Source: Nitrospirae bacterium MYbinv3
Lineage (GTDB): Bacteria; Nitrospirota; Thermodesulfovibrionia; Thermodesulfovibrionales; Magnetobacteriaceae
NCBI GenBank assembly: GCA_002753395.1
Contig: PEAB01000016.1
Coordinates: 1-53,150 of the forward strand
Direction: 5' to 3'
DNA length: 53,150 nt
The first letter of the stretch is position 1. Each line of letters begins with the position of its first letter. The notes beneath the pieces are model-generated. The model saw only the letters and a list, made by a program, of their open reading frames with translations. It was not told the DNA's origin and searched no databases. A program made the position numbers and the translations under genes. Below are positions 1-53,150 of this stretch, piece after piece.

Positions 1-110
1 ATATACTCTCTCTTAACATGATGCTCTCCTTATCGATTTAAGTTTGGGAAACTTATTTTATCATAAGGAGAGCTAAAACTTCTTTCGTTTAGGAGTTTTG
101 CAAGAGGCTC
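1..110. mobile_element. End of an IS5-like insertion sequence (partial)
   Basis: The window opens in non-coding sequence that ends at 96-110 with TTTTGCAAGAGGCTC. The same 15-base end, in inverted pairs, bounds the 122 bp element at 47184-47305, so it is read here as the terminal inverted repeat of a DDE-type insertion sequence whose body lies left of the window. The TIR resembles those of IS5-type elements from memory; no transposase is visible to confirm the family. Confidence 0.45.
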
Positions 111-137
111 CGTATATAATTAATTATGGGCAGGTAC

Positions 138-2432
138 TTACCATACAAGAAAGGGGTAAGATTTTTTTCTGTTTTTCTTCCAGAGATCGATCAAATAGAA
201 CTCCAGTAGTGGTCTGTCATCGGTTACGATAGGGATGGTATCGTAGAGGATGTTTCCTACCGGTTGTACATGAGTAAAAAACAAGGGTGATACGTCTTCC
301 ATTTCCGTGAGGTCTCTTGCAACATCTGCGTTGGCGAGTCTCCCGGCGATCCTGTCCGGGGAGATATCAAGGGGTTTCATAGAGCCAATTACGTGCATTC
401 CAATCTTGTTGTAGCCCATTATGAAGTACATGTGTGGAAATACCGTGTTTATGGTATAAAACAACATACTGAAAGTTAATTCGTCGTCAACTCCTGCCAT
501 AGAGCCTGGCATTGGTATCCAATGAGCAAAGATGCCGTCATCCGTTAATCGGGTCTTTACAAGTTCGATGAAGTCCTTTGAGTACAGGTTGTTAACCCCG
601 GCGGCATCAATAGGCGGTGGCGGGTCGATGGTGATTACATCAAAGCGCTCTTTGGTCAATTTCAGGAAGTTCCTTGCGTCGTTTATGACGATTCTACCCT
701 TTGGGTATTGTCGAATCTTTTTGGCATCAGCATGGAAGTAGTCAAATACCTCGACGACCCCATCGACTAATTCCACAACCGTGACATAGCCGCCGTGTGA
801 GATGGCTGAACGATATGTCGTGCCCATACCAAGACACAGGACAAGGGTTTTTTCAGGATTCTTGTGAAGCAGCATGGGCAGATGAGCCATAATCTTGGTG
901 TCCGTGGCCTTGACGGTCATGTATTTTCCATTGACAAGCAAGATATCTGCAAGTTTATCATTTTTTTTCTTAAGCACACTTGTTATCCCCTGTATGCTTG
1001 GCTTGTGGTACACCACCTCGAATCGCCCTTTGGTCTTTTCCCTCATGTTGGAGACAAAGCGACTTTCGCCCCTCATGTTATCAAAACTTATGACCGTCAA
1101 GACCACTGCCAACAATGTCAGTATAACAAACGCCAGTTCCTTTGACACGATGCCGATATACAAAATACAAAACACCACGGTTGACAGGAAGTACAAAAAA
1201 GCAAGCATATATATCGCATCCAGGAAGTCCAGTCTGGGTGCAATGACAAAGCCGGCTGCCAACGATCCAACGGTGGCCCCCAGGGTATTGTACGTGTATG
1301 CCCTGCTGATACTCTTACCCCTGGCGTCTTCAAGCAAGGGGTTAATTATCCTTGTTGTCAACGCAAAACACGCTCCGCAAAGCAATGCTGGCGGTATAAG
1401 CATACTGAATACGTTCAGGTAACTAAGCATGATCGTAGAGAGACTAACCACCTTGCCGCTTAAATGAGACACGCTTCCGGCAAGGGTACCGAAGTAATGC
1501 AAAGCAAGGATAGTCCATACCCCCATGGCAAAGAGTAACATGGTAAGCCAAAGAAACAGCCGTTTGAGTCTCTTTACGACAACCGCCATCAACCAGCTTC
1601 CCAAGGCGATGCCAAGCAGGAATAACAGCACGATCAAAGAAAACCCGTATGTTGAGTTATGTACGAGCGTAGAAAGTAGTCTTGTCCACAACACCTCGGA
1701 GGCCATTGCAAGGGCGCCGCTTACCGTCAGGACGCCAACGGCCATGGCCTCCAGGGGATTAAAGGTGTCCTCTGAGCGGTTTGGTTCCATAGATACCGGC
1801 GCATCAATGCCACCGGAGAGTTTAAACGCGACAATGGCGACCAGGAAGTTAAGCACTGCGGCCAGGGAATTTGTAGCCCTCAGCCCGATAAGCTCAAACA
1901 GGAAAAACCCCGCCGCAAGCATGCCCAAGGCCGCACCAAAGGTATTGAAGGCATAGAGTATACCCACCTTCCATTTCGATGAGGAGCCGCCACCCTCTAA
2001 ACGCAGACAATCGGTCAGCACCGTCAGGGTGGCACCCATAAGAGACGTTGGAATGAGCAGGCCGCAAAATACCAGTATCACCTTTAGGGTCAAACCATAC
2101 ATGGTCGGTGAGCTGTCGTTTAAGAGCGCGCTGAAGATCAAGTCAATAAACCATAGAAATAGCGGGAAGGCAAGCGCAAACATCCCGATCCCTATCTCCA
2201 GCAGGCCGTAGAGTCTCATAAGGTTGCCCATACGATGCAGCAGCCTCCCGGCAAACCAACTGCCTATTGCCATACCCAGCATAAAGCATCCAAGTATGAT
2301 AGAGATAGATATTGTCGTGTTGCCAAAGACAAGACTCAACCATCTTGCCCATATGACTTGATAGATCAGGGCAGAGGTACCGGATACCGTAAATATTATG
2401 TATACCTTAACGTCATTATTTTGTTTTTTCAC
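138..2432 (-). CDS. Multi-pass membrane protein with C-terminal spermidine synthase-like domain
   Basis: A 764-residue protein. About the first 460 residues are a series of hydrophobic segments in two similar halves, like an MFS-type or fused spermidine-synthase membrane region. The C-terminal part (about residues 480-700) has a Rossmann methyltransferase-like fold: the glycine-rich LVLCLGMGTTY near residue 532 and DPPPPIDAAG near 605 match the nucleotide-binding and catalytic loops of polyamine aminopropyltransferases. Fused membrane/spermidine synthase proteins are common in environmental bacteria and their substrates are mostly unknown, so production of spermidine is not established. The ATG at 2432 precedes the first membrane segment. 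It stands alone, facing away from the kinase at 4070. Confidence 0.8.
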   Translation of the reverse strand: MKKQNNDVKVYIIFTVSGTSALIYQVIWARWLSLVFGNTTISISIILGCFMLGMAIGSWFAGRLLHRMGNLMRLYGLLEIGIGMFALAFPLFLWFIDLIFSALLNDSSPTMYGLTLKVILVFCGLLIPTSLMGATLTVLTDCLRLEGGGSSSKWKVGILYAFNTFGAALGMLAAGFFLFELIGLRATNSLAAVLNFLVAIVAFKLSGGIDAPVSMEPNRSEDTFNPLEAMAVGVLTVSGALAMASEVLWTRLLSTLVHNSTYGFSLIVLLFLLGIALGSWLMAVVVKRLKRLFLWLTMLLFAMGVWTILALHYFGTLAGSVSHLSGKVVSLSTIMLSYLNVFSMLIPPALLCGACFALTTRIINPLLEDARGKSISRAYTYNTLGATVGSLAAGFVIAPRLDFLDAIYMLAFLYFLSTVVFCILYIGIVSKELAFVILTLLAVVLTVISFDNMRGESRFVSNMREKTKGRFEVVYHKPSIQGITSVLKKKNDKLADILLVNGKYMTVKATDTKIMAHLPMLLHKNPEKTLVLCLGMGTTYRSAISHGGYVTVVELVDGVVEVFDYFHADAKKIRQYPKGRIVINDARNFLKLTKERFDVITIDPPPPIDAAGVNNLYSKDFIELVKTRLTDDGIFAHWIPMPGSMAGVDDELTFSMLFYTINTVFPHMYFIMGYNKIGMHVIGSMKPLDISPDRIAGRLANADVARDLTEMEDVSPLFFTHVQPVGNILYDTIPIVTDDRPLLEFYLIDLWKKNRKKSYPFLVW

Positions 2433-2473
2433 AAGACCTTCTCCAAAAAATACAGCGTGACTAAACTCTAAAC

Positions 2474-3795
2474 GTATCCTCTTTAAATTTCATGGTAAGC
2501 ATTTTTACCCTTGTGACAATCCTTCTGTCTTGCTTCTGATTATATCAGACAAAGCTGGCATTTCAAATTGTCTGCTTATCCTATCCGACAAATATCTATA
2601 GGCGTTAACTCCCAACTTTTTAGCAGTTCGGATAATTGATAAAAAAGAATCTTTTGCCTTTGTACCTTCATCTGTTTTTGTCTGTAAGCTCACGTCTCTA
2701 TACCTTACCTGAACCCTTGCTTCCAGTTCTGTCCCATTATTGTGTAACGGTATCTCTGGATATTTCAGTACCTTTAGCATCTCCGCTTTTTTTGCACATG
2801 TCTTCATTATCCTCTCATCCAACTCCATATACCCTGTCTGTTGCCAGAATATTCTGTCAAACTCCTCATCTAATATCTTTGCTGCTTCTTCCGATGGCTC
2901 TTCCTTGTACCTTAATAACTTCTTATAGTATCCCCAGTATTCTTCTAAAAACCGAGCAATCTTTCGTTTATTGTCGGAGATAATGGGCATTAACTTCTTG
3001 TAATGCCTCCCCTCATGCACCCAACATAGTCCTAAATCCTGTTATGGCTCTTGCCAACTTTGAGTGGGTAAGCTTAACAACCCCACCTCTGAACGGTAGG
3101 GAATGAGAAATGGTAAACCTTGTCATGTTGCCTTTAATCTCTATTGTTTTCGAAGGAAAGCCTATAAAGGATAAGGCTGTAGATTGTAACCTCCGCTCCC
3201 GTTGGTCGCTAACCTTAAGTTGAGTAACACTTGAAGTAAGAAGGAACCATTGGAAATCTCCTTTTTAAATTCTATATTGTCTGTCTCTATTTTTAAGTCT
3301 TGTACAATGACACTCTCATGTCCTTTAAACTCAGCATCTGCCGGCAAATTCTCCTTGTCAACATGACACATCACTGTCATGTTTATCTTTATCTTCTCTA
3401 CTTTTGAGTCTCTATTTCTTTTATTCTTATCCTTCCCTTCATCCGTTCTCCTTTCTTTTTCTGATGAAATATCATTATCACCATCTTTACTGACATTATT
3501 TTTCGGTAATCCTGCAGATTTTCCCTGTTCTCCCTTTAATCGATTGATCTCATCTCTTAGCTTCTGGTTTTCAACTTGAAGCCCCCTGTTTGTTGAGGAT
3601 AAATCCTCTATCAAATTATAAAGCAGATAAACGCCATTTTTGACATCCACATCCACTTTCTCTATATCGATGTGAGTCCCTCCAGCTTTGATTCTATCTC
3701 TTGCTGATTCATATGTAATAGTCTATCTCTTATTGAACTATTTTGCAATAATTATTTTCCTAGTACCACTCTACCATGCTTTTTAAAGAAGATAC
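2474..3795 (-). mobile_element. IS66-type insertion sequence relic with terminal inverted repeats
   Basis: Imperfect inverted repeats begin GTATCCTCTTTAAA (2474 onward) and, on the other strand, GTATCTTCTTTAAA (3795 downward); both run on to CATGGTA and match at about 20 of 25 bases. Between them lies a broken transposase gene. The right end abuts a double-hairpin repeat at 3796. No target-site duplication is evident. The same two distinguishable ends occur on short elements at 31612, 32233 and 39998, which look like non-autonomous derivatives. Classical IS66 ends differ (they usually start GTAA), so the link between TIR and transposase is inferred from position. Confidence 0.6.
2505..3656 (-). 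pseudogene. IS66-family transposase, internally deleted
   Basis: Two reading-frame pieces belong to one transposase. The N-terminal piece (3656 to 3162, 164 residues) has the coiled LQVENQKLRDEINRLKGEQGK segment that opens IS66-type transposases. The C-terminal piece (3020 to 2505) has the family's late motifs: CWVHEGRHYKKL, whose first Cys-Trp lie just upstream of the ATG at 3020, HNNGTELEARVQVRYRD, and a SFLSIIRTAKKLGVNAYRYL helix. The roughly 140 bases between cannot encode the missing central domain, and the frame breaks there, so most of the catalytic DDE core is deleted. Full-length relatives are about 500 residues. It cannot make active transposase. Confidence 0.8.
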
Positions 3796-3925
3796 GGGCT
3801 TTGCCCTCCCTAGACCCTCCCACAAGGGGACTCGTCCCCTTGACCCTGTAAATGTCAGACGTGGCTGCTTAAGACGTCGCCCATGTGCATACATGTTAAT
3901 GCTTAAGTCAACAGCATTACCCCTA
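3796..3925. repeat. Double-hairpin repeat (family R1), long form
   Basis: Starts directly at the IS66-type relic end. It contains the hairpin AAGGGGACTCGTCCCCTT, then the long-form extension with TGTAAATGTCAG and GCATACATGTTAATGCTTAAG, also seen at 19448-19684 and 42709-42950. It runs straight into half of an R2 element. No gene is present in 3657-4069. Confidence 0.8.
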
Positions 3926-3978
3926 GCCCCTCCCATCAAGGGAGGGGGATTGAATATCACTACCTCTGCAGGATTACC
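3926..3978. repeat. R2 mini-element, right half only
   Basis: Right half of the R2 element: the palindromic CCCCTCCCATCAAGGGAGGGG, then AATATCACTACCTCTGCAGG and the terminal repeat (GGATTACC). The left half is replaced by an R1 repeat. The complementary left half lies at 19374-19435, also fused to R1. Confidence 0.7.
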
Positions 3979-4069
3979 GAAAATTTTACATGCTTTCTGA
4001 AGAGGATATGTGTAGAGACTGTTATCTGCGCTGTGATTAATAGAGATGGAATAGGGTATAATTATAGCT

Positions 4070-5548
4070 ATGAGGTATCTTATGAAGTCTGGACACTATA
4101 GGATAACGATAAGATTAGTTATAGGTTTTTGCCTGTTTCTGTCCATAATATCGGCTCTGGTGGGGATATCCATCTCTTATCTGAGCACTTTGGAGAGTTC
4201 TGTTGATGAGATAGTAAAGAAGCATAATGCTCAGTTGGTGGCTTCCCTGCAGATGCAGTATCTTGTCCGCCATATCTCTGTGCTTGTTAGAAATGTATTG
4301 CTCTTGGATGACACCATTCAAAGAGAATTTGAGCTTAAACGGTTAAATGATGCTAAAAAGCAGTATATAGAAAAGAGAGAAGAGCTAAAGGCGAAGTGCA
4401 ATGACGATCGGTCAAAGGCTATGTTTAAAAAACTCATCGAGGATGAGGTAACGACTATTTCATTATGGGACAAAGTAGCTTCCCTCCGCATCTCAGGTAA
4501 GAAAAAAGAAGCAACCAATCTGCTCATCAATGAAGTCCGTTTTTTTCAATGGAAATGGTTAGGAGATATAGACGATTTCGTGGAGATGGAGAAGGAGCAT
4601 GTCAAACATGCTAATATCGATGCCGCCAATCTATACAAGAGGGCAAGGAATACGGTTACTCTATGGGGGTTGTTAGCGGTTATTTTGGGGACATTTATTT
4701 CTTTCGTTATAACAAAGAGCATATCTGCTCCATTAGAAGACAAGATACATGAAGAGATATCAAAACGCAGAGAGCAAGAACAAATATTGGTGTATCAATC
4801 AAAACTGGCAAAGATGGGACAGTTACTTGTATCCATTTCCCACCACTGGAGGCAGCCCCTTAATGCGGTGGGATTAATTGTTCAAGATATTCAAGATGCT
4901 CACGAAAATGGTGAACTTGATACCACATACTTAAAAAATTCTGTGAAAGACGCGATGGAAGAATTGAAAACCATGTCAGACACCATAAATAACTTCAGAG
5001 ACTTCTACAGGCCGAAAGAAGAAAAAGAACGTTTTGACTTAAAGAAGGCTGTAGCAGAGGTGTTAGAGCTTCTTAATCCAATTTTAAAAGACAATTATAT
5101 AGAGTTTATACTCACTTGTCATGCGCATAACGAAACATTTACAATACCTTCAGAGGTAACCGCCTGCAATTATTCGTCGATTATAACGTACAAGCAGCAT
5201 TTCCAATACGTCATCTTAAACATATTGAACAATTCAAAAGACGCTATCTCCGAACAGAGAAAATGCGGATTACTTGGAAAAGACGATAGCGGTATCATAT
5301 CTATAGATTTCTATAAAACGGTTAATATGATTACTATAAATATAACTGACAACGGCGGTGGAATTAACAGAAACATCTTAGAGAGGATATTTGAGCCTTA
5401 CTTTACTACAAAGGAGCAGGGAAAAGGTATAGGTCAAGGTTTGTACGTGTCAAAGATAATCACCGAAACGTATTTGGATGGCAGGATTGATGTTGAAAAC
5501 ACCAAGGACGGAGCTGTCTTTAAGATTATGCTAAGAGGAGATCAATAG
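4070..5548 (+). CDS. Membrane sensor histidine kinase (HQWRQPLN-like class)
   Basis: A 492-residue kinase. A membrane helix (about residues 13-35) and a second one (about 193-215) enclose a periplasmic, mostly helical domain of the four-helix-bundle type seen in chemoreceptors. A short coiled segment leads to the H box SISHHWRQPLN with the phospho-acceptor His at residue 258; in relatives the motif is HQWRQPLN, so H259 replaces the usual Gln. The HATPase part shows the N box ILNNSKDAI, the D box DNGGGI and GIGQGLYVSK. It therefore autophosphorylates in response to an envelope signal. No response regulator is adjacent. The stop is 8 bases before the TMTC-like gene, suggesting co-transcription. 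Confidence 0.88.
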   Translation: MRYLMKSGHYRITIRLVIGFCLFLSIISALVGISISYLSTLESSVDEIVKKHNAQLVASLQMQYLVRHISVLVRNVLLLDDTIQREFELKRLNDAKKQYIEKREELKAKCNDDRSKAMFKKLIEDEVTTISLWDKVASLRISGKKKEATNLLINEVRFFQWKWLGDIDDFVEMEKEHVKHANIDAANLYKRARNTVTLWGLLAVILGTFISFVITKSISAPLEDKIHEEISKRREQEQILVYQSKLAKMGQLLVSISHHWRQPLNAVGLIVQDIQDAHENGELDTTYLKNSVKDAMEELKTMSDTINNFRDFYRPKEEKERFDLKKAVAEVLELLNPILKDNYIEFILTCHAHNETFTIPSEVTACNYSSIITYKQHFQYVILNILNNSKDAISEQRKCGLLGKDDSGIISIDFYKTVNMITINITDNGGGINRNILERIFEPYFTTKEQGKGIGQGLYVSKIITETYLDGRIDVENTKDGAVFKIMLRGDQ

Positions 5549-5555
5549 GCTTTTT

Positions 5556-7421
5556 ATGATTAAAACTGTCTGGAATCAAATCCAAGGTCGATACCTACAT
5601 TTGATAATTGTAGTTATTCTAACATTGTCAACTATGTCGGTGTATCATCAGTTACGTAATAATGATTTTGTCAGCTACGACGACTACAAGTATGTTACCG
5701 AGAACCCCAATATAGCAAGAGGGTTTACAGTTGATGGGGTCAAGTGGGCATTTAAGACCACATACTTTTCAAACTGGCATCCGGTTACATGGTTATCGCA
5801 TATGTTAGACATCCAACTGTACGGTATGCACCCCAGAGGACACCATGTTACAAGCGTGATTATCCACATGCTAAATACGCTGTTGTTGTATCTGTTCCTT
5901 TCCAGGACAACGGCAAAGGTCTGGCAGAGCGCTTTTGTTGCATCGCTGTTTGCCCTACACCCGCTTGCCGTGGAATCTGTTGCCTGGGTCTCGGAGCGTA
6001 AGAATCTCTTGGTTACCTTTTTCTGGTTGACAGCAATGACAGCCTATGTCTCCTACGTGCGCAGCCCCAATGCAGCCAAGTATCTTGCCGTGTTGACATT
6101 GTTTGCCCTTGGGATAATGTCCAAGCCAATGATAGTGACGTTTCCCTTTACCCTGCTTCTGCTTGATTATTGGCCATTAGGACGCCTATCGAGTGTGGAG
6201 AACGGGATTTATAAATTTAAGATAGACAGGTCAAGACTTACAGCCTTGATTATAGAAAAGATACCGTTTTTTGTGCTAACTATTGCCTCAAGCGTCATAA
6301 CCGTATTCGTTCAACGAAAAGGCGGCGCTATGGTTTCAATTAAGTCATTGTCCATTGCGTCGCGCATGTTAAACGTTATCATTTCTTATGCCGGATATAT
6401 AAGAAAGATGCTATGGCCAACCGATTTAGCGGCGTTTTATCCTTACCTTAAAGATCACTCCATTTGGGAGATTATTATATCTGTGCTTGTTCTGTTGATT
6501 GTAACCATCTTTGCCCTGTGGCGGATCAGACATAACCCGTATATATTGATGGGCTGGTGCTGGTTTTTAGGAACGCTGGTGCCGGTTATTCAGATAGTGC
6601 AGGTGGGAGTGGCACCTATGGCTGACCGATACACGTATGTGCCCATTATTGGGTTGTTTATTATAATTGCGTGGGGCATTGCCGATTTATCGGGGAAATG
6701 GCGTTCTCTTAGGACTGTCTTTACTGCCTCATCAGTAGTCGTTCTTATGACGTTTACAATGTATACGTGGAGGCAGACAGAGTACTGGAGGGATTCATTT
6801 GCGCTTTACGAACATGCGATACATGTAACCAAGTACAATTACGTAGCTCACAACAACTACGGACAGGCCCTTATGAAGGCAGGTTTGGTGGATGAGGCCA
6901 TAACCCATTTTGCCGAAGGACTTAAGGTAATGCCCTTTAGCGAGGAGATCAACTACAATATGTGGCTTGCCCTTAGTAGAAAGGGAAAGAGTGCTGAGGC
7001 TCAACAGTATCTCTTGAAGTCTGCGGCCCTATGGTTTGGCGGTGACAAGGCCACCCTGTACAAACAAATAGCCATAGACCTCTTGAATCAGAAAAACTAT
7101 AAGGAGTCCATTGATTACTTCCTAAGATCTGCATTGATTAATAATAAAGATGCAGATCTGTTTAGGGATCTAGGTTTTGCTCTGAGTGCGCTAAAAAGAT
7201 ACGATCAGGCGCTCGCCTCTTTAGACAAAAGCATATCGCTAGATGCCACCAAATGGCAGCCGTACTACAACAAGGGACTCGTTTTAAAAGAACTAAGTCA
7301 ATACGGCGAGGCCGAGGCGCAATTTACAAAGGCGCTTACCCTTAACCCTAACTCCGAACTGGTAAGCACAGCCCTTGATAACTTGCGCAAAGAAAGACAT
7401 GGCAAGGCTCAAGTACGATGA
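5556..7421 (+). CDS. TMTC-like membrane glycosyltransferase with C-terminal TPR repeats
   Basis: A 621-residue protein. The N-terminal two thirds hold many membrane helices with GT-C family features: an early acidic loop (FVSYDDYKYV, near residue 38), NWHPVTWLSHMLD, and HPLAVESVAWVSERKN, sequence hallmarks of the TMTC/DUF1736-type group. The last 180 or so residues are tetratricopeptide repeats (for example YVAHNNYGQALMKAGLVDEA and WQPYYNKGLVLKELSQY). GT-C enzymes use lipid-linked sugars to glycosylate proteins at the outer face of the membrane; the exact donor and target cannot be read from sequence. It sits between two histidine kinases with 7-45 base gaps, so the three genes may form one unit. 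Confidence 0.8.
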   Translation: MIKTVWNQIQGRYLHLIIVVILTLSTMSVYHQLRNNDFVSYDDYKYVTENPNIARGFTVDGVKWAFKTTYFSNWHPVTWLSHMLDIQLYGMHPRGHHVTSVIIHMLNTLLLYLFLSRTTAKVWQSAFVASLFALHPLAVESVAWVSERKNLLVTFFWLTAMTAYVSYVRSPNAAKYLAVLTLFALGIMSKPMIVTFPFTLLLLDYWPLGRLSSVENGIYKFKIDRSRLTALIIEKIPFFVLTIASSVITVFVQRKGGAMVSIKSLSIASRMLNVIISYAGYIRKMLWPTDLAAFYPYLKDHSIWEIIISVLVLLIVTIFALWRIRHNPYILMGWCWFLGTLVPVIQIVQVGVAPMADRYTYVPIIGLFIIIAWGIADLSGKWRSLRTVFTASSVVVLMTFTMYTWRQTEYWRDSFALYEHAIHVTKYNYVAHNNYGQALMKAGLVDEAITHFAEGLKVMPFSEEINYNMWLALSRKGKSAEAQQYLLKSAALWFGGDKATLYKQIAIDLLNQKNYKESIDYFLRSALINNKDADLFRDLGFALSALKRYDQALASLDKSISLDATKWQPYYNKGLVLKELSQYGEAEAQFTKALTLNPNSELVSTALDNLRKERHGKAQVR

Positions 7422-7465
7422 TATCTGGGGGTGCATAATTTTCATGTTTCATTTGAGTAGAAAGC

Positions 7466-9076
7466 ATGCCTTTGTTTAACCATTATTTGTTGTTCCATAG
7501 TGTAGCGGAGATATTCAGTATTATAGTGGCATACTCAATATTTGTTGTTGCATGGAACTCAAAAAAATGGATGGCTAACGACTATCTGCTATTCTTAGGC
7601 ATAGCGTCGCTGTTCATAGGTGTTTTAGACTTGGTTCATACCCTTGCATTTAAAGGTATGGGTGTTTTTATTAATCACGATGAGGTCAATAGGGCAGCAA
7701 GCATCTGGATTGCGGCTCGCTATCTTGAAAGTATCTCTTTGCTCATTGCACCTCTGTTTTTCAAAAAAAAGCTACATATTAAACCCGTTATCTTAATATA
7801 TTCGCTCATTGTGTTTGTTGTTCTTGGAGCTATAATCTTTTGGGGTATTTTTCCAACCTGTTTCGTAGACGGCAAAGGGTTGACCAGTTTTAAAAAGATA
7901 AGTGAATATGTAATTTCGCTGATACTCTTGACAGCTTTGTTTATGCTGCGTAAGAATCGGAAAGAGTTTAATCCAAAGGTCTTTAAACTATTGAACTATG
8001 CAATTATTGTCACAATATTTACCGAGTTGATGTTTACATTCTACTCCCTGCCTTACGATATCTTTAATTTTGCCGGACACATATTAAAGATAGCGTCTTT
8101 TTTCCTGATGTACAGGGCAATAGTAGTAACTGGGATTAAGAGGCCATTTGATATCATCTTCAGGCAGTTGAAGCACAACGAGGATGAGTTAAGACACCTC
8201 AACAGGCAGCTTGAGATACGCGTTGATCAAGAGGTTACAGTTAGTCACCAGAAGGAGCAGCTGCTCATTCATCAATCCAAGATGGCGGCTATGGGTGAGA
8301 TGATCGGGGCAATAGCCCATCAGTGGCGGCAGCCACTTAATGCTATAAGCGTGATGATAATGGACGTTAAGGATGCTTATGTCTTTGGAGAGATCAATGA
8401 AGACTATATAAATACAATAACGCAGAATATTGACAACCAAATCCAGTTTATGTCAAATACGATAAACGATTTCAGGAAATTCCTGCAACCCTCTAAGGAA
8501 AAGGTTCCATTTAATGTCTCACATGCCATTAAGGATGTTCTATTACTCTTTGCCTTTATGATGAATAAAAACTATATAGAAATCAAGTTGGAGTGTAAAG
8601 AGAGCGGCGTAAAAAAAATCCTGTTTAGACAAGACTGCATTGATATCTGTCAATGTGAGGAAGGATTTATCGTTTATGGCTATCCAAACGAGTTCAAACA
8701 TGTAATTTTTAATCTTATTAACAATGCAAGAGACGCTATAATTACAGGCAGGGTCCGAGGGGTTAGTTCTAAAGAGACAAAGGGCGATATATCAATTGTG
8801 CTTTACTCGATAAACAGCAGTGTGAGGATCGAAATAGCGGATAACGGCGGCGGCATACCTCAAGAGATAATGGAGAGGGTTTTTGACCCTTACTTTACTA
8901 CAAAGGAGGAAGCACAAGGCACGGGTATTGGCCTTTACATATCCAAGGTCATAATTGAAAACAACATGTCTGGTCACTTGTCTTGTGAAAACTCAGACAC
9001 TGGCGCTATCTTCAAAATAGACCTGAAGTATATGGCTAAACCAGTCCATACCCTTGACACCTCAGAAAAGAAGTAA
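7466..9076 (+). CDS. MASE3-type membrane histidine kinase
   Basis: A 536-residue kinase. About residues 8-225 form seven membrane helices with the MASE3 pattern (NDYLLFLGIASLFIGVLDL, HTLAFKGMG), a sensory module with no large periplasmic loop. A coiled stretch follows, then the H box IGAIAHQWRQPLNAI with His at residue 285, the N box LINNARDAI, DNGGGIP and GTGIGLYISK. HisKA and HATPase parts closely resemble those of the kinase at 4070, so the two are probably paralogues carrying different sensors. The start ATG at 7466 has a weak GAGTAGAAAG upstream. The R1 hairpin plus T run at 9188-9215 would terminate its transcript. Confidence 0.88.
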   Translation: MPLFNHYLLFHSVAEIFSIIVAYSIFVVAWNSKKWMANDYLLFLGIASLFIGVLDLVHTLAFKGMGVFINHDEVNRAASIWIAARYLESISLLIAPLFFKKKLHIKPVILIYSLIVFVVLGAIIFWGIFPTCFVDGKGLTSFKKISEYVISLILLTALFMLRKNRKEFNPKVFKLLNYAIIVTIFTELMFTFYSLPYDIFNFAGHILKIASFFLMYRAIVVTGIKRPFDIIFRQLKHNEDELRHLNRQLEIRVDQEVTVSHQKEQLLIHQSKMAAMGEMIGAIAHQWRQPLNAISVMIMDVKDAYVFGEINEDYINTITQNIDNQIQFMSNTINDFRKFLQPSKEKVPFNVSHAIKDVLLLFAFMMNKNYIEIKLECKESGVKKILFRQDCIDICQCEEGFIVYGYPNEFKHVIFNLINNARDAIITGRVRGVSSKETKGDISIVLYSINSSVRIEIADNGGGIPQEIMERVFDPYFTTKEEAQGTGIGLYISKVIIENNMSGHLSCENSDTGAIFKIDLKYMAKPVHTLDTSEKK

Positions 9077-9123
9077 GAATTATACCACTTTAATATATTA
9101 CTCACTGTATACACAGTCAACAT

Positions 9124-9208
9124 CTTAAGCAACCACGTTGGACATTTACGGGGTCAAGGGGACTGGTCCCCTTGCGGAGGGGTCTGAGGGGAGGCAGAGC
9201 CTCCCCTT
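9124..9208 (+). repeat. R1 double-hairpin repeat acting as terminator and protein tail
   Basis: Carries both R1 hairpins: AAGGGGACTGGTCCCCTT and GGGGAGGCAGAGCCTCCCC, the second followed by TTTTTCTTTTTT. On the plus strand this looks like a Rho-independent terminator for the kinase ending at 9076. On the minus strand it encodes the last residues of the methyltransferase that starts at 9975. Confidence 0.75.
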
Positions 9209-9975
9209 TTTCTTTTTTCACCTCGTTGCAGTTGGGCCTCGTACAAACAGATTGACGTGCAAGCTGCCACATTAAGGCTCTCTGCCTTGCCTATCGTTGG
9301 GATTTTTATCAAAAGTGGGGCTGTTTCAATCAACCACTGACAGATCCCTTTTGACTCCTCACCTACTACCAGTGCAAAAGGCTGTGTCAGATCAACCTCG
9401 TTGATAGCCACGCCAGAGTGAGGTAAGGTTACAGCCAGCATTATACCCCTCTGACTCAACCACTTTAATAACTCATCAATAGAGGCATCCACAACCGGTA
9501 CATTAAAAATGCTGCCGGCTGAGGCCCTGACCACCTTTGGGGAAAATGGATTGCACGTCTGAGGCAGCACAACCACAGCGCTTGCTCCAAAGGCATCAGC
9601 CGCCCGTATGATAGAGCCGCAATTACCAGGGTCGCTCACCCTGTCACACACTACAACCAGCGCATCTCCATCTATAACTATGTCGTTTAACGCTTTTACG
9701 TCTCTTTGTACAATTGCTACAATCCCCTGCGGCGTCTTCGTATCGGTCAGCTTATTCATTACAATTGCTGACACCTCAATGACCTCAAATGTGCCGGTCT
9801 TAACTTTTTCTATTACTTCTACGTTCTCGGACGTATAGAAGAGCTGTTTGAGCACAGCTCCAGAGTTCATGGCGTCGAGGACAATCTTTAACCCCTCTAC
9901 AAAAAAGGCATTTCCCTTATCTCTCTTTACTGATATGGCTTCCTTAATCTTTGGATTAGAGACTGATGTTATCAT
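9154..9975 (-). CDS. TrmH/SpoU-family RNA 2'-O-ribose methyltransferase
   Basis: A 273-residue SPOUT methyltransferase using S-adenosylmethionine to methylate a ribose 2'-OH in rRNA or tRNA; the exact site is not predictable. The N-terminal 95 residues are the small RNA-binding domain (SpoU_sub_bind type, ITSVSNPKIKEA). The catalytic domain shows motif 1 DPGNCGSIIRAADAFGA, motif 2 FALVVGEESKGI and motif 3 IPTIGKAESLNVAAC, which build the trefoil knot. The last 17 or so residues (GGSASPQTPPQGDQSP) are encoded by an R1 repeat and are not part of the family; the native protein probably ended near residue 255. The same tail occurs on RecO at 51791. Confidence 0.88.
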   Translation of the reverse strand: MITSVSNPKIKEAISVKRDKGNAFFVEGLKIVLDAMNSGAVLKQLFYTSENVEVIEKVKTGTFEVIEVSAIVMNKLTDTKTPQGIVAIVQRDVKALNDIVIDGDALVVVCDRVSDPGNCGSIIRAADAFGASAVVVLPQTCNPFSPKVVRASAGSIFNVPVVDASIDELLKWLSQRGIMLAVTLPHSGVAINEVDLTQPFALVVGEESKGICQWLIETAPLLIKIPTIGKAESLNVAACTSICLYEAQLQRGEKRKRGGSASPQTPPQGDQSP

Positions 9976-10021
9976 TCTGAACTCTATTGCTAAACATTTA
10001 AGGATAATGATATTGATATCG

Positions 10022-10061
10022 TTGCCACAAAGTCAACTGTTTGTGTTAAAATATGTGGCAA
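10022..10061 (+). promoter_or_regulatory. Putative promoter flanked by inverted repeat, upstream of HD-GYP gene
   Basis: TTGCCA (10022-10027), an 18-base spacer and TTAAAA (10046-10051) form a possible sigma-70 promoter. The 8-base inverted repeat TTGCCACA (10022-10029) and TGTGGCAA (10054-10061) encloses it and could be an operator pair or a 5' hairpin. The gene start follows at 10098 behind AGGAGG. Confidence 0.35.
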
Positions 10062-10097
10062 TTGTAAAAGGCGGGAAAATACTACCAGGAGGTTAAT

Positions 10098-11081
10098 ATG
10101 CTTAAACAAATCAAGTCAATCGATCTAAAGCCCAGTATGTATGTTATATGTACGGCATCGTGGTCTAATCATCCTTTTTTAAAAAACAGATTTTTAATCG
10201 AAAATGAAAATGATATAACTACGATCATTAAATCAGGTATAAGAGAGATTACTATAGACACATCTAAAGGGGTGCCTGTTACAATTGCTGAGAGTGTGAG
10301 CCACGGGGATAAAGAGATTAAACCACCAGCGCGATGGGAGCCTGAACGCCTGGTTACAGACGAATTAAAAGAGGCGGTAAGGGACGATAAACTCCCGCCA
10401 GAGAAAAAGGCCAGGATCGTTTATGACTCTGCAACTGTTATAATGGCTAAACTGTTTGACGATCCAAAGGCTAAGAATATCAGCGCTGCAAAGGAAGGGA
10501 TATATGATATTGTCGACCTTATAATCTCCGACGATAAGACTTCCCTGAATCTGCTTCAGATTACAAGCCATGATTTTTACACATATACACATTCCGTAAA
10601 CGTAGGGCTGTTGTCGATAATGTTATCAAAAGCGCTATTTAAAGGCTCGGACGCCCATGACATGCACGAGCTTGGCGCTGGTTTTTTCCTCCATGACATT
10701 GGAAAGGTAAAGGTACCTCCAGAGATTATAAACAAGCCTGGCCGACTCACAGAAGAAGAAATGATGAAGATGCGGATACATCCTTATCAGGGTTATAAAA
10801 TACTTACCGAGACAAACCAGCTCACACAGGAGTGTAAGTACATCGTCTTACAGCACCACGAAAGGGCAAATGGCACCGGCTATCCTAGTCGTCTCACAGG
10901 CGATGACATCCATGTCTACGGCCGCATAGGCTGTATAGCTGATGTTTATGATGCCCTAACCGCTGAGCGCTCCTATAAACCTTCAATGCCCCCTTTTGAC
11001 GCGCTTAAGCTAATGAAGGAACAGATGATTGACCACTTCCACAAGGAACTGTTTGATAAGTTTGTACTTTTGTTTTCTTAG
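10098..11081 (+). CDS. HD-GYP domain cyclic-di-GMP phosphodiesterase
   Basis: A 327-residue protein. The first 120 residues match the DUF3391-type region often found before HD-GYP domains (IKSIDLKPSMYVICT, DTSKGVPV). The HD-GYP domain shows FLHDIGKVKVPPEIINKPG with the metal-binding His-Asp at 199-200, HPYQGYKIL, QHHERANGTGYP near residue 260 and CIADVYDALTAERSYKP, so all catalytic positions appear intact. Such enzymes hydrolyse cyclic-di-GMP in the cytoplasm and lower its signal. AGGAGG lies 6 bases before the ATG, a strong ribosome site. It stands alone between the methyltransferase and the pyr operon. Confidence 0.92.
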   Translation: MLKQIKSIDLKPSMYVICTASWSNHPFLKNRFLIENENDITTIIKSGIREITIDTSKGVPVTIAESVSHGDKEIKPPARWEPERLVTDELKEAVRDDKLPPEKKARIVYDSATVIMAKLFDDPKAKNISAAKEGIYDIVDLIISDDKTSLNLLQITSHDFYTYTHSVNVGLLSIMLSKALFKGSDAHDMHELGAGFFLHDIGKVKVPPEIINKPGRLTEEEMMKMRIHPYQGYKILTETNQLTQECKYIVLQHHERANGTGYPSRLTGDDIHVYGRIGCIADVYDALTAERSYKPSMPPFDALKLMKEQMIDHFHKELFDKFVLLFS

Positions 11082-11130
11082 AATTATGCGTATGTTTTTT
11101 ATTACCCATGTTTTTATATGCACCCTTATG

Positions 11131-11160
11131 TTGTCAAACAGTTGTGAAACATGCTATGCT
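11131..11160 (+). promoter_or_regulatory. Sigma-70 promoter of the pyr operon
   Basis: TTGTCA (11131-11136), 18 bases, TATGCT (11155-11160). Transcription should start near 11167, only about five bases before the ATG at 11172, so the pyrR message would be almost leaderless and has no room for a PyrR attenuator at its 5' end. A near copy of this promoter lies at 47339-47368. Confidence 0.55.
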
Positions 11161-11171
11161 TTAATGTTGTC

Positions 11172-11705
11172 ATGAAAAAGGAACTCCTTAATGAAAACGA
11201 CATAGGCCGGATTATTTCCAGGATGGCCCACGAGATTGTTGAAAGAAACAGGGGGTGTAAGGGATTGAATGTTGTTGGCATACAGCAGGGTGGTGTAGCC
11301 CTTGCCAGCAGGATTGCTCAGAAAATGAGCGCCATAGAAAACATCGAAGTCCCGTCAGCCTCATTAGACATATCGTTTTACAGAGACGACCTTGATATCA
11401 GAAAGACGCAGCCGGTAGTGAGAAAGACAAACGTACCTTTTGATATCAACGGCAAGACTATCATCCTCGTTGACGACGTAATCTACACAGGCCGCACTGT
11501 AAGAGCGGCGATGGGTGCACTGATGGACTTTGGCAGACCAGCCCAGATCCAACTGGCCGTCCTCATTGACAGAGGACACAGGGAACTGCCTATAAGTGCC
11601 GACTACATAGGAAAAAACATACCAACATCAAAGGCAGAGATCATAAAGGTACTTTTTAAGGAACGCGACCAGGTGGATCAGGTCTACATCCAGCGTGTTG
11701 AGTAG
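11172..11705 (+). CDS. pyrR: Bifunctional PyrR: pyrimidine regulator / uracil phosphoribosyltransferase
   Basis: About 177 residues from the ATG at 11172. The frame is open to an earlier ATG at 11151, but that would place the start inside the -10 box of a good promoter. The type I phosphoribosyltransferase signature IILVDDVIYTGRTVRAAMGA binds PRPP; VGIQQGGVALASRI and DISFYRDDL are typical of PyrR. The family binds pyr mRNA in response to UMP and can make UMP from uracil. Leading position in pyrR-pyrB-pyrC-carA supports the name. Because the leader is so short, regulation by 5' attenuation is not evident here; intergenic sites are possible. Confidence 0.9.
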   Translation: MKKELLNENDIGRIISRMAHEIVERNRGCKGLNVVGIQQGGVALASRIAQKMSAIENIEVPSASLDISFYRDDLDIRKTQPVVRKTNVPFDINGKTIILVDDVIYTGRTVRAAMGALMDFGRPAQIQLAVLIDRGHRELPISADYIGKNIPTSKAEIIKVLFKERDQVDQVYIQRVE

Positions 11706-11710
11706 ACGGC

Positions 11711-12643
11711 ATGTATAAAGACCTGATAAGCATAAAGGATCTCTCCACTCAGGACATCGACCTGATAATAAGCACCGCCATTTCGTTTAAAGAGGTGCTT
11801 CAGCGTGATATAAAAAAGGTTCCTACCCTGAGGGGTAAGACTGCTATAAACCTGTTTTTTGAACCATCCACACGGACAAAAACCTCTTTTGAATTGGCAC
11901 AGAAGAGGCTCAGCACTGATGTAATAAACTTCACAGTTCCTACCAGCAGCGTGGTTAAAGGGGAGAGCCTCTTCGATACAATAAAGACAATAGAGGCCTA
12001 TGGCGTTGATTTTATAATCATCAGGCATCAGTCCAGCGGCGTGCCCTACCTTGTGTCGCGCTTTGCAAATGCCTCCATTATAAACGCTGGCGATGGTATA
12101 AACGAACACCCTACGCAGGCGCTTCTGGACACCTTTACGATTATCGAAAGGAAAGGCGCTGTAGCAGGTCTAAATATTGCTATCGTTGGAGATATATTTC
12201 ACAGCAGGGTTGCAAGATCAAACATATACTGTCTGACTAAACTCGGCGCAAACGTAAGACTAATTGCCCCAAACACGCTGCTGCCTAAAGGGATCGAGAA
12301 CGAAAATGTGCATATATACACCAACCTTGACAAAGGAATAAAGGACGCTGATGTTATAATGACATTGAGGATACAGAAGGAGAGACAGAGCGGTGGGTTT
12401 TTATCAACAACCGAAGAGTATTTCAGGTTCTGGGGGTTGACACGCAAGAAGATGGCCTCTGCAAAACCAGATGTAATAGTGATGCACCCAGGTCCGATGA
12501 ACCGCGGCGTGGAGATCGCCTCAGAGGTTTGTGACAGTCTACATTCCGTAATATATGATCAGGTTGTAAATGGACTTGCCGTAAGAATGGCAGTGCTTTA
12601 TCTATTAAGCAGTGCAAAACTTAATTATACGGGGAGCTTATAA
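11711..12643 (+). CDS. pyrB: Aspartate carbamoyltransferase catalytic subunit
   Basis: A 310-residue enzyme of the usual length, joining carbamoyl phosphate and aspartate to N-carbamoylaspartate, the committed step of pyrimidine synthesis. The carbamoyl-phosphate loop FEPSTRTKTSFELA is intact, as are the HPTQALLD motif and HPGPMNRGVEI. The 80s-type loop VVKGESLFDT carries the Lys that completes the active site of the neighbouring chain in the trimer. It starts 5 bases after pyrR and ends 5 bases before pyrC, so the operon is tight. No pyrI regulatory chain is seen. Confidence 0.95.
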   Translation: MYKDLISIKDLSTQDIDLIISTAISFKEVLQRDIKKVPTLRGKTAINLFFEPSTRTKTSFELAQKRLSTDVINFTVPTSSVVKGESLFDTIKTIEAYGVDFIIIRHQSSGVPYLVSRFANASIINAGDGINEHPTQALLDTFTIIERKGAVAGLNIAIVGDIFHSRVARSNIYCLTKLGANVRLIAPNTLLPKGIENENVHIYTNLDKGIKDADVIMTLRIQKERQSGGFLSTTEEYFRFWGLTRKKMASAKPDVIVMHPGPMNRGVEIASEVCDSLHSVIYDQVVNGLAVRMAVLYLLSSAKLNYTGSL

Positions 12644-12648
12644 TTACA

Positions 12649-13953
12649 ATGGATATAATATTAAAAAACGGACATATTGTTGACCCATCAGCGGGTATCA
12701 ACACTGTAGGCCATATAGTTGTAAAAGATGGCAAGATTAAAAAGATAATCCTTGCATCTGGGATAGCAGAAGAAGAAACAGCTAAAGACATGCAAATAAT
12801 CGATGTAGCAGGCCTTCACGTCTTTCCGGGTCTTGTAGATATACACGTCCACTTAAGGGAGCCAGGCTACGAATACAAGGAGACCATAGAAAGCGGCTGC
12901 AAGGCTGGGCTTAAAGGTGGTTTCACCACACTCTGCTGTATGCCCAATACAAGACCGCCTAATGACAATAAGACAATAACCGAGTATATAGTACAAAAAG
13001 GGCGATCGCTGCGCCTCTGTAACGTCCATCCCATCGGGGCTATAACGAAGAAACAGGATGGGAAGGAGCTGTCAGAGGTGGGAATAATGAAAGACTCTGG
13101 CTGTGTGGCCTTCTCGGATGACGGCAGACCAGTTACCAACTCACTGATTATGAGACGGGCGCTTGAGTATGCAAAGGTCTTTGATGTCCCGATAATCTCC
13201 CACGCCGAGGACGTATATCTATCCGATGACGGGGTGATGAACGAGGGATATGTATCAACACACCTGGGTCTCAAGGGGATACCGGCTGAGGCAGAGGTTA
13301 TAATGATCAAGAGGGACATCGAGCTTGCGGCCTTAACCGGCGGAAGTCTGCACATCGCACACGTCTCCACGGCCGGCGGGGTCTCTGCCATTAGAGAGGC
13401 CAAGTCATTGGGGATCAACGTTACGGCTGAAACGACCCCTCACTATTTTCATATCACAGAGGACTACGTAAACGGATACAATACGTCGGCCAAGGTCAAC
13501 CCCCCTCTACGTACTCAGAAAGACGTTCAGGCTATAAGACAGGGACTCCACGACGGCAGTATAGACTGCATCGCAACAGACCATGCGCCTCATCACAGGG
13601 ATGACAAGGAGTGTGAGTTTGATCGTGCCGCCTTTGGAATATCAGGGCTTGAAACTGCACTTGCCCTCGGCCTGAAACTCGTTGAGGACGGGGTACTGTC
13701 CCTGAGCACCCTAATCGAAAAGATGACGATTGCACCATCCAATATCCTTAAACTCGGTAAGGGGACTCTAAGAGAGGGTGCCGATGCCGACATCGTAGTA
13801 GTGGACTTGAACATGGAATTCACAGTCGATAAAGAAGACCTCGTGTCAAAAGGAAAAAACACACCCTTTCATGGCTGGCGCTTGAAAGGCGTCTCAGTGC
13901 TAACAATTGTAGATGGCGATATAAAATACAACTTAAAACAGGTGAATCAATGA
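12649..13953 (+). CDS. pyrC: Dihydroorotase (type I, amidohydrolase)
   Basis: A 434-residue class I dihydroorotase, cyclising N-carbamoylaspartate to dihydroorotate. Metal ligands are visible: [11 protein letters not shown] near residue 62, the later HAED and HVSTAGG His residues, and ATDHAPH with the catalytic Asp. The aspartate transcarbamoylase upstream and this enzyme often form a complex in bacteria with this type, which is an inference here. Its last codons overlap the carA start by 4 bases (ATGA), a sign of translational coupling. Confidence 0.95.
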
Positions 13954-15089
13954 GCAAGGCGTTTCTTGTACTTTCAGATGGGCTGGTGTTTGAAGGCGAT
14001 GCCTTTGGCGCAGAAGGCGAGGCAATAGGAGAGGTCGTTTTTAATACGTCAATGAGCGGCTATCAGGAGATATTAACTGACCCTTCGTACAAAGGACAGA
14101 TAGTAACTATGACGTACACACAGATAGGCAACTACGGCATCAACCCAGAGGACAACGAGTCTATTGGAGGGTGCAAGGTAGAGGGTTTTGTCGTCAAGGA
14201 GTCCTTTTCTCATTGGAGTAATTGGCGCTGTAATCAATCCATAAACGACTACCTGAGTCAAAATAGCATAGTCGCCATCCAGGGGATTGACACCAGGGCG
14301 CTTACCGCACACCTTAGAACTACCGGCTCGATGATGGGCATAATCTCAACACAGGTTGCAAAGGGCGACAACGTTGCAATCAAGAGGCTTTATCAACGGA
14401 TCAAGGAACATGGCGGGCTTGGCGGCATAGATCTTGTGAGAGGCGTAACAGCAAAAGAATCATATCAATGGAACGAAAGGCTCTGGTCAAGGGGTAACGA
14501 TATCCGACCATCTGAGACACATCCAAGGGTGGTTGTTTACGACTTTGGTGTCAAGCTCAATATCTTGCGCAGCCTCGTAAGCGTTGGTTTTGATGTAACG
14601 GTTGTACCAGCCAAAATGAGTGCCGATGCGGTGTTGGAACTTTCACCTGACGCCATATTGTTAAGCAACGGCCCTGGGGATCCAGAGGCGGTCAGCTATG
14701 CTGTAGAGAACGTCAGAAGGCTCTTAGGTAAAAAGCCTATCTTTGGCATATGTCTGGGACATCAGATATTGGGACTTGCCCTCGGAGGCAGGACATATAA
14801 GCTCAAATTTGGCCATCACGGGGCCAATCATCCGGTAAAAGACCTCCAGACCGGCAGGGTCGAGATAACATCTCAGAATCACAACTACTGCGTAGATATT
14901 GACAGCATCAACAGGCGTAAGAATCAGGTTGAGCAGACACACGTCAACTTGTATGACGGCACCATCGAGGGGATGAGACACGTGGAGTTCCCAGTTTTCT
15001 CAGTGCAGTATCACCCGGAGGCTGGTCCAGGCCCAGAGGACTCAAGATACCTCTTTAAACGATTCAAGGAACTAGTACAGCACGGTTAA
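13950..15089 (+). CDS. carA: Carbamoyl-phosphate synthase small subunit
   Basis: A 379-residue glutamine amidotransferase subunit that supplies ammonia to CarB for carbamoyl phosphate. The N-terminal CPSase small-chain domain ([20 protein letters not shown]) is followed by a class I amidotransferase domain with the nucleophile in [15 protein letters not shown] and the His-Glu pair in [11 protein letters not shown]. The large subunit gene carB is not in the window, so it must be elsewhere. Last gene of the pyr operon; the hairpin-rich repeat downstream may terminate it. Confidence 0.95.
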
Positions 15090-15158
15090 GGAGTTCTTAA
15101 GCACTTTCTGCTACTGTGGGGTACATTCTAACAACCCCACTCCATAGTTATTTGGGAT

Positions 15159-15306
15159 CTATACTTTTGCACTTTTCCATCAATAGGCATTTTGTAAGGC
15201 TATGGAAAATAGATTCCCGCTTTCGCGGGAATGACATTAAATAGCGCATTTAGCCCCTCTATGTCATTCCTGCGTAAGCAGGAATCCAGAAAGTGCAAAA
15301 CTATAG
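15159..15306. repeat. R4 mini-element with REP-type hairpins
   Basis: Ends are inverted copies of about 17 bases: CTATACTTTTGCACTTT at 15159 and its near complement ending at 15306. Inside are two hairpins, ATTCCCGCTTTCGCGGGAAT and the arm pair of ATTCCTGCGTAAGCAGGAAT. The 148 bp unit fits a miniature transposable element. It fills the gap between carA and the subtilisin gene. Confidence 0.7.
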
Positions 15307-15352
15307 TGGGATCATTCTTGATATTTTCTCGTTAATAATGTTTTAGTAGATT

Positions 15353-17734
15353 ATGAGATTGATCGTTCTATTGTGTGTTGTGTTCATAGGTTGCTTGTTA
15401 ATTCCACATCTTGCAGTGGGAGTGGACAAAGAGGTTGTTTATTGGTATGAGGGTGATGTTAAGAGACATGCCTGGATGGCAGAGGGACAGTACGCCATTT
15501 TCCTGACATCCGGTGAACAAAGTGTTATCAGGAAAGTAGCTGAAGCGTTTGAACCTTCTGCAAGGGTTATAGACAGGCGTGGAAACACCATCTTTATTGA
15601 GACATCCAAACCGGTTGTGCTAACCTCGCTGCCTGAAGGTGTGAGCTACATCTCACACGTCTATTACACCGGAAAGGGCATGACAAGGAGGATGGCGCTA
15701 ACCGGCGATATCATCGTCAGGTATGCTAAATCCTGCACAGAAGAGCAGGTATCGGCATTAGAGAAGCAATTTGGATTGAGACGAAAAAATTCCCTGGTTG
15801 TTCCTGACAGCATCTCAGGGGCATACGTGTATGAGACAACTAACTGTCCAATCTCTGACCCCATAGGTTTGGCCAACGCAATACGTAAATCTGTTGAGGT
15901 TATATACAGCTATCCCAACTGGCTAAGGCACGTAAAACATCGCGGGCTCTCTTCTGCTACACCTGATGACCCTTTGTTTCCTCAACAGTGGCATCTCAAA
16001 AACACTGGTCAAGGCAATGGACTGTATGGTGCAGATATTAACGTTGCTGACGTCTGGGGCACATACAGGGCTACTACGTCTCAGATAATTGCCGTTGTAG
16101 ATGATGGTCTTGAGATAGGACACGAAGACCTTAAGGCCAACACCATCCCAAACAAGAGCTATAACTACCTAAACACATCCACTGACCCAACGCCTACAAG
16201 TTTACGCGACTCGCATGGGACAAACTGCGCCGGTCTGGCAGCGGCGAGGGGATTTAATACAATAGGCGTAACAGGTGTAGCCCCTGCAGCAGGGCTTGTT
16301 GGATATAACCTGCTTCAGTCCTTTACGGATGCAAATTCATACGACGCAATGACCAGGGGTATGGAGGAAGGCAGGATATACACCAATAGCTGGGGGCCAG
16401 AAGACACCGGTGATATACTTGATGCACCCGCCCCACTCTTTTCTGACGCACTTAATCTTGGCACAAGCAAGGGTAGGGGAGGTCTCGGTAACATCTATAT
16501 CTGGGCCGGCGGTAACGGTAGAACCGACGACGATAACTCTAACAATGATGGATATGCCAACTCACGTTACGTCTTTGCCGTTGGTGCAACGACAAACATG
16601 GGCAAGCAGGCCTACTACTCTGAAGACGGCGCCAACATCCTCGTAAACGCCCCATCTAGTGGGGGTTCGTTAGATATCACCACAACCGACCTAACCATCA
16701 ATGGTATGTACGCATCTGACTTTAGCGGCACGTCGGCAGTTGCCCCTATGGCGGCAGGAGCTGTGGCGCTCATCTTAGAGGCAAATCCTGGGCTTTCATG
16801 GCGGGACGTGCGTTACATACTTGCAAGGTCTGCGCGGAAAAATGACACTACAGACGCCGATTGGATTGTCAACGGCGCTGGTCTGCACGTTAATCTCAAG
16901 TATGGATTTGGAACCATTGATATCGCTGAGGCTATAAACCAAGCAAAGACATGGAACAATCTCCCAAGAGAGACCTCCATCTCAAAGACCTCTAAACCCA
17001 ACAAACCCATACCGGACAACTATAAAGATGGGATCGACGACAAAATAAGTTTATCAGATGATATGCCGCAAGACTTGGTAGTCGAATTTGTTGAGGTCTA
17101 TTTCGATGCCTCCGATCATCTATGTTTTACGGACTTAGACGTGACCCTCACCTCACCGTCTGGTACAAAAAGCGTTCTTGCTCAGGCCCATTCAACAACG
17201 ATGTGTCCCTCAGAGTACTCCTATGATAATTGGCGCTTTGGCTCTGTCCGGCACCTTGGTGAGCCGGCAAAGGGGACCTGGTCGCTCCACGTTGCTGACC
17301 GTTTATTCGGCAATACCGGGACACTCAAATCCTGGGGCATTAAGCTATATGGGCATAGTAAGACTCTGCTCCCACGTATCTTCGCCAACGGAAAAGCCCT
17401 GCAGACAACCGTTAGCTCCAAGGACAACCTCTCGATAACGGTCAGCCTCACATCGAGTCAGTACGCAGGTAAGAGCGCTGACTGGTGGCTTCTTGCTGTT
17501 GGTCCAAACGGCGTTAGGTACTATTTTAATGCCTGGCTGTGGGCATGGGTTAGCGGATCAGGTGCAAGCTATCAAGGACCGCTATTTGACTTGCCAGCAA
17601 GCAGCGTCTTTAACGGCAACGGCCTGCCACCTGGTGTATACACCGTAACGTTTGGCGTCGATCTAACCCCAAATGGGGTGTTCTATACAGACTTCTTTGT
17701 CTACGATAGCGTCGATATCACTGTAACTCCTTAG
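15353..17734 (+). CDS. Secreted subtilisin-like serine protease with P domain
   Basis: A 793-residue exported protein. Residues 1-23 are a signal peptide ending near LAVGVDK. A propeptide-like region reaches about residue 205. The S8 catalytic domain has Asp in IIAVVDDGLEIGHEDL (near 249), His in DSHGTNCAGLAA (near 286) and Ser in GTSAVAPMAAGA (near 459), so the triad is complete. Residues 560-665 form a proprotein-convertase P domain (DLDVTLTSPSGT, GTWSLHVADRLFGNTGTLKSW). The C-terminal 120 residues are a small beta domain of unknown role. Kexin-type proteases cut secreted proteins; the target here is unknown. Confidence 0.9.
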   Translation: MRLIVLLCVVFIGCLLIPHLAVGVDKEVVYWYEGDVKRHAWMAEGQYAIFLTSGEQSVIRKVAEAFEPSARVIDRRGNTIFIETSKPVVLTSLPEGVSYISHVYYTGKGMTRRMALTGDIIVRYAKSCTEEQVSALEKQFGLRRKNSLVVPDSISGAYVYETTNCPISDPIGLANAIRKSVEVIYSYPNWLRHVKHRGLSSATPDDPLFPQQWHLKNTGQGNGLYGADINVADVWGTYRATTSQIIAVVDDGLEIGHEDLKANTIPNKSYNYLNTSTDPTPTSLRDSHGTNCAGLAAARGFNTIGVTGVAPAAGLVGYNLLQSFTDANSYDAMTRGMEEGRIYTNSWGPEDTGDILDAPAPLFSDALNLGTSKGRGGLGNIYIWAGGNGRTDDDNSNNDGYANSRYVFAVGATTNMGKQAYYSEDGANILVNAPSSGGSLDITTTDLTINGMYASDFSGTSAVAPMAAGAVALILEANPGLSWRDVRYILARSARKNDTTDADWIVNGAGLHVNLKYGFGTIDIAEAINQAKTWNNLPRETSISKTSKPNKPIPDNYKDGIDDKISLSDDMPQDLVVEFVEVYFDASDHLCFTDLDVTLTSPSGTKSVLAQAHSTTMCPSEYSYDNWRFGSVRHLGEPAKGTWSLHVADRLFGNTGTLKSWGIKLYGHSKTLLPRIFANGKALQTTVSSKDNLSITVSLTSSQYAGKSADWWLLAVGPNGVRYYFNAWLWAWVSGSGASYQGPLFDLPASSVFNGNGLPPGVYTVTFGVDLTPNGVFYTDFFVYDSVDITVTP

Positions 17735-17988
17735 TTGTTGCAGGAGGTATTACAGGAACGAGACGACCTTTTAAGCCACATGGGTATAGGCAGTCCCCTG
17801 TTTTCCATGCCCTGAATAACCCTGTCCTTGAATGTAGGTTGTGGGCCATGGCAAAACATCCTGTTGTATCCTATACCTAAGTTAATGGCAGATAGCGCAT
17901 ACACCAACACAATTGGTAGGAGTATCGGTAATACCATTATTGCTATCGGCAGCAAAACTAATATAGCTACAATCATTGTCTTTTTCAT
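17731..17988 (-). CDS. Small predicted membrane protein
   Basis: An 85-residue frame that overlaps the protease stop by four bases. Residues 3-40 are strongly hydrophobic (one long or two short helices), followed by a soluble tail with FKDRVIQGMENRGLPIPMW. I do not recognise a family. Composition looks protein-like and not like a shadow of another gene, but no clear ribosome site lies before the ATG at 17988, so it is uncertain. Confidence 0.4.
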   Translation of the reverse strand: MKKTMIVAILVLLPIAIMVLPILLPIVLVYALSAINLGIGYNRMFCHGPQPTFKDRVIQGMENRGLPIPMWLKRSSRSCNTSCNN

Positions 17989-18026
17989 ATGGATATACTA
18001 TAACAGATCGTATAAGAATAATGCTT

Positions 18027-18085
18027 GGGTGTATGGTGCGGGGTTTTTAGTCGAAATCGAAACACCCAATGTTTTTTATGCACCC
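18027..18085. repeat. Stray copy of a segment of the APH-like gene
   Basis: Bases 18027-18071 match 19831-19875 inside the kinase gene at 43 of 45 positions. The segment ends in GGGTGTAT / ATGCACCC arms and could fold as a hairpin. It is non-coding here. Confidence 0.6.
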
Positions 18086-18117
18086 TGTTAAATGTATGCA
18101 GGGGGAAGAAAGAGGCA

Positions 18118-19004
18118 TTATGCAGCAAGCTCAATCAACACATCCTCTCTTGTACTCCAAAGCACTGGCTTTGTATCATATTGTTTGAAAGCATCAATAA
18201 CATTAGATGACACAGATTTTTCTTGATCATTTAGTATGGCGTAAGCTTTTGAATTGGATAGGCGCACACCCTTAGTGTCCTCCCATTTAAAACAGAAATT
18301 CTCAGCCATATTTCTATTGGGTGTGTTTATTGCTTGTAATATTCTTTCTGGAGCCGATCTTGATTTCGGTATTACAAAATCAAAGTGATGATCAAAACCA
18401 CTCTTGCCTGTAAACTTAACCTTTGGTGTGAATCGTATATCTCCAACGTCCAACCATAATACAACATCTTCGTAGAACAGACTGGAAGTGTTAGATCTAG
18501 AGAGAAAGAACATGTCGTTTACAGCCAACATAGCCTGAATGAAATTATGCTTCTTTATTGCAAAGTTGTCACTTGTTGCATATATCTCCAATGCATCGCC
18601 ATTTTGGTGAACTCCAAAACCAGCTATAGTTATTTTAAGTAGTTCTTGGCGCCTATAACTATCAAGTTTACAACCAGAATTAAGAAGATCATTAATTATA
18701 TAGCCGTCATCCGTCATTATATAGCCACCATTTTCTCGTTTTATATATCCCTACAACGTCACTTCCTGTCTAAACGGTTGATTTCTGCGGTAACTTCAAA
18801 TAACACCAAAGCATGTAAACCGTTTATTTTGCCATGTTCTATTTCTAAACTGTCGTTGTAGGGATATATTTGTAGGCAATCATTATGATGATCAAGGTGT
18901 GGTGTGGTTATTTGTACCCAGTTGTTTCCCGCATCTTTGAGGGTTGTATTATCTCTAATCCACTCAAAGTATTGTTCTATACGTTTTTTAATATCATCTA
19001 TCAT
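18118..19004 (-). pseudogene. DUF1828/DUF1829-type protein gene split by a mini-element
   Basis: Two pieces of one gene. The N-terminal piece (from 19004) reads IKKRIEQYFEWIRD and WVQITTPHLDHHNDCLQIY, typical of the DUF1828 start. The remainder (to 18118) continues with a [14 protein letters not shown] motif and the DUF1829 region. A 115 bp element at 18749-18863 separates them. Removing the element with one copy of the 4-base duplication ATAT restores one frame reading LQIYIKREN. As it stands, translation stops inside the insert after DRK. Members of this family occur next to DUF6978-like genes, as here; their function is not established and is sometimes discussed as toxin-antitoxin or defence. 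Confidence 0.8.
18749..18863. mobile_element. 115 bp MITE inserted in the DUF1828-type gene
   Basis: Terminal inverted repeats CCCTACAACG at both ends, extending imperfectly to 14 bases; flanked by ATAT at 18745-18748 and 18864-18867, a probable 4-base target duplication. Excision in silico rejoins the host frame exactly. No transposase with such ends is in the window. Confidence 0.8.
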
Positions 19005-19435
19005 GTAAATAATGCCTTATTTATCTTTAGTGGTTTGACTATATTACAATATTTCATAAAATCCTGCAAAGTCTGCAATTGATTGCTTGGATTTGAAAAC
19101 ACTTCTGTCGGTAGAGGATAAGCCCATTTGTCATGATAGCCTTCTCTGTATATGTGTAAGTGTGGACAAGGCACATTTTTATCATCAGGGTTTCTATGCG
19201 GTGAACCACCTATGTCGAGTCTAAGTAAACGTATAATTTGCCGGGCTCTGTTTTGAAATGTAACTTTTGTAAGCTCTCTTTTAGCCCTTGTAATATCGAG
19301 CATAAACTCCTCGCGTCTATCCTCAGAGGCAAGTGAAATTCTTAATGAATTACCAACATGGATGAACTTATTCGGTAGTCCTGCACAAGTAGTGGTGACC
19401 GTAAACTTAACACCCTCCCCAACCCCTCCCATCAA
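19001..19435 (-). CDS. DUF6978-like protein with start region replaced by an R2 repeat
   Basis: A 144-residue frame. From about residue 22 it looks like the DUF6978-type family (EEFMLDITRAKRELTKVTFQ, NVPCPHLHIYREG, KWAYPLP). Residues 1-21 are encoded entirely by the left half of an R2 element (19374-19435), so the natural N terminus is lost or swapped; the next in-frame Met is near residue 45, inside the domain. It overlaps the downstream DUF1828-type gene by 4 bases, so the two were an operon. Whether this protein is still made is unclear. Family identity is from memory of sequence patterns. Confidence 0.6.
   Translation of the reverse strand: MMGGVGEGVKFTVTTTCAGLPNKFIHVGNSLRISLASEDRREEFMLDITRAKRELTKVTFQNRARQIIRLLRLDIGGSPHRNPDDKNVPCPHLHIYREGYHDKWAYPLPTEVFSNPSNQLQTLQDFMKYCNIVKPLKINKALFT
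19374..19435. repeat. R2 mini-element, left half only
   Basis: Begins GGTAGTCCTGCACAAGTAG and continues to CCCCTCCCATCAA, where it breaks off into sequence leading to an R1 repeat. It is the half missing from the copy at 3926-3978. Confidence 0.7.
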
Positions 19436-19447
19436 CTGATATTCTAT

Positions 19448-19684
19448 ACGGGGTCAAGGGGGCTGGCCCCCTTGCGAGTGGGTCTGAGGGGTAATACTGT
19501 TGACTTAAGCATTAATATGTATGCACATGGGCGACATTTTAAGCAGCCACGCCTGACATTTACAGGGTCAAGGGAACAAGTTCCCTTGTGGGAGGGTCTA
19601 AGGGAGGGCAAAGCCCTCCCTTTTTTTATCTTCACAACCTTAATTCAACAGCATTAGGTCTGAGGGGGGGCGGAGCGCCCCCCT
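19448..19684. repeat. R1 double-hairpin repeat, long form with two units
   Basis: Two R1 units in a row joined by the long-form segment (TTAAGCATTAATATGTATGCACATGGG). It includes GGGAGGGCAAAGCCCTCCC followed by seven T, a good plus-strand terminator shape. Highly similar, inverted, to 42709-42950. Confidence 0.8.
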
Positions 19685-19742
19685 TCTTTTTCAGTTTTTA
19701 TAGTGCTGGCAAAAACATAGCGAAATTGCTTAAAATAAGACA

Positions 19743-20789
19743 ATGATGATTGAGCAAACACATTTTGAGAGATACCTTAAAGAGCGATTTGGCGGCATCA
19801 GCCTCAAAGAACTTAAGAGACTTGGGGAGGGGGTGCATGGTGCTGGGTTTTTAGTCGAAATCGAAACACCCAATGGTATTAGGAACTACGTAATCAAGGA
19901 GATTAGCAGCCGTGAAGACCTTGGACACCTGTACCCATCTGATAGGGCTGGGGTGTTTCTGCTTGCCTACGACGAGTACGGGAACCTGCCAAAACATGTA
20001 AATCCGGTTGACGTCCTTTCTTTGCATAACGATGGCTCTATCAAGTCCATAAGCGGCGGCAGGGAGTATTTCCTGCTCATGGAGAGGGCAGAGGGTGTCA
20101 ATTACTTTGTAGATCTGCAGGATATGAAGGACAAACAAAGACTCGACCCTGCAGATATTGCCAAGATAAACTCTATGACCACCTATCTGAGCGATATACA
20201 TGCCGTGAAGATAGACTCAAAGCAGCACTACTACCGCAAGCTGCGCGACACGATAGGGCACGGTGAGTGCTTGATGGGCGTCCTTGACTCCTACCCCGAT
20301 GCAATATTGACGTTTCAAGAGATGGCCTCAATTGAAAAGAAGTGCATAGACTGGAGGGCCAGACTTAAGCCGCTTTACATGAGATTGAGCGAGATCCACG
20401 GGGATTTTCACCCAGGCAACATACTGTTTACATCGCCGAATGACTTTGTACTTCTTGACCGTAGCCGCGGCCCCTGGGGCGATTCTGCCGACGACGTTAC
20501 CGCCCTGACCATTAACTACATATTTGCGTCGATCAGATACCACGGTAAGGTAAAAGGGGCGTACTACGAGGGATTACAGTTATTCTTTGACCGTTATATA
20601 GAGCTTGCCAAAGACCCGGAGATCGTAGAGGTGGTTGCTCCGTTTTTTGCCTTCAGGGGTGTGGTTGTGGCCAATCCAAAGTTTTATCCAGAACTTACAC
20701 CATTACAACGCGCTATTATATTCAAGTTTATAAACAACGTCCTAGATGCCGATAGTTTCGAACCGGAGAGGGTCAATGACTACCTCTAA
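19743..20789 (+). CDS. Aminoglycoside phosphotransferase-like kinase
   Basis: A 348-residue protein of the APH/choline kinase fold. The catalytic loop IHGDFHPGNILF and the metal-binding LLDRSRGPWGDSADDV (Asp of the DFG-like position) are intact; LMERAEGVNYF suits the hinge. Substrate is unknown; such enzymes phosphorylate small hydroxyl compounds or sugars, not only antibiotics. It is followed after 46 bases by a PfkB kinase, so both may act on related substrates. Start is the first of two ATG codons at 19743; no strong ribosome site is visible. Bases 19831-19875 have a stray copy at 18027. Confidence 0.82.
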   Translation: MMIEQTHFERYLKERFGGISLKELKRLGEGVHGAGFLVEIETPNGIRNYVIKEISSREDLGHLYPSDRAGVFLLAYDEYGNLPKHVNPVDVLSLHNDGSIKSISGGREYFLLMERAEGVNYFVDLQDMKDKQRLDPADIAKINSMTTYLSDIHAVKIDSKQHYYRKLRDTIGHGECLMGVLDSYPDAILTFQEMASIEKKCIDWRARLKPLYMRLSEIHGDFHPGNILFTSPNDFVLLDRSRGPWGDSADDVTALTINYIFASIRYHGKVKGAYYEGLQLFFDRYIELAKDPEIVEVVAPFFAFRGVVVANPKFYPELTPLQRAIIFKFINNVLDADSFEPERVNDYL

Positions 20790-20835
20790 GATGGTTTTTT
20801 AATTTAAATAAAACTTTTAATAAGGAGCCCCTTCT

Positions 20836-21789
20836 ATGAACATACTTGTTTCAGGTTCTTTGGCGTACGACAGGATCATGGATTTTCCTGGCCGGTTCTC
20901 AGATCATATCCTACCGGATAAGATCCATATATTAAACGTATGTTTTATGATTAACGGTTTAAAGGAGAATTTTGGCGGTACGGCAGGTAACATTGCCTAT
21001 ACGCTCTCGCTATTAGAAGAGACATCAAACATAGTAGCCACAGCAGGACGCGACTTTCAGCCTTATAAGCAGTGGCTTAAGCAATGCAATATACCGTCTA
21101 ATAACATAACTATAATCGAGGAAGAGCTAACTGCAGGGGCATATATCACAACAGACCAGTCAGACAACCAGATAACGGCATTCAATCCTGGTGCCATGAA
21201 GCACCCCGCTAGGTTTGGCTTTGAATCCGTTGATCCAACCAACACCCTTGCAATAGTGGCCCCAGGTAACCTAGAAGACATGTTTGAGTTCATTAAGTTT
21301 TATAAGCAAAAGGGCATAGCCTACATCTTTGACCCTGGCCAGTCCCTGCCTCAGTGGAATAGAGAGCAGCTTACAGAGATGATAACAGGCGCCAAGATAT
21401 TTATAAGCAACGACTATGAACTGCAACTTACGATGGAGAAGACCTTTGCATCCATCGAGGAGATAGCGGAGATGGCTGATACAGTTATCACAACCAAGGG
21501 AGAGTTTGGCAGCACAATATTGAGGAAAACTAATGGTAGACTTGGCAGGGTAGACATCCCCCCAGTTAGAGTCGAGAAGGTCTATGACCCAACCGGTGCA
21601 GGTGATGCCTACAGGGGCGGGCTGATCAAGGGGCTGACCATGCCTGATGTCAACCTTGAACATGCCGCCATGATTGCCTCCACTGCCGCCTCGTTCTCTG
21701 TAGAGACTTACGGCACACAGAACTTCTATTTCACGAAGGAGTCGTTCAATCAGCGGTTTGAATCGACCTACGGGAAGAAGGGTGTGTAA
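20836..21789 (+). CDS. PfkB-family carbohydrate/nucleoside kinase
   Basis: A 317-residue ribokinase-fold enzyme. The N-terminal LVSGSLAYDRIMDFPGRF and GGTAGNIAYTLSLL bind substrate; the C-terminal signature VYDPTGAGDAYRGGLIKGL contains the catalytic Asp and anion hole. The overall look is closest to the adenosine kinase-like branch of PfkB, but the substrate could be a sugar. AAGGAGC lies upstream of the ATG. It is followed 27 bases later by rnr, so APH-like, PfkB and rnr are probably one transcript. Confidence 0.88.
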   Translation: MNILVSGSLAYDRIMDFPGRFSDHILPDKIHILNVCFMINGLKENFGGTAGNIAYTLSLLEETSNIVATAGRDFQPYKQWLKQCNIPSNNITIIEEELTAGAYITTDQSDNQITAFNPGAMKHPARFGFESVDPTNTLAIVAPGNLEDMFEFIKFYKQKGIAYIFDPGQSLPQWNREQLTEMITGAKIFISNDYELQLTMEKTFASIEEIAEMADTVITTKGEFGSTILRKTNGRLGRVDIPPVRVEKVYDPTGAGDAYRGGLIKGLTMPDVNLEHAAMIASTAASFSVETYGTQNFYFTKESFNQRFESTYGKKGV

Positions 21790-21816
21790 ACTCCGCTCAA
21801 CGGAGGAACTCGTCAA

Positions 21817-23913
21817 ATGTATATGTTTAGCAGAGAAGAACTCATTAGGTATTTCAAAGACAATGACAGGCCCGTACCATTTAAGATTATATTAAGTGAT
21901 CTTCGTAGAGGTAAAAAGGAAGCTAAATCCCTGAAAAAGATGCTGCGACAGATGATCAGGGATGGTGATATCTCTGTAACAGACAACGGTCTATACGGCA
22001 GCAAGAATGTATCCACATTTGTCAGAGGCTACTTTGAGGCCAACAGGGAAGGCTATGGTTTTGTAATCCCAGAGACACCGGGTGATAGTGATATCTTTAT
22101 CCCTCAGAGAAAGACAATGGGGGCTATGGATACAGACAGGGTTGTTGCCGTGATTGAGAACTTCAATAGAAGAGAAGGGCGAATAATACAGATACTGCAG
22201 CGAACTCATACAAACATTGTTGGCCGGGTACAGTGCAGAGACGGTCAATACTATGTACAGCCTAAAAAGAGATCTATCCCTTTTAAAATTGATATACCGA
22301 GGATTAAAAAGGATAAGGTCAAAGAGGGAGACATGGTCATTGTCGAGCTAAAACAGCACGACTCTGGTGGTTTACCTACAACTGGCAAGATACTAAAGAC
22401 GATCGCAGGGGCCGATGACCCTGTCTCCGAGATAGAGTCTATTTTGGAGGAGTTTCGCCTGCCCAAAAAGTTTTCTTCTGCGGTCACGGAAGAGGCAAGG
22501 CAATTGCCAGATCATATTACACAGGAGCTGCTAGCAGGCAGGAGAGACCTGCGGGGCTTAAAGACGGTTACGATAGACGGAGAGAAAGCAAAAGATTTTG
22601 ATGATGCCATTTCCATAAAAAAAACCGGTGACGGATACAAGCTGTTCGTACATATAGCCGATGTGGGGTACTTTGTCCAGTGGGAGTCAGAGATAGACTT
22701 GGAGGCCAGGCATAGGGGGACAAGCGTGTACTTTCCTGACAGGGTGATCCCCATGATCCCCAAGAGACTATCGGAGGACTTATGCAGCCTCAAGCCAAAC
22801 AGAGACAGACTTACGTTTACGGTTGAAATGGACTTCACCACAGATGGTCATCGCATTAAAGCGTCCTGTTATGCGTCCGTCATCAACAGTAACGAACGGA
22901 TGACCTACACCGATCTTGCCAAGATACTTAACCATGAAGAGCAGCACCTTAGACAGCGTTACAACTACCTCCTCATAGACTTTGAACTGATGCAGGAATT
23001 GTGTAAAATGTTGCGACAGAGTAGGCTTAAGCGTGGCAGCCTTGACTTTGACCTCCCTGAGCCAGAGGTTATAATTGACCTCTTAGGCAACCTAGAGGGC
23101 ATCGTGTGTGCCAAACGCAACTTTGCCCACTCGCTCATCGAGGAGTTTATGATAGCAGCAAACGAGGCCGTGGCCGAGAGGGTGGCGGCAGTGGGTACTC
23201 CGTCTTTGTACCGGATACACGAAGAACCTGATACAAGAAAGATGTCCGATATCCTTAAGTTTGCTCGATCCCTCCTGTCTATTGGCAAACTCAAGGGGAC
23301 ACCTAAAGAACTGCCCAAGATAATAATCAGGGCACACGGCGGTCCCTATGAGGATGTCGTAAACTATCTGATACTCAGGAGCCTCAAGCAGGCAAGGTAT
23401 TCAACGAAAAACGTAGGGCACTTTGGTCTGGCCTCTGTGTGTTATACCCACTTTACTTCACCTATAAGGCGTTATCCAGACCTTATCGTACATAGAGTCT
23501 TGAGGGATATCATAACGAATAAGCGTCTTACTGACAAGAAGATGAAGATGTTTGAAGAAAAGCTCTCAGACATAGCCTTTCACTCGTCCGCCAGAGAGCG
23601 GATCGCTGACGAGGTCGAACGAGAGACCCTCAAGGCCCTGCGTGCCTGGTTGATGAAAGACATGGTTGGTAAGACACTTGAAGGGAGGATCGTTGGCATA
23701 AATCCCAGCGGATTAAAGGTGAGACTTAAGGAATACTTTGTCGATGGTTTTCTGGACATATCTGCCATGACTGACGACAAGTACAGCTACGATGACAAAG
23801 ACCTTTCAATAAAGGGTGTCCGTTTAAAGAAGAGATTTTATATAGGTAACGATATAACTGTTAGGATCAACGCCGTGGATATACAGGAGAGAGAGATAAT
23901 ATTTGGTATCTAA
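21817..23913 (+). CDS. rnr: Ribonuclease R
   Basis: A 698-residue processive 3' to 5' exoribonuclease. An N-terminal winged helix (FSREELIRYFKDNDRP) precedes cold-shock/OB domains (YGFVIPETPGDSDIFIP). The RNB catalytic domain has KDFDDAISI with the metal-binding Asp cluster, HIADVGYFV, the YFPDRVIPMIP and HFTSPIRRYPDLIVHR motifs. A C-terminal S1 domain (residues about 625-698) ends the protein, without the long basic tail of the E. coli enzyme. GGAGGA sits about 10 bases before the ATG at 21817. Confidence 0.93.
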   Translation: MYMFSREELIRYFKDNDRPVPFKIILSDLRRGKKEAKSLKKMLRQMIRDGDISVTDNGLYGSKNVSTFVRGYFEANREGYGFVIPETPGDSDIFIPQRKTMGAMDTDRVVAVIENFNRREGRIIQILQRTHTNIVGRVQCRDGQYYVQPKKRSIPFKIDIPRIKKDKVKEGDMVIVELKQHDSGGLPTTGKILKTIAGADDPVSEIESILEEFRLPKKFSSAVTEEARQLPDHITQELLAGRRDLRGLKTVTIDGEKAKDFDDAISIKKTGDGYKLFVHIADVGYFVQWESEIDLEARHRGTSVYFPDRVIPMIPKRLSEDLCSLKPNRDRLTFTVEMDFTTDGHRIKASCYASVINSNERMTYTDLAKILNHEEQHLRQRYNYLLIDFELMQELCKMLRQSRLKRGSLDFDLPEPEVIIDLLGNLEGIVCAKRNFAHSLIEEFMIAANEAVAERVAAVGTPSLYRIHEEPDTRKMSDILKFARSLLSIGKLKGTPKELPKIIIRAHGGPYEDVVNYLILRSLKQARYSTKNVGHFGLASVCYTHFTSPIRRYPDLIVHRVLRDIITNKRLTDKKMKMFEEKLSDIAFHSSARERIADEVERETLKALRAWLMKDMVGKTLEGRIVGINPSGLKVRLKEYFVDGFLDISAMTDDKYSYDDKDLSIKGVRLKKRFYIGNDITVRINAVDIQEREIIFGI

Positions 23914-23929
23914 TTGATATAAGAGGTAA

Positions 23930-24229
23930 GTGATGAGAAAGACGCTTGATGAGATCAAAGACATTATCAACAAACACAAAAGCGAGTTGAGGGATGAACA
24001 TAAGATCACAGAGATCGGTTTGTTTGGCTCATATGTTCGCGGTGAACAAAAGCGTAGAAGTGACATCGACATCCTTGTAGAGTTCGATGAACCTGTAAGC
24101 CTGCTGCATATTGTAGGGGCCGAGCTCTATCTAAAAGAAATCCTGAGAATGAAGGTAGACCTCGTTCCAAAAATAGACTTACGACCAGAGTTAAGAGAGA
24201 GGATTCTTGCAGAAACGGTCCTGATATGA
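23930..24229 (+). CDS. mntA: MntA-type nucleotidyltransferase antitoxin
   Basis: A 99-residue minimal nucleotidyltransferase. LFGSYVRGEQKRRSDIDILV gives the GSX10DXD motif with both metal-binding Asp residues. In studied HepT/MntA pairs this protein inactivates the HepT toxin by adding AMP to it. It overlaps the next gene by 4 bases (ATGA), as in those pairs. Confidence 0.88.
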   Translation: MMRKTLDEIKDIINKHKSELRDEHKITEIGLFGSYVRGEQKRRSDIDILVEFDEPVSLLHIVGAELYLKEILRMKVDLVPKIDLRPELRERILAETVLI

Positions 24230-24585
24230 AGAGAGATATATCACTTTTTATCAAAGACATACATGAATATATGATCAAAGCAGAGGCATTGCTAGAAAAC
24301 ATGTCGTTTGAGGACTTTATGAGAGATGAAAGAACATTACTTGCTGTTGAACGATGTTTTGGAATCATTGGAGAGGCGTCAAAGAATGTTCCAGATAAGA
24401 TAAGACATAGATATCCTAAGATCTCTTGGAAGAAAATGGCAGGGTTGAGGGACAAACTATCTCACTTCTATTTTGGTATAAATCACAAAAGGGTGTGGAG
24501 CATTATAAAGGAAGATATTCCGCTGTTGAAGGATCAAATTAAGGCAATTATCGTTGATATGGAGTCAGAATCTGAGTTTACATAA
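24226..24585 (+). CDS. hepT: HepT-like ribonuclease toxin (DUF86)
   Basis: A 119-residue all-helical HEPN-family protein. The active-site motif RX4HXY is present as RDKLSHFY at about residue 80, and RCFGIIGEASKNVP is the family core. HepT cleaves RNA and is kept in check by MntA, encoded just upstream with a 4-base overlap. A complete type II/VII toxin-antitoxin pair, probably functional. Confidence 0.88.
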   Translation: MKRDISLFIKDIHEYMIKAEALLENMSFEDFMRDERTLLAVERCFGIIGEASKNVPDKIRHRYPKISWKKMAGLRDKLSHFYFGINHKRVWSIIKEDIPLLKDQIKAIIVDMESESEFT

Positions 24586-24591
24586 GTGAAG

Positions 24592-24736
24592 CCAGCATGG
24601 TAAACTCTTCTTATAACGTTTAATACCATGACGAAAGGTACCGATGCTGGAATTAAACGAACCAGGTAAAGGTCGTCTGCTTCGATTGGCAGGTAAGCAG
24701 GCATGTTGCTAACCTTATGAAATTAAGGAAGGAGAA
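24592..24736 (+). other. Possible structured leader RNA
   Basis: CCAGCAT (24592) and ATGCTGG (24645) could pair around an inner CATGGTA/TACCATG pair; AGGTAAGCA and TGCTAACCT (24691-24715) form a second stem just before the ribosome site of the next gene. No known riboswitch core was recognised. Confidence 0.25.
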
Positions 24737-24741
24737 AAACA

Positions 24742-25026
24742 ATGAGTGCATATCTGGAGATAACACTGAAAATCGCAGAGGCAGACAGACCTAGCGCCGG
24801 AGGGGTCTATGCCAAGTACAAGCAGCCGTTTTTGGATAAAATCCCTGGGGCCAAATCCAAAGAGCTGCTCATCCGTGAGGATGACGTGCAAGTACTCCAC
24901 GGGTTTGATACTGTAGAATCGGCCAAGGGCTATCTCAGCAGCGCCCTATTCACTGTCGACGTTGTCGAGGCATTAAAGCCCTACTTGCAGGCTGCTCCAG
25001 ATGTCAGGATTTACCAAGTAGCCTGA
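24742..25026 (+). CDS. Small uncharacterised protein, possible ferredoxin-like (dimeric alpha-beta barrel) fold
   Basis: A 94-residue soluble protein with a strong AAGGAAGGAG ribosome site. The pattern of strands and helices (YLEITLKIAEAD, QVLHGFDTVESAKGYLSS, VRIYQVA) suggests the small fold of antibiotic-biosynthesis monooxygenase-like proteins, but no catalytic motif is clear and I do not recognise a family. It stands alone between the toxin-antitoxin pair and glucan phosphorylase. Confidence 0.75.
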   Translation: MSAYLEITLKIAEADRPSAGGVYAKYKQPFLDKIPGAKSKELLIREDDVQVLHGFDTVESAKGYLSSALFTVDVVEALKPYLQAAPDVRIYQVA

Positions 25027-25056
25027 TCAATTCAAAGTAACTTGACGCGCCTTAAT

Positions 25057-25137
25057 AGGGAGGGCTTTGCCTACTGACGCAGGGGTTCGCAACCCCCTCC
25101 CTAGACCCACCCACTAGGGGACTAGTCCCCTTGACCC
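25057..25137. repeat. R1 double-hairpin repeat with extra hairpin
   Basis: R1 copy whose first hairpin loop carries an added stem (GGGGTTCGCAACCCC). The same inserted form appears at 27104-27190. It is followed at 25158-25182 by a lone terminal repeat of the R3 family and then an R2 element. Confidence 0.7.
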
Positions 25138-25157
25138 CATTATACATTCCTTTATTC

Positions 25158-25182
25158 GTATCCTCTTTAAAAAGCATGGTAA
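25158..25182. repeat. Solo R3 terminal repeat
   Basis: GTATCCTCTTTAAAAAGCAT followed by GGTAA, matching the right-hand end of the IS66-type relic and its mini-elements. No partner end is nearby. Confidence 0.55.
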
Positions 25183-25190
25183 AAATTTTT

Positions 25191-25291
25191 GGTAGTCCTG
25201 CACAAATAGTGGTGACAGTAAACTTAACACCCTCCCCTAACCCCTCCCATCAAGGGAGGGGGATTGAATATCACTACATCTGCTTGGTGAT
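25191..25291. repeat. R2 mini-element, nearly complete
   Basis: Starts GGTAGTCCTGCA and includes the CCCCTCCCATCAAGGGAGGGG palindrome; the right terminal repeat is degenerate (CTGCTTGGTGA). Confidence 0.65.
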
Positions 25292-25382
25292 TTGGGGGCT
25301 TGTTTTTCTTTACGCGATTTTATTAAAATGTCTGAAATTCTATATTTAGATAAATAATTTACTTAAGGAGATTGTTGTCAAC

Positions 25383-27095
25383 ATGTCAATATTGGAAAGA
25401 TACGTGGACGAACCGAAGATTGCCTATTTCACGATGGAGATAGGACTCAAGGACGATATACCGACCTACAGCGGCGGTCTGGGAATTTTAGCAGGGGATA
25501 CGATCAAGTCCGCTGCCGACTTAAACCTGCCTGTCGTGGCTGTAACGATTATGCACCGCAAGGGGTATTTTACACAGGATTTTGACGAAAGCGGCTATCA
25601 GATAGCCCAGCCCGTCACCTGGGACCCCGCAACCTACATGACACTGGCCCCTGAGAAGGTCAGCGTCCGCATCGAGGGAAGAACGGTATACATACAGGCC
25701 TGGATCTACTTTATACAGAGCTTACGCGGCGGCGCAGTGCCGGTTATATACCTCGATACCGATATGCCGGAGAACAACGCGGAGGACAGGGAATTAACCC
25801 ACTTCCTATACGGTGGGGACAGCTCATACAGGATAAAACAGGAGGTGATACTTGGTATCGGCGGAGTGCGGATGCTCGCAGAGCTGGGCCTGACGATCAA
25901 GAAGTATCACATGAATGAGGGACATGCCTCGTTCCTGACACTTGAGCTCTTGCACAAATACAAGAGAGACATTGAATCCGTGTGGGATGAGTCACTGATA
26001 TGGGATTTCGAGGCTGTTAAGGAACTATGCGTCTTTACAACTCACACGCCTGTAGAGGCTGGACATGACAGATTTTCCTATGAACTCTTTAACAAGGTCA
26101 TCGGCGATTATTTTCCTGAAAAGGTGATACGACTGCTGGCCGGTGATAAAGACCTCAATATGACCATGCTAGCCCTCAACCTTAGTAATTACGTCAATGG
26201 TGTGGCTAAAAAACACGGTGAGGTATCTCAGAGCATGTTCCCAGGCTACAGGATTAATGCCATAACAAACGGCGTTCACTCCTACACCTGGACGGTTGAG
26301 AGCTTCAAGCGTCTGTACGATAAGTACCTGCCAGGTTGGGCCAACGAACCAGAGATCTTCGTTAGGGTCGGCCTTATCCCCACGGAGGAGATATGGAGCG
26401 CCCATATGGAGGCCAAAAAAGCCCTAATTGACTACGTGAACAACACTACCGGCATAGGCATGGACTACGACACCCTGACTCTTGGCTTTGCACGCAGGTT
26501 TGCTACCTACAAGCGGGCAAACCTCCTGTTTTCTGATATTGAAAGGCTTGTCAGGATAGCCAAAGGTAAGGTGCAGTTTATCTTTGCAGGGAAGGCGCAT
26601 CCAAGAGACGACGCCGGCAAGAAGTTGATCCAAAGCATCTTTAATTACTCTCGTGAGCTGCGGGATAAGATAAAGATCGTGTTTGTCAAAAACTACCGGA
26701 TGGACTTAGCCCTGATGCTTGTCTCAGGTGTCGACGTGTGGTTAAACAACCCGCTCCGCCCTCTGGAGGCCTCTGGCACTAGCGGCATGAAGGCTACACA
26801 CAACGGTGTGCCTAACTTCAGCGTACTGGACGGTTGGTGGATTGAAGGTCATATAGAGGGTGTAACCGGATGGTCTATCGGTCCGGCCGCCACTGAGATA
26901 AGCCCCGATGAATCCATGAACGTAATCGACGCCGATGACCTCTATAACAAACTCGAAAACGTGCTCATCCCAACTTACTACAACAACAGGAAACAGTGGC
27001 TCAACATAATGACAGATACCATAGCCAAAAACGCATACTACTTCAACACCCACAGGATGATGCGTCGCTATGTCACCGAGGCCTACATCAAATAG
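25383..27095 (+). CDS. glgP: Alpha-glucan phosphorylase (short GT35 type)
   Basis: A 570-residue phosphorylase that releases glucose 1-phosphate from glycogen or maltodextrin. The N terminus IAYFTMEIGLKDDIPTYSGG, the NEGHASFL loop and the C-terminal GTSGMKATHNGVPNFSVLDG are hallmarks; the Lys of GTSGMK (near residue 470) should hold pyridoxal phosphate. It is much shorter than the 800-residue classical enzymes and belongs to the compact type of thermophiles and archaea. AAGGAG lies upstream of ATG at 25383. No other glycogen genes adjoin it. Confidence 0.9.
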   Translation: MSILERYVDEPKIAYFTMEIGLKDDIPTYSGGLGILAGDTIKSAADLNLPVVAVTIMHRKGYFTQDFDESGYQIAQPVTWDPATYMTLAPEKVSVRIEGRTVYIQAWIYFIQSLRGGAVPVIYLDTDMPENNAEDRELTHFLYGGDSSYRIKQEVILGIGGVRMLAELGLTIKKYHMNEGHASFLTLELLHKYKRDIESVWDESLIWDFEAVKELCVFTTHTPVEAGHDRFSYELFNKVIGDYFPEKVIRLLAGDKDLNMTMLALNLSNYVNGVAKKHGEVSQSMFPGYRINAITNGVHSYTWTVESFKRLYDKYLPGWANEPEIFVRVGLIPTEEIWSAHMEAKKALIDYVNNTTGIGMDYDTLTLGFARRFATYKRANLLFSDIERLVRIAKGKVQFIFAGKAHPRDDAGKKLIQSIFNYSRELRDKIKIVFVKNYRMDLALMLVSGVDVWLNNPLRPLEASGTSGMKATHNGVPNFSVLDGWWIEGHIEGVTGWSIGPAATEISPDESMNVIDADDLYNKLENVLIPTYYNNRKQWLNIMTDTIAKNAYYFNTHRMMRRYVTEAYIK

Positions 27096-27103
27096 AAAAG
27101 GGA

Positions 27104-27190
27104 GAAGGGGAGGCTCTGCCTATTGACGCAGGGGTTCGCAACCCCTCCCCTCAGCCCCCTCCGCAAGGGGACCAGTCCCCTTGACCCCGT
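27104..27190. repeat. R1 double-hairpin repeat with extra hairpin
   Basis: Lies directly after the phosphorylase stop; carries the inserted stem AGGGGTTCGCAACCCCT and the usual AAGGGGACCAGTCCCCTT. Probably serves as a terminator region. Confidence 0.7.
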
Positions 27191-27260
27191 TAAATGTCAT
27201 GCTTGGGTGGCAAGATGTTTATGCTTTGTGTATGGGTAATACGATTGATTAAATCTTTTT

Positions 27261-27300
27261 CCTGTATATCCTTATTATCTGTGTAATCATAGTTCAGACA
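27261..27300. repeat. R5 repeat, degenerate
   Basis: Diverged copy of the unit that reads AATCCTGTTAATCCCTTAAT and ends GGTTCAGACA in the better copies at 29488 and 34205. Confidence 0.4.
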
Positions 27301-27350
27301 ATCTCTATAAATCCATAGTCTATGTTCAGAAGGATTGAATATATGGTAAA

Positions 27351-27953
27351 ATGAATAATATGGGAATTGTAATATTTGCAGAGGGAGCTGAGGTTGGTGG
27401 TGCTCAGGGAGGTCTTCCCATCTTGACGATGCTGATTATAGCCGTTGTTGTGATTGCAGTTGTCATAGGTGTTTTGTTGGCGCTCAGGAGAAGGGGGCGT
27501 TTGAAGGTCTCTGAGAGTGGTTATAGACGTAAAGAGGATGGTGATGGCAGGGACGATGTTGATGAAGACACTGTCAGTGAGGCCGATACTATCAAATATA
27601 TCCCTGTTTTGCACTGTCTAAGCGGTGAGTATGAAGGCGCCATGATTCCTCTGGATAAGAAGGTTGTTTTGGGAAGGGATCCGAGTATTGCCTCTGTTGT
27701 GCTTCATTCGATAGAGATATCGCGCTCTCACATGAGCATTGACTATCAGAGCGCCACTGGTACTTTTTTGATTAACGACCTTGACTCAAAAAATGGTGTC
27801 TATGTAGCCCGTGGGGAGGAAAAGCAGTTCAAGAAGGTTAAGACTACGGTGTTGCGCGAAGGAGACAGATTTATTGTTGGTTTAAGAGTTGCTGAGTTTG
27901 AAGTAATAAAGCAGCCATTGGATAATAACCAGGTGCTTAAGAACAATAGTTAG
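27351..27953 (+). CDS. Membrane-anchored FHA domain protein
   Basis: A 200-residue protein with an N-terminal membrane helix (about residues 22-44), a charged linker, and an FHA domain over about residues 98-185: LGRDPSIASVV, ISRSHMSIDY and DLDSKNGVYV contain the conserved Gly-Arg, Ser-His and Asn-Gly pairs that bind phosphothreonine. It should bring phosphorylated partners to the membrane. A second FHA gene follows after 18 bases, so they are likely co-expressed. No Ser/Thr kinase is in the window. Start chosen at the first of two ATG codons; ribosome site is weak. Confidence 0.85.
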   Translation: MNNMGIVIFAEGAEVGGAQGGLPILTMLIIAVVVIAVVIGVLLALRRRGRLKVSESGYRRKEDGDGRDDVDEDTVSEADTIKYIPVLHCLSGEYEGAMIPLDKKVVLGRDPSIASVVLHSIEISRSHMSIDYQSATGTFLINDLDSKNGVYVARGEEKQFKKVKTTVLREGDRFIVGLRVAEFEVIKQPLDNNQVLKNNS

Positions 27954-27971
27954 GAGGTATCCCTAAATATA

Positions 27972-28571
27972 ATGGTTAAACTTATCAAGTGTGTTAATGG
28001 TCATTTCTATGACAAGAGTAAGACGGCTACATGTCCTCACTGTGAGAAGATAGAGAGCATATTGGATCCAACGGCTTCGATCTTCACCCTAAGTGGGACG
28101 TCAATGAGCACGGCAAGCGATGTGTTGTCAGACGATGAGACAAGCAACAGCCCTATCGAGTCAACCATCCCTGTTTTTGACTCAACAGCAGTTGAGGAGT
28201 TGGATAGACAGGTATTTAACCCTACCACTGGATGGCTGATTATGCTAAAAGGTGATCTCAGAGGGAGCGACTATCGTCTAAAAACTGGCAAAAACACTAT
28301 TGGAAGAAGCAAGGAAAACCATATAAGCATTGGGACTGACAGGTTAATGTCTCGCAAACATGCCTCGTTGTTCTATCACCCCAAGATCAACAGTTTTTTC
28401 ATAGAGGATCACTCCTCCCACGGTACACTGCTCAACGGTCAGCCTGTATTACAGAGGACTGGGCTTAAGAATATGGATGTTATAGAGATTGGCGAGACGA
28501 AATTCTTGTTTAAGACCTTGTGCGATGATGACTTCATGTGGGAAGATTTTAAAAAAGACGCCGCTGTCTAA
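27972..28571 (+). CDS. FHA domain protein with N-terminal zinc ribbon
   Basis: A 199-residue soluble protein. CVNGHFYDKSKTATCPHCEK near the start is a Cys4 zinc-ribbon-like segment. The FHA domain (about residues 95-185) shows TIGRSKENHISIG, MSRKHASLFY and DHSSHGTLLNGQPV with the phosphothreonine-binding residues present. This architecture occurs in genomes with type VI secretion or Ser/Thr phosphorylation clusters, but none of those genes are here. AGGAGGT precedes the ATG. Confidence 0.85.
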   Translation: MVKLIKCVNGHFYDKSKTATCPHCEKIESILDPTASIFTLSGTSMSTASDVLSDDETSNSPIESTIPVFDSTAVEELDRQVFNPTTGWLIMLKGDLRGSDYRLKTGKNTIGRSKENHISIGTDRLMSRKHASLFYHPKINSFFIEDHSSHGTLLNGQPVLQRTGLKNMDVIEIGETKFLFKTLCDDDFMWEDFKKDAAV

Positions 28572-28746
28572 TTATATCTGTGAACTTCAACCTTAGATGT
28601 AATAGTGCATAGTAATATACTGGTAGTATCATTAACATGTATCCTCTTAAAAACTTCGAAGGTTAATCTGCTGTATCTTTTGGTTTGCTTACTTCTGCTT
28701 CATCTTCATCGGGAAACCACTCTTACGATCAATAAAGGATGGATAG

Positions 28747-28795
28747 AATCTGCTTTCGCAGAGCCTGTTCCCTGACTTGAACAGGGAAATGACAC
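28747..28795. repeat. Degenerate REP-type hairpins
   Basis: CTGCTTTCGCAG and CCTGTTC...GAACAGG stems in the 255-base gap after the FHA genes; related to the interior of R3/R4 elements. Confidence 0.4.
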
Positions 28796-28827
28796 GCATT
28801 GACAGACATGTTCAGGTGTACAATAAA

Positions 28828-29304
28828 TTACAGCAGCCCCTTGTGTTTAAGTGCCTCTTTTACGTCAGGGTTTTTAGCCGCCATTTCCTTGAGTGCTTCC
28901 ACAATCAATTCAGAATGTTCATCGACTTCCTTGGTTTTTCGTATGACAGGGGCAATAGCTGTACGTCTGTTCCATAACACAAATCCCATTAAAAGCCACA
29001 TGCCGCCAAAGAGCACTCCAAAGCCCCAGAGCATTAGTGTTGTTATTTCGGCCTTCATATTTTTCATGTCGGCTTTTATCTCTGCCTTGAAGTTATTCAT
29101 ATCGGCCCTCATCTCAGCTTTGAAGCTATTCATATCGGCTCTCAGATCGTCTATCCGCTGATTTGTAGACTTAAGGCCCTCTTCGAGTCTTATGATCCTA
29201 TCCCTGTCTTCCTGCGTAAAGGGGACGTCCCTGGCCTGTGAGGGCTTATCGGCAGCCAGAACAATTACCACTGCCGCTAATAAAAGCGCTATCGCCTGCC
29301 TCAT
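28828..29304 (-). CDS. Coiled-coil membrane protein with 11-residue repeats
   Basis: About 158 residues from the ATG at 29304. The frame stays open to 29397, but that extra part is encoded by an R2 element and lacks a start signal, whereas 29304 opens a signal or anchor helix (MRQAIALLLAAVVIVLAAD). Three near-identical 11-residue units (RADMNSFKAEM, RADMNNFKAEI, KADMKNMKAEI) form a coiled coil, followed by a membrane helix (LMLWGFGVLFGGMWLLM). Function unknown; similar proteins are frequent beside repeats in such genomes. An 18-base perfect palindrome sits directly upstream. Confidence 0.75.
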   Translation of the reverse strand: MRQAIALLLAAVVIVLAADKPSQARDVPFTQEDRDRIIRLEEGLKSTNQRIDDLRADMNSFKAEMRADMNNFKAEIKADMKNMKAEITTLMLWGFGVLFGGMWLLMGFVLWNRRTAIAPVIRKTKEVDEHSELIVEALKEMAAKNPDVKEALKHKGLL

Positions 29305-29313
29305 GCTTAAATA

Positions 29314-29331
29314 ATAACACGATCGTGTTAT
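29314..29331 (-). promoter_or_regulatory. Perfect 18-base palindrome, probable operator
   Basis: ATAACACGATCGTGTTAT lies 9 bases before the ATG at 29304. On the minus strand it sits in the 18-base spacer between TTGTTT and TATTAT, a plausible promoter, as expected of a repressor site. Confidence 0.5.
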
Positions 29332-29357
29332 ACTAAACAAGTCTGGTATCTTTTTTA

Positions 29358-29459
29358 GGTAGTCCTGCACAAGTAGTGGTGACAGTAAACTTAACACCTT
29401 CCCCTAACCCCTCCCATCAAGGGAGGGGAATTGAATATCACTACCTCTGCAGGACTACC
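29358..29459. repeat. R2 mini-element, complete
   Basis: 102 bp with perfect 12-base terminal inverted repeats GGTAGTCCTGCA, extending imperfectly to about 25 bases, and a central CCCCTCCCATCAAGGGAGGGG palindrome. The best copy of the family. Confidence 0.8.
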
Positions 29460-29487
29460 GATGGATTTTATGCTTTTTTTTAAACCT

Positions 29488-29529
29488 AATCCTGACAATC
29501 CTTTAATCCGTTAAATCGTGGTTCAGACA
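29488..29529. repeat. R5 repeat
   Basis: AATCCTGACAATCCTTTAAT followed by CCGTTAAATC and GGTTCAGACA. Shared with 31561-31601 (inverted) and 34205-34247. Confidence 0.65.
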
Positions 29530-29654
29530 GTTTTTTCTAATGCTATTGCCCTGACACCCAAAAAAAGTGTGTAGAATAAAAAATATACTTTGTTGTATAC
29601 TACGACCATTGTCAGGCGCATCAAGAGATTAATTCGAGTATTAAAGAGGTAACG

Positions 29655-31550
29655 GTGACTATAGGATTCAATGCAATTAAGGAACGATACATAGCAGTAT
29701 TTTTAGCGATACTTACGTTATTCTCTTGGACGGGTAGCGTGTTAGCCGTCATAGAGGAAGACGAGGCAGTGCTCAAGATGTACTACGGCAAAGACGCCCT
29801 CGCTTTGGCCCCGACAAGGTACCTGAGAGACGTATCGCAGACGGCAGAAAATATGGTGGTAATAACGGCAGGCGATATAGAGGCGATGAACGCCCACACC
29901 GTGGCCGAGGTGCTAAACCGCGTGCCAGGTCTTAGAATCATTATGATAAATGCTTATGGTAACCTTGCGATGCCTAGTATACAGGGCTCCGAGAATAGAC
30001 ACGTACGGCTGATGATAGACGGTATAGCTGTTAATACAATCGGTGATAACTTTCCGACTGTAGGTGACATACCGGTGCAGCACATCGATCATATAGAGAT
30101 AGTAAAGGGGCCAGCCTCGGCAACGTGGGGTTCATCCCTCGGTGGAGTTATTAACATTGTAACGAAATCAGGTGAGTCAGTTGGTCATAACGGAGGTATG
30201 CTTTCAGGTTCATATGGTGTAAGAGGCAGCGGAGACTACAGGGCTGAGGCCTCTGGTAAGGTCAAGAACTTCAGTTATTATATCTATGGAGGAGAACTCA
30301 GGTCTGACGGGTTTGCTCACCACGATAAATTTGAGATGAATAGTTTTTATACAAAACTTATATGGAATCTGTCGCAGGTTTTAAAGGTGAGATTGACCCT
30401 TGGGTATAACGATAAAAAAAGCCAAGGAGGAGAGGTTCTTAACACATATTTACAAGATATATCCTCTAACAGACTCGATACAACGTTGAGTCTGATATAT
30501 ACTCCAGATAAAGATACCGATCTGAGCCTCTCATTTAGGGATACTCAAGGTAGACTTAAATCCATAATTGCATATCTCCCCCCCATCGTTACCACACCGT
30601 CTATTAAGAAAACCGATGATGACAGAATGCAAAGTTCATTGCTATATACAAAGAAGAAAGGAAGCGAACTATTTTCTATAGGATGTGACTACGAAGACGT
30701 GGCTGTAGAATCAATAACAAAGGCAATGAATGGAAGATCTCAGGAAAAAATTTCTTTTTTTGTAAACAATACATTTTTGCTTCCTAACTTCACTATTACA
30801 CCTGGTATCAGGTATGAGCATGTTAGCACTGGTGAAGATATATTGAGTCCGAGTCTAGGTGCAACCTACGAGCTGTGGAAAGATATGCTCTTGCGGTTTT
30901 ATACTGCAAGAGGTTTTAATACCCCACCTCTTGGCCTTATGTATGGTGCAGGCAGTCTATATACAGCATCAAATCCAGATCTTAAATCAGAGAAGGTATG
31001 GTCGTACAACATAGGTTTGGAAACGAAGGCGTTGAAGTATGTATGGCTTAAGGCCTCAGTTTTTACACATGAAGTATCGGATGCTATTGATAGGGAGAAG
31101 TTGAGTGAGACCAAATACAGATTTGCAAATATAAACAAACAAAGACGCCAGGGGTTTGAGGTTGAGGTTGAAACTATCCCTATTAGCAATACAGTAATTT
31201 CTACAGGGGTAGGATTGGTAAATGCCAAAAATCTGACCACGGGTGATCCTGTGCAGGAGGCAAGCGGGTATACTATTGACGTGGCTGCAAAGTATGATGA
31301 TAAAGGCACCGTAAAGATGCTGTTAAATGGTCATTTTATAAAGTGGTATGATGTAGTTGAAGACGTTAAAGGTACGTTCAACAGCTTTGTCTTTGATTTT
31401 AATGCAAGTAAGTTGATCTATAAGAGCGGTACCACAAAGATTGAATTGTTTCTAACAGGACATAACATCCTTAACAACTCACAATATGCCTATGATATAT
31501 ATAAAAACCCTGGTAGATGGGTAGAAGGAGGTATGCGGTTTAGGTACTAA
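29655..31550 (+). CDS. TonB-dependent outer-membrane receptor
   Basis: A 631-residue receptor with GTG start at 29655 (AAGAGGTAA upstream). Signal peptide to about residue 32 (FLAILTLFSWTGSVLAV). The plug domain (about 60-165) has VVITAGDIEAMNAHTVAEVL and EIVKGPASATWGSSLGGVIN; the rest is the 22-strand barrel, ending in an aromatic residue (Phe-Arg-Tyr) as outer-membrane proteins do. It imports a substrate such as a siderophore, cobalamin or metal complex using TonB energy; ligand not predictable. No tonB, exbBD or ABC genes adjoin it. Size is near the small vitamin B12/colicin type. Confidence 0.9.
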   Translation: MTIGFNAIKERYIAVFLAILTLFSWTGSVLAVIEEDEAVLKMYYGKDALALAPTRYLRDVSQTAENMVVITAGDIEAMNAHTVAEVLNRVPGLRIIMINAYGNLAMPSIQGSENRHVRLMIDGIAVNTIGDNFPTVGDIPVQHIDHIEIVKGPASATWGSSLGGVINIVTKSGESVGHNGGMLSGSYGVRGSGDYRAEASGKVKNFSYYIYGGELRSDGFAHHDKFEMNSFYTKLIWNLSQVLKVRLTLGYNDKKSQGGEVLNTYLQDISSNRLDTTLSLIYTPDKDTDLSLSFRDTQGRLKSIIAYLPPIVTTPSIKKTDDDRMQSSLLYTKKKGSELFSIGCDYEDVAVESITKAMNGRSQEKISFFVNNTFLLPNFTITPGIRYEHVSTGEDILSPSLGATYELWKDMLLRFYTARGFNTPPLGLMYGAGSLYTASNPDLKSEKVWSYNIGLETKALKYVWLKASVFTHEVSDAIDREKLSETKYRFANINKQRRQGFEVEVETIPISNTVISTGVGLVNAKNLTTGDPVQEASGYTIDVAAKYDDKGTVKMLLNGHFIKWYDVVEDVKGTFNSFVFDFNASKLIYKSGTTKIELFLTGHNILNNSQYAYDIYKNPGRWVEGGMRFRY

Positions 31551-31560
31551 CGATAAGGGA

Positions 31561-31601
31561 TTGTCTGAACTAGGATTACACGGATTAAAGGATTTACAGG
31601 A
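31561..31601. repeat. R5 repeat, inverted copy
   Basis: TTGTCTGAACTAGGATTACA followed by CGGATTAAAGGAT; complement of the R5 unit. Directly followed by an R3 mini-element. Confidence 0.6.
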
Positions 31602-31611
31602 ATGAGATTTT

Positions 31612-31798
31612 GTATCTTCTTTATATTTCATGGTAATTATGCTTTTAAGCTTTCTGGATTCCTGCTTACCCCTGTTCAAGCCAGGGGCAGGCTGTGGAAT
31701 GATATACATGGAAAGCGCCTATACTGTCATTCCCACGAAAGTGGGAATCCATAATCTTGAAACCATAAACAATTTACCATGCTTTTTAAATAGGATAC
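31612..31798. mobile_element. R3 mini-element (IS66-type relic ends, REP interior)
   Basis: 187 bp. Left end GTATCTTCTTTATATTTCAT, right end (minus strand) GTATCCTATTTAAAAAGCAT; these correspond to the two unlike ends of the relic at 2474-3795. The interior holds CCCCTGTTCAAGCCAGGGG and CATTCCCACGAAAGTGGGAA hairpins. It cuts off the PIN-domain relic at its right edge. Confidence 0.7.
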
Positions 31799-31908
31799 AC
31801 ATTATCCTCATCTTTTAAATGTGCAAACTTCTTATAAACCGCTAAATGATTTTTTGAAGTCTGATCATAGAAAAAGGCCACCATGTTGGTATCAAACAAG
31901 AAGTTCAT
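31786..31908 (-). pseudogene. VapC-like PIN-domain toxin, C-terminally truncated
   Basis: ATG at 31908 opens NFLFDTNMVAFFYDQTSKN, a PIN-domain N terminus with the first catalytic Asp. After about 36 residues it enters the R3 element and stops. A normal PIN toxin has about 130 residues. It begins 6 bases after the antitoxin remnant. Confidence 0.65.
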
Positions 31909-31914
31909 GCAATA

Positions 31915-32043
31915 TTACCCATCATGCTTAAAGGAGAAATCCTCTCTAAATTCTTTTAAGCTTTTCAATGTATGTCTACTAAGACCGGCAAATGTACTAT
32001 CATTGTGAATTTCTTCTGCTAGGCGGGCCCACTTTGAAGATAG
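31915..32043 (-). pseudogene. Antitoxin remnant, N-terminally truncated
   Basis: An open frame running out of an R1 repeat reads SKWARLAEEIHNDSTFAGLS and ends SFKHDG before a stop at 31915, just ahead of the PIN start. The position and style suit the antitoxin of a VapBC-like pair. Its start is replaced by the R1 repeat at 32042. Confidence 0.5.
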
Positions 32044-32104
32044 AAGGGGAGACTCTGTCTCCCCTCAGACCCCTCTGCAAGGGGACCAGTCCCCTTGACC
32101 CCCT
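32042..32104. repeat. R1 double-hairpin repeat, short form
   Basis: GGGGAGACTCTGTCTCCCC and AAGGGGACCAGTCCCCTT. Adjoins the antitoxin remnant. Confidence 0.75.
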
Positions 32105-32232
32105 TATAATCCAACATCTTACATTCTGAAACATAATATACCTCTTTGAATGCAACTTAGTATCATTCCCGCATAAGCTCGAATCCTCAATAACAAAGAC
32201 CGTCTGTCTATTTTTTATAGAATCGATTTATC

Positions 32233-32421
32233 GTATCTTCTTTATATTTCGTGGTAACGATGCTTTTACGCTTTCTGGATTCCTGTTTACCCCTGTTCAA
32301 GCTAGGGGCAGGTTGTGGAATGACATATTTTGTAAACGCTCATTACTGCCATTCCCACGAAAGTGGGAATCCATAATCTTGAAACCATAAACAATTTTAC
32401 CCTGCTTTTTAAAGATGATAC
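32233..32421. mobile_element. R3 mini-element
   Basis: 189 bp, ends GTATCTTCTTTATATTTC and, on the other strand, GTATCATCTTTAAAAAGCA; interior hairpins as in the copy at 31612, about 600 bases away in the same orientation. Confidence 0.7.
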
Positions 32422-32563
32422 GATTCATGCAAACTGCTACTCTCTGATGAGTAAATGCTTACTTATCTTGACTCAAAGAATAAGAAAGCGACATTATAGA
32501 ACATAAGGGGTTTCATCTGAACTACGTGGGATTTAACATGATGAATGCAAAGGAGGCAGCGCT

Positions 32564-33244
32564 ATGACATTTGAAGATGTAATGATGGGCTTTGAAGCAA
32601 TAAGAAATGATTTTGAAGCAATAAGAAATGATTTTGAAGCAATGAGAAAGGATAGTGAAACTCGAATAAAAGAGTCTCAAGAAAGGAGAAAAGAACTTAA
32701 AGATGTAATGATGGGCTTTGAGACGATGAGGAAGGATACTGAAACTCGTATCAAAGAATCTGAAAAGACAGCAAAAGAACTCAAAAAGGTAGTTGCTGGT
32801 CTCTGTGAAACACGGAAAACCGTGGAGGCCCTAACCGGCAAGTGGGGCAACTTTGTGGTAGGGTTAGTCTTACCGGCAACAAAGAAAATGTTTAGAGAAA
32901 AGGGTATTGTTCTAAAGAATATTTTTAAAGGCGCTGAAAGCTACGAAGATGACGCTAAAATGGAAATAGATATACTGGCTGTTAATGGTGATTATGTAGT
33001 AGCCATAGAGGTTAAGAGTACATTAGGGATAGACGATGTAAATGATCACCTGACTCGACTGTCCAAGTTTAAACAAGCCTTCCCGACATACGCTAATCGG
33101 ACTGTAATAGGCGCTGTAGCAGGTATTGTCATAAATGAAGGCGTTGATAGGTATGCTTATCAGAAAGGCCTCTTTGTTATCGGCCAGAGCGGCGATACGG
33201 TCAAGATACTAAACGACGAGAAGTTTACGCCTCGGTGCTTTTAA
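32564..33244 (+). CDS. Coiled-coil PD-(D/E)XK nuclease-fold protein (DUF3782-like), copy 1
   Basis: 226 residues. Residues 1-80 are a charged coiled coil built from repeats of NDFEAIR/KDSETRIKES. After KWGNFVVGLVLPATKKMF comes a nuclease-like core: EIDILAVNGDYVVAIEVKST gives the D...ExK active-site pattern. Such proteins are abundant in cyanobacteria and Nitrospirota, and their DNA targets and roles are unknown. AAGGAGGCAGCGCT precedes ATG. A tandem copy starts 57 bases after the stop with a similar upstream region, so gene and leader were duplicated together. Confidence 0.85.
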   Translation: MTFEDVMMGFEAIRNDFEAIRNDFEAMRKDSETRIKESQERRKELKDVMMGFETMRKDTETRIKESEKTAKELKKVVAGLCETRKTVEALTGKWGNFVVGLVLPATKKMFREKGIVLKNIFKGAESYEDDAKMEIDILAVNGDYVVAIEVKSTLGIDDVNDHLTRLSKFKQAFPTYANRTVIGAVAGIVINEGVDRYAYQKGLFVIGQSGDTVKILNDEKFTPRCF

Positions 33245-33301
33245 TGGGTTTCATCTGAACTCTGTGGGGTTTAACATAATAAAGACAAAGGAGATAACGC
33301 T

Positions 33302-33919
33302 ATGACATTTGAAGATGTAATGATGGGCTTTGAAGCAATAAGAAATGATTTTGAAGCAATAAGAGATGATTTTGAAGCAATGAGAAAGGATAGTGAAACT
33401 CGAATAAAAGAGTCTCAAGAAAGGGGAAAAGAACTAAACAAAGTAGGTAAAGAACTCAAAGATGTAGTTGCTGGTCTTAAACAAACAAAAGACACTGTAG
33501 ATGCACTAACTGGCAAGTGGGGCAACTTTGTGGTAGGGTTAGTATTACCGGCAACGCAAAAGATGTTTATGGAAAAAGGAATCGAGGTGGAGACTATCTC
33601 TCGAAGTGTACAGAGTAAGGTAAAGGACGCTGAAATGGAGATTGATATACTGGCAGTTAATGGTGAGTATGTCGTAGCAATAGAGGTTAAGAGTACATTA
33701 GGGGTAGATGATGTAAATGACCACTTGGAAAGGTTAGCCAAGTTTAAGCAGGCGTTTAAGATATACGCTGACAGGATTGTTATAGGCGCTGTAGCAGGCA
33801 TCGTTATAGAAGAAGGGGTTGACAGATACGCTTACAAGAAAGGCCTGTTTGTTATCGGCCAGAGCGGCGATACGGTCAATATACTAAACGACGAGAAGTT
33901 TACGCCTCGGCGCTTTTAA
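33302..33919 (+). CDS. Coiled-coil PD-(D/E)XK nuclease-fold protein (DUF3782-like), copy 2
   Basis: 205 residues, tandem paralogue of the gene at 32564. The first 39 residues are almost identical; the coiled coil is then shorter by a repeat block, and the nuclease core has diverged more (MEIDILAVNGEYVVAIEVKS keeps the D and ExK residues). AAAGGAGATAACGCT before ATG mirrors the leader of copy 1. Near-identity at the start with divergence later hints at gene conversion or a recent duplication with selection on the core. Confidence 0.85.
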   Translation: MTFEDVMMGFEAIRNDFEAIRDDFEAMRKDSETRIKESQERGKELNKVGKELKDVVAGLKQTKDTVDALTGKWGNFVVGLVLPATQKMFMEKGIEVETISRSVQSKVKDAEMEIDILAVNGEYVVAIEVKSTLGVDDVNDHLERLAKFKQAFKIYADRIVIGAVAGIVIEEGVDRYAYKKGLFVIGQSGDTVNILNDEKFTPRRF

Positions 33920-34019
33920 GGAGGGATGGTCTGTTTTACACAAACTGGGGGATGCTCCGAACGATCCGTTTAATCTCCCTTATGACACCCAAACGTCCCA
34001 AACTCAGTAAAATTTATTA

Positions 34020-34192
34020 CTACACTTTTGCACTTTTTTATAAACCAGCGTTTTATGCAGCTCTTGAAAATAGATTCCCGCTTTCGCGGGAATGACAGCA
34101 AATAGCGTTTTTGGGTGTTCTATGTCGTTCCTGCGTAAGCAGGAATCCAGAAAGCTTAAAAACATAATTACCATGAAATATGAAGAAGATAC
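34020..34192. mobile_element. Composite mini-element with an R4 left end and R3 right end
   Basis: Begins with the R4 end (TACACTTTTGCACTTTTT), contains the same ATTCCCGCTTTCGCGGGAAT and ATTCCTGCGTAAGCAGGAAT hairpins as 15159-15306, but finishes with the R3 end (minus strand GTATCTTCTTCATATTTCAT). A recombinant of two families. Confidence 0.6.
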
Positions 34193-34204
34193 GAGATTTT
34201 ACTT

Positions 34205-34247
34205 AATCCTGTTAATCCCTTAATCCGTTAAATCGCGGTTCAGACAA
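34205..34247. repeat. R5 repeat
   Basis: AATCCTGTTAATCCCTTAAT followed by CCGTTAAATCGCGGTTCAGA; best copy in the window. Confidence 0.65.
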
Positions 34248-34260
34248 TGTGTAGTTGGTC

Positions 34261-34839
34261 TTACACCTCTTGTTTGATATAATTCTCATCCATTTGCAGT
34301 AGAAAAAACGATGACAATAGTATTGCTACAGCGCTTGTGGTGAAAAGCATAGAGTAGCCGTAATACTTTACGACAATGCTTCCGACAACCAGTCCAACGG
34401 CAGAGGCACAGGTTAGAAAAAAGTTATATGTGCCAACCGCCTGCCCCCTGCTTTTCCTTATAGGTAGAAGGTCACTTAGGAGGGCTACTCTAATGGTTGT
34501 TAAGATACCACCTACCATACCTAAAACAAACTGTAGGGCATAAAAGTGTACAGTAGTGGTAGCATGAGGGTAAAAAACAAATATTACCGCTTGTAATACG
34601 CCTGCGGCTATAAGAAACGGCTTTCTTGTCCCTCCAAATAGCCTGTCCGATATGTAACCGGAGAAGAACGTCGTCAAGGCCTGAGATACCATCATTATAG
34701 CCATCGCAATACCCATTTCAACAAATCCCTTACTTGCAAGAAGAACCGTAATGTAGGGACCTACTATTCCCGTTACAACAGCAAAGACACTGCTATTTGC
34801 TGTAAACATCCTCATGTTTTTTTTCATTACGTCGTTCAT
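34261..34839 (-). CDS. Half-size MFS-type transporter, probable peptide exporter or truncated
   Basis: 192 residues with about six membrane helices, matching only the N-terminal half of a major facilitator. FFSGYISDRLFGGTRKPFL is the MFS loop 2-3 motif (G-x-x-SDR-x-G-x-R). The stop lies where the central cytoplasmic loop would be, and only repeats follow, so the C-terminal half may have been lost; alternatively the short form may work as a dimer. The ATG overlaps the end of the radical SAM gene by 4 bases, so the two are translated together, which suggests export or handling of the modified peptide. Confidence 0.75.
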   Translation of the reverse strand: MNDVMKKNMRMFTANSSVFAVVTGIVGPYITVLLASKGFVEMGIAMAIMMVSQALTTFFSGYISDRLFGGTRKPFLIAAGVLQAVIFVFYPHATTTVHFYALQFVLGMVGGILTTIRVALLSDLLPIRKSRGQAVGTYNFFLTCASAVGLVVGSIVVKYYGYSMLFTTSAVAILLSSFFLLQMDENYIKQEV

Positions 34840-36134
34840 TGCACGTCGTATTCTATGTCTTGCTTGATTAAAGTCCCAAAGGCCTTTTGAAAAAAAGGTA
34901 ATCGACAGTCTACCTTGTCCATATTCTTATGCTGCAGATATGACACGTAACGGCAGCCCCCCCTGCAGAGAGGTAAATACTTACATTCATCACGACACTT
35001 TGGTGTGTTCTGTAAAAGATCGAGATTATAGATCTCGCTAAAATCTTTTACGCCTGTAAATACATCACCTATCTTGTACTGTTCTACACCAACCATACCA
35101 GGGCATTTGTACAACGAACCATCAACGTCAATCGTAAAAAAATTCTTATGCTCTACAGCACATAGGAAAGGATAAATAAATGGCTTTGCCTTTATGTTTC
35201 TCTGGAGTTTATTTTGTCTTAGAAAGGGTAAGGCTTCAGCAATCCATGACATACCAGATGATGCGCAGCCAACACCGCAGCCAGTGTCTAAAACTGGTGC
35301 AAATCTAACGAGTGATAACTTATCTGCTATGGAGAGACTACAGAAGAGATCTAATAAAGGTATAAAGGCGCTTTTGTAATTTTCTTGCGTGTATAGACAG
35401 TTAATCCCTATCTTTAGTATATTATTATCTAGTGCATAACAGATATTATATATAATGTCCTCGAAACTGCTTTTTCCGGATTTTCGAGGTCTGGACTTGT
35501 TATGGTTTTCTTTAATCCCGTCTATCGTAATGACTGCCCCCGTAACTCCTAAGTCCCTTAGAGACTCTGATATCTCCGGTGTCATCAACGAACCATTGGT
35601 CGTTATAGAAAAAGCAACTTTTAGGTTGTCTGATATAGACTTAATCTTTCTTGTGAGACTGTCAATTACGTGAAATGCTACTAACGGTTCACCGCCAAAA
35701 ATCACAACCTTGAGCGATTCAACTTGCTGATCTTCTTTATTGTTTAGCATGTATTCACGTGTGAACCTGGTGATGCCATCAATCACCTCCTCTGTCATAG
35801 TACCAGATGTCTTTATGTCATTTTGTATGCAGTGTGGACAAGCGAAATTACAATTCCGTGTTATGATAACCTGCAAAACTGCTTCCTTGTAGAACTGGCT
35901 CGGATAATCAAGAACTTCACTCTTTTCTTGCTCTGTATCTTTTACAAGGAACCCCTCCTGTCGCAAGATTTCTTTATCTTCATCCTTGAATAACTCCAGA
36001 CCATTTTCAACTTGTATTATTGTTCCATACCGCGTAGAACAGAGGTAGGTGCAACCATAATCCTCTATTTTATCTTCAATGGTTACAACAAATCTTGAAA
36101 GTTCTTCACTGCTCTTGCTTTTATTATTCTGCAT
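34836..36134 (-). CDS. Radical SAM/SPASM peptide-modifying enzyme
   Basis: 432 residues. Residues 1-75 look like the N-terminal peptide-recognition-type region of SPASM maturases. The radical SAM cluster is CNFACPHC (Cys 95, 99, 102), followed by VVIFGGEPLVAF and ITIDGIKENHNKSR. The C-terminal SPASM region has CPGMVG and a run CRDECKYLPLCRGGC with a later Cys, enough for auxiliary iron-sulfur clusters. Enzymes of this type form thioether or carbon crosslinks in ribosomally made peptides. A 32-codon Cys-Cys peptide frame with a strong ribosome site lies 124 bases upstream, and a half MFS gene overlaps downstream. Confidence 0.9.
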   Translation of the reverse strand: MQNNKSKSSEELSRFVVTIEDKIEDYGCTYLCSTRYGTIIQVENGLELFKDEDKEILRQEGFLVKDTEQEKSEVLDYPSQFYKEAVLQVIITRNCNFACPHCIQNDIKTSGTMTEEVIDGITRFTREYMLNNKEDQQVESLKVVIFGGEPLVAFHVIDSLTRKIKSISDNLKVAFSITTNGSLMTPEISESLRDLGVTGAVITIDGIKENHNKSRPRKSGKSSFEDIIYNICYALDNNILKIGINCLYTQENYKSAFIPLLDLFCSLSIADKLSLVRFAPVLDTGCGVGCASSGMSWIAEALPFLRQNKLQRNIKAKPFIYPFLCAVEHKNFFTIDVDGSLYKCPGMVGVEQYKIGDVFTGVKDFSEIYNLDLLQNTPKCRDECKYLPLCRGGCRYVSYLQHKNMDKVDCRLPFFQKAFGTLIKQDIEYDVQ

Positions 36135-36159
36135 TTTTTATTATTATCCTCGTATAAAA

Positions 36160-36192
36160 CAAAAAAGAGCAGAGATCGAAACCCCTGCTCTT
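36160..36192 (-). terminator. Rho-independent terminator or attenuator between peptide and maturase genes
   Basis: On the minus strand AAGAGCAG pairs with CTGCTCTT around a 12-base loop and is followed by TTTTGTTTT. It lies after the peptide frame and before the radical SAM start, so it would favour peptide over enzyme expression by partial read-through. A further palindrome ACTCTTAAGAGT is at 36195-36206. Confidence 0.7.
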
Positions 36193-36257
36193 CCACTCTT
36201 AAGAGTAGCGTACTTTGCTTAAAATACAAACATTCGATTCCGTGATTAAAAACTATA

Positions 36258-36356
36258 TTAGATTAGTATTGTTACAAGCATGTCTACGCAACATCCAGGG
36301 CCATCCGTGTCCTTGGTCTTTCCCTTTATTACCTTCACTGCTAATTCTTTCTTCAA
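36258..36356 (-). CDS. Candidate RiPP precursor peptide with Cys-Cys core
   Basis: A 32-residue frame with TTG start at 36356, four bases after the consensus ribosome site AAGGAGG (36367-36361). The N-terminal half is lysine-rich and leader-like (KKELAVKVIKGKTK); the C-terminal half is DGPGCCVDMLVTILI, with two adjacent Cys, a nearby Asp and a hydrophobic end. Placement before a radical SAM/SPASM gene, with a terminator between, is the usual layout of precursor and maturase. It is too short for routine gene calling. A 20-codon frame ends on the overlapping TGA (36353-36355) and could be a leader joined by frameshift or be separate. The peptide family is not one I recognise. Confidence 0.55.
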   Translation of the reverse strand: MKKELAVKVIKGKTKDTDGPGCCVDMLVTILI

Positions 36357-36415
36357 TATTCCTCCTTACTAGCGGCCAATTTCAAGGCCATTCGTTTAAA
36401 TAATTCTTCTGTCAC
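36353..36415 (-). CDS. Upstream 20-codon frame overlapping the candidate precursor
   Basis: GTG at 36415 opens TEELFKRMALKLAASKEEY and stops at TGA 36353-36355, overlapping the TTG start of the next frame. Its helix-forming character continues smoothly into KKELAVKV of the next frame, so a single precursor broken by a one-base shift, a programmed -1 shift, or simple translational coupling are all possible. No strong ribosome site precedes the GTG. Confidence 0.3.
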   Translation of the reverse strand: MTEELFKRMALKLAASKEEY

Positions 36416-36493
36416 TCTAACTACGTAGAGTTTTTATGTCATGTGTTTATGTTTGCTTTTTTATTGCGCCTGCTCTGCTTGCTACTGCACTTG

Positions 36494-36527
36494 TTTTGAT
36501 TTTATAGCATGTATTTAAGAAATGCAA
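36494..36527 (-). promoter_or_regulatory. Extended -10 promoter of the peptide/maturase transcript
   Basis: On the minus strand TGCTATAAA (TATAAA at 36506-36501, TG one base ahead) with a TTGCAT -35-like box 15 bases upstream. It gives a leader of about 125 bases before the ribosome site, with a small ACTCTA/TAGAGT hairpin. Confidence 0.45.
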
Positions 36528-36530
36528 GTG

Positions 36531-36830
36531 AAAAATATTGCGGCTCTTTTAGGAACTTAGACGGCAGTTACATAAATAGCTGGTTTTTAAAGGAATAATC
36601 GGGCAATAAACGAACATACCTGACCAGAGGAGAGAGTGTCGAAGGCAAGGTCAACCGTCAGATGAACGGTCATTTACGTGCTGCCAGCCACCTAATTACG
36701 GCTATATATTGACATTTACATCTATCTGTACACAATATAGTCGGGATTAACTAACAATTACTCATTACAGTACATTATTTTTGTTGATATCAACGTATAT
36801 TAGCTATATTACGTACAATCATACGATATA
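36531..36830. other. Non-coding gap
   Basis: No gene was recognised. The stretch is AT-rich, with an ACCGT/ACGGT stem near 36645-36670 and a TTGACA hexamer near 36710 that could be a weak promoter. Confidence 0.3.
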
Positions 36831-36892
36831 ATGGGGTCAAGGGGACTGGTCCCCTTGCGGAGAGGTCTGAGGGGAGGCAGAGCCTCCCCTTC
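36831..36892 (+). repeat. R1 double-hairpin repeat, short form
   Basis: AAGGGGACTGGTCCCCTT then GGGGAGGCAGAGCCTCCCC followed by TTCTT; nearly identical to the copy at 9124. Confidence 0.75.
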
Positions 36893-36958
36893 TTAAATTT
36901 CTTACTTCTTACAGATTTTTTTGTTGCTTTTTTTAGTAGTTATGATATAAAATTATCC

Positions 36959-37930
36959 ATGAGTCACAATCCTGACGCAAAGGGTAGAGTGCAGAGAAAG
37001 CAGACGCTAATAAGCTGCTTCATTTTCTTGGCGCTTCTCATATACCAAGCGGTTGACGTGGAGGCTTTTGACGTAGTGATTGTGGAAGGGGCAGGTTTTA
37101 CGATCTACGAGGATGTCATAGAAGGGTTTAAGAGAGCATGTGACTGTAATGTCAAAAAAGTCATAGTCCTGGATAACGGCTTAAAGGACATAAGACAAGA
37201 GATACAAAAAGAGCAGCCTGACATGATCTTAACTATTGGACAGGAGGCCCTGACAAAGACCAGGGAGCAGACGAATCTCCCAATCACATACTTGATGGTG
37301 CTAAACCCTGAGCCTCTGATAGAGGGGCGTGATGATATAAGCGGAGTCAGCATGTCTATATCGCCGGAGAAAAAGCTCAATGCTTTTTTAGATATCTTCC
37401 CGACCACTAGAGAGATAGGCGTCCTCTATAACCCAGATGAATCAGAGAGCTACGTAAGACGCGCCAGATATGCAGCCCAGACAAGGGGAGTTGGCCTTGT
37501 TGAGCATCCGTTAAGGGATCCAAAGGACGTTATCAACGTCCTGGATACCATGAAGGACAAGATAGACGCCTTATGGGTAATGCCAAGCAAAACCCTGTCG
37601 GATATAGAGACGATGGAAATCATCTCCTTCTTTTCGATGAACAATAGGGTACCGGTCTTGTCATATACGGATTGGCACTTGAAAATAGGGGCGGCTGTCG
37701 TATTAAACGTAGACCCTTACGAGATGGGTGTGCAGGGTGCTCAGGTAGCGCGGACAAATCACAAAGGGTTGTCAGCGCGCAGCAAAGACATCCGTAACAG
37801 CTCCGTCAGCGATGTCAGATACGCCAGGGTGTCTATTAACCAGGGTGTTATCAAAAAGATGGAAATCGCCATAAATGAAAAGTACAGGAATAAGGCAAGC
37901 ACTAGAATATACCTTATAGGCAGGAGGTAA
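36959..37930 (+). CDS. ABC-type substrate-binding protein (PF04392-like)
   Basis: 323 residues with an N-terminal membrane or signal helix (about 15-36) after a short charged stretch. The body matches the periplasmic binding proteins related to tryptophan-type ABC systems (MILTIGQEALTKTREQTNLP, LVLNPEP-like VLNPEPLIEG, IGVLYNPDESES). No permease or ATPase gene follows. Instead a hybrid kinase starts 4 bases after the stop, so it most likely presents a ligand to that kinase and not to a transporter. Its C terminus is basic. ATG at 36959 has no strong ribosome site. Confidence 0.82.
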   Translation: MSHNPDAKGRVQRKQTLISCFIFLALLIYQAVDVEAFDVVIVEGAGFTIYEDVIEGFKRACDCNVKKVIVLDNGLKDIRQEIQKEQPDMILTIGQEALTKTREQTNLPITYLMVLNPEPLIEGRDDISGVSMSISPEKKLNAFLDIFPTTREIGVLYNPDESESYVRRARYAAQTRGVGLVEHPLRDPKDVINVLDTMKDKIDALWVMPSKTLSDIETMEIISFFSMNNRVPVLSYTDWHLKIGAAVVLNVDPYEMGVQGAQVARTNHKGLSARSKDIRNSSVSDVRYARVSINQGVIKKMEIAINEKYRNKASTRIYLIGRR

Positions 37931-37934
37931 AGAC

Positions 37935-39962
37935 ATGAAGAGGTTTAGTTTAATAAGGGCATACGAGAAGAACTTCTCTGTAAAGATATTATCGATAACA
38001 GCGCTTTCTATATTTGTAATATCGGTAGTCTTTACTGTCTTCAGCATACATAGTGAGACCTTGCTGCTACGGGGCAAACTAATCAGTCAGGGGTATGTGC
38101 TTACAAAGCTCCTGGTCAACAACTCCAGGCTTGGGGTTTTTACAGAAAACGATCTGGTACTTCAAAACGCAGTCTCAGGCGTCAAGAGCCAGGAAGAGGT
38201 TGTCTTTGTCTCAATATTCGATAGGTACAAAAAATCACTGATTCAGATGAAAAGCGCTTCTTTTATGATACCAGAAGAAGAAACAAGAGATTTAAACGAA
38301 CGGTTGTCTTCTCCAAAAGATCCTAACACGGTGACGTTCTCAGAACACGACGAGTATTTTAACTTTGTAGCGCCGATCGTTTCAGCCACTGGCGTGTTGG
38401 CAGATCAATACTACGCTCAAAACACCTTTAGCTCGCCTGAGAAACGAGGCCAAGTGCTTGGCTATGTGATAATAGCATTGGGCAAGGAAGGTCTTAAAAA
38501 GCAGATCATGTCATTGGCAATAAAAAACTCAGCAATTGCGATAGTCTTACAGGTTTTTGGCCTCGTAATAGCCTTTTTTATCACACAACAGATCCTCATC
38601 CCGATCAGACGGCTCACCAAAAGCGTTCGTGAGTTTGAAGAAATGGAGAGAGCATCTAAGATACCTGTCAACTCCAAGGACGAAATAGGCGAGGTTGTCA
38701 TCGCGTTTAACGATATGGTAGAGACGCTTGAAAATCGGGAGGCCGAAAGAAAAAACCTTGAAGTAGATAGGCAACGCCTCGAAGAAGAGAGAGAAAGGCT
38801 TATGGAAAAGCTGCTCGATGCAAAGAAAATGGAAGACATGAATATCTTTACAGGCGGTATAGCCCATGACATAAATAACATTATGATGGCCTTGCTGGCA
38901 AACATGGAGCTTATAAAAACCTACATGCCACACAATCCCAAGGCGATGACTAGGTTCAAGGATATGCAAAGGGCGGTACGTCAGGCAAAAGAACTCTCAA
39001 CGAGGTTCCTTATGTTTTCAAAGGTTGGAGAACCTGTTAAACAACTGACCTCCATAACGAACTTACTTAAGGACACTGCCGACTTCTTCCTGGTTGGTAC
39101 AAACGTAACATGCAGAATATCCAGCTCAGACGACCTTCCTGCATGTGAAATAGACAGGGGACAGATACTTCAGGTCATTAACAATCTTGTTGTAAATGCA
39201 AAAGACGCTATGCCAGATGGAGGGGAAATAGATATTCATCTTGAAGACATACACGTTGAGACACCTAACCAGATGCATCTGGACGACGGCAGATACGTGT
39301 TAGTCTCCGTCGCTGACCAAGGCTGCGGTATACCAACGGATAAGCTAAAGAGGATATTTGAGCCATTTTATACCACAAAGAAAACTGGCAACGGCCTAGG
39401 ACTTGCATCTTCCCTTGCAATTATGAGGGCGCACAACGGTAGCATTGAGGTAGAATCCACAAATGGTGCAGGCACAGTCTTTCGCCTTTATCTGCCAGCC
39501 TCAGACAAGGCCTGCCCGATAGAGGTTGAAGAGACACAAGAGTGTGCGGTTGAAGATGTAACCCCCAGAATCCTGTTTATGGACGACAACGAGGATATCA
39601 GACTTACTTTCAAGGAGCTTCTGACCACTTACGGCTGTGACATAGTATTAGCAGCCGATGGACAAGAGGCAATTGAGCTGTTCGTTAAACGCAAGGAGTC
39701 CGGTTATAACTTTGATGTTATCATAATGGATCTTACGATTCAAGGTGGTATGGGAGGTAAGGAGACTATAAAAGAGATCCACAAGATAGATAGCAGCGTT
39801 AAAGCCATAGCCATGACCGGATATGCACACGAAACTATAATGTCAGATAGCGAGATACACGGTTTCGTAGGTGTCTTTACAAAGCCATTTTTGATAGATG
39901 AACTGTACAACGCAATCTTGACGATAAAAAAGCAAAACCTCAAAAGAGTGCACGCCACATAA
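37935..39962 (+). CDS. Hybrid sensor histidine kinase with receiver domain
   Basis: 675 residues: membrane helix (about 17-40), periplasmic sensor region, second helix (about 190-215), HAMP domain (RRLTKSVREFEEMERASK), coiled coil, H box GGIAHDINNIMMALLANMEL with His 311, HATPase domain with NNLVVNAKDAMPDGG, DQGCGIP and GNGLGLASSLA, and a C-terminal receiver domain (ILFMDDNEDIRL, IIMDLTIQGG with phospho-Asp near 599, TKPF Lys). The kinase may pass phosphate to its own receiver and on to an unlinked Hpt protein. It pairs with the binding protein encoded just upstream. AGGAGG precedes ATG. Confidence 0.9.
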   Translation: MKRFSLIRAYEKNFSVKILSITALSIFVISVVFTVFSIHSETLLLRGKLISQGYVLTKLLVNNSRLGVFTENDLVLQNAVSGVKSQEEVVFVSIFDRYKKSLIQMKSASFMIPEEETRDLNERLSSPKDPNTVTFSEHDEYFNFVAPIVSATGVLADQYYAQNTFSSPEKRGQVLGYVIIALGKEGLKKQIMSLAIKNSAIAIVLQVFGLVIAFFITQQILIPIRRLTKSVREFEEMERASKIPVNSKDEIGEVVIAFNDMVETLENREAERKNLEVDRQRLEEERERLMEKLLDAKKMEDMNIFTGGIAHDINNIMMALLANMELIKTYMPHNPKAMTRFKDMQRAVRQAKELSTRFLMFSKVGEPVKQLTSITNLLKDTADFFLVGTNVTCRISSSDDLPACEIDRGQILQVINNLVVNAKDAMPDGGEIDIHLEDIHVETPNQMHLDDGRYVLVSVADQGCGIPTDKLKRIFEPFYTTKKTGNGLGLASSLAIMRAHNGSIEVESTNGAGTVFRLYLPASDKACPIEVEETQECAVEDVTPRILFMDDNEDIRLTFKELLTTYGCDIVLAADGQEAIELFVKRKESGYNFDVIIMDLTIQGGMGGKETIKEIHKIDSSVKAIAMTGYAHETIMSDSEIHGFVGVFTKPFLIDELYNAILTIKKQNLKRVHAT

Positions 39963-39997
39963 GCCTTGTACTCAATACAACAATATACTGTCAGTAC

Positions 39998-40160
39998 GTA
40001 TCTTCTTTATATTTCATGGTAACTATGCTTTTAATCTTTCTGGATTCCTGCTTTCGCTGGAATGAGTGCTTGGAAAACAGCTATTACTGTCATCCCTACG
40101 AAAGTGGGATACATGTCTTGAAACCATAGAGTGAATTACCATGCTTTTTAAAGAGTATAC
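39998..40160. mobile_element. R3 mini-element
   Basis: 163 bp, left end GTATCTTCTTTATATTTCAT, right end (minus strand) GTATACTCTTTAAAAAGCAT; interior hairpin ATTCCTGCTTTCGCTGGAAT. Fills the gap before the STT3 gene. Confidence 0.7.
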
Positions 40161-40202
40161 TTCTGTACATTAATACAGTAGTTGTTTTATTAAGACCTAA
40201 AG

Positions 40203-42686
40203 TTGTTAGGAAAGATGAAGAACAAACATGATCTATCAGTAAAGAGCACACCTGGTGACAAACATGTACAACCTTATGTATGGGAGATGCTCACAAGATA
40301 TCTAAAACCACAGATGAGGTATTCGCTGTGGGTGTTTTGCGCTGTGCTTGTGGTCTGTTTAAGCCTCTCAGCCTATGCACGATACCATCAGTACCACCAA
40401 TGGCAGAAGAGTCCAGATATGTACTTCGTCGACGGAAAACCCATGATGACAACGATGGACGCCTTTTTGTGGCTGCGTTACGCAAGACTATACAAGACTG
40501 GATCTTACGATGATAGCCCAGACACCTTGAGGTATTACCCTGAGGGTTACACTAAGCCAGCTTTTGTCCTCCTTAGCTATCTGACCGCTAAACTCTCCGT
40601 ATTCTTTGATAGCATAGATAAAACCGGTACCCTTTTGATACCAATCTTTGCAAGCCTATTTATAATCCCTCTCTTCATCTATTTTCGTGAGATAGGTTAT
40701 CCAACTGCTGCCGTTGTTGGTAGTCTCGTTGGGAGCTTCAACCACATATACATGGTAAGAACCGCTATAGGACGAGTAGATACGGATAGTCTCAACCTTT
40801 TTTTTCTAATCTTGGTGTCTTACTTTATCCTGCGTGTGTGTAAGAGCAGCACGGAGCGTGACCTCTACTTGTACACAGCCCTGGCTGGTATCTCTATGCT
40901 TGTCTTTCACACATGGTATCACATAACTATGCTTTCAGAGTTCTACCTGTTTGTCCTGATTGTCAGTCTCAGTATCAACAGGTTCCCGTGGAGGAAGATT
41001 GTAAAGGCCAGTGTGATCTTCCTGATCTTCTCCGCTGATGATGACGTTATGAGGGGCGCACGGCAGTTGTTGTCCGAGATATCAAACAAGGCCCCAAGCC
41101 CCTGCAGCACATACTCACCAGCGCTGTTTATAGGCACATTGTATCTTACTGAAATCTTTAAGAACATCCAGTTTAACGCTTTGCCTCTTATTGATTATCT
41201 TTTAGCCTACACCGAGAAGACCTTTAAGTTCTCATTGTCAAGCGCTAACTCTGTTTTTACTCTAATGTATTTGATAAGCATGTTTTTTATGTACAAGACC
41301 AGCTTTAACATCTCATTTACCCTTATCTGTCTGATGCTTCTTGTCTCTTGTCTCTACTTTGAGACGCATGATAGCTCAATATTGTTTAAGATAGCAGCTA
41401 TAACCATGTTTGTCTTCTCACTGCCAGCAGCCTTTTATGTTGCCAAATACACAGCAGCGAGTTTCTATGATACGTACCTGATACGTTTAGCCAGTGAGGC
41501 TCAGTATAACGTAAAGGCAGGTCTTATGATTAACCAAAGTATCTTTTCAACAATCGAGGAGATGCAAAAGACACCTGTCAATGTGCTGTTGTCGCTTATC
41601 TTTAATAACCCCATTTTTAGCGTAATCGGGCTTTTCTTTTTTGTCATCTTTAGCATTTATCACATAAGGATGTTGATACCGCTACTTCCCATGATTATAT
41701 TAGGCTTTTTGACCTTTAAAGGCTCAAACAGATACGTAATGAATCTGGCTCCTCTTGTTGGCATAGGATACGGATACCTGATAACAATGATAGTCAAGCC
41801 GATCTTGGATTCAATAAAGACTAAGGATATCTTTAAGGAGTTGGTGGTCTATGTCTTTTCATTTCTATTTTTTCTCTCAGTGTTGAATCAGACGGGTTAT
41901 GCCTACGTGCCGCAGCCATCGGTACCCGCTGACGTATTTAGATCGTTATCTCAGCTTAAGGGATATTTACCTAAAGACTCGGCTATACTGACATGGTGGG
42001 ACTTGGGTTATGCTGTCATGGATTTGACAGATGCTGCCACGTTTCATGACGGCGGCAGCCAAAATACCAGCAGGACAAACTTTATCGCCCGTGGCCTGAC
42101 CTCCAAAAGCCCTTACGAAATGTACAACATAGCCAGTATGCTTAGTAACCCAAACTCCAAGGTCTCTGGAGGGATCATTAACAAGGACATGGGCATTGAT
42201 AAGATACTTGACGATGTCAAGCAGGACAACATCTACCTGATGTACACACATGACTTAATCACAAAGTTTCAAGCAATATATCATCTAAGAGGCGCTGTCC
42301 CAGATAAGTATGCCGGCCAAACCAAACCATTATTAGTTCCAATGGCATGTCAATCCTTTGTTGATAGTATATTGTCTTGCAGCGGCGACACGTTTGACTT
42401 AAACAAAGGTGTCATAAATAATTCTGAGAAACTTGCAAAAACCGTCTTTATAGAAAAGGGCAAGGTAACTAAAGAATACAACTATGAAAACACCTCGGAG
42501 ATATTTTTAGAGTTGTTTGTTGAAAATGGCAAGGTATATGAGATCTACCTGATGAAGGACGTTTTCTTCAACTCAAACCTCAATCAGATGTACGTATTAG
42601 GCAATTACGACAGCGCCATATACGAGGAGACGTTCAACGCATTCCCATCCCTAAGGGTTTTCAAACTAAAGCACCACCCTAACTAA
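40203..42686 (+). CDS. STT3/PglB-type oligosaccharyltransferase
   Basis: 827 residues. About the first 550 are a multi-helix GT-C domain with FVDGKPMMTTMDAFLWLRYA (first acidic loop) and GRVDTDSLNLFF (the second acidic, metal-binding loop). The periplasmic domain carries the signature TWWDLGYAVMDLT, WWDLG at 598-602 replacing the WWDYG of archaeal and Campylobacter enzymes, which binds the acceptor sequon. The enzyme moves a lipid-linked glycan onto Asn of exported proteins. No glycan-assembly genes are adjacent. Start is TTG at 40203 or ATG at 40215; the latter has AGGA close by. Confidence 0.9.
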   Translation: MLGKMKNKHDLSVKSTPGDKHVQPYVWEMLTRYLKPQMRYSLWVFCAVLVVCLSLSAYARYHQYHQWQKSPDMYFVDGKPMMTTMDAFLWLRYARLYKTGSYDDSPDTLRYYPEGYTKPAFVLLSYLTAKLSVFFDSIDKTGTLLIPIFASLFIIPLFIYFREIGYPTAAVVGSLVGSFNHIYMVRTAIGRVDTDSLNLFFLILVSYFILRVCKSSTERDLYLYTALAGISMLVFHTWYHITMLSEFYLFVLIVSLSINRFPWRKIVKASVIFLIFSADDDVMRGARQLLSEISNKAPSPCSTYSPALFIGTLYLTEIFKNIQFNALPLIDYLLAYTEKTFKFSLSSANSVFTLMYLISMFFMYKTSFNISFTLICLMLLVSCLYFETHDSSILFKIAAITMFVFSLPAAFYVAKYTAASFYDTYLIRLASEAQYNVKAGLMINQSIFSTIEEMQKTPVNVLLSLIFNNPIFSVIGLFFFVIFSIYHIRMLIPLLPMIILGFLTFKGSNRYVMNLAPLVGIGYGYLITMIVKPILDSIKTKDIFKELVVYVFSFLFFLSVLNQTGYAYVPQPSVPADVFRSLSQLKGYLPKDSAILTWWDLGYAVMDLTDAATFHDGGSQNTSRTNFIARGLTSKSPYEMYNIASMLSNPNSKVSGGIINKDMGIDKILDDVKQDNIYLMYTHDLITKFQAIYHLRGAVPDKYAGQTKPLLVPMACQSFVDSILSCSGDTFDLNKGVINNSEKLAKTVFIEKGKVTKEYNYENTSEIFLELFVENGKVYEIYLMKDVFFNSNLNQMYVLGNYDSAIYEETFNAFPSLRVFKLKHHPN

Positions 42687-42708
42687 GATACCTAAAAACC
42701 GTCCATAG

Positions 42709-42950
42709 AAGGGGGAGCTCTGCTACCCCTCAGACCTAATGCTGTTGACTTAAGGTTGTGAAGATGAAAAAAGGGAGGGCTTTGCCCTCCCTTAGACCCT
42801 CCCACAAGGGAACTTGTTCCCTTGACCCTGTAAATGTCAGGAGTGGCTGCTTAAAATATCGCCCATGTGCATACATGTTAATGCTTAAGTCAACAGCATT
42901 ACCCCTCAGACCCCCACGCAAGGGGACCAGTCCCCTTGACCCCATTATAT
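42709..42950. repeat. R1 repeat, long form, inverted
   Basis: Near-complete inverted copy of 19448-19684: GGGAGGGCTTTGCCCTCCC, AAGGGAACTTGTTCCCTT, the GCATACATGTTAATGC segment and a second unit with AAGGGGACCAGTCCCCTT. No gene lies between STT3 and the promoter at 43011. Confidence 0.8.
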
Positions 42951-43010
42951 ATTCCTTATTATATATTTCTTGTCCCGATTCATTTCTTAATAAGGTTTCA
43001 TAAAGGATAC

Positions 43011-43039
43011 TTGACATACCACTTATAAAGTATTATAAT
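43011..43039 (+). promoter_or_regulatory. Perfect consensus sigma-70 promoter of the chaperone operon
   Basis: TTGACA (43011-43016), 17-base spacer, TATAAT (43034-43039). Inverted half-sites ACTTGA (43009-43014) and TCAAGT (43045-43050) enclose it; HspR sites (HAIR, CTTGAGT-N7-ACTCAAG) share this core although the spacing is larger here. Confidence 0.65.
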
Positions 43040-43073
43040 AAAGATCAAGTAAATATGTTAGAATGAGGGAGAT

Positions 43074-44066
43074 ATGGCAGCAGGAATAAAGGATTATTAC
43101 AGCACATTGGGAGTAGACAAGGGAGCTACTCAGGATGAGATAAAGAAGGCTTACCGGAAGCTGGCCAGGAAGTATCATCCAGACCTCAATCAGGGAAAGA
43201 CATGGTCAGAGGCAAAGTTTAAGGAGATCAACGAGGCCTATGACGTGTTAGGTGATCCTAAGAAGCGTGCCGAGTATGATAACCCGGTGAGGTATGCCTT
43301 TGGTGCGGACTCAGGGTTTGAGAACTTTACAAATCGGAGATCTACGAACAATTTTGATTTCAACAATTTTGGGGATATCTTTTCTGATATCTTTGGTTTC
43401 AATGCAAGGACAGGCGCTGACCGTACAAGTGCAGGCAGTAAGGATGTTACTGTTGAGTTGACCTTAACCCTTGAAGAAGCCTATGCCGGTGTTACAAAGG
43501 CGATGAACATAAAAAAAGAAACCACATGCAAGCATTGTTTCGGTTCAGGCATAAAGCAAACAAAGCCGTGCGCTACGTGCAATGGCTCTGGCACAACACC
43601 CTCTATGGAGACATTGAATGTTAAGATACCAGCAGGGGTTGACTCAGGTTCTAAGGTTAGGGTCAAGGGCAAGGCCGGAGCTGGTCTACATGGCATCAAG
43701 ACTGCTGATATAGTCATTGATATCAGTGTAAAGCCGCATGACATTTTTACTCGAAAGGGGGATGACCTTTATGTATCCATACCTGTAACCTTTCCTGAGG
43801 CTACCTTGGGTGCAAAGATAGAGGTACCATTGTTGGATGGTTCATCCATTATGACGCTTCCAGAGGGGGCGCACAGCGGCAAGGTCTTTAAGCTCAAGGG
43901 CAAGGGGATGCCCCATAATGCTCACTCTCCCAGTGGCTCTGAAAAGGGCGATTTATATGTTGAGATAAAGATCGTAGTCCCTGTTGGATTAGGTCCCATA
44001 GAGAAGGATACGGTGAGAAGGCTCAGCACTCTTTATCGGGATAACCCTCGAAAAGTGATGGGGTAA
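43074..44066 (+). CDS. dnaJ: DnaJ/CbpA-type co-chaperone
   Basis: 330 residues. J domain in 1-70 with YHPDLNQG (HPD intact) stimulates DnaK. A Gly/Phe-rich region ([20 protein letters not shown]) follows. The zinc region keeps only two CxxC motifs ([16 protein letters not shown]), where full DnaJ has four, so it holds at most one zinc: an intermediate between DnaJ and CbpA. Substrate-binding C-terminal domains ([20 protein letters not shown]) complete it. First gene of an operon with hspR and clpB; a separate dnaK must exist elsewhere. Confidence 0.92.
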
Positions 44067-44072
44067 GAATAG

Positions 44073-44423
44073 ATGCTTAAGAAGGACAAGGACCAACCTT
44101 TGTATGTAATCAGTGTGGTTGCTGAGATGTTGGGGGTGCATCCGCAGACCCTGAGACTGTACGAGCGAGAGGGGTTTATATGCCCCAAGAGATACAATAA
44201 GCAGCGTAAGTACTCGGAGGAGGATATAAGGAAGCTAGACCTGATTATCCAACTCACCAGGGAGTTAGGCGTCAATAAGGCAGGACTGGAGATAATACTG
44301 CGAATGCGTAATATTATTGACGCCATGAGCGCTGAATTTGAGGAAGTTATGCCGTACTTGGAAGAAGACAGAAGGATGGACTTTAAGATGCGGCTGATGA
44401 GAATCTTCAAGGAGGAACCATGA
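44073..44423 (+). CDS. hspR: HspR-like MerR-family repressor
   Basis: 116 residues. MerR-type winged helix at 10-75 ([42 protein letters not shown]), followed by a dimerising coiled coil. HspR represses heat-shock genes at HAIR sites, usually with DnaK as corepressor. Its place between dnaJ and clpB and the ACTTGA/TCAAGT half-sites at the promoter fit autoregulation. Overlaps clpB by 4 bases. Confidence 0.9.
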
Positions 44424-47062
44424 AAATTGAGAAGATGACGATAAAGAGTCAGGAGGCAGTGCGCGAGGCACAGTTGATTGCCGAGAGAAAGGGTAATCAG
44501 GAGATGCAGCCTGAACACCTGCTGTTGGCGTTGTTAAGCGGTGATCAAGAGATCGTTGTGCAGATCCTTAAAAAGCTCGAGGTAGACACAAGCGCCTTAA
44601 GAAAGGACGTTGAGAAGGAGATCAGCAAGTTCCCCTCTGTAATTGCTTCTACTGCGCTGGGGCAGATGTATCTGTCTGCGGCAATCAAGGATGTCATAGA
44701 GGAGGCCTTTAAACAGGCCAGTTACCTTGGGGATGAGTATGTCAGCGTAGAGCTATTAATGCTCGGTTTAATCATAAAGAGCGATGGGGTTTTGCGGATA
44801 TTGCAGCGTTATAAGATTACAAAAGACACGTTTATGAAGGCTATGCAGGAGGTCCGTGGTACTCAGAACGTTGTGGATCAAACCCCTGAGGATAAATTCC
44901 AAGCACTAAAGAAGTACAGCCGCAACCTGACCGAGTTGGCACGTAAGGGTAAACTTGATCCGGTTATCGGGAGGGACGAGGAGATCAGAAGGGTTATACA
45001 AGTGCTTGCAAGGAGGACCAAGAACAACCCTGTGATCATAGGTGAGCCTGGTGTTGGCAAAACCGCCATAGCCGAGGGGCTTGCCCAGCGCATCATCGAC
45101 AGCGACGTTCCAGAATCATTAAAGAACAAGCGGGTTATTGCCCTCGACCTCGGTTTCCTCTTGGCTGGGACAAAGTTCAGGGGTGAGTTTGAGGAGAGGA
45201 TAAAGGCGGTGCTTAAGGAGATTGAGGCCGCACAAGGCAACATCATCCTTTTTATAGATGAGCTGCACACCCTTGTGGGTGCAGGGGCTGCGGAGGGGAC
45301 CATGGATGCCTCAAACATGCTCAAGCCCGCTTTGGCCAGGGGCGAGCTTAGGTGCGTTGGAGCAACCACCTTGAATGAATACAGAAAGTACATTGAAAAG
45401 GATGCTGCCCTTGAAAGGCGCTTTCAACCCGTTTATATAAAAGAGCCTTCTGTTGAGGATACCATCTCCATACTGAGGGGTATAAAGGAACGGTATGAGA
45501 TCCATCATGGGATAAAGTATAAGGACTCGGCCTTGATAGCCGCCTCTACGCTGTCTCATCGTTATATAACCGATAGGTTTCTGCCTGACAAGGCCATCGA
45601 CTTGATCGACGAGGCTGCGGCACGGTTGAGGATGGCTATCGACAGTATGCCGGTTGAGTTGGATGAGATGGAGAGGAGGCTGCGCCAATTAGAGATAGAG
45701 CGCCAGGCGTTGCTCAAGGACAGTTCCAAGGAAGCTGTAATTCAATTGGAGAAGGTGGATAAGGAGATTTCTGAGTTGTCTGAGAGGCACTCTGTCCTGA
45801 TGACGCGTTGGAAGGGGGAGAAGGACCGGATAGCCAGCATACGCATGATAAAAGAGGAGATTGAGGACACCAAGATAGAGGCTGAAGGTGCTGAGAGACA
45901 GGGATTACTTGGCAAGGCTGCGGAGTTAAAGTATGGCCGGCTCATTGAGCTTAACAAGGCCCTTGAGGCAGAGAATCAGTGTCTTAGGGCATTGCAGGCC
46001 AGTGGCAAGATGTTGACCGAGGTAGTGACGGAGGAAGACATTGCGGCGGTGGTAGCCAAGTGGACTGGCATTCCGGTGTCAAAGATGCTTGAGACTGAGA
46101 TCGACAAGCTCCTGCAGATGGAGGACCGTCTGAGGCTGCGGGTGATTGGTCAGAACGAGGCAATTGAAAAGGTCTCTAACGCCATCAGGCGGGCGCGGGC
46201 TGGTATACAGGATCCGAATCGTCCGATTGGGTCGTTTATATTTTTAGGCCCCACGGGTGTTGGTAAGACAGAATTAGCTAAGGCGCTGGCTGAGTTCCTC
46301 TTTGACGACGAAAGCGCCCTTATTCGCATTGACATGTCAGAGTATCAGGAAAAACATACCGCCTCAAGGCTCATAGGTGCTCCCCCTGGATATGTTGGTT
46401 ATGACGAAGGGGGGCAGCTTACGGAGGCGGTCAGGCGCAGGCCGTACTCGGTCATCCTCTTCGACGAGGTGGAGAAGGCCCACGCCGATGTCTTTAACGT
46501 GCTGCTTCAGCTCTTGGATGACGGGCGTCTTACGGATGGCCACGGCAGGACAGTGGATTTCAGAAACGCTGTTATTATTATGACCTCAAACATAGGTAGC
46601 GTCTACATTCAGGAGTTTCTACAGGAGCGGCAGCGCTTTCCAGAAAGCTACCGGCAGGGTGTAAACACCGGCACGATGGCCGCCAAGGTCATGGAGGCGT
46701 TAAAGGAGTTTTTCAGGCCGGAGTTCCTCAACAGGGTGGATGAGATCATAATCTTCAACCCACTGAGCAAGGAGCTCTTAAAGCGTATTGTTGACATACA
46801 GTTGTACCGGATGCGCAAGTATCTCAAGGGCAAGCAGATAGACATCATCCTGACTGACAGGGCCAAGGAGGTTATAGCGGAGTCTGGTTACGACCCTGTT
46901 TATGGGGCGAGGCCGTTGCGGCGTGTGCTTCAGAATGAGATACTCAACCCTCTGTCCCTGAAGATACTGGAGCGGTCAATTGTCCAAGGTGATACGGTTC
47001 AGGTAGATTACGATAGAGCCTCTATGGTTTTCTCAAAGGTAGAGATGGCCGAGGGTGTGTAG
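44420..47062 (+). CDS. clpB: ClpB disaggregase
   Basis: 880 residues, normal for ClpB. N domain (1-145) with [12 protein letters not shown]; first AAA+ module with Walker [14 protein letters not shown] (near 207) and Walker [11 protein letters not shown]; a coiled-coil middle domain (about 405-525) with ELSERHSVL; second AAA+ module with [15 protein letters not shown] (near 607), DMSEYQEKH and the [16 protein letters not shown] stretch. It rescues aggregated proteins together with DnaK/DnaJ. ATGA overlap with hspR shows coupling. The R1 repeat downstream may end the transcript. Confidence 0.96.
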
Positions 47063-47071
47063 GATAGAGAA

Positions 47072-47136
47072 GAAGGGGGCGGCGCTGCCCCCCCTCAGAC
47101 CCCACTGCAAGGGGACCAGCCCCCTTGACCCCATTA
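47072..47136. repeat. R1 double-hairpin repeat, short form
   Basis: GGGGGCGGCGCTGCCCCCCC and AAGGGGACCAGCCCCCTT, directly after clpB. Confidence 0.7.
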
Positions 47137-47183
47137 TGCAATATTCACCTTCTACGGACTGCATTAGGAAAGAGATAAAAACA

Positions 47184-47305
47184 GAGCCTCTTGCAAATCT
47201 CAAATCAAGCAATTATTATGCCCAAAAAATATCGTTTAATATTAATCACTTACATAATTAGCTTTTTGCTATATTTTACATAACATGTACTTTTGCAAGA
47301 GGCTC
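47184..47305. mobile_element. IS5-like MITE, 122 bp (family R7)
   Basis: Terminal inverted repeats GAGCCTCTTGCAAA at both ends; flanked by AACA on each side (47180-47183, 47306-47309), a 4-base target duplication. The AT-rich interior has no gene. The ends match the insertion-sequence end at 96-110. Confidence 0.7.
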
Positions 47306-47338
47306 AACAGATAATTTTGAGAAAGAACCAACTACATC

Positions 47339-47368
47339 TTGTCAAACAGTTTTAAAACATGATACTGT
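47339..47368 (+). promoter_or_regulatory. Sigma-70 promoter of the third nuclease-fold gene
   Basis: TTGTCA, 18 bases, TACTGT. From the -35 box through the spacer it repeats the pyrR promoter at 11131-11160 with only a few changes. Confidence 0.45.
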
Positions 47369-47392
47369 TAAATATTAGGGAGGATTACAACA

Positions 47393-48196
47393 ATTTACGC
47401 ATCAGAAGAAAGAGTAGACAGGATAGAGGGGCTAATAGCAGAGGTTGCAGAGCTTCTTAAAGAGATGGTTATTTGGTCTGCTGAGCGGGATCGGCAAGCT
47501 GCTGAGCGGGAGCGGCAGGCTGCGGAACGAGATCGACTGTTTGCAGAACGGGATCGACAGGCTGATGAACGAGCTCGGCAGGCTGATGAACGGGCTCGAC
47601 AGGCTGATGAGCAAACTCGGCAGATGAAAGAGGCAATGAGACTATCATCAGAGAAGGTTGACGCGCAACTTGAGAGAACCGATGCGCAACTTGCCAGGAG
47701 TGAGGCAACTCTTCAGGAGGCTAGAGAACAATTAGCAAGAACTGAGAACGCTGTTGAACGTACCACCAATGCTGTTAATGCACTGACTGGTAAATGGAGT
47801 AACTTTGTAGTAGGGTTAGTATTGCCGGCAACAAAAAAGATGTTCCAGGAAAGGGGATTTGACGTGGAAAACATCTTTAAAGGCGCTCAGAGTAAGGCAA
47901 AGGACGCTGAAATGGAAATTGATATCCTTGCAGTCAATGGTGAATATGTAATAGCAATAGAGATTAAGAGCACATTGGGATTGGATGATGTTAATGATCA
48001 CCTAGAGAGACTAGCCAATTTTAAAAAGGCGTTTAAAATATATGCTGACAGGAATGTTATCGGTGCAGTAGCGGGTATCGTCATCAATGAAGGGGTTGAC
48101 AGGTATGCTTATCGTAAAGGCCTCTTTGTTATTGGAGAAAGCGGCGATACGGTCAGAATACTTAATGACGATAAGTTTGTGCCCCGGTATTTTTAA
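47393..48196 (+). CDS. Coiled-coil PD-(D/E)XK nuclease-fold protein (DUF3782-like), copy 3, probable ATT start
   Basis: 267 residues if started at ATT 47393, eight bases after GGGAGGA; the first in-frame ATG (47465) lies 24 codons on with no ribosome site, and the codons between read YASEERVDRIEGLIAEVAEL, typical of the family's start. A long coiled coil with repeats of AERDRQA/DERARQADE (about 30-125) precedes the nuclease core: KWSNFVVGLVLPATKKMF, then MEIDILAVNGEYVIAIEIKS with D and ExK in place. Paralogue of the genes at 32564 and 33302, with an unrelated coiled coil. Function unknown. Confidence 0.82.
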   Translation: MYASEERVDRIEGLIAEVAELLKEMVIWSAERDRQAAERERQAAERDRLFAERDRQADERARQADERARQADEQTRQMKEAMRLSSEKVDAQLERTDAQLARSEATLQEAREQLARTENAVERTTNAVNALTGKWSNFVVGLVLPATKKMFQERGFDVENIFKGAQSKAKDAEMEIDILAVNGEYVIAIEIKSTLGLDDVNDHLERLANFKKAFKIYADRNVIGAVAGIVINEGVDRYAYRKGLFVIGESGDTVRILNDDKFVPRYF

Positions 48197-48364
48197 TCTG
48201 TCTACCATTGGGTATAACGGTTGATCACCATTGACGTAGACGACCAGCTACACATATACAAAACCCAACAATTGAAATATATTTCTTCAAAAAATCACTG
48301 CTATTATTGTATCATAAAAAGTATTAACGTTATACTAAACTTTTAAATTATGAGGGAATATAGA

Positions 48365-49555
48365 ATGATATCTACTAGGGCAATGAAAATAAAGCCATCT
48401 CCTACGTTATCAATTGATTCAAAGGCAAAGGAGATGAAAGCTAAGGGCATCGACGTTATCAGCTTTGCAGTGGGCGAACCTGACTTTGACACACCTGAGC
48501 ACATCAAGGCAAGTGCTATTAAGGCACTACAGGACGGTTTTACAAAGTACACACCGGTGGGTGGTATACCTGAGTTAAAGGACGCCATTATCGAAAAGCT
48601 CAAGAGGGATAACTCGCTTGACTACAAGAGAGAAGAGATCGTAGTCTCCTGTGGGGCTAAACACTCGCTCTACAACGCAGCACAAGCCCTCTACAGCCCA
48701 GGTGATGAGGTCATCATACCGGCTCCGTACTGGGTCTCATACCCCGACCAGGTGCTCCTTAACGACGCCACACCTGTTGTTGTTCAAACAACTGAGGCCG
48801 ACATGTTCAGAGTGCTACCAGAGGTACTAAAAAACAGCATAACAAAAAAGACAAAGGCCATTATAATGAATTACCCGTCCAACCCCACTGGCTTTACCTA
48901 CGACCGGAAAAGCCTTGAGGTCATTGCAGAGTTAGTTGTTAAACACAACCTCTACGTAATATCAGACGAGATATACGAGAAGCTCCTCTACGACGGCTTA
49001 AAGCACGTAAGCATAGCAAGTATCGACAACGAGGTTAAAAAGCGAACCATCGTTATCAACGGTCTGTCCAAGGCATACGCTATGACCGGCTGGAGGCTCG
49101 GTTATGCAGCAGGCAGCGCAGACGTGATCAAGGCAATGGAGAACATCCAGAGCCAGTCCACGTCTAACCCTACATCCTTCGCACAGAAGGGAGCTGTTGA
49201 GGCCCTCAACGGCCCACAGGGGTTTATCGAGGAGATGCTCCAACAGTTTGACGCCAGAAGAAAGTACCTCATAAGCGAGCTAAACACCATTGAAGGGGTG
49301 TCATGTATAAACCCTCAGGGGGCGTTCTACGCCTTTGCAAACATAAAGATGATCCTTGGCCGTCGCTGCGGTCAGTGGGATGTTAAAAGCTGCACGGATC
49401 TCTCCATGTACCTGTTGGAGGAGGCGCACGTAGCGCTTGTACCAGGCGGGGCATTTGGCGCAGACGGCTTTATACGGATGTCATATGCAACGTCAATGGA
49501 GAAGATCAAAGAGGGGCTGTTGAGAATCAAGGACGCCTTAAAGAAGCTCTCTTAA
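48365..49555 (+). CDS. Class I aspartate/aromatic aminotransferase
   Basis: About 396 residues from ATG at 48365, preceded by GAGGGA at good spacing; an upstream ATG at 48350 overlaps that site. Pyridoxal-phosphate enzyme of the AspAT I-gamma type: FAVGEPDFDTPEHI, NYPSNPTGFTYD, VISDEIYEKLLYDG and the Schiff-base Lys in NGLSKAYAMTGWRLGYAAG. The C-terminal Arg that binds the substrate carboxylate is in DGFIRMSYA. Likely aspartate transaminase, though prephenate or other acceptors cannot be excluded. Era follows after 7 bases. Confidence 0.9.
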   Translation: MISTRAMKIKPSPTLSIDSKAKEMKAKGIDVISFAVGEPDFDTPEHIKASAIKALQDGFTKYTPVGGIPELKDAIIEKLKRDNSLDYKREEIVVSCGAKHSLYNAAQALYSPGDEVIIPAPYWVSYPDQVLLNDATPVVVQTTEADMFRVLPEVLKNSITKKTKAIIMNYPSNPTGFTYDRKSLEVIAELVVKHNLYVISDEIYEKLLYDGLKHVSIASIDNEVKKRTIVINGLSKAYAMTGWRLGYAAGSADVIKAMENIQSQSTSNPTSFAQKGAVEALNGPQGFIEEMLQQFDARRKYLISELNTIEGVSCINPQGAFYAFANIKMILGRRCGQWDVKSCTDLSMYLLEEAHVALVPGGAFGADGFIRMSYATSMEKIKEGLLRIKDALKKLS

Positions 49556-49562
49556 GCTATAA

Positions 49563-50498
49563 ATGAAGAGAGACTCCGTTACTAAGCAGGTTTCTGCCCA
49601 ACAGACTACCGACAAACAGTCGTTTAGGTCAGGCTATATCTGCATTGTTGGTAAACCAAACGTTGGTAAATCAACGCTTATTAATACGATCACAGGTCAA
49701 AAGATATCAATTGTTACGTCAAGACCTCAGACCACAAGACGCAGGATTATTGGTATCAAGAACAGAGACGACGCCCAGCTTATCTTCTTTGATACCCCGG
49801 GGATACATAAACCGTCAAATAAACTCGGCGAGCTTGTTGTCAAGACCTCCCTGGATTCACTTAAGGAAGCGGACGTCGTATACCTCATGGTTAATCCCGT
49901 CATGCCATCATCGGATGACCTGTTGGCGCTGCAAGAGATTATGCCATTAAAAAAGCCCGTCTTACTTGTAATCAACAAGATTGATACCATCAAGAAAGAG
50001 AACCTCCTTCCCATAATCCAACACTACAGCACACTTTATCCATTCAACAGCATAATACCGGTGTCGGCAAAAAACAGCGACGGGTTGGAGGAACTCCTTG
50101 ATGTAACCGTTTCAAACCTGCCAGAGGGGCCAAGGTATTATCCCGACGACTATGTAACTGACCAGATTGAAAGGGACATGGTCTCAGAGTTGATTAGAGA
50201 GCAGGTGATGAAAAAGACACTCAACGAGCTGCCTCATGTGACCGCTGTGGAGGTCACCGAATGGGTTAAACGTAATAATGACGTCATATTGATCAGTGCA
50301 AATATTTATGTTGAAAAAGACACCCAAAAAGGTATAATAATAGGCAGCAAGGGAACAATGTTGAAGAGCATTGGAACTGAGGCACGAAGACACATAGAGG
50401 ATCTATTGGAAAAAAGGGTGTTTTTGAGTTTATACGTTAAGGTCAGGAGGCACTGGTACAAGGACCTCAACGCATTAAAGGACATGGGTTTTTGTTGA
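49563..50498 (+). CDS. era: Era GTPase
   Basis: 311 residues. The N-terminal GTPase domain has CIVGKPNVGKSTLINTITGQ (G1), TTRRRI (G2), FDTPGIHKP (G3) and NKID (G4); the C-terminal KH domain includes GIIIGSKGTMLKSIGTEARR, which binds the 3' end of 16S rRNA. Essential for small ribosomal subunit assembly. A short N-terminal extension of about 20 residues precedes the G domain. Followed at once by the bifunctional-nuclease-family gene and recO, a common era-recO neighbourhood. Confidence 0.96.
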   Translation: MKRDSVTKQVSAQQTTDKQSFRSGYICIVGKPNVGKSTLINTITGQKISIVTSRPQTTRRRIIGIKNRDDAQLIFFDTPGIHKPSNKLGELVVKTSLDSLKEADVVYLMVNPVMPSSDDLLALQEIMPLKKPVLLVINKIDTIKKENLLPIIQHYSTLYPFNSIIPVSAKNSDGLEELLDVTVSNLPEGPRYYPDDYVTDQIERDMVSELIREQVMKKTLNELPHVTAVEVTEWVKRNNDVILISANIYVEKDTQKGIIIGSKGTMLKSIGTEARRHIEDLLEKRVFLSLYVKVRRHWYKDLNALKDMGFC

Positions 50499-50499
50499 T

Positions 50500-50952
50500 A
50501 TGGTTATAAAGATGAAAGTTGACGGGTTATTGTTTGACCCACGAAGCGGTATGTACATACTCTTACTCAAAGCAACAGAAGGAGAGGAGACCTTGCCCAT
50601 CTGGATTGGCAAACCAGAGGCCGATTCTATAGCCCTGGCCTTAGGGAGGGTCGTAACGCCAAGGCCGCTTACTCATGACCTCGTAAAGAATATCATCGAG
50701 GAGTTGCATATGAGTGTCTCAAAGGTCATAGTTAGGGAGATTGTAGACAACACGTACTATGCTACCTTGTATGTCACCGACGGTAAGCATGAAAAACCAA
50801 TCGACTCTAGGCCCAGCGATGCCGTGGCCGTAGCTCTGAGAACGAATTCGCCCATCTATGTTGATGAAGGTGTCATTGAGCGCAGGAACACGGATGAACT
50901 AGAGGAGTGGCTTAAGAACCTCAAACCTGAAGACTTCGGCAACATCATGTAA
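50500..50952 (+). CDS. Bifunctional nuclease family protein (DUF151)
   Basis: 150 residues, typical length. TLPIWIGKPEADSIALAL and the conserved RPSDAVAVALRTNSPIYV define the DUF151 family, some members of which show DNase and RNase activity. Starts 1 base after era stop and its stop overlaps the recO start by one base, so the three genes are one unit. Precise role unknown. Confidence 0.92.
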   Translation: MVIKMKVDGLLFDPRSGMYILLLKATEGEETLPIWIGKPEADSIALALGRVVTPRPLTHDLVKNIIEELHMSVSKVIVREIVDNTYYATLYVTDGKHEKPIDSRPSDAVAVALRTNSPIYVDEGVIERRNTDELEEWLKNLKPEDFGNIM

Positions 50953-51791
50953 TGCTCCGTGCAACGGAAGGTATCGTCCTTACTAGTGTTCCATACGGTG
51001 AAGCCGATTCAATAGTAACGTTTTTTACGAGCGAGTATGGGTTACTTAAGGTCTTTGCCAAGAGTCCACGCAAGACTAAGAGCAGGTTTGGCAGTGCCCT
51101 AGAGCCTCTTACTCACGATCGCATAGCCTTTTGGGGGAAGGAAAACACCGCACTTCCGAGGCTCACGCAGGCCGATATTATATATCCGCATCAGAGGCTG
51201 AGGGAGGAGTTCGTGTGTTACCTGAAGGTATCTGAGCTTGTGGAGATGACTATAGGTCTTCTGCCTGAGATGGAGCCGCACGGGGAGCTGTTTTCAATCC
51301 TGCTTAAAGCGCTTAAGCAGCTTGAGACAGACAGGCTGTCTTACAGGCGTTATCTGTTTTATAAGGTTAAGCTGCTGAGCCTATCTGGTTTTCTTCCGAG
51401 ATTGAGTGGTTGTGCTCGCTGTGGGAAGTCGGGCAGTTCGTTTTATTTTCAGGATGGTTCTATTATATGCGACGGTTGTCTTGGCAGCAAGGGGTTTACC
51501 TACAGGGTAGAGTTATCCCTTGGGGCGATAAGTGTCTTTGAGAGGATTAGGCTGTGGCAGTGGGACATGTTAGACCGTCTAGTGCCCTCTCAGAGGCTCG
51601 TAGATGAGCTCGAACGGATGCTCAACCTACATATAAGGTACACCATCGACAAAGACATCAAGACAAACACCTTCATCACAGCAACGAGGTGTGGTAGAGG
51701 TGGAGGAAGAAGAGAGGAAAGAAGGGAAGAGGAGAGAAGGGGAGGCTCTGCCTCCCCTCAGACCCCTCCGCAAGGGGACTCGTCCCCTTGA
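50952..51791 (+). CDS. recO: DNA repair protein RecO with repeat-encoded tail
   Basis: 279 residues. N-terminal OB fold (TEGIVLTSVPYGEADSIVTF) binds single-stranded DNA; the helical C-terminal part carries the zinc motif CARCGKSG ... ICDGC. RecO loads RecA with RecR in gap repair. From about residue 252 the native protein ends and a low-complexity run rich in Arg, Glu and Gly leads to RGGSASPQTPPQGDSSP, encoded by the R1 repeat at 51737-51803. The same tail closes the methyltransferase at 9154. Confidence 0.92.
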   Translation: MLRATEGIVLTSVPYGEADSIVTFFTSEYGLLKVFAKSPRKTKSRFGSALEPLTHDRIAFWGKENTALPRLTQADIIYPHQRLREEFVCYLKVSELVEMTIGLLPEMEPHGELFSILLKALKQLETDRLSYRRYLFYKVKLLSLSGFLPRLSGCARCGKSGSSFYFQDGSIICDGCLGSKGFTYRVELSLGAISVFERIRLWQWDMLDRLVPSQRLVDELERMLNLHIRYTIDKDIKTNTFITATRCGRGGGRREERREEERRGGSASPQTPPQGDSSP

Positions 51792-51803
51792 CCCCGTAGA
51801 TGC
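51737..51803. repeat. R1 double-hairpin repeat inside the recO 3' end
   Basis: GGGGAGGCTCTGCCTCCCC and AAGGGGACTCGTCCCCTT, supplying the last codons and stop of recO. Confidence 0.75.
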
Positions 51804-51953
51804 GGAGGTTGGTGGATTGAGTTGTGGACTGGGTACGTAGTTGTGTGGGGTGGGTTAAGGGTTGTCCCAACCCTTAACCCGACGCCTGCCTGCGGCAACA
51901 TAGGTACAACGGTTATTATCAAATATTGACCGATATACAGCATCACAGTATGC

Positions 51954-52724
51954 TTATTGAAAATAGGCTATGATACGTTTTTCTAACTCAGACTTCAGAA
52001 TGTGTAGTTTTCCGTCGTGTACGATATGGTTAAAGTTTTTTAAGTCTGTAGGTATATCTTCTGCTTTTTTGGTGATAAGGATTACCTCTTTTCCCAGTGC
52101 ATGAGCGTAACCAACCTCGTAGAAGACATTTGGATTTTGTCCTGTTATGTCGGCAATTATCATGTGTGCGGATTTTATCTTACTGTAAACCTTTTCAATA
52201 ATCCCACTATTATAGTGTATATTATCTGCCCTCTCACATTTAAAACCAATTTTCTCAACAGTTGGTTTAATACCTGAATCATATATATCATAAAAATCTA
52301 AATGAAATGGCATACATACAAAAATGTATTTTTTCGTAAGTTCTTTCTTAAAAATATCTATTAATTTTTCCTCTATGTTATCACTTTTATTTATAAAACG
52401 ATAACTCTTATGAGGCATGTTATCCATAAAATCATTTACAAGTTTTTCTGTAACGTACTGTGATATTAAGACAATGAACGAAGAAGGTGATTTTTCTGAT
52501 ACTGTCTTTGCAACCTCTAATCCCCCGTCCTGGTAACCAAAAAAGGAGATACAAACGTCACAGACTACAAAATCAAAATAGTCGTTATCCTTGTATAATG
52601 CTGCAAGGGCTTGATCTGCAGAAAAACAACTCGTTACATGAAAATTTTGTTTTTCAATAAATTCCTTTACTCGGATTACGAAATTTTTATCATCGTCTAC
52701 TAGAAGAACTTTATGTGTTATCAT
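51954..52724 (-). CDS. Response regulator with nucleoside 2-deoxyribosyltransferase-like output domain
   Basis: 256 residues from ATG 52724; a longer frame to 52832 overlaps the kinase gene and is rejected as start. Residues 1-125 are a receiver domain: HKVLLVDDDKNF (acidic pocket), DFVVCDVCISF (phospho-Asp) and FINKSDN (Lys). Residues 135-256 resemble nucleoside 2-deoxyribosyltransferase and TIR-like folds: YIFVCMPFHLDFYDIYDSGI, MIIADITGQNPNVFYEVGYA with the usual catalytic Glu, and HALGKEVILITKK. Such domains cleave N-glycosidic bonds of nucleosides or act as NAD-consuming or ligand-sensing parts in defence proteins. Activation by phosphorylation is inferred. A kinase gene lies 43 bases upstream. 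Confidence 0.8.
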   Translation of the reverse strand: MITHKVLLVDDDKNFVIRVKEFIEKQNFHVTSCFSADQALAALYKDNDYFDFVVCDVCISFFGYQDGGLEVAKTVSEKSPSSFIVLISQYVTEKLVNDFMDNMPHKSYRFINKSDNIEEKLIDIFKKELTKKYIFVCMPFHLDFYDIYDSGIKPTVEKIGFKCERADNIHYNSGIIEKVYSKIKSAHMIIADITGQNPNVFYEVGYAHALGKEVILITKKAEDIPTDLKNFNHIVHDGKLHILKSELEKRIIAYFQ

Positions 52725-52767
52725 TATTGGCCTTATCTGCAATTGGCAGTGATATCGTAAATGTTGC

Positions 52768-53055
52768 TCATTTAAAGGGTTCGCTCTCACAAGTGATTGT
52801 ACCTTTGTGCAGTTCAACGGCCTTTTTAACAAGGTAGAGGCCTATTCCAAATCCCATTTTCTTGGTTGTGTAATGGAGGTCGTACATCCGTTCCACCTCA
52901 TTTTTATGAATACCTATGCCATTATCTGTCACAATAATATTCACGAGTTCTGGGTTGTAGTCATCTCGCTTAGTTGAAACTGTTATTTTTCCATATTTAG
53001 GATCACACGCCTCTATTGCATTTGTAACAAGGTTTGTTATTAAGTACCTACCCAT
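52768..53055 (-). CDS. Histidine kinase ATPase domain, 5' part altered or cut
   Basis: 95 residues from ATG 53055, holding only the HATPase domain: LITNLVTNAIEA (N box), DNGIGIHKNEVERM, GFGIGLYLVKKAV. No H box is present. Upstream to the window edge another frame is open (with KSWKHLVDYIDDVLNNFGQ) and stops within the ATGGGTAGG at this start, so the kinase is probably frameshifted or rearranged at about 53050, or begins as a stand-alone ATPase. It should phosphorylate the regulator that follows if the N-terminal part is supplied. Confidence 0.6.
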   Translation of the reverse strand: MGRYLITNLVTNAIEACDPKYGKITVSTKRDDYNPELVNIIVTDNGIGIHKNEVERMYDLHYTTKKMGFGIGLYLVKKAVELHKGTITCESEPFK

Positions 53056-53150
53056 AATTAATTATATATTCTTGTCCAAAATTATTAAGCACATCATCAA
53101 TGTAATCTACCAAGTGTTTCCAACTTTTGTATGCGCTAAAATTAATCCAT

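Follow-up and report, generated by a model that had tools for sequence, protein, structure and literature searches.

The window analysed here, a 53,150-nucleotide stretch of contig PEAB01000016.1 from Nitrospirae bacterium MYbinv3, carries on its reverse strand a short open reading frame, a radical SAM/SPASM enzyme, and a half-size MFS protein, and on its forward strand a TonB-dependent receptor, a periplasmic protein of family PF04392, and a hybrid sensor histidine kinase (Table 1). The original prediction, made from the sequence alone, had described a 32-codon frame with an AAGGAGG ribosome site and a GPGCCVD core, a CX3CX2C/SPASM protein, and an overlapping six-helix MFS gene, and all of these parts were located as claimed.

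Table 1. Features of the RiPP locus and its neighbours, with positions counted from the first nucleotide of the window.
Feature	Position	Strand	Remarks
TonB-dependent receptor, 631 aa	29655..31550	+	PF07715 and PF00593 (plug and barrel)
Half-size MFS protein, 192 aa	34261..34839	-	six predicted helices; PF07690 E 3e-20
Radical SAM/SPASM maturase, 432 aa	34836..36134	-	CteB-alignable N-terminal region, CX3CX2C, seven SPASM Cys
Terminator-like hairpin	36163..36194	-	14 pairs, then TTGTTTTA; between precursor and maturase
Precursor peptide, 32 aa	36258..36356	-	TTG start; MKKELAVKVIKGKTKDTDGPGCCVDMLVTILI; Cys-Cys, then 9-residue tail
Ribosome site AAGGAGG	36361..36367	-	4 nt ahead of the precursor's TTG
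Periplasmic ABC_sub_bind (PF04392) protein	36959..37930	+	signal-peptide-like start; no adjoining permease
Hybrid sensor histidine kinase	37935..39962	+	sCache_4-HAMP-HisKA-HATPase-receiver

The maturase matches PF04055 (E 1.2e-14), and its invariant Cys residues comprise those of the CX3CX2C motif (C95, C99, and C102) and seven in the SPASM region (C325, C344, C380, C384, C390, C394, and C410). By far its best family is TIGR04280, the maturase model of the geopeptide system, at 292.7 bits (E 4.9e-87) and thus under the cut-off of 400; the homologue at locus L006 likewise scores below the cut-off (261), and those at L067, L073, L127, and L010 pass it with 560–651 bits. A quick maximum-likelihood tree joined the window and L006 enzymes as a sister pair (support 98) inside a clade of 31 (support 99), where the pair is sister to the other 29 members, the TIGR04280-passing enzymes included; maturases of Omnitrophota and Auribacterota that are accompanied by CC peptides (i.e., peptides with adjacent Cys residues) fall outside this clade. 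Searching plasmids for the maturase returned distant radical SAM relatives only, every one at <60% identity. An AlphaFold2 model (pLDDT 88.6) found its best solved match in CteB (5why; Z 27.9, rmsd 4.2 over 370 residues, model residues 13–428), with ChlB and anaerobic sulfatase maturases following within 1 Z unit, and a fold that the predicted model shares with CteB would not in itself establish the reaction. Three strands and a helix modelled before residue 60, in a region that aligns with CteB from residue 13 onwards, form a candidate for a leader-binding (RRE-like) domain. At L066 (5019-7097, + strand) the maturase frame extends approximately 260 residues beyond its usual end; this extension looks helical, contains YIDDFIDH, and is without a Pfam match, and a half-size MFS frame comes next.

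Homologues of the maturase were collected from the same order, where 28 of 149 genomes had a match at 1e-20, and from named genomes, giving 42 loci that are partly non-independent (L026/L027 and L074/L075, for example, are near relatives). Each was searched on the coding strand, up to 600 nt upstream of the maturase, for a frame of 20–80 residues with a ribosome site and a Cys-Cys near the C-terminus. The original prediction had named two points on which it could fail, namely the lack of a conserved short frame at this position and the loss of its Cys-Cys. Examined in the homologous loci, the claim of a RiPP precursor with a radical SAM/SPASM maturase survived, being conserved over many genomes with the Cys-Cys retained: such a frame was present in 37 of the 42 loci, compared with 3.4% of dinucleotide shuffles, one of 42 on the opposite strand, and two of 40 downstream. 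Three further CC peptides lay beyond the search region, one cut by a contig end (L012) and two farther away (L058 and L076). Since these frames had been selected for their Cys-Cys, a test that made no use of it was devised, in which an 8-residue weight matrix for the leader (IxVLDxG) was trained without the tested locus; it excluded seven loci whose leader is Lys/Ala-rich or truncated. With this matrix, the CC peptide took the top rank in 27 of 32 loci, over a background of 3.4%, and the window and its sister L006, both with diverged leaders, were among the five failures. No CC peptide was seen near the maturase at L009/L049 (genome G069, on a short contig) or L025/L064 (genome G012), and a 32-row profile of the peptides gave no clear match in either genome.

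Across 39 peptides, the Cys-Cys is invariant and lies approximately nine residues from the end, the tails that follow it (7–15 residues, mostly 7–10) differ in sequence between loci, and the one other well-conserved part is the stretch of leader surrounding its glycine. The Cys-Cys region is probably what the radical SAM enzyme modifies. The original prediction had placed the modification site at the Cys pair and a nearby Asp; as a cross-link partner this residue was rejected, an Asp being found within four residues after the Cys-Cys in only four of the 39 peptides. One maturase family is served by two types of leader, IxVLDxG and Lys/Ala-rich: in L007, L011, L013, L014, L017, and L021, a long Lys/Ala-rich, histone-H1-like leader replaces the IxVLDxG type, with the CC core and its position unchanged. 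At L033, a single maturase is preceded by two similar CC precursors in tandem.

The window's own peptide is encoded on the maturase strand, 123 nt ahead of that gene, and TTG, a rare start codon, stands close behind its ribosome site. It ranks only third among 750 frames in the leave-one-out leader matrix because its leader, AVKVIKGK, has diverged from the family's IxVLDxG; TIGR04229, the geopeptide precursor model, gave no match to it, and the 32-row profile did not find it at E <= 1. Given the diverged leader and the profile miss, its identification therefore rests mainly on its position, the ribosome site, the Cys-Cys nine residues from the end, and the hairpin downstream. A separate 20-codon frame on the reverse strand (36353-36415) terminates across the start of the precursor frame.

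Three features of these loci are new here: a hairpin in the precursor–maturase gap, the half-size MFS protein, and the company of a TonB receptor, a PF04392 protein, and often a histidine kinase. The last of these, although shared by almost all relatives, was absent from the original prediction. Of 38 loci, 24 have a terminator-like hairpin in the gap, among them the window, compared with 0.35% of shuffles. A hairpin between peptide and enzyme genes is a usual means of making more of the former than of the latter; the hairpin in this gap would raise peptide over enzyme, and the one in the window is a probable attenuator. Two G+C-rich palindromic hairpins in other intergenic gaps of the window (34074-34093 and 36869-36891) resemble dispersed repeat elements.

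The half-size MFS gene begins inside the end of the maturase gene, with a 4-nt overlap between start and stop. At 1e-12, eight of 149 genomes have a homologue, in each case directly downstream of the maturase, and the copies read are 185–192 residues long. The simplest reading of so fixed an arrangement would be a dedicated transporter half, which probably serves as the exporter half for the product. As this protein is found only in a minority of the loci, export elsewhere must differ.

Clustering of the genes flanking 24 loci recovered the TonB-dependent receptor in 20, the PF04392 protein in 20, and the kinase/regulator cluster in 18, some loci also having a sigma-54-type response regulator after the kinase. 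With the named loci added, the receptor was found in 31 of 35 and the PF04392 protein in 32 of 35; the loci that lack them mostly lie at contig ends, and G012 is a true exception. Within the order, all 25 maturase-bearing genomes possess the receptor, compared with 12 of the 124 others (Fisher 1e-19, kinship ignored), and it shares a contig with 26 of 31 maturase copies. Such near-constant receptor and sensor neighbours suggest that the product is secreted and then either re-imported or sensed. Among solved structures, the receptor comes closest to BtuB, FepA, and CirA, and its sequence therefore does not reveal the cargo. A B12 reading of the receptor was tried and rejected, a riboswitch or other known RNA beside it having been sought in seven sources and none found. 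In two genomes where no maturase was found, CC peptides adjoin a TonB receptor near contig ends (L146, - strand, near 162; L147, - strand, near 10336).

Taken together, these observations lead us to favour, with some confidence, the reading that the RiPP locus in the window belongs to a sister lineage of the predicted geopeptides and that its product is exported and then re-imported or sensed. The hairpin would leave the peptide in excess over the maturase, whose N-terminal domain would hold the precursor's leader; modification of the Cys-Cys region would fall to its radical SAM and SPASM clusters, and the likeliest change is a cross-link, such as a thioether, that involves one Cys or both. 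The modified peptide would then leave the cell, in the window via the half-size MFS protein; the TonB receptor would serve to recover or capture it, and the periplasmic PF04392 protein and the kinase would report its presence. As to what the product might be, our leading guess, offered tentatively, is a thiol-based metallophore that would follow methanobactin-like logic with other chemistry. Also tentative is the extension to the whole group, namely that geopeptides and the window's sister lineage may be radical-SAM-made Cys-Cys metallophores (or diffusible signals) with TonB-dependent re-uptake, a periplasmic-protein/kinase sensor and, in part of the family, a half-size MFS exporter, occurring in Nitrospirota, Desulfobacterota, and phyla further removed.

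The receptor, PF04392 protein, and kinase might instead form an independent nutrient sensor whose regulator controls, or repeatedly neighbours, the peptide operon, with an intracellular, cofactor-like product after the logic of PQQ or mycofactocin. Triads of receptor, PF04392 protein, and kinase do exist with neither maturase nor CC peptide (L153, L156, L160, and L161), as either receptor-only genomes or an independent module. In the receptor tree, maturase-linked copies are clustered (seven changes vs. 16.1 in shuffles), yet they do not form a single clade, and the window's receptor is placed among mostly unlinked ones. An invariant Cys-Cys, with little else kept apart from the leader, is also what would be expected if a small CC-derived product were cut out. 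The receptor, however, recurs at 31 of 35 loci across several phyla, and no maturase-bearing genome of the order lacks it; this, together with the dedicated half-size MFS protein in eight genomes, speaks against the alternative, which we regard as somewhat unlikely.

A special case of export and re-import, unlikely in our estimation, is that the modified peptide is itself a signal, which would re-enter by the TonB receptor, bind to the PF04392 protein, and be detected by the kinase. The invariant Cys-Cys and the TonB machinery would equally fit a carried cargo, no response target came to light, and a scan for sigma-54 promoters upstream of the precursors gave 11 of 39 vs. 14% in shuffles, at no consistent site. 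What speaks for a signal is that the periplasmic protein and kinase adjoin each other without an ABC permease, that the tails differ from locus to locus in the manner of specificity regions, and that receptor-only genomes could be listeners. That the window's small frame arose by chance, the real precursor lying elsewhere or being lost, is highly improbable: its TTG start, diverged leader, and lack of a match to either precursor model, as well as the 3.4% of shuffles that yield a CC frame, would allow it, but the frame lies on the correct strand, 123 nt ahead of the maturase, and has an AAGGAGG site, nine residues behind its Cys-Cys and, like the frames of its relatives, a hairpin downstream.

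Returning to the favoured reading of an exported and re-imported or sensed RiPP, the closest known system is that of the geopeptides (TIGR04229/TIGR04280), in which, as in the window, a homologous radical SAM/SPASM enzyme of the same clade is closely preceded, on its own strand, by a short CC peptide. The window differs in the sub-threshold score of its maturase, the lack of a TIGR04229 match, its diverged leader, and the attached half-size MFS protein, and because it falls short of both the TIGR04280 and TIGR04229 cut-offs, it is not filed as a geopeptide member. On this evidence, it is a relative of the geopeptides that would work as they do. The description of the locus as an undescribed RiPP holds only in part: same-clade maturases pass TIGR04280 and the precursor of Geotalea passes TIGR04229 (40.5, cut-off 30), so that the window is a diverged offshoot of a system already predicted. 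A literature search confined largely to openly accessible papers turned up nothing on geopeptides, nor on radical SAM RiPPs accompanied by TonB receptors.

Other systems are further removed. CteB, the SCIFF maturase with the best-matching solved fold, shares the order of N-terminal region, radical SAM domain, and SPASM domain, but the window maturase scores 87.7 bits against the TIGR03974 cut-off of 425, and SCIFF precursors are six-Cys peptides, whereas that of the window has a lone Cys-Cys. PapB is also a radical SAM/SPASM enzyme with a Cys substrate and cross-links Cys to Asp or Glu (PMC9413430). The window maturase differs from this ranthipeptide enzyme in scoring 126.3 bits against the NF047865 cut-off of 340, and no acidic partner is conserved near the Cys-Cys, an Asp or Glu standing within four residues after it in four of 39 peptides. 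Methanobactin is not known to come from a radical SAM enzyme, and its operons are similar in logic only, combining a ribosomal Cys peptide with TonB-dependent re-uptake. There, a ribosomal peptide product is served by a TonB receptor (PMC3621798; PMC9601215), and PqqU (YncD) is the TonB importer of PQQ (PMC12124388). PQQ is itself a radical SAM RiPP product. The PqqU structure 9c4o is among the weaker matches of the window receptor, to which BtuB and FepA are closer, and the window precursor is unlike PqqA. Likened to the present locus by logic and not by kinship, these two cases illustrate that a TonB receptor can serve a product made from a ribosomal peptide.

The geopeptide and its maturase have been named by NCBI models, and the neighbourhood of receptor, PF04392 protein, and kinase hints at a purpose for such peptides that can be tested. 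If these peptides proved to be radical SAM metallophores or TonB-imported signals, the known roles of RiPPs in anaerobic, metal-cycling bacteria would be extended.

Between the receptor and the MFS gene, the window also carries two similar neighbouring genes (32564-33244 and 33302-33919, both + strand) with coiled N-termini and a weak match to NERD (nuclease-related), and downstream of the kinase it encodes an STT3/PglB-type oligosaccharyl transferase-like protein (40203-42686, + strand). A second pair of PF04392 protein and kinase, accompanied by neither receptor nor maturase, is located on another contig of the same genome (L165, contig C93).
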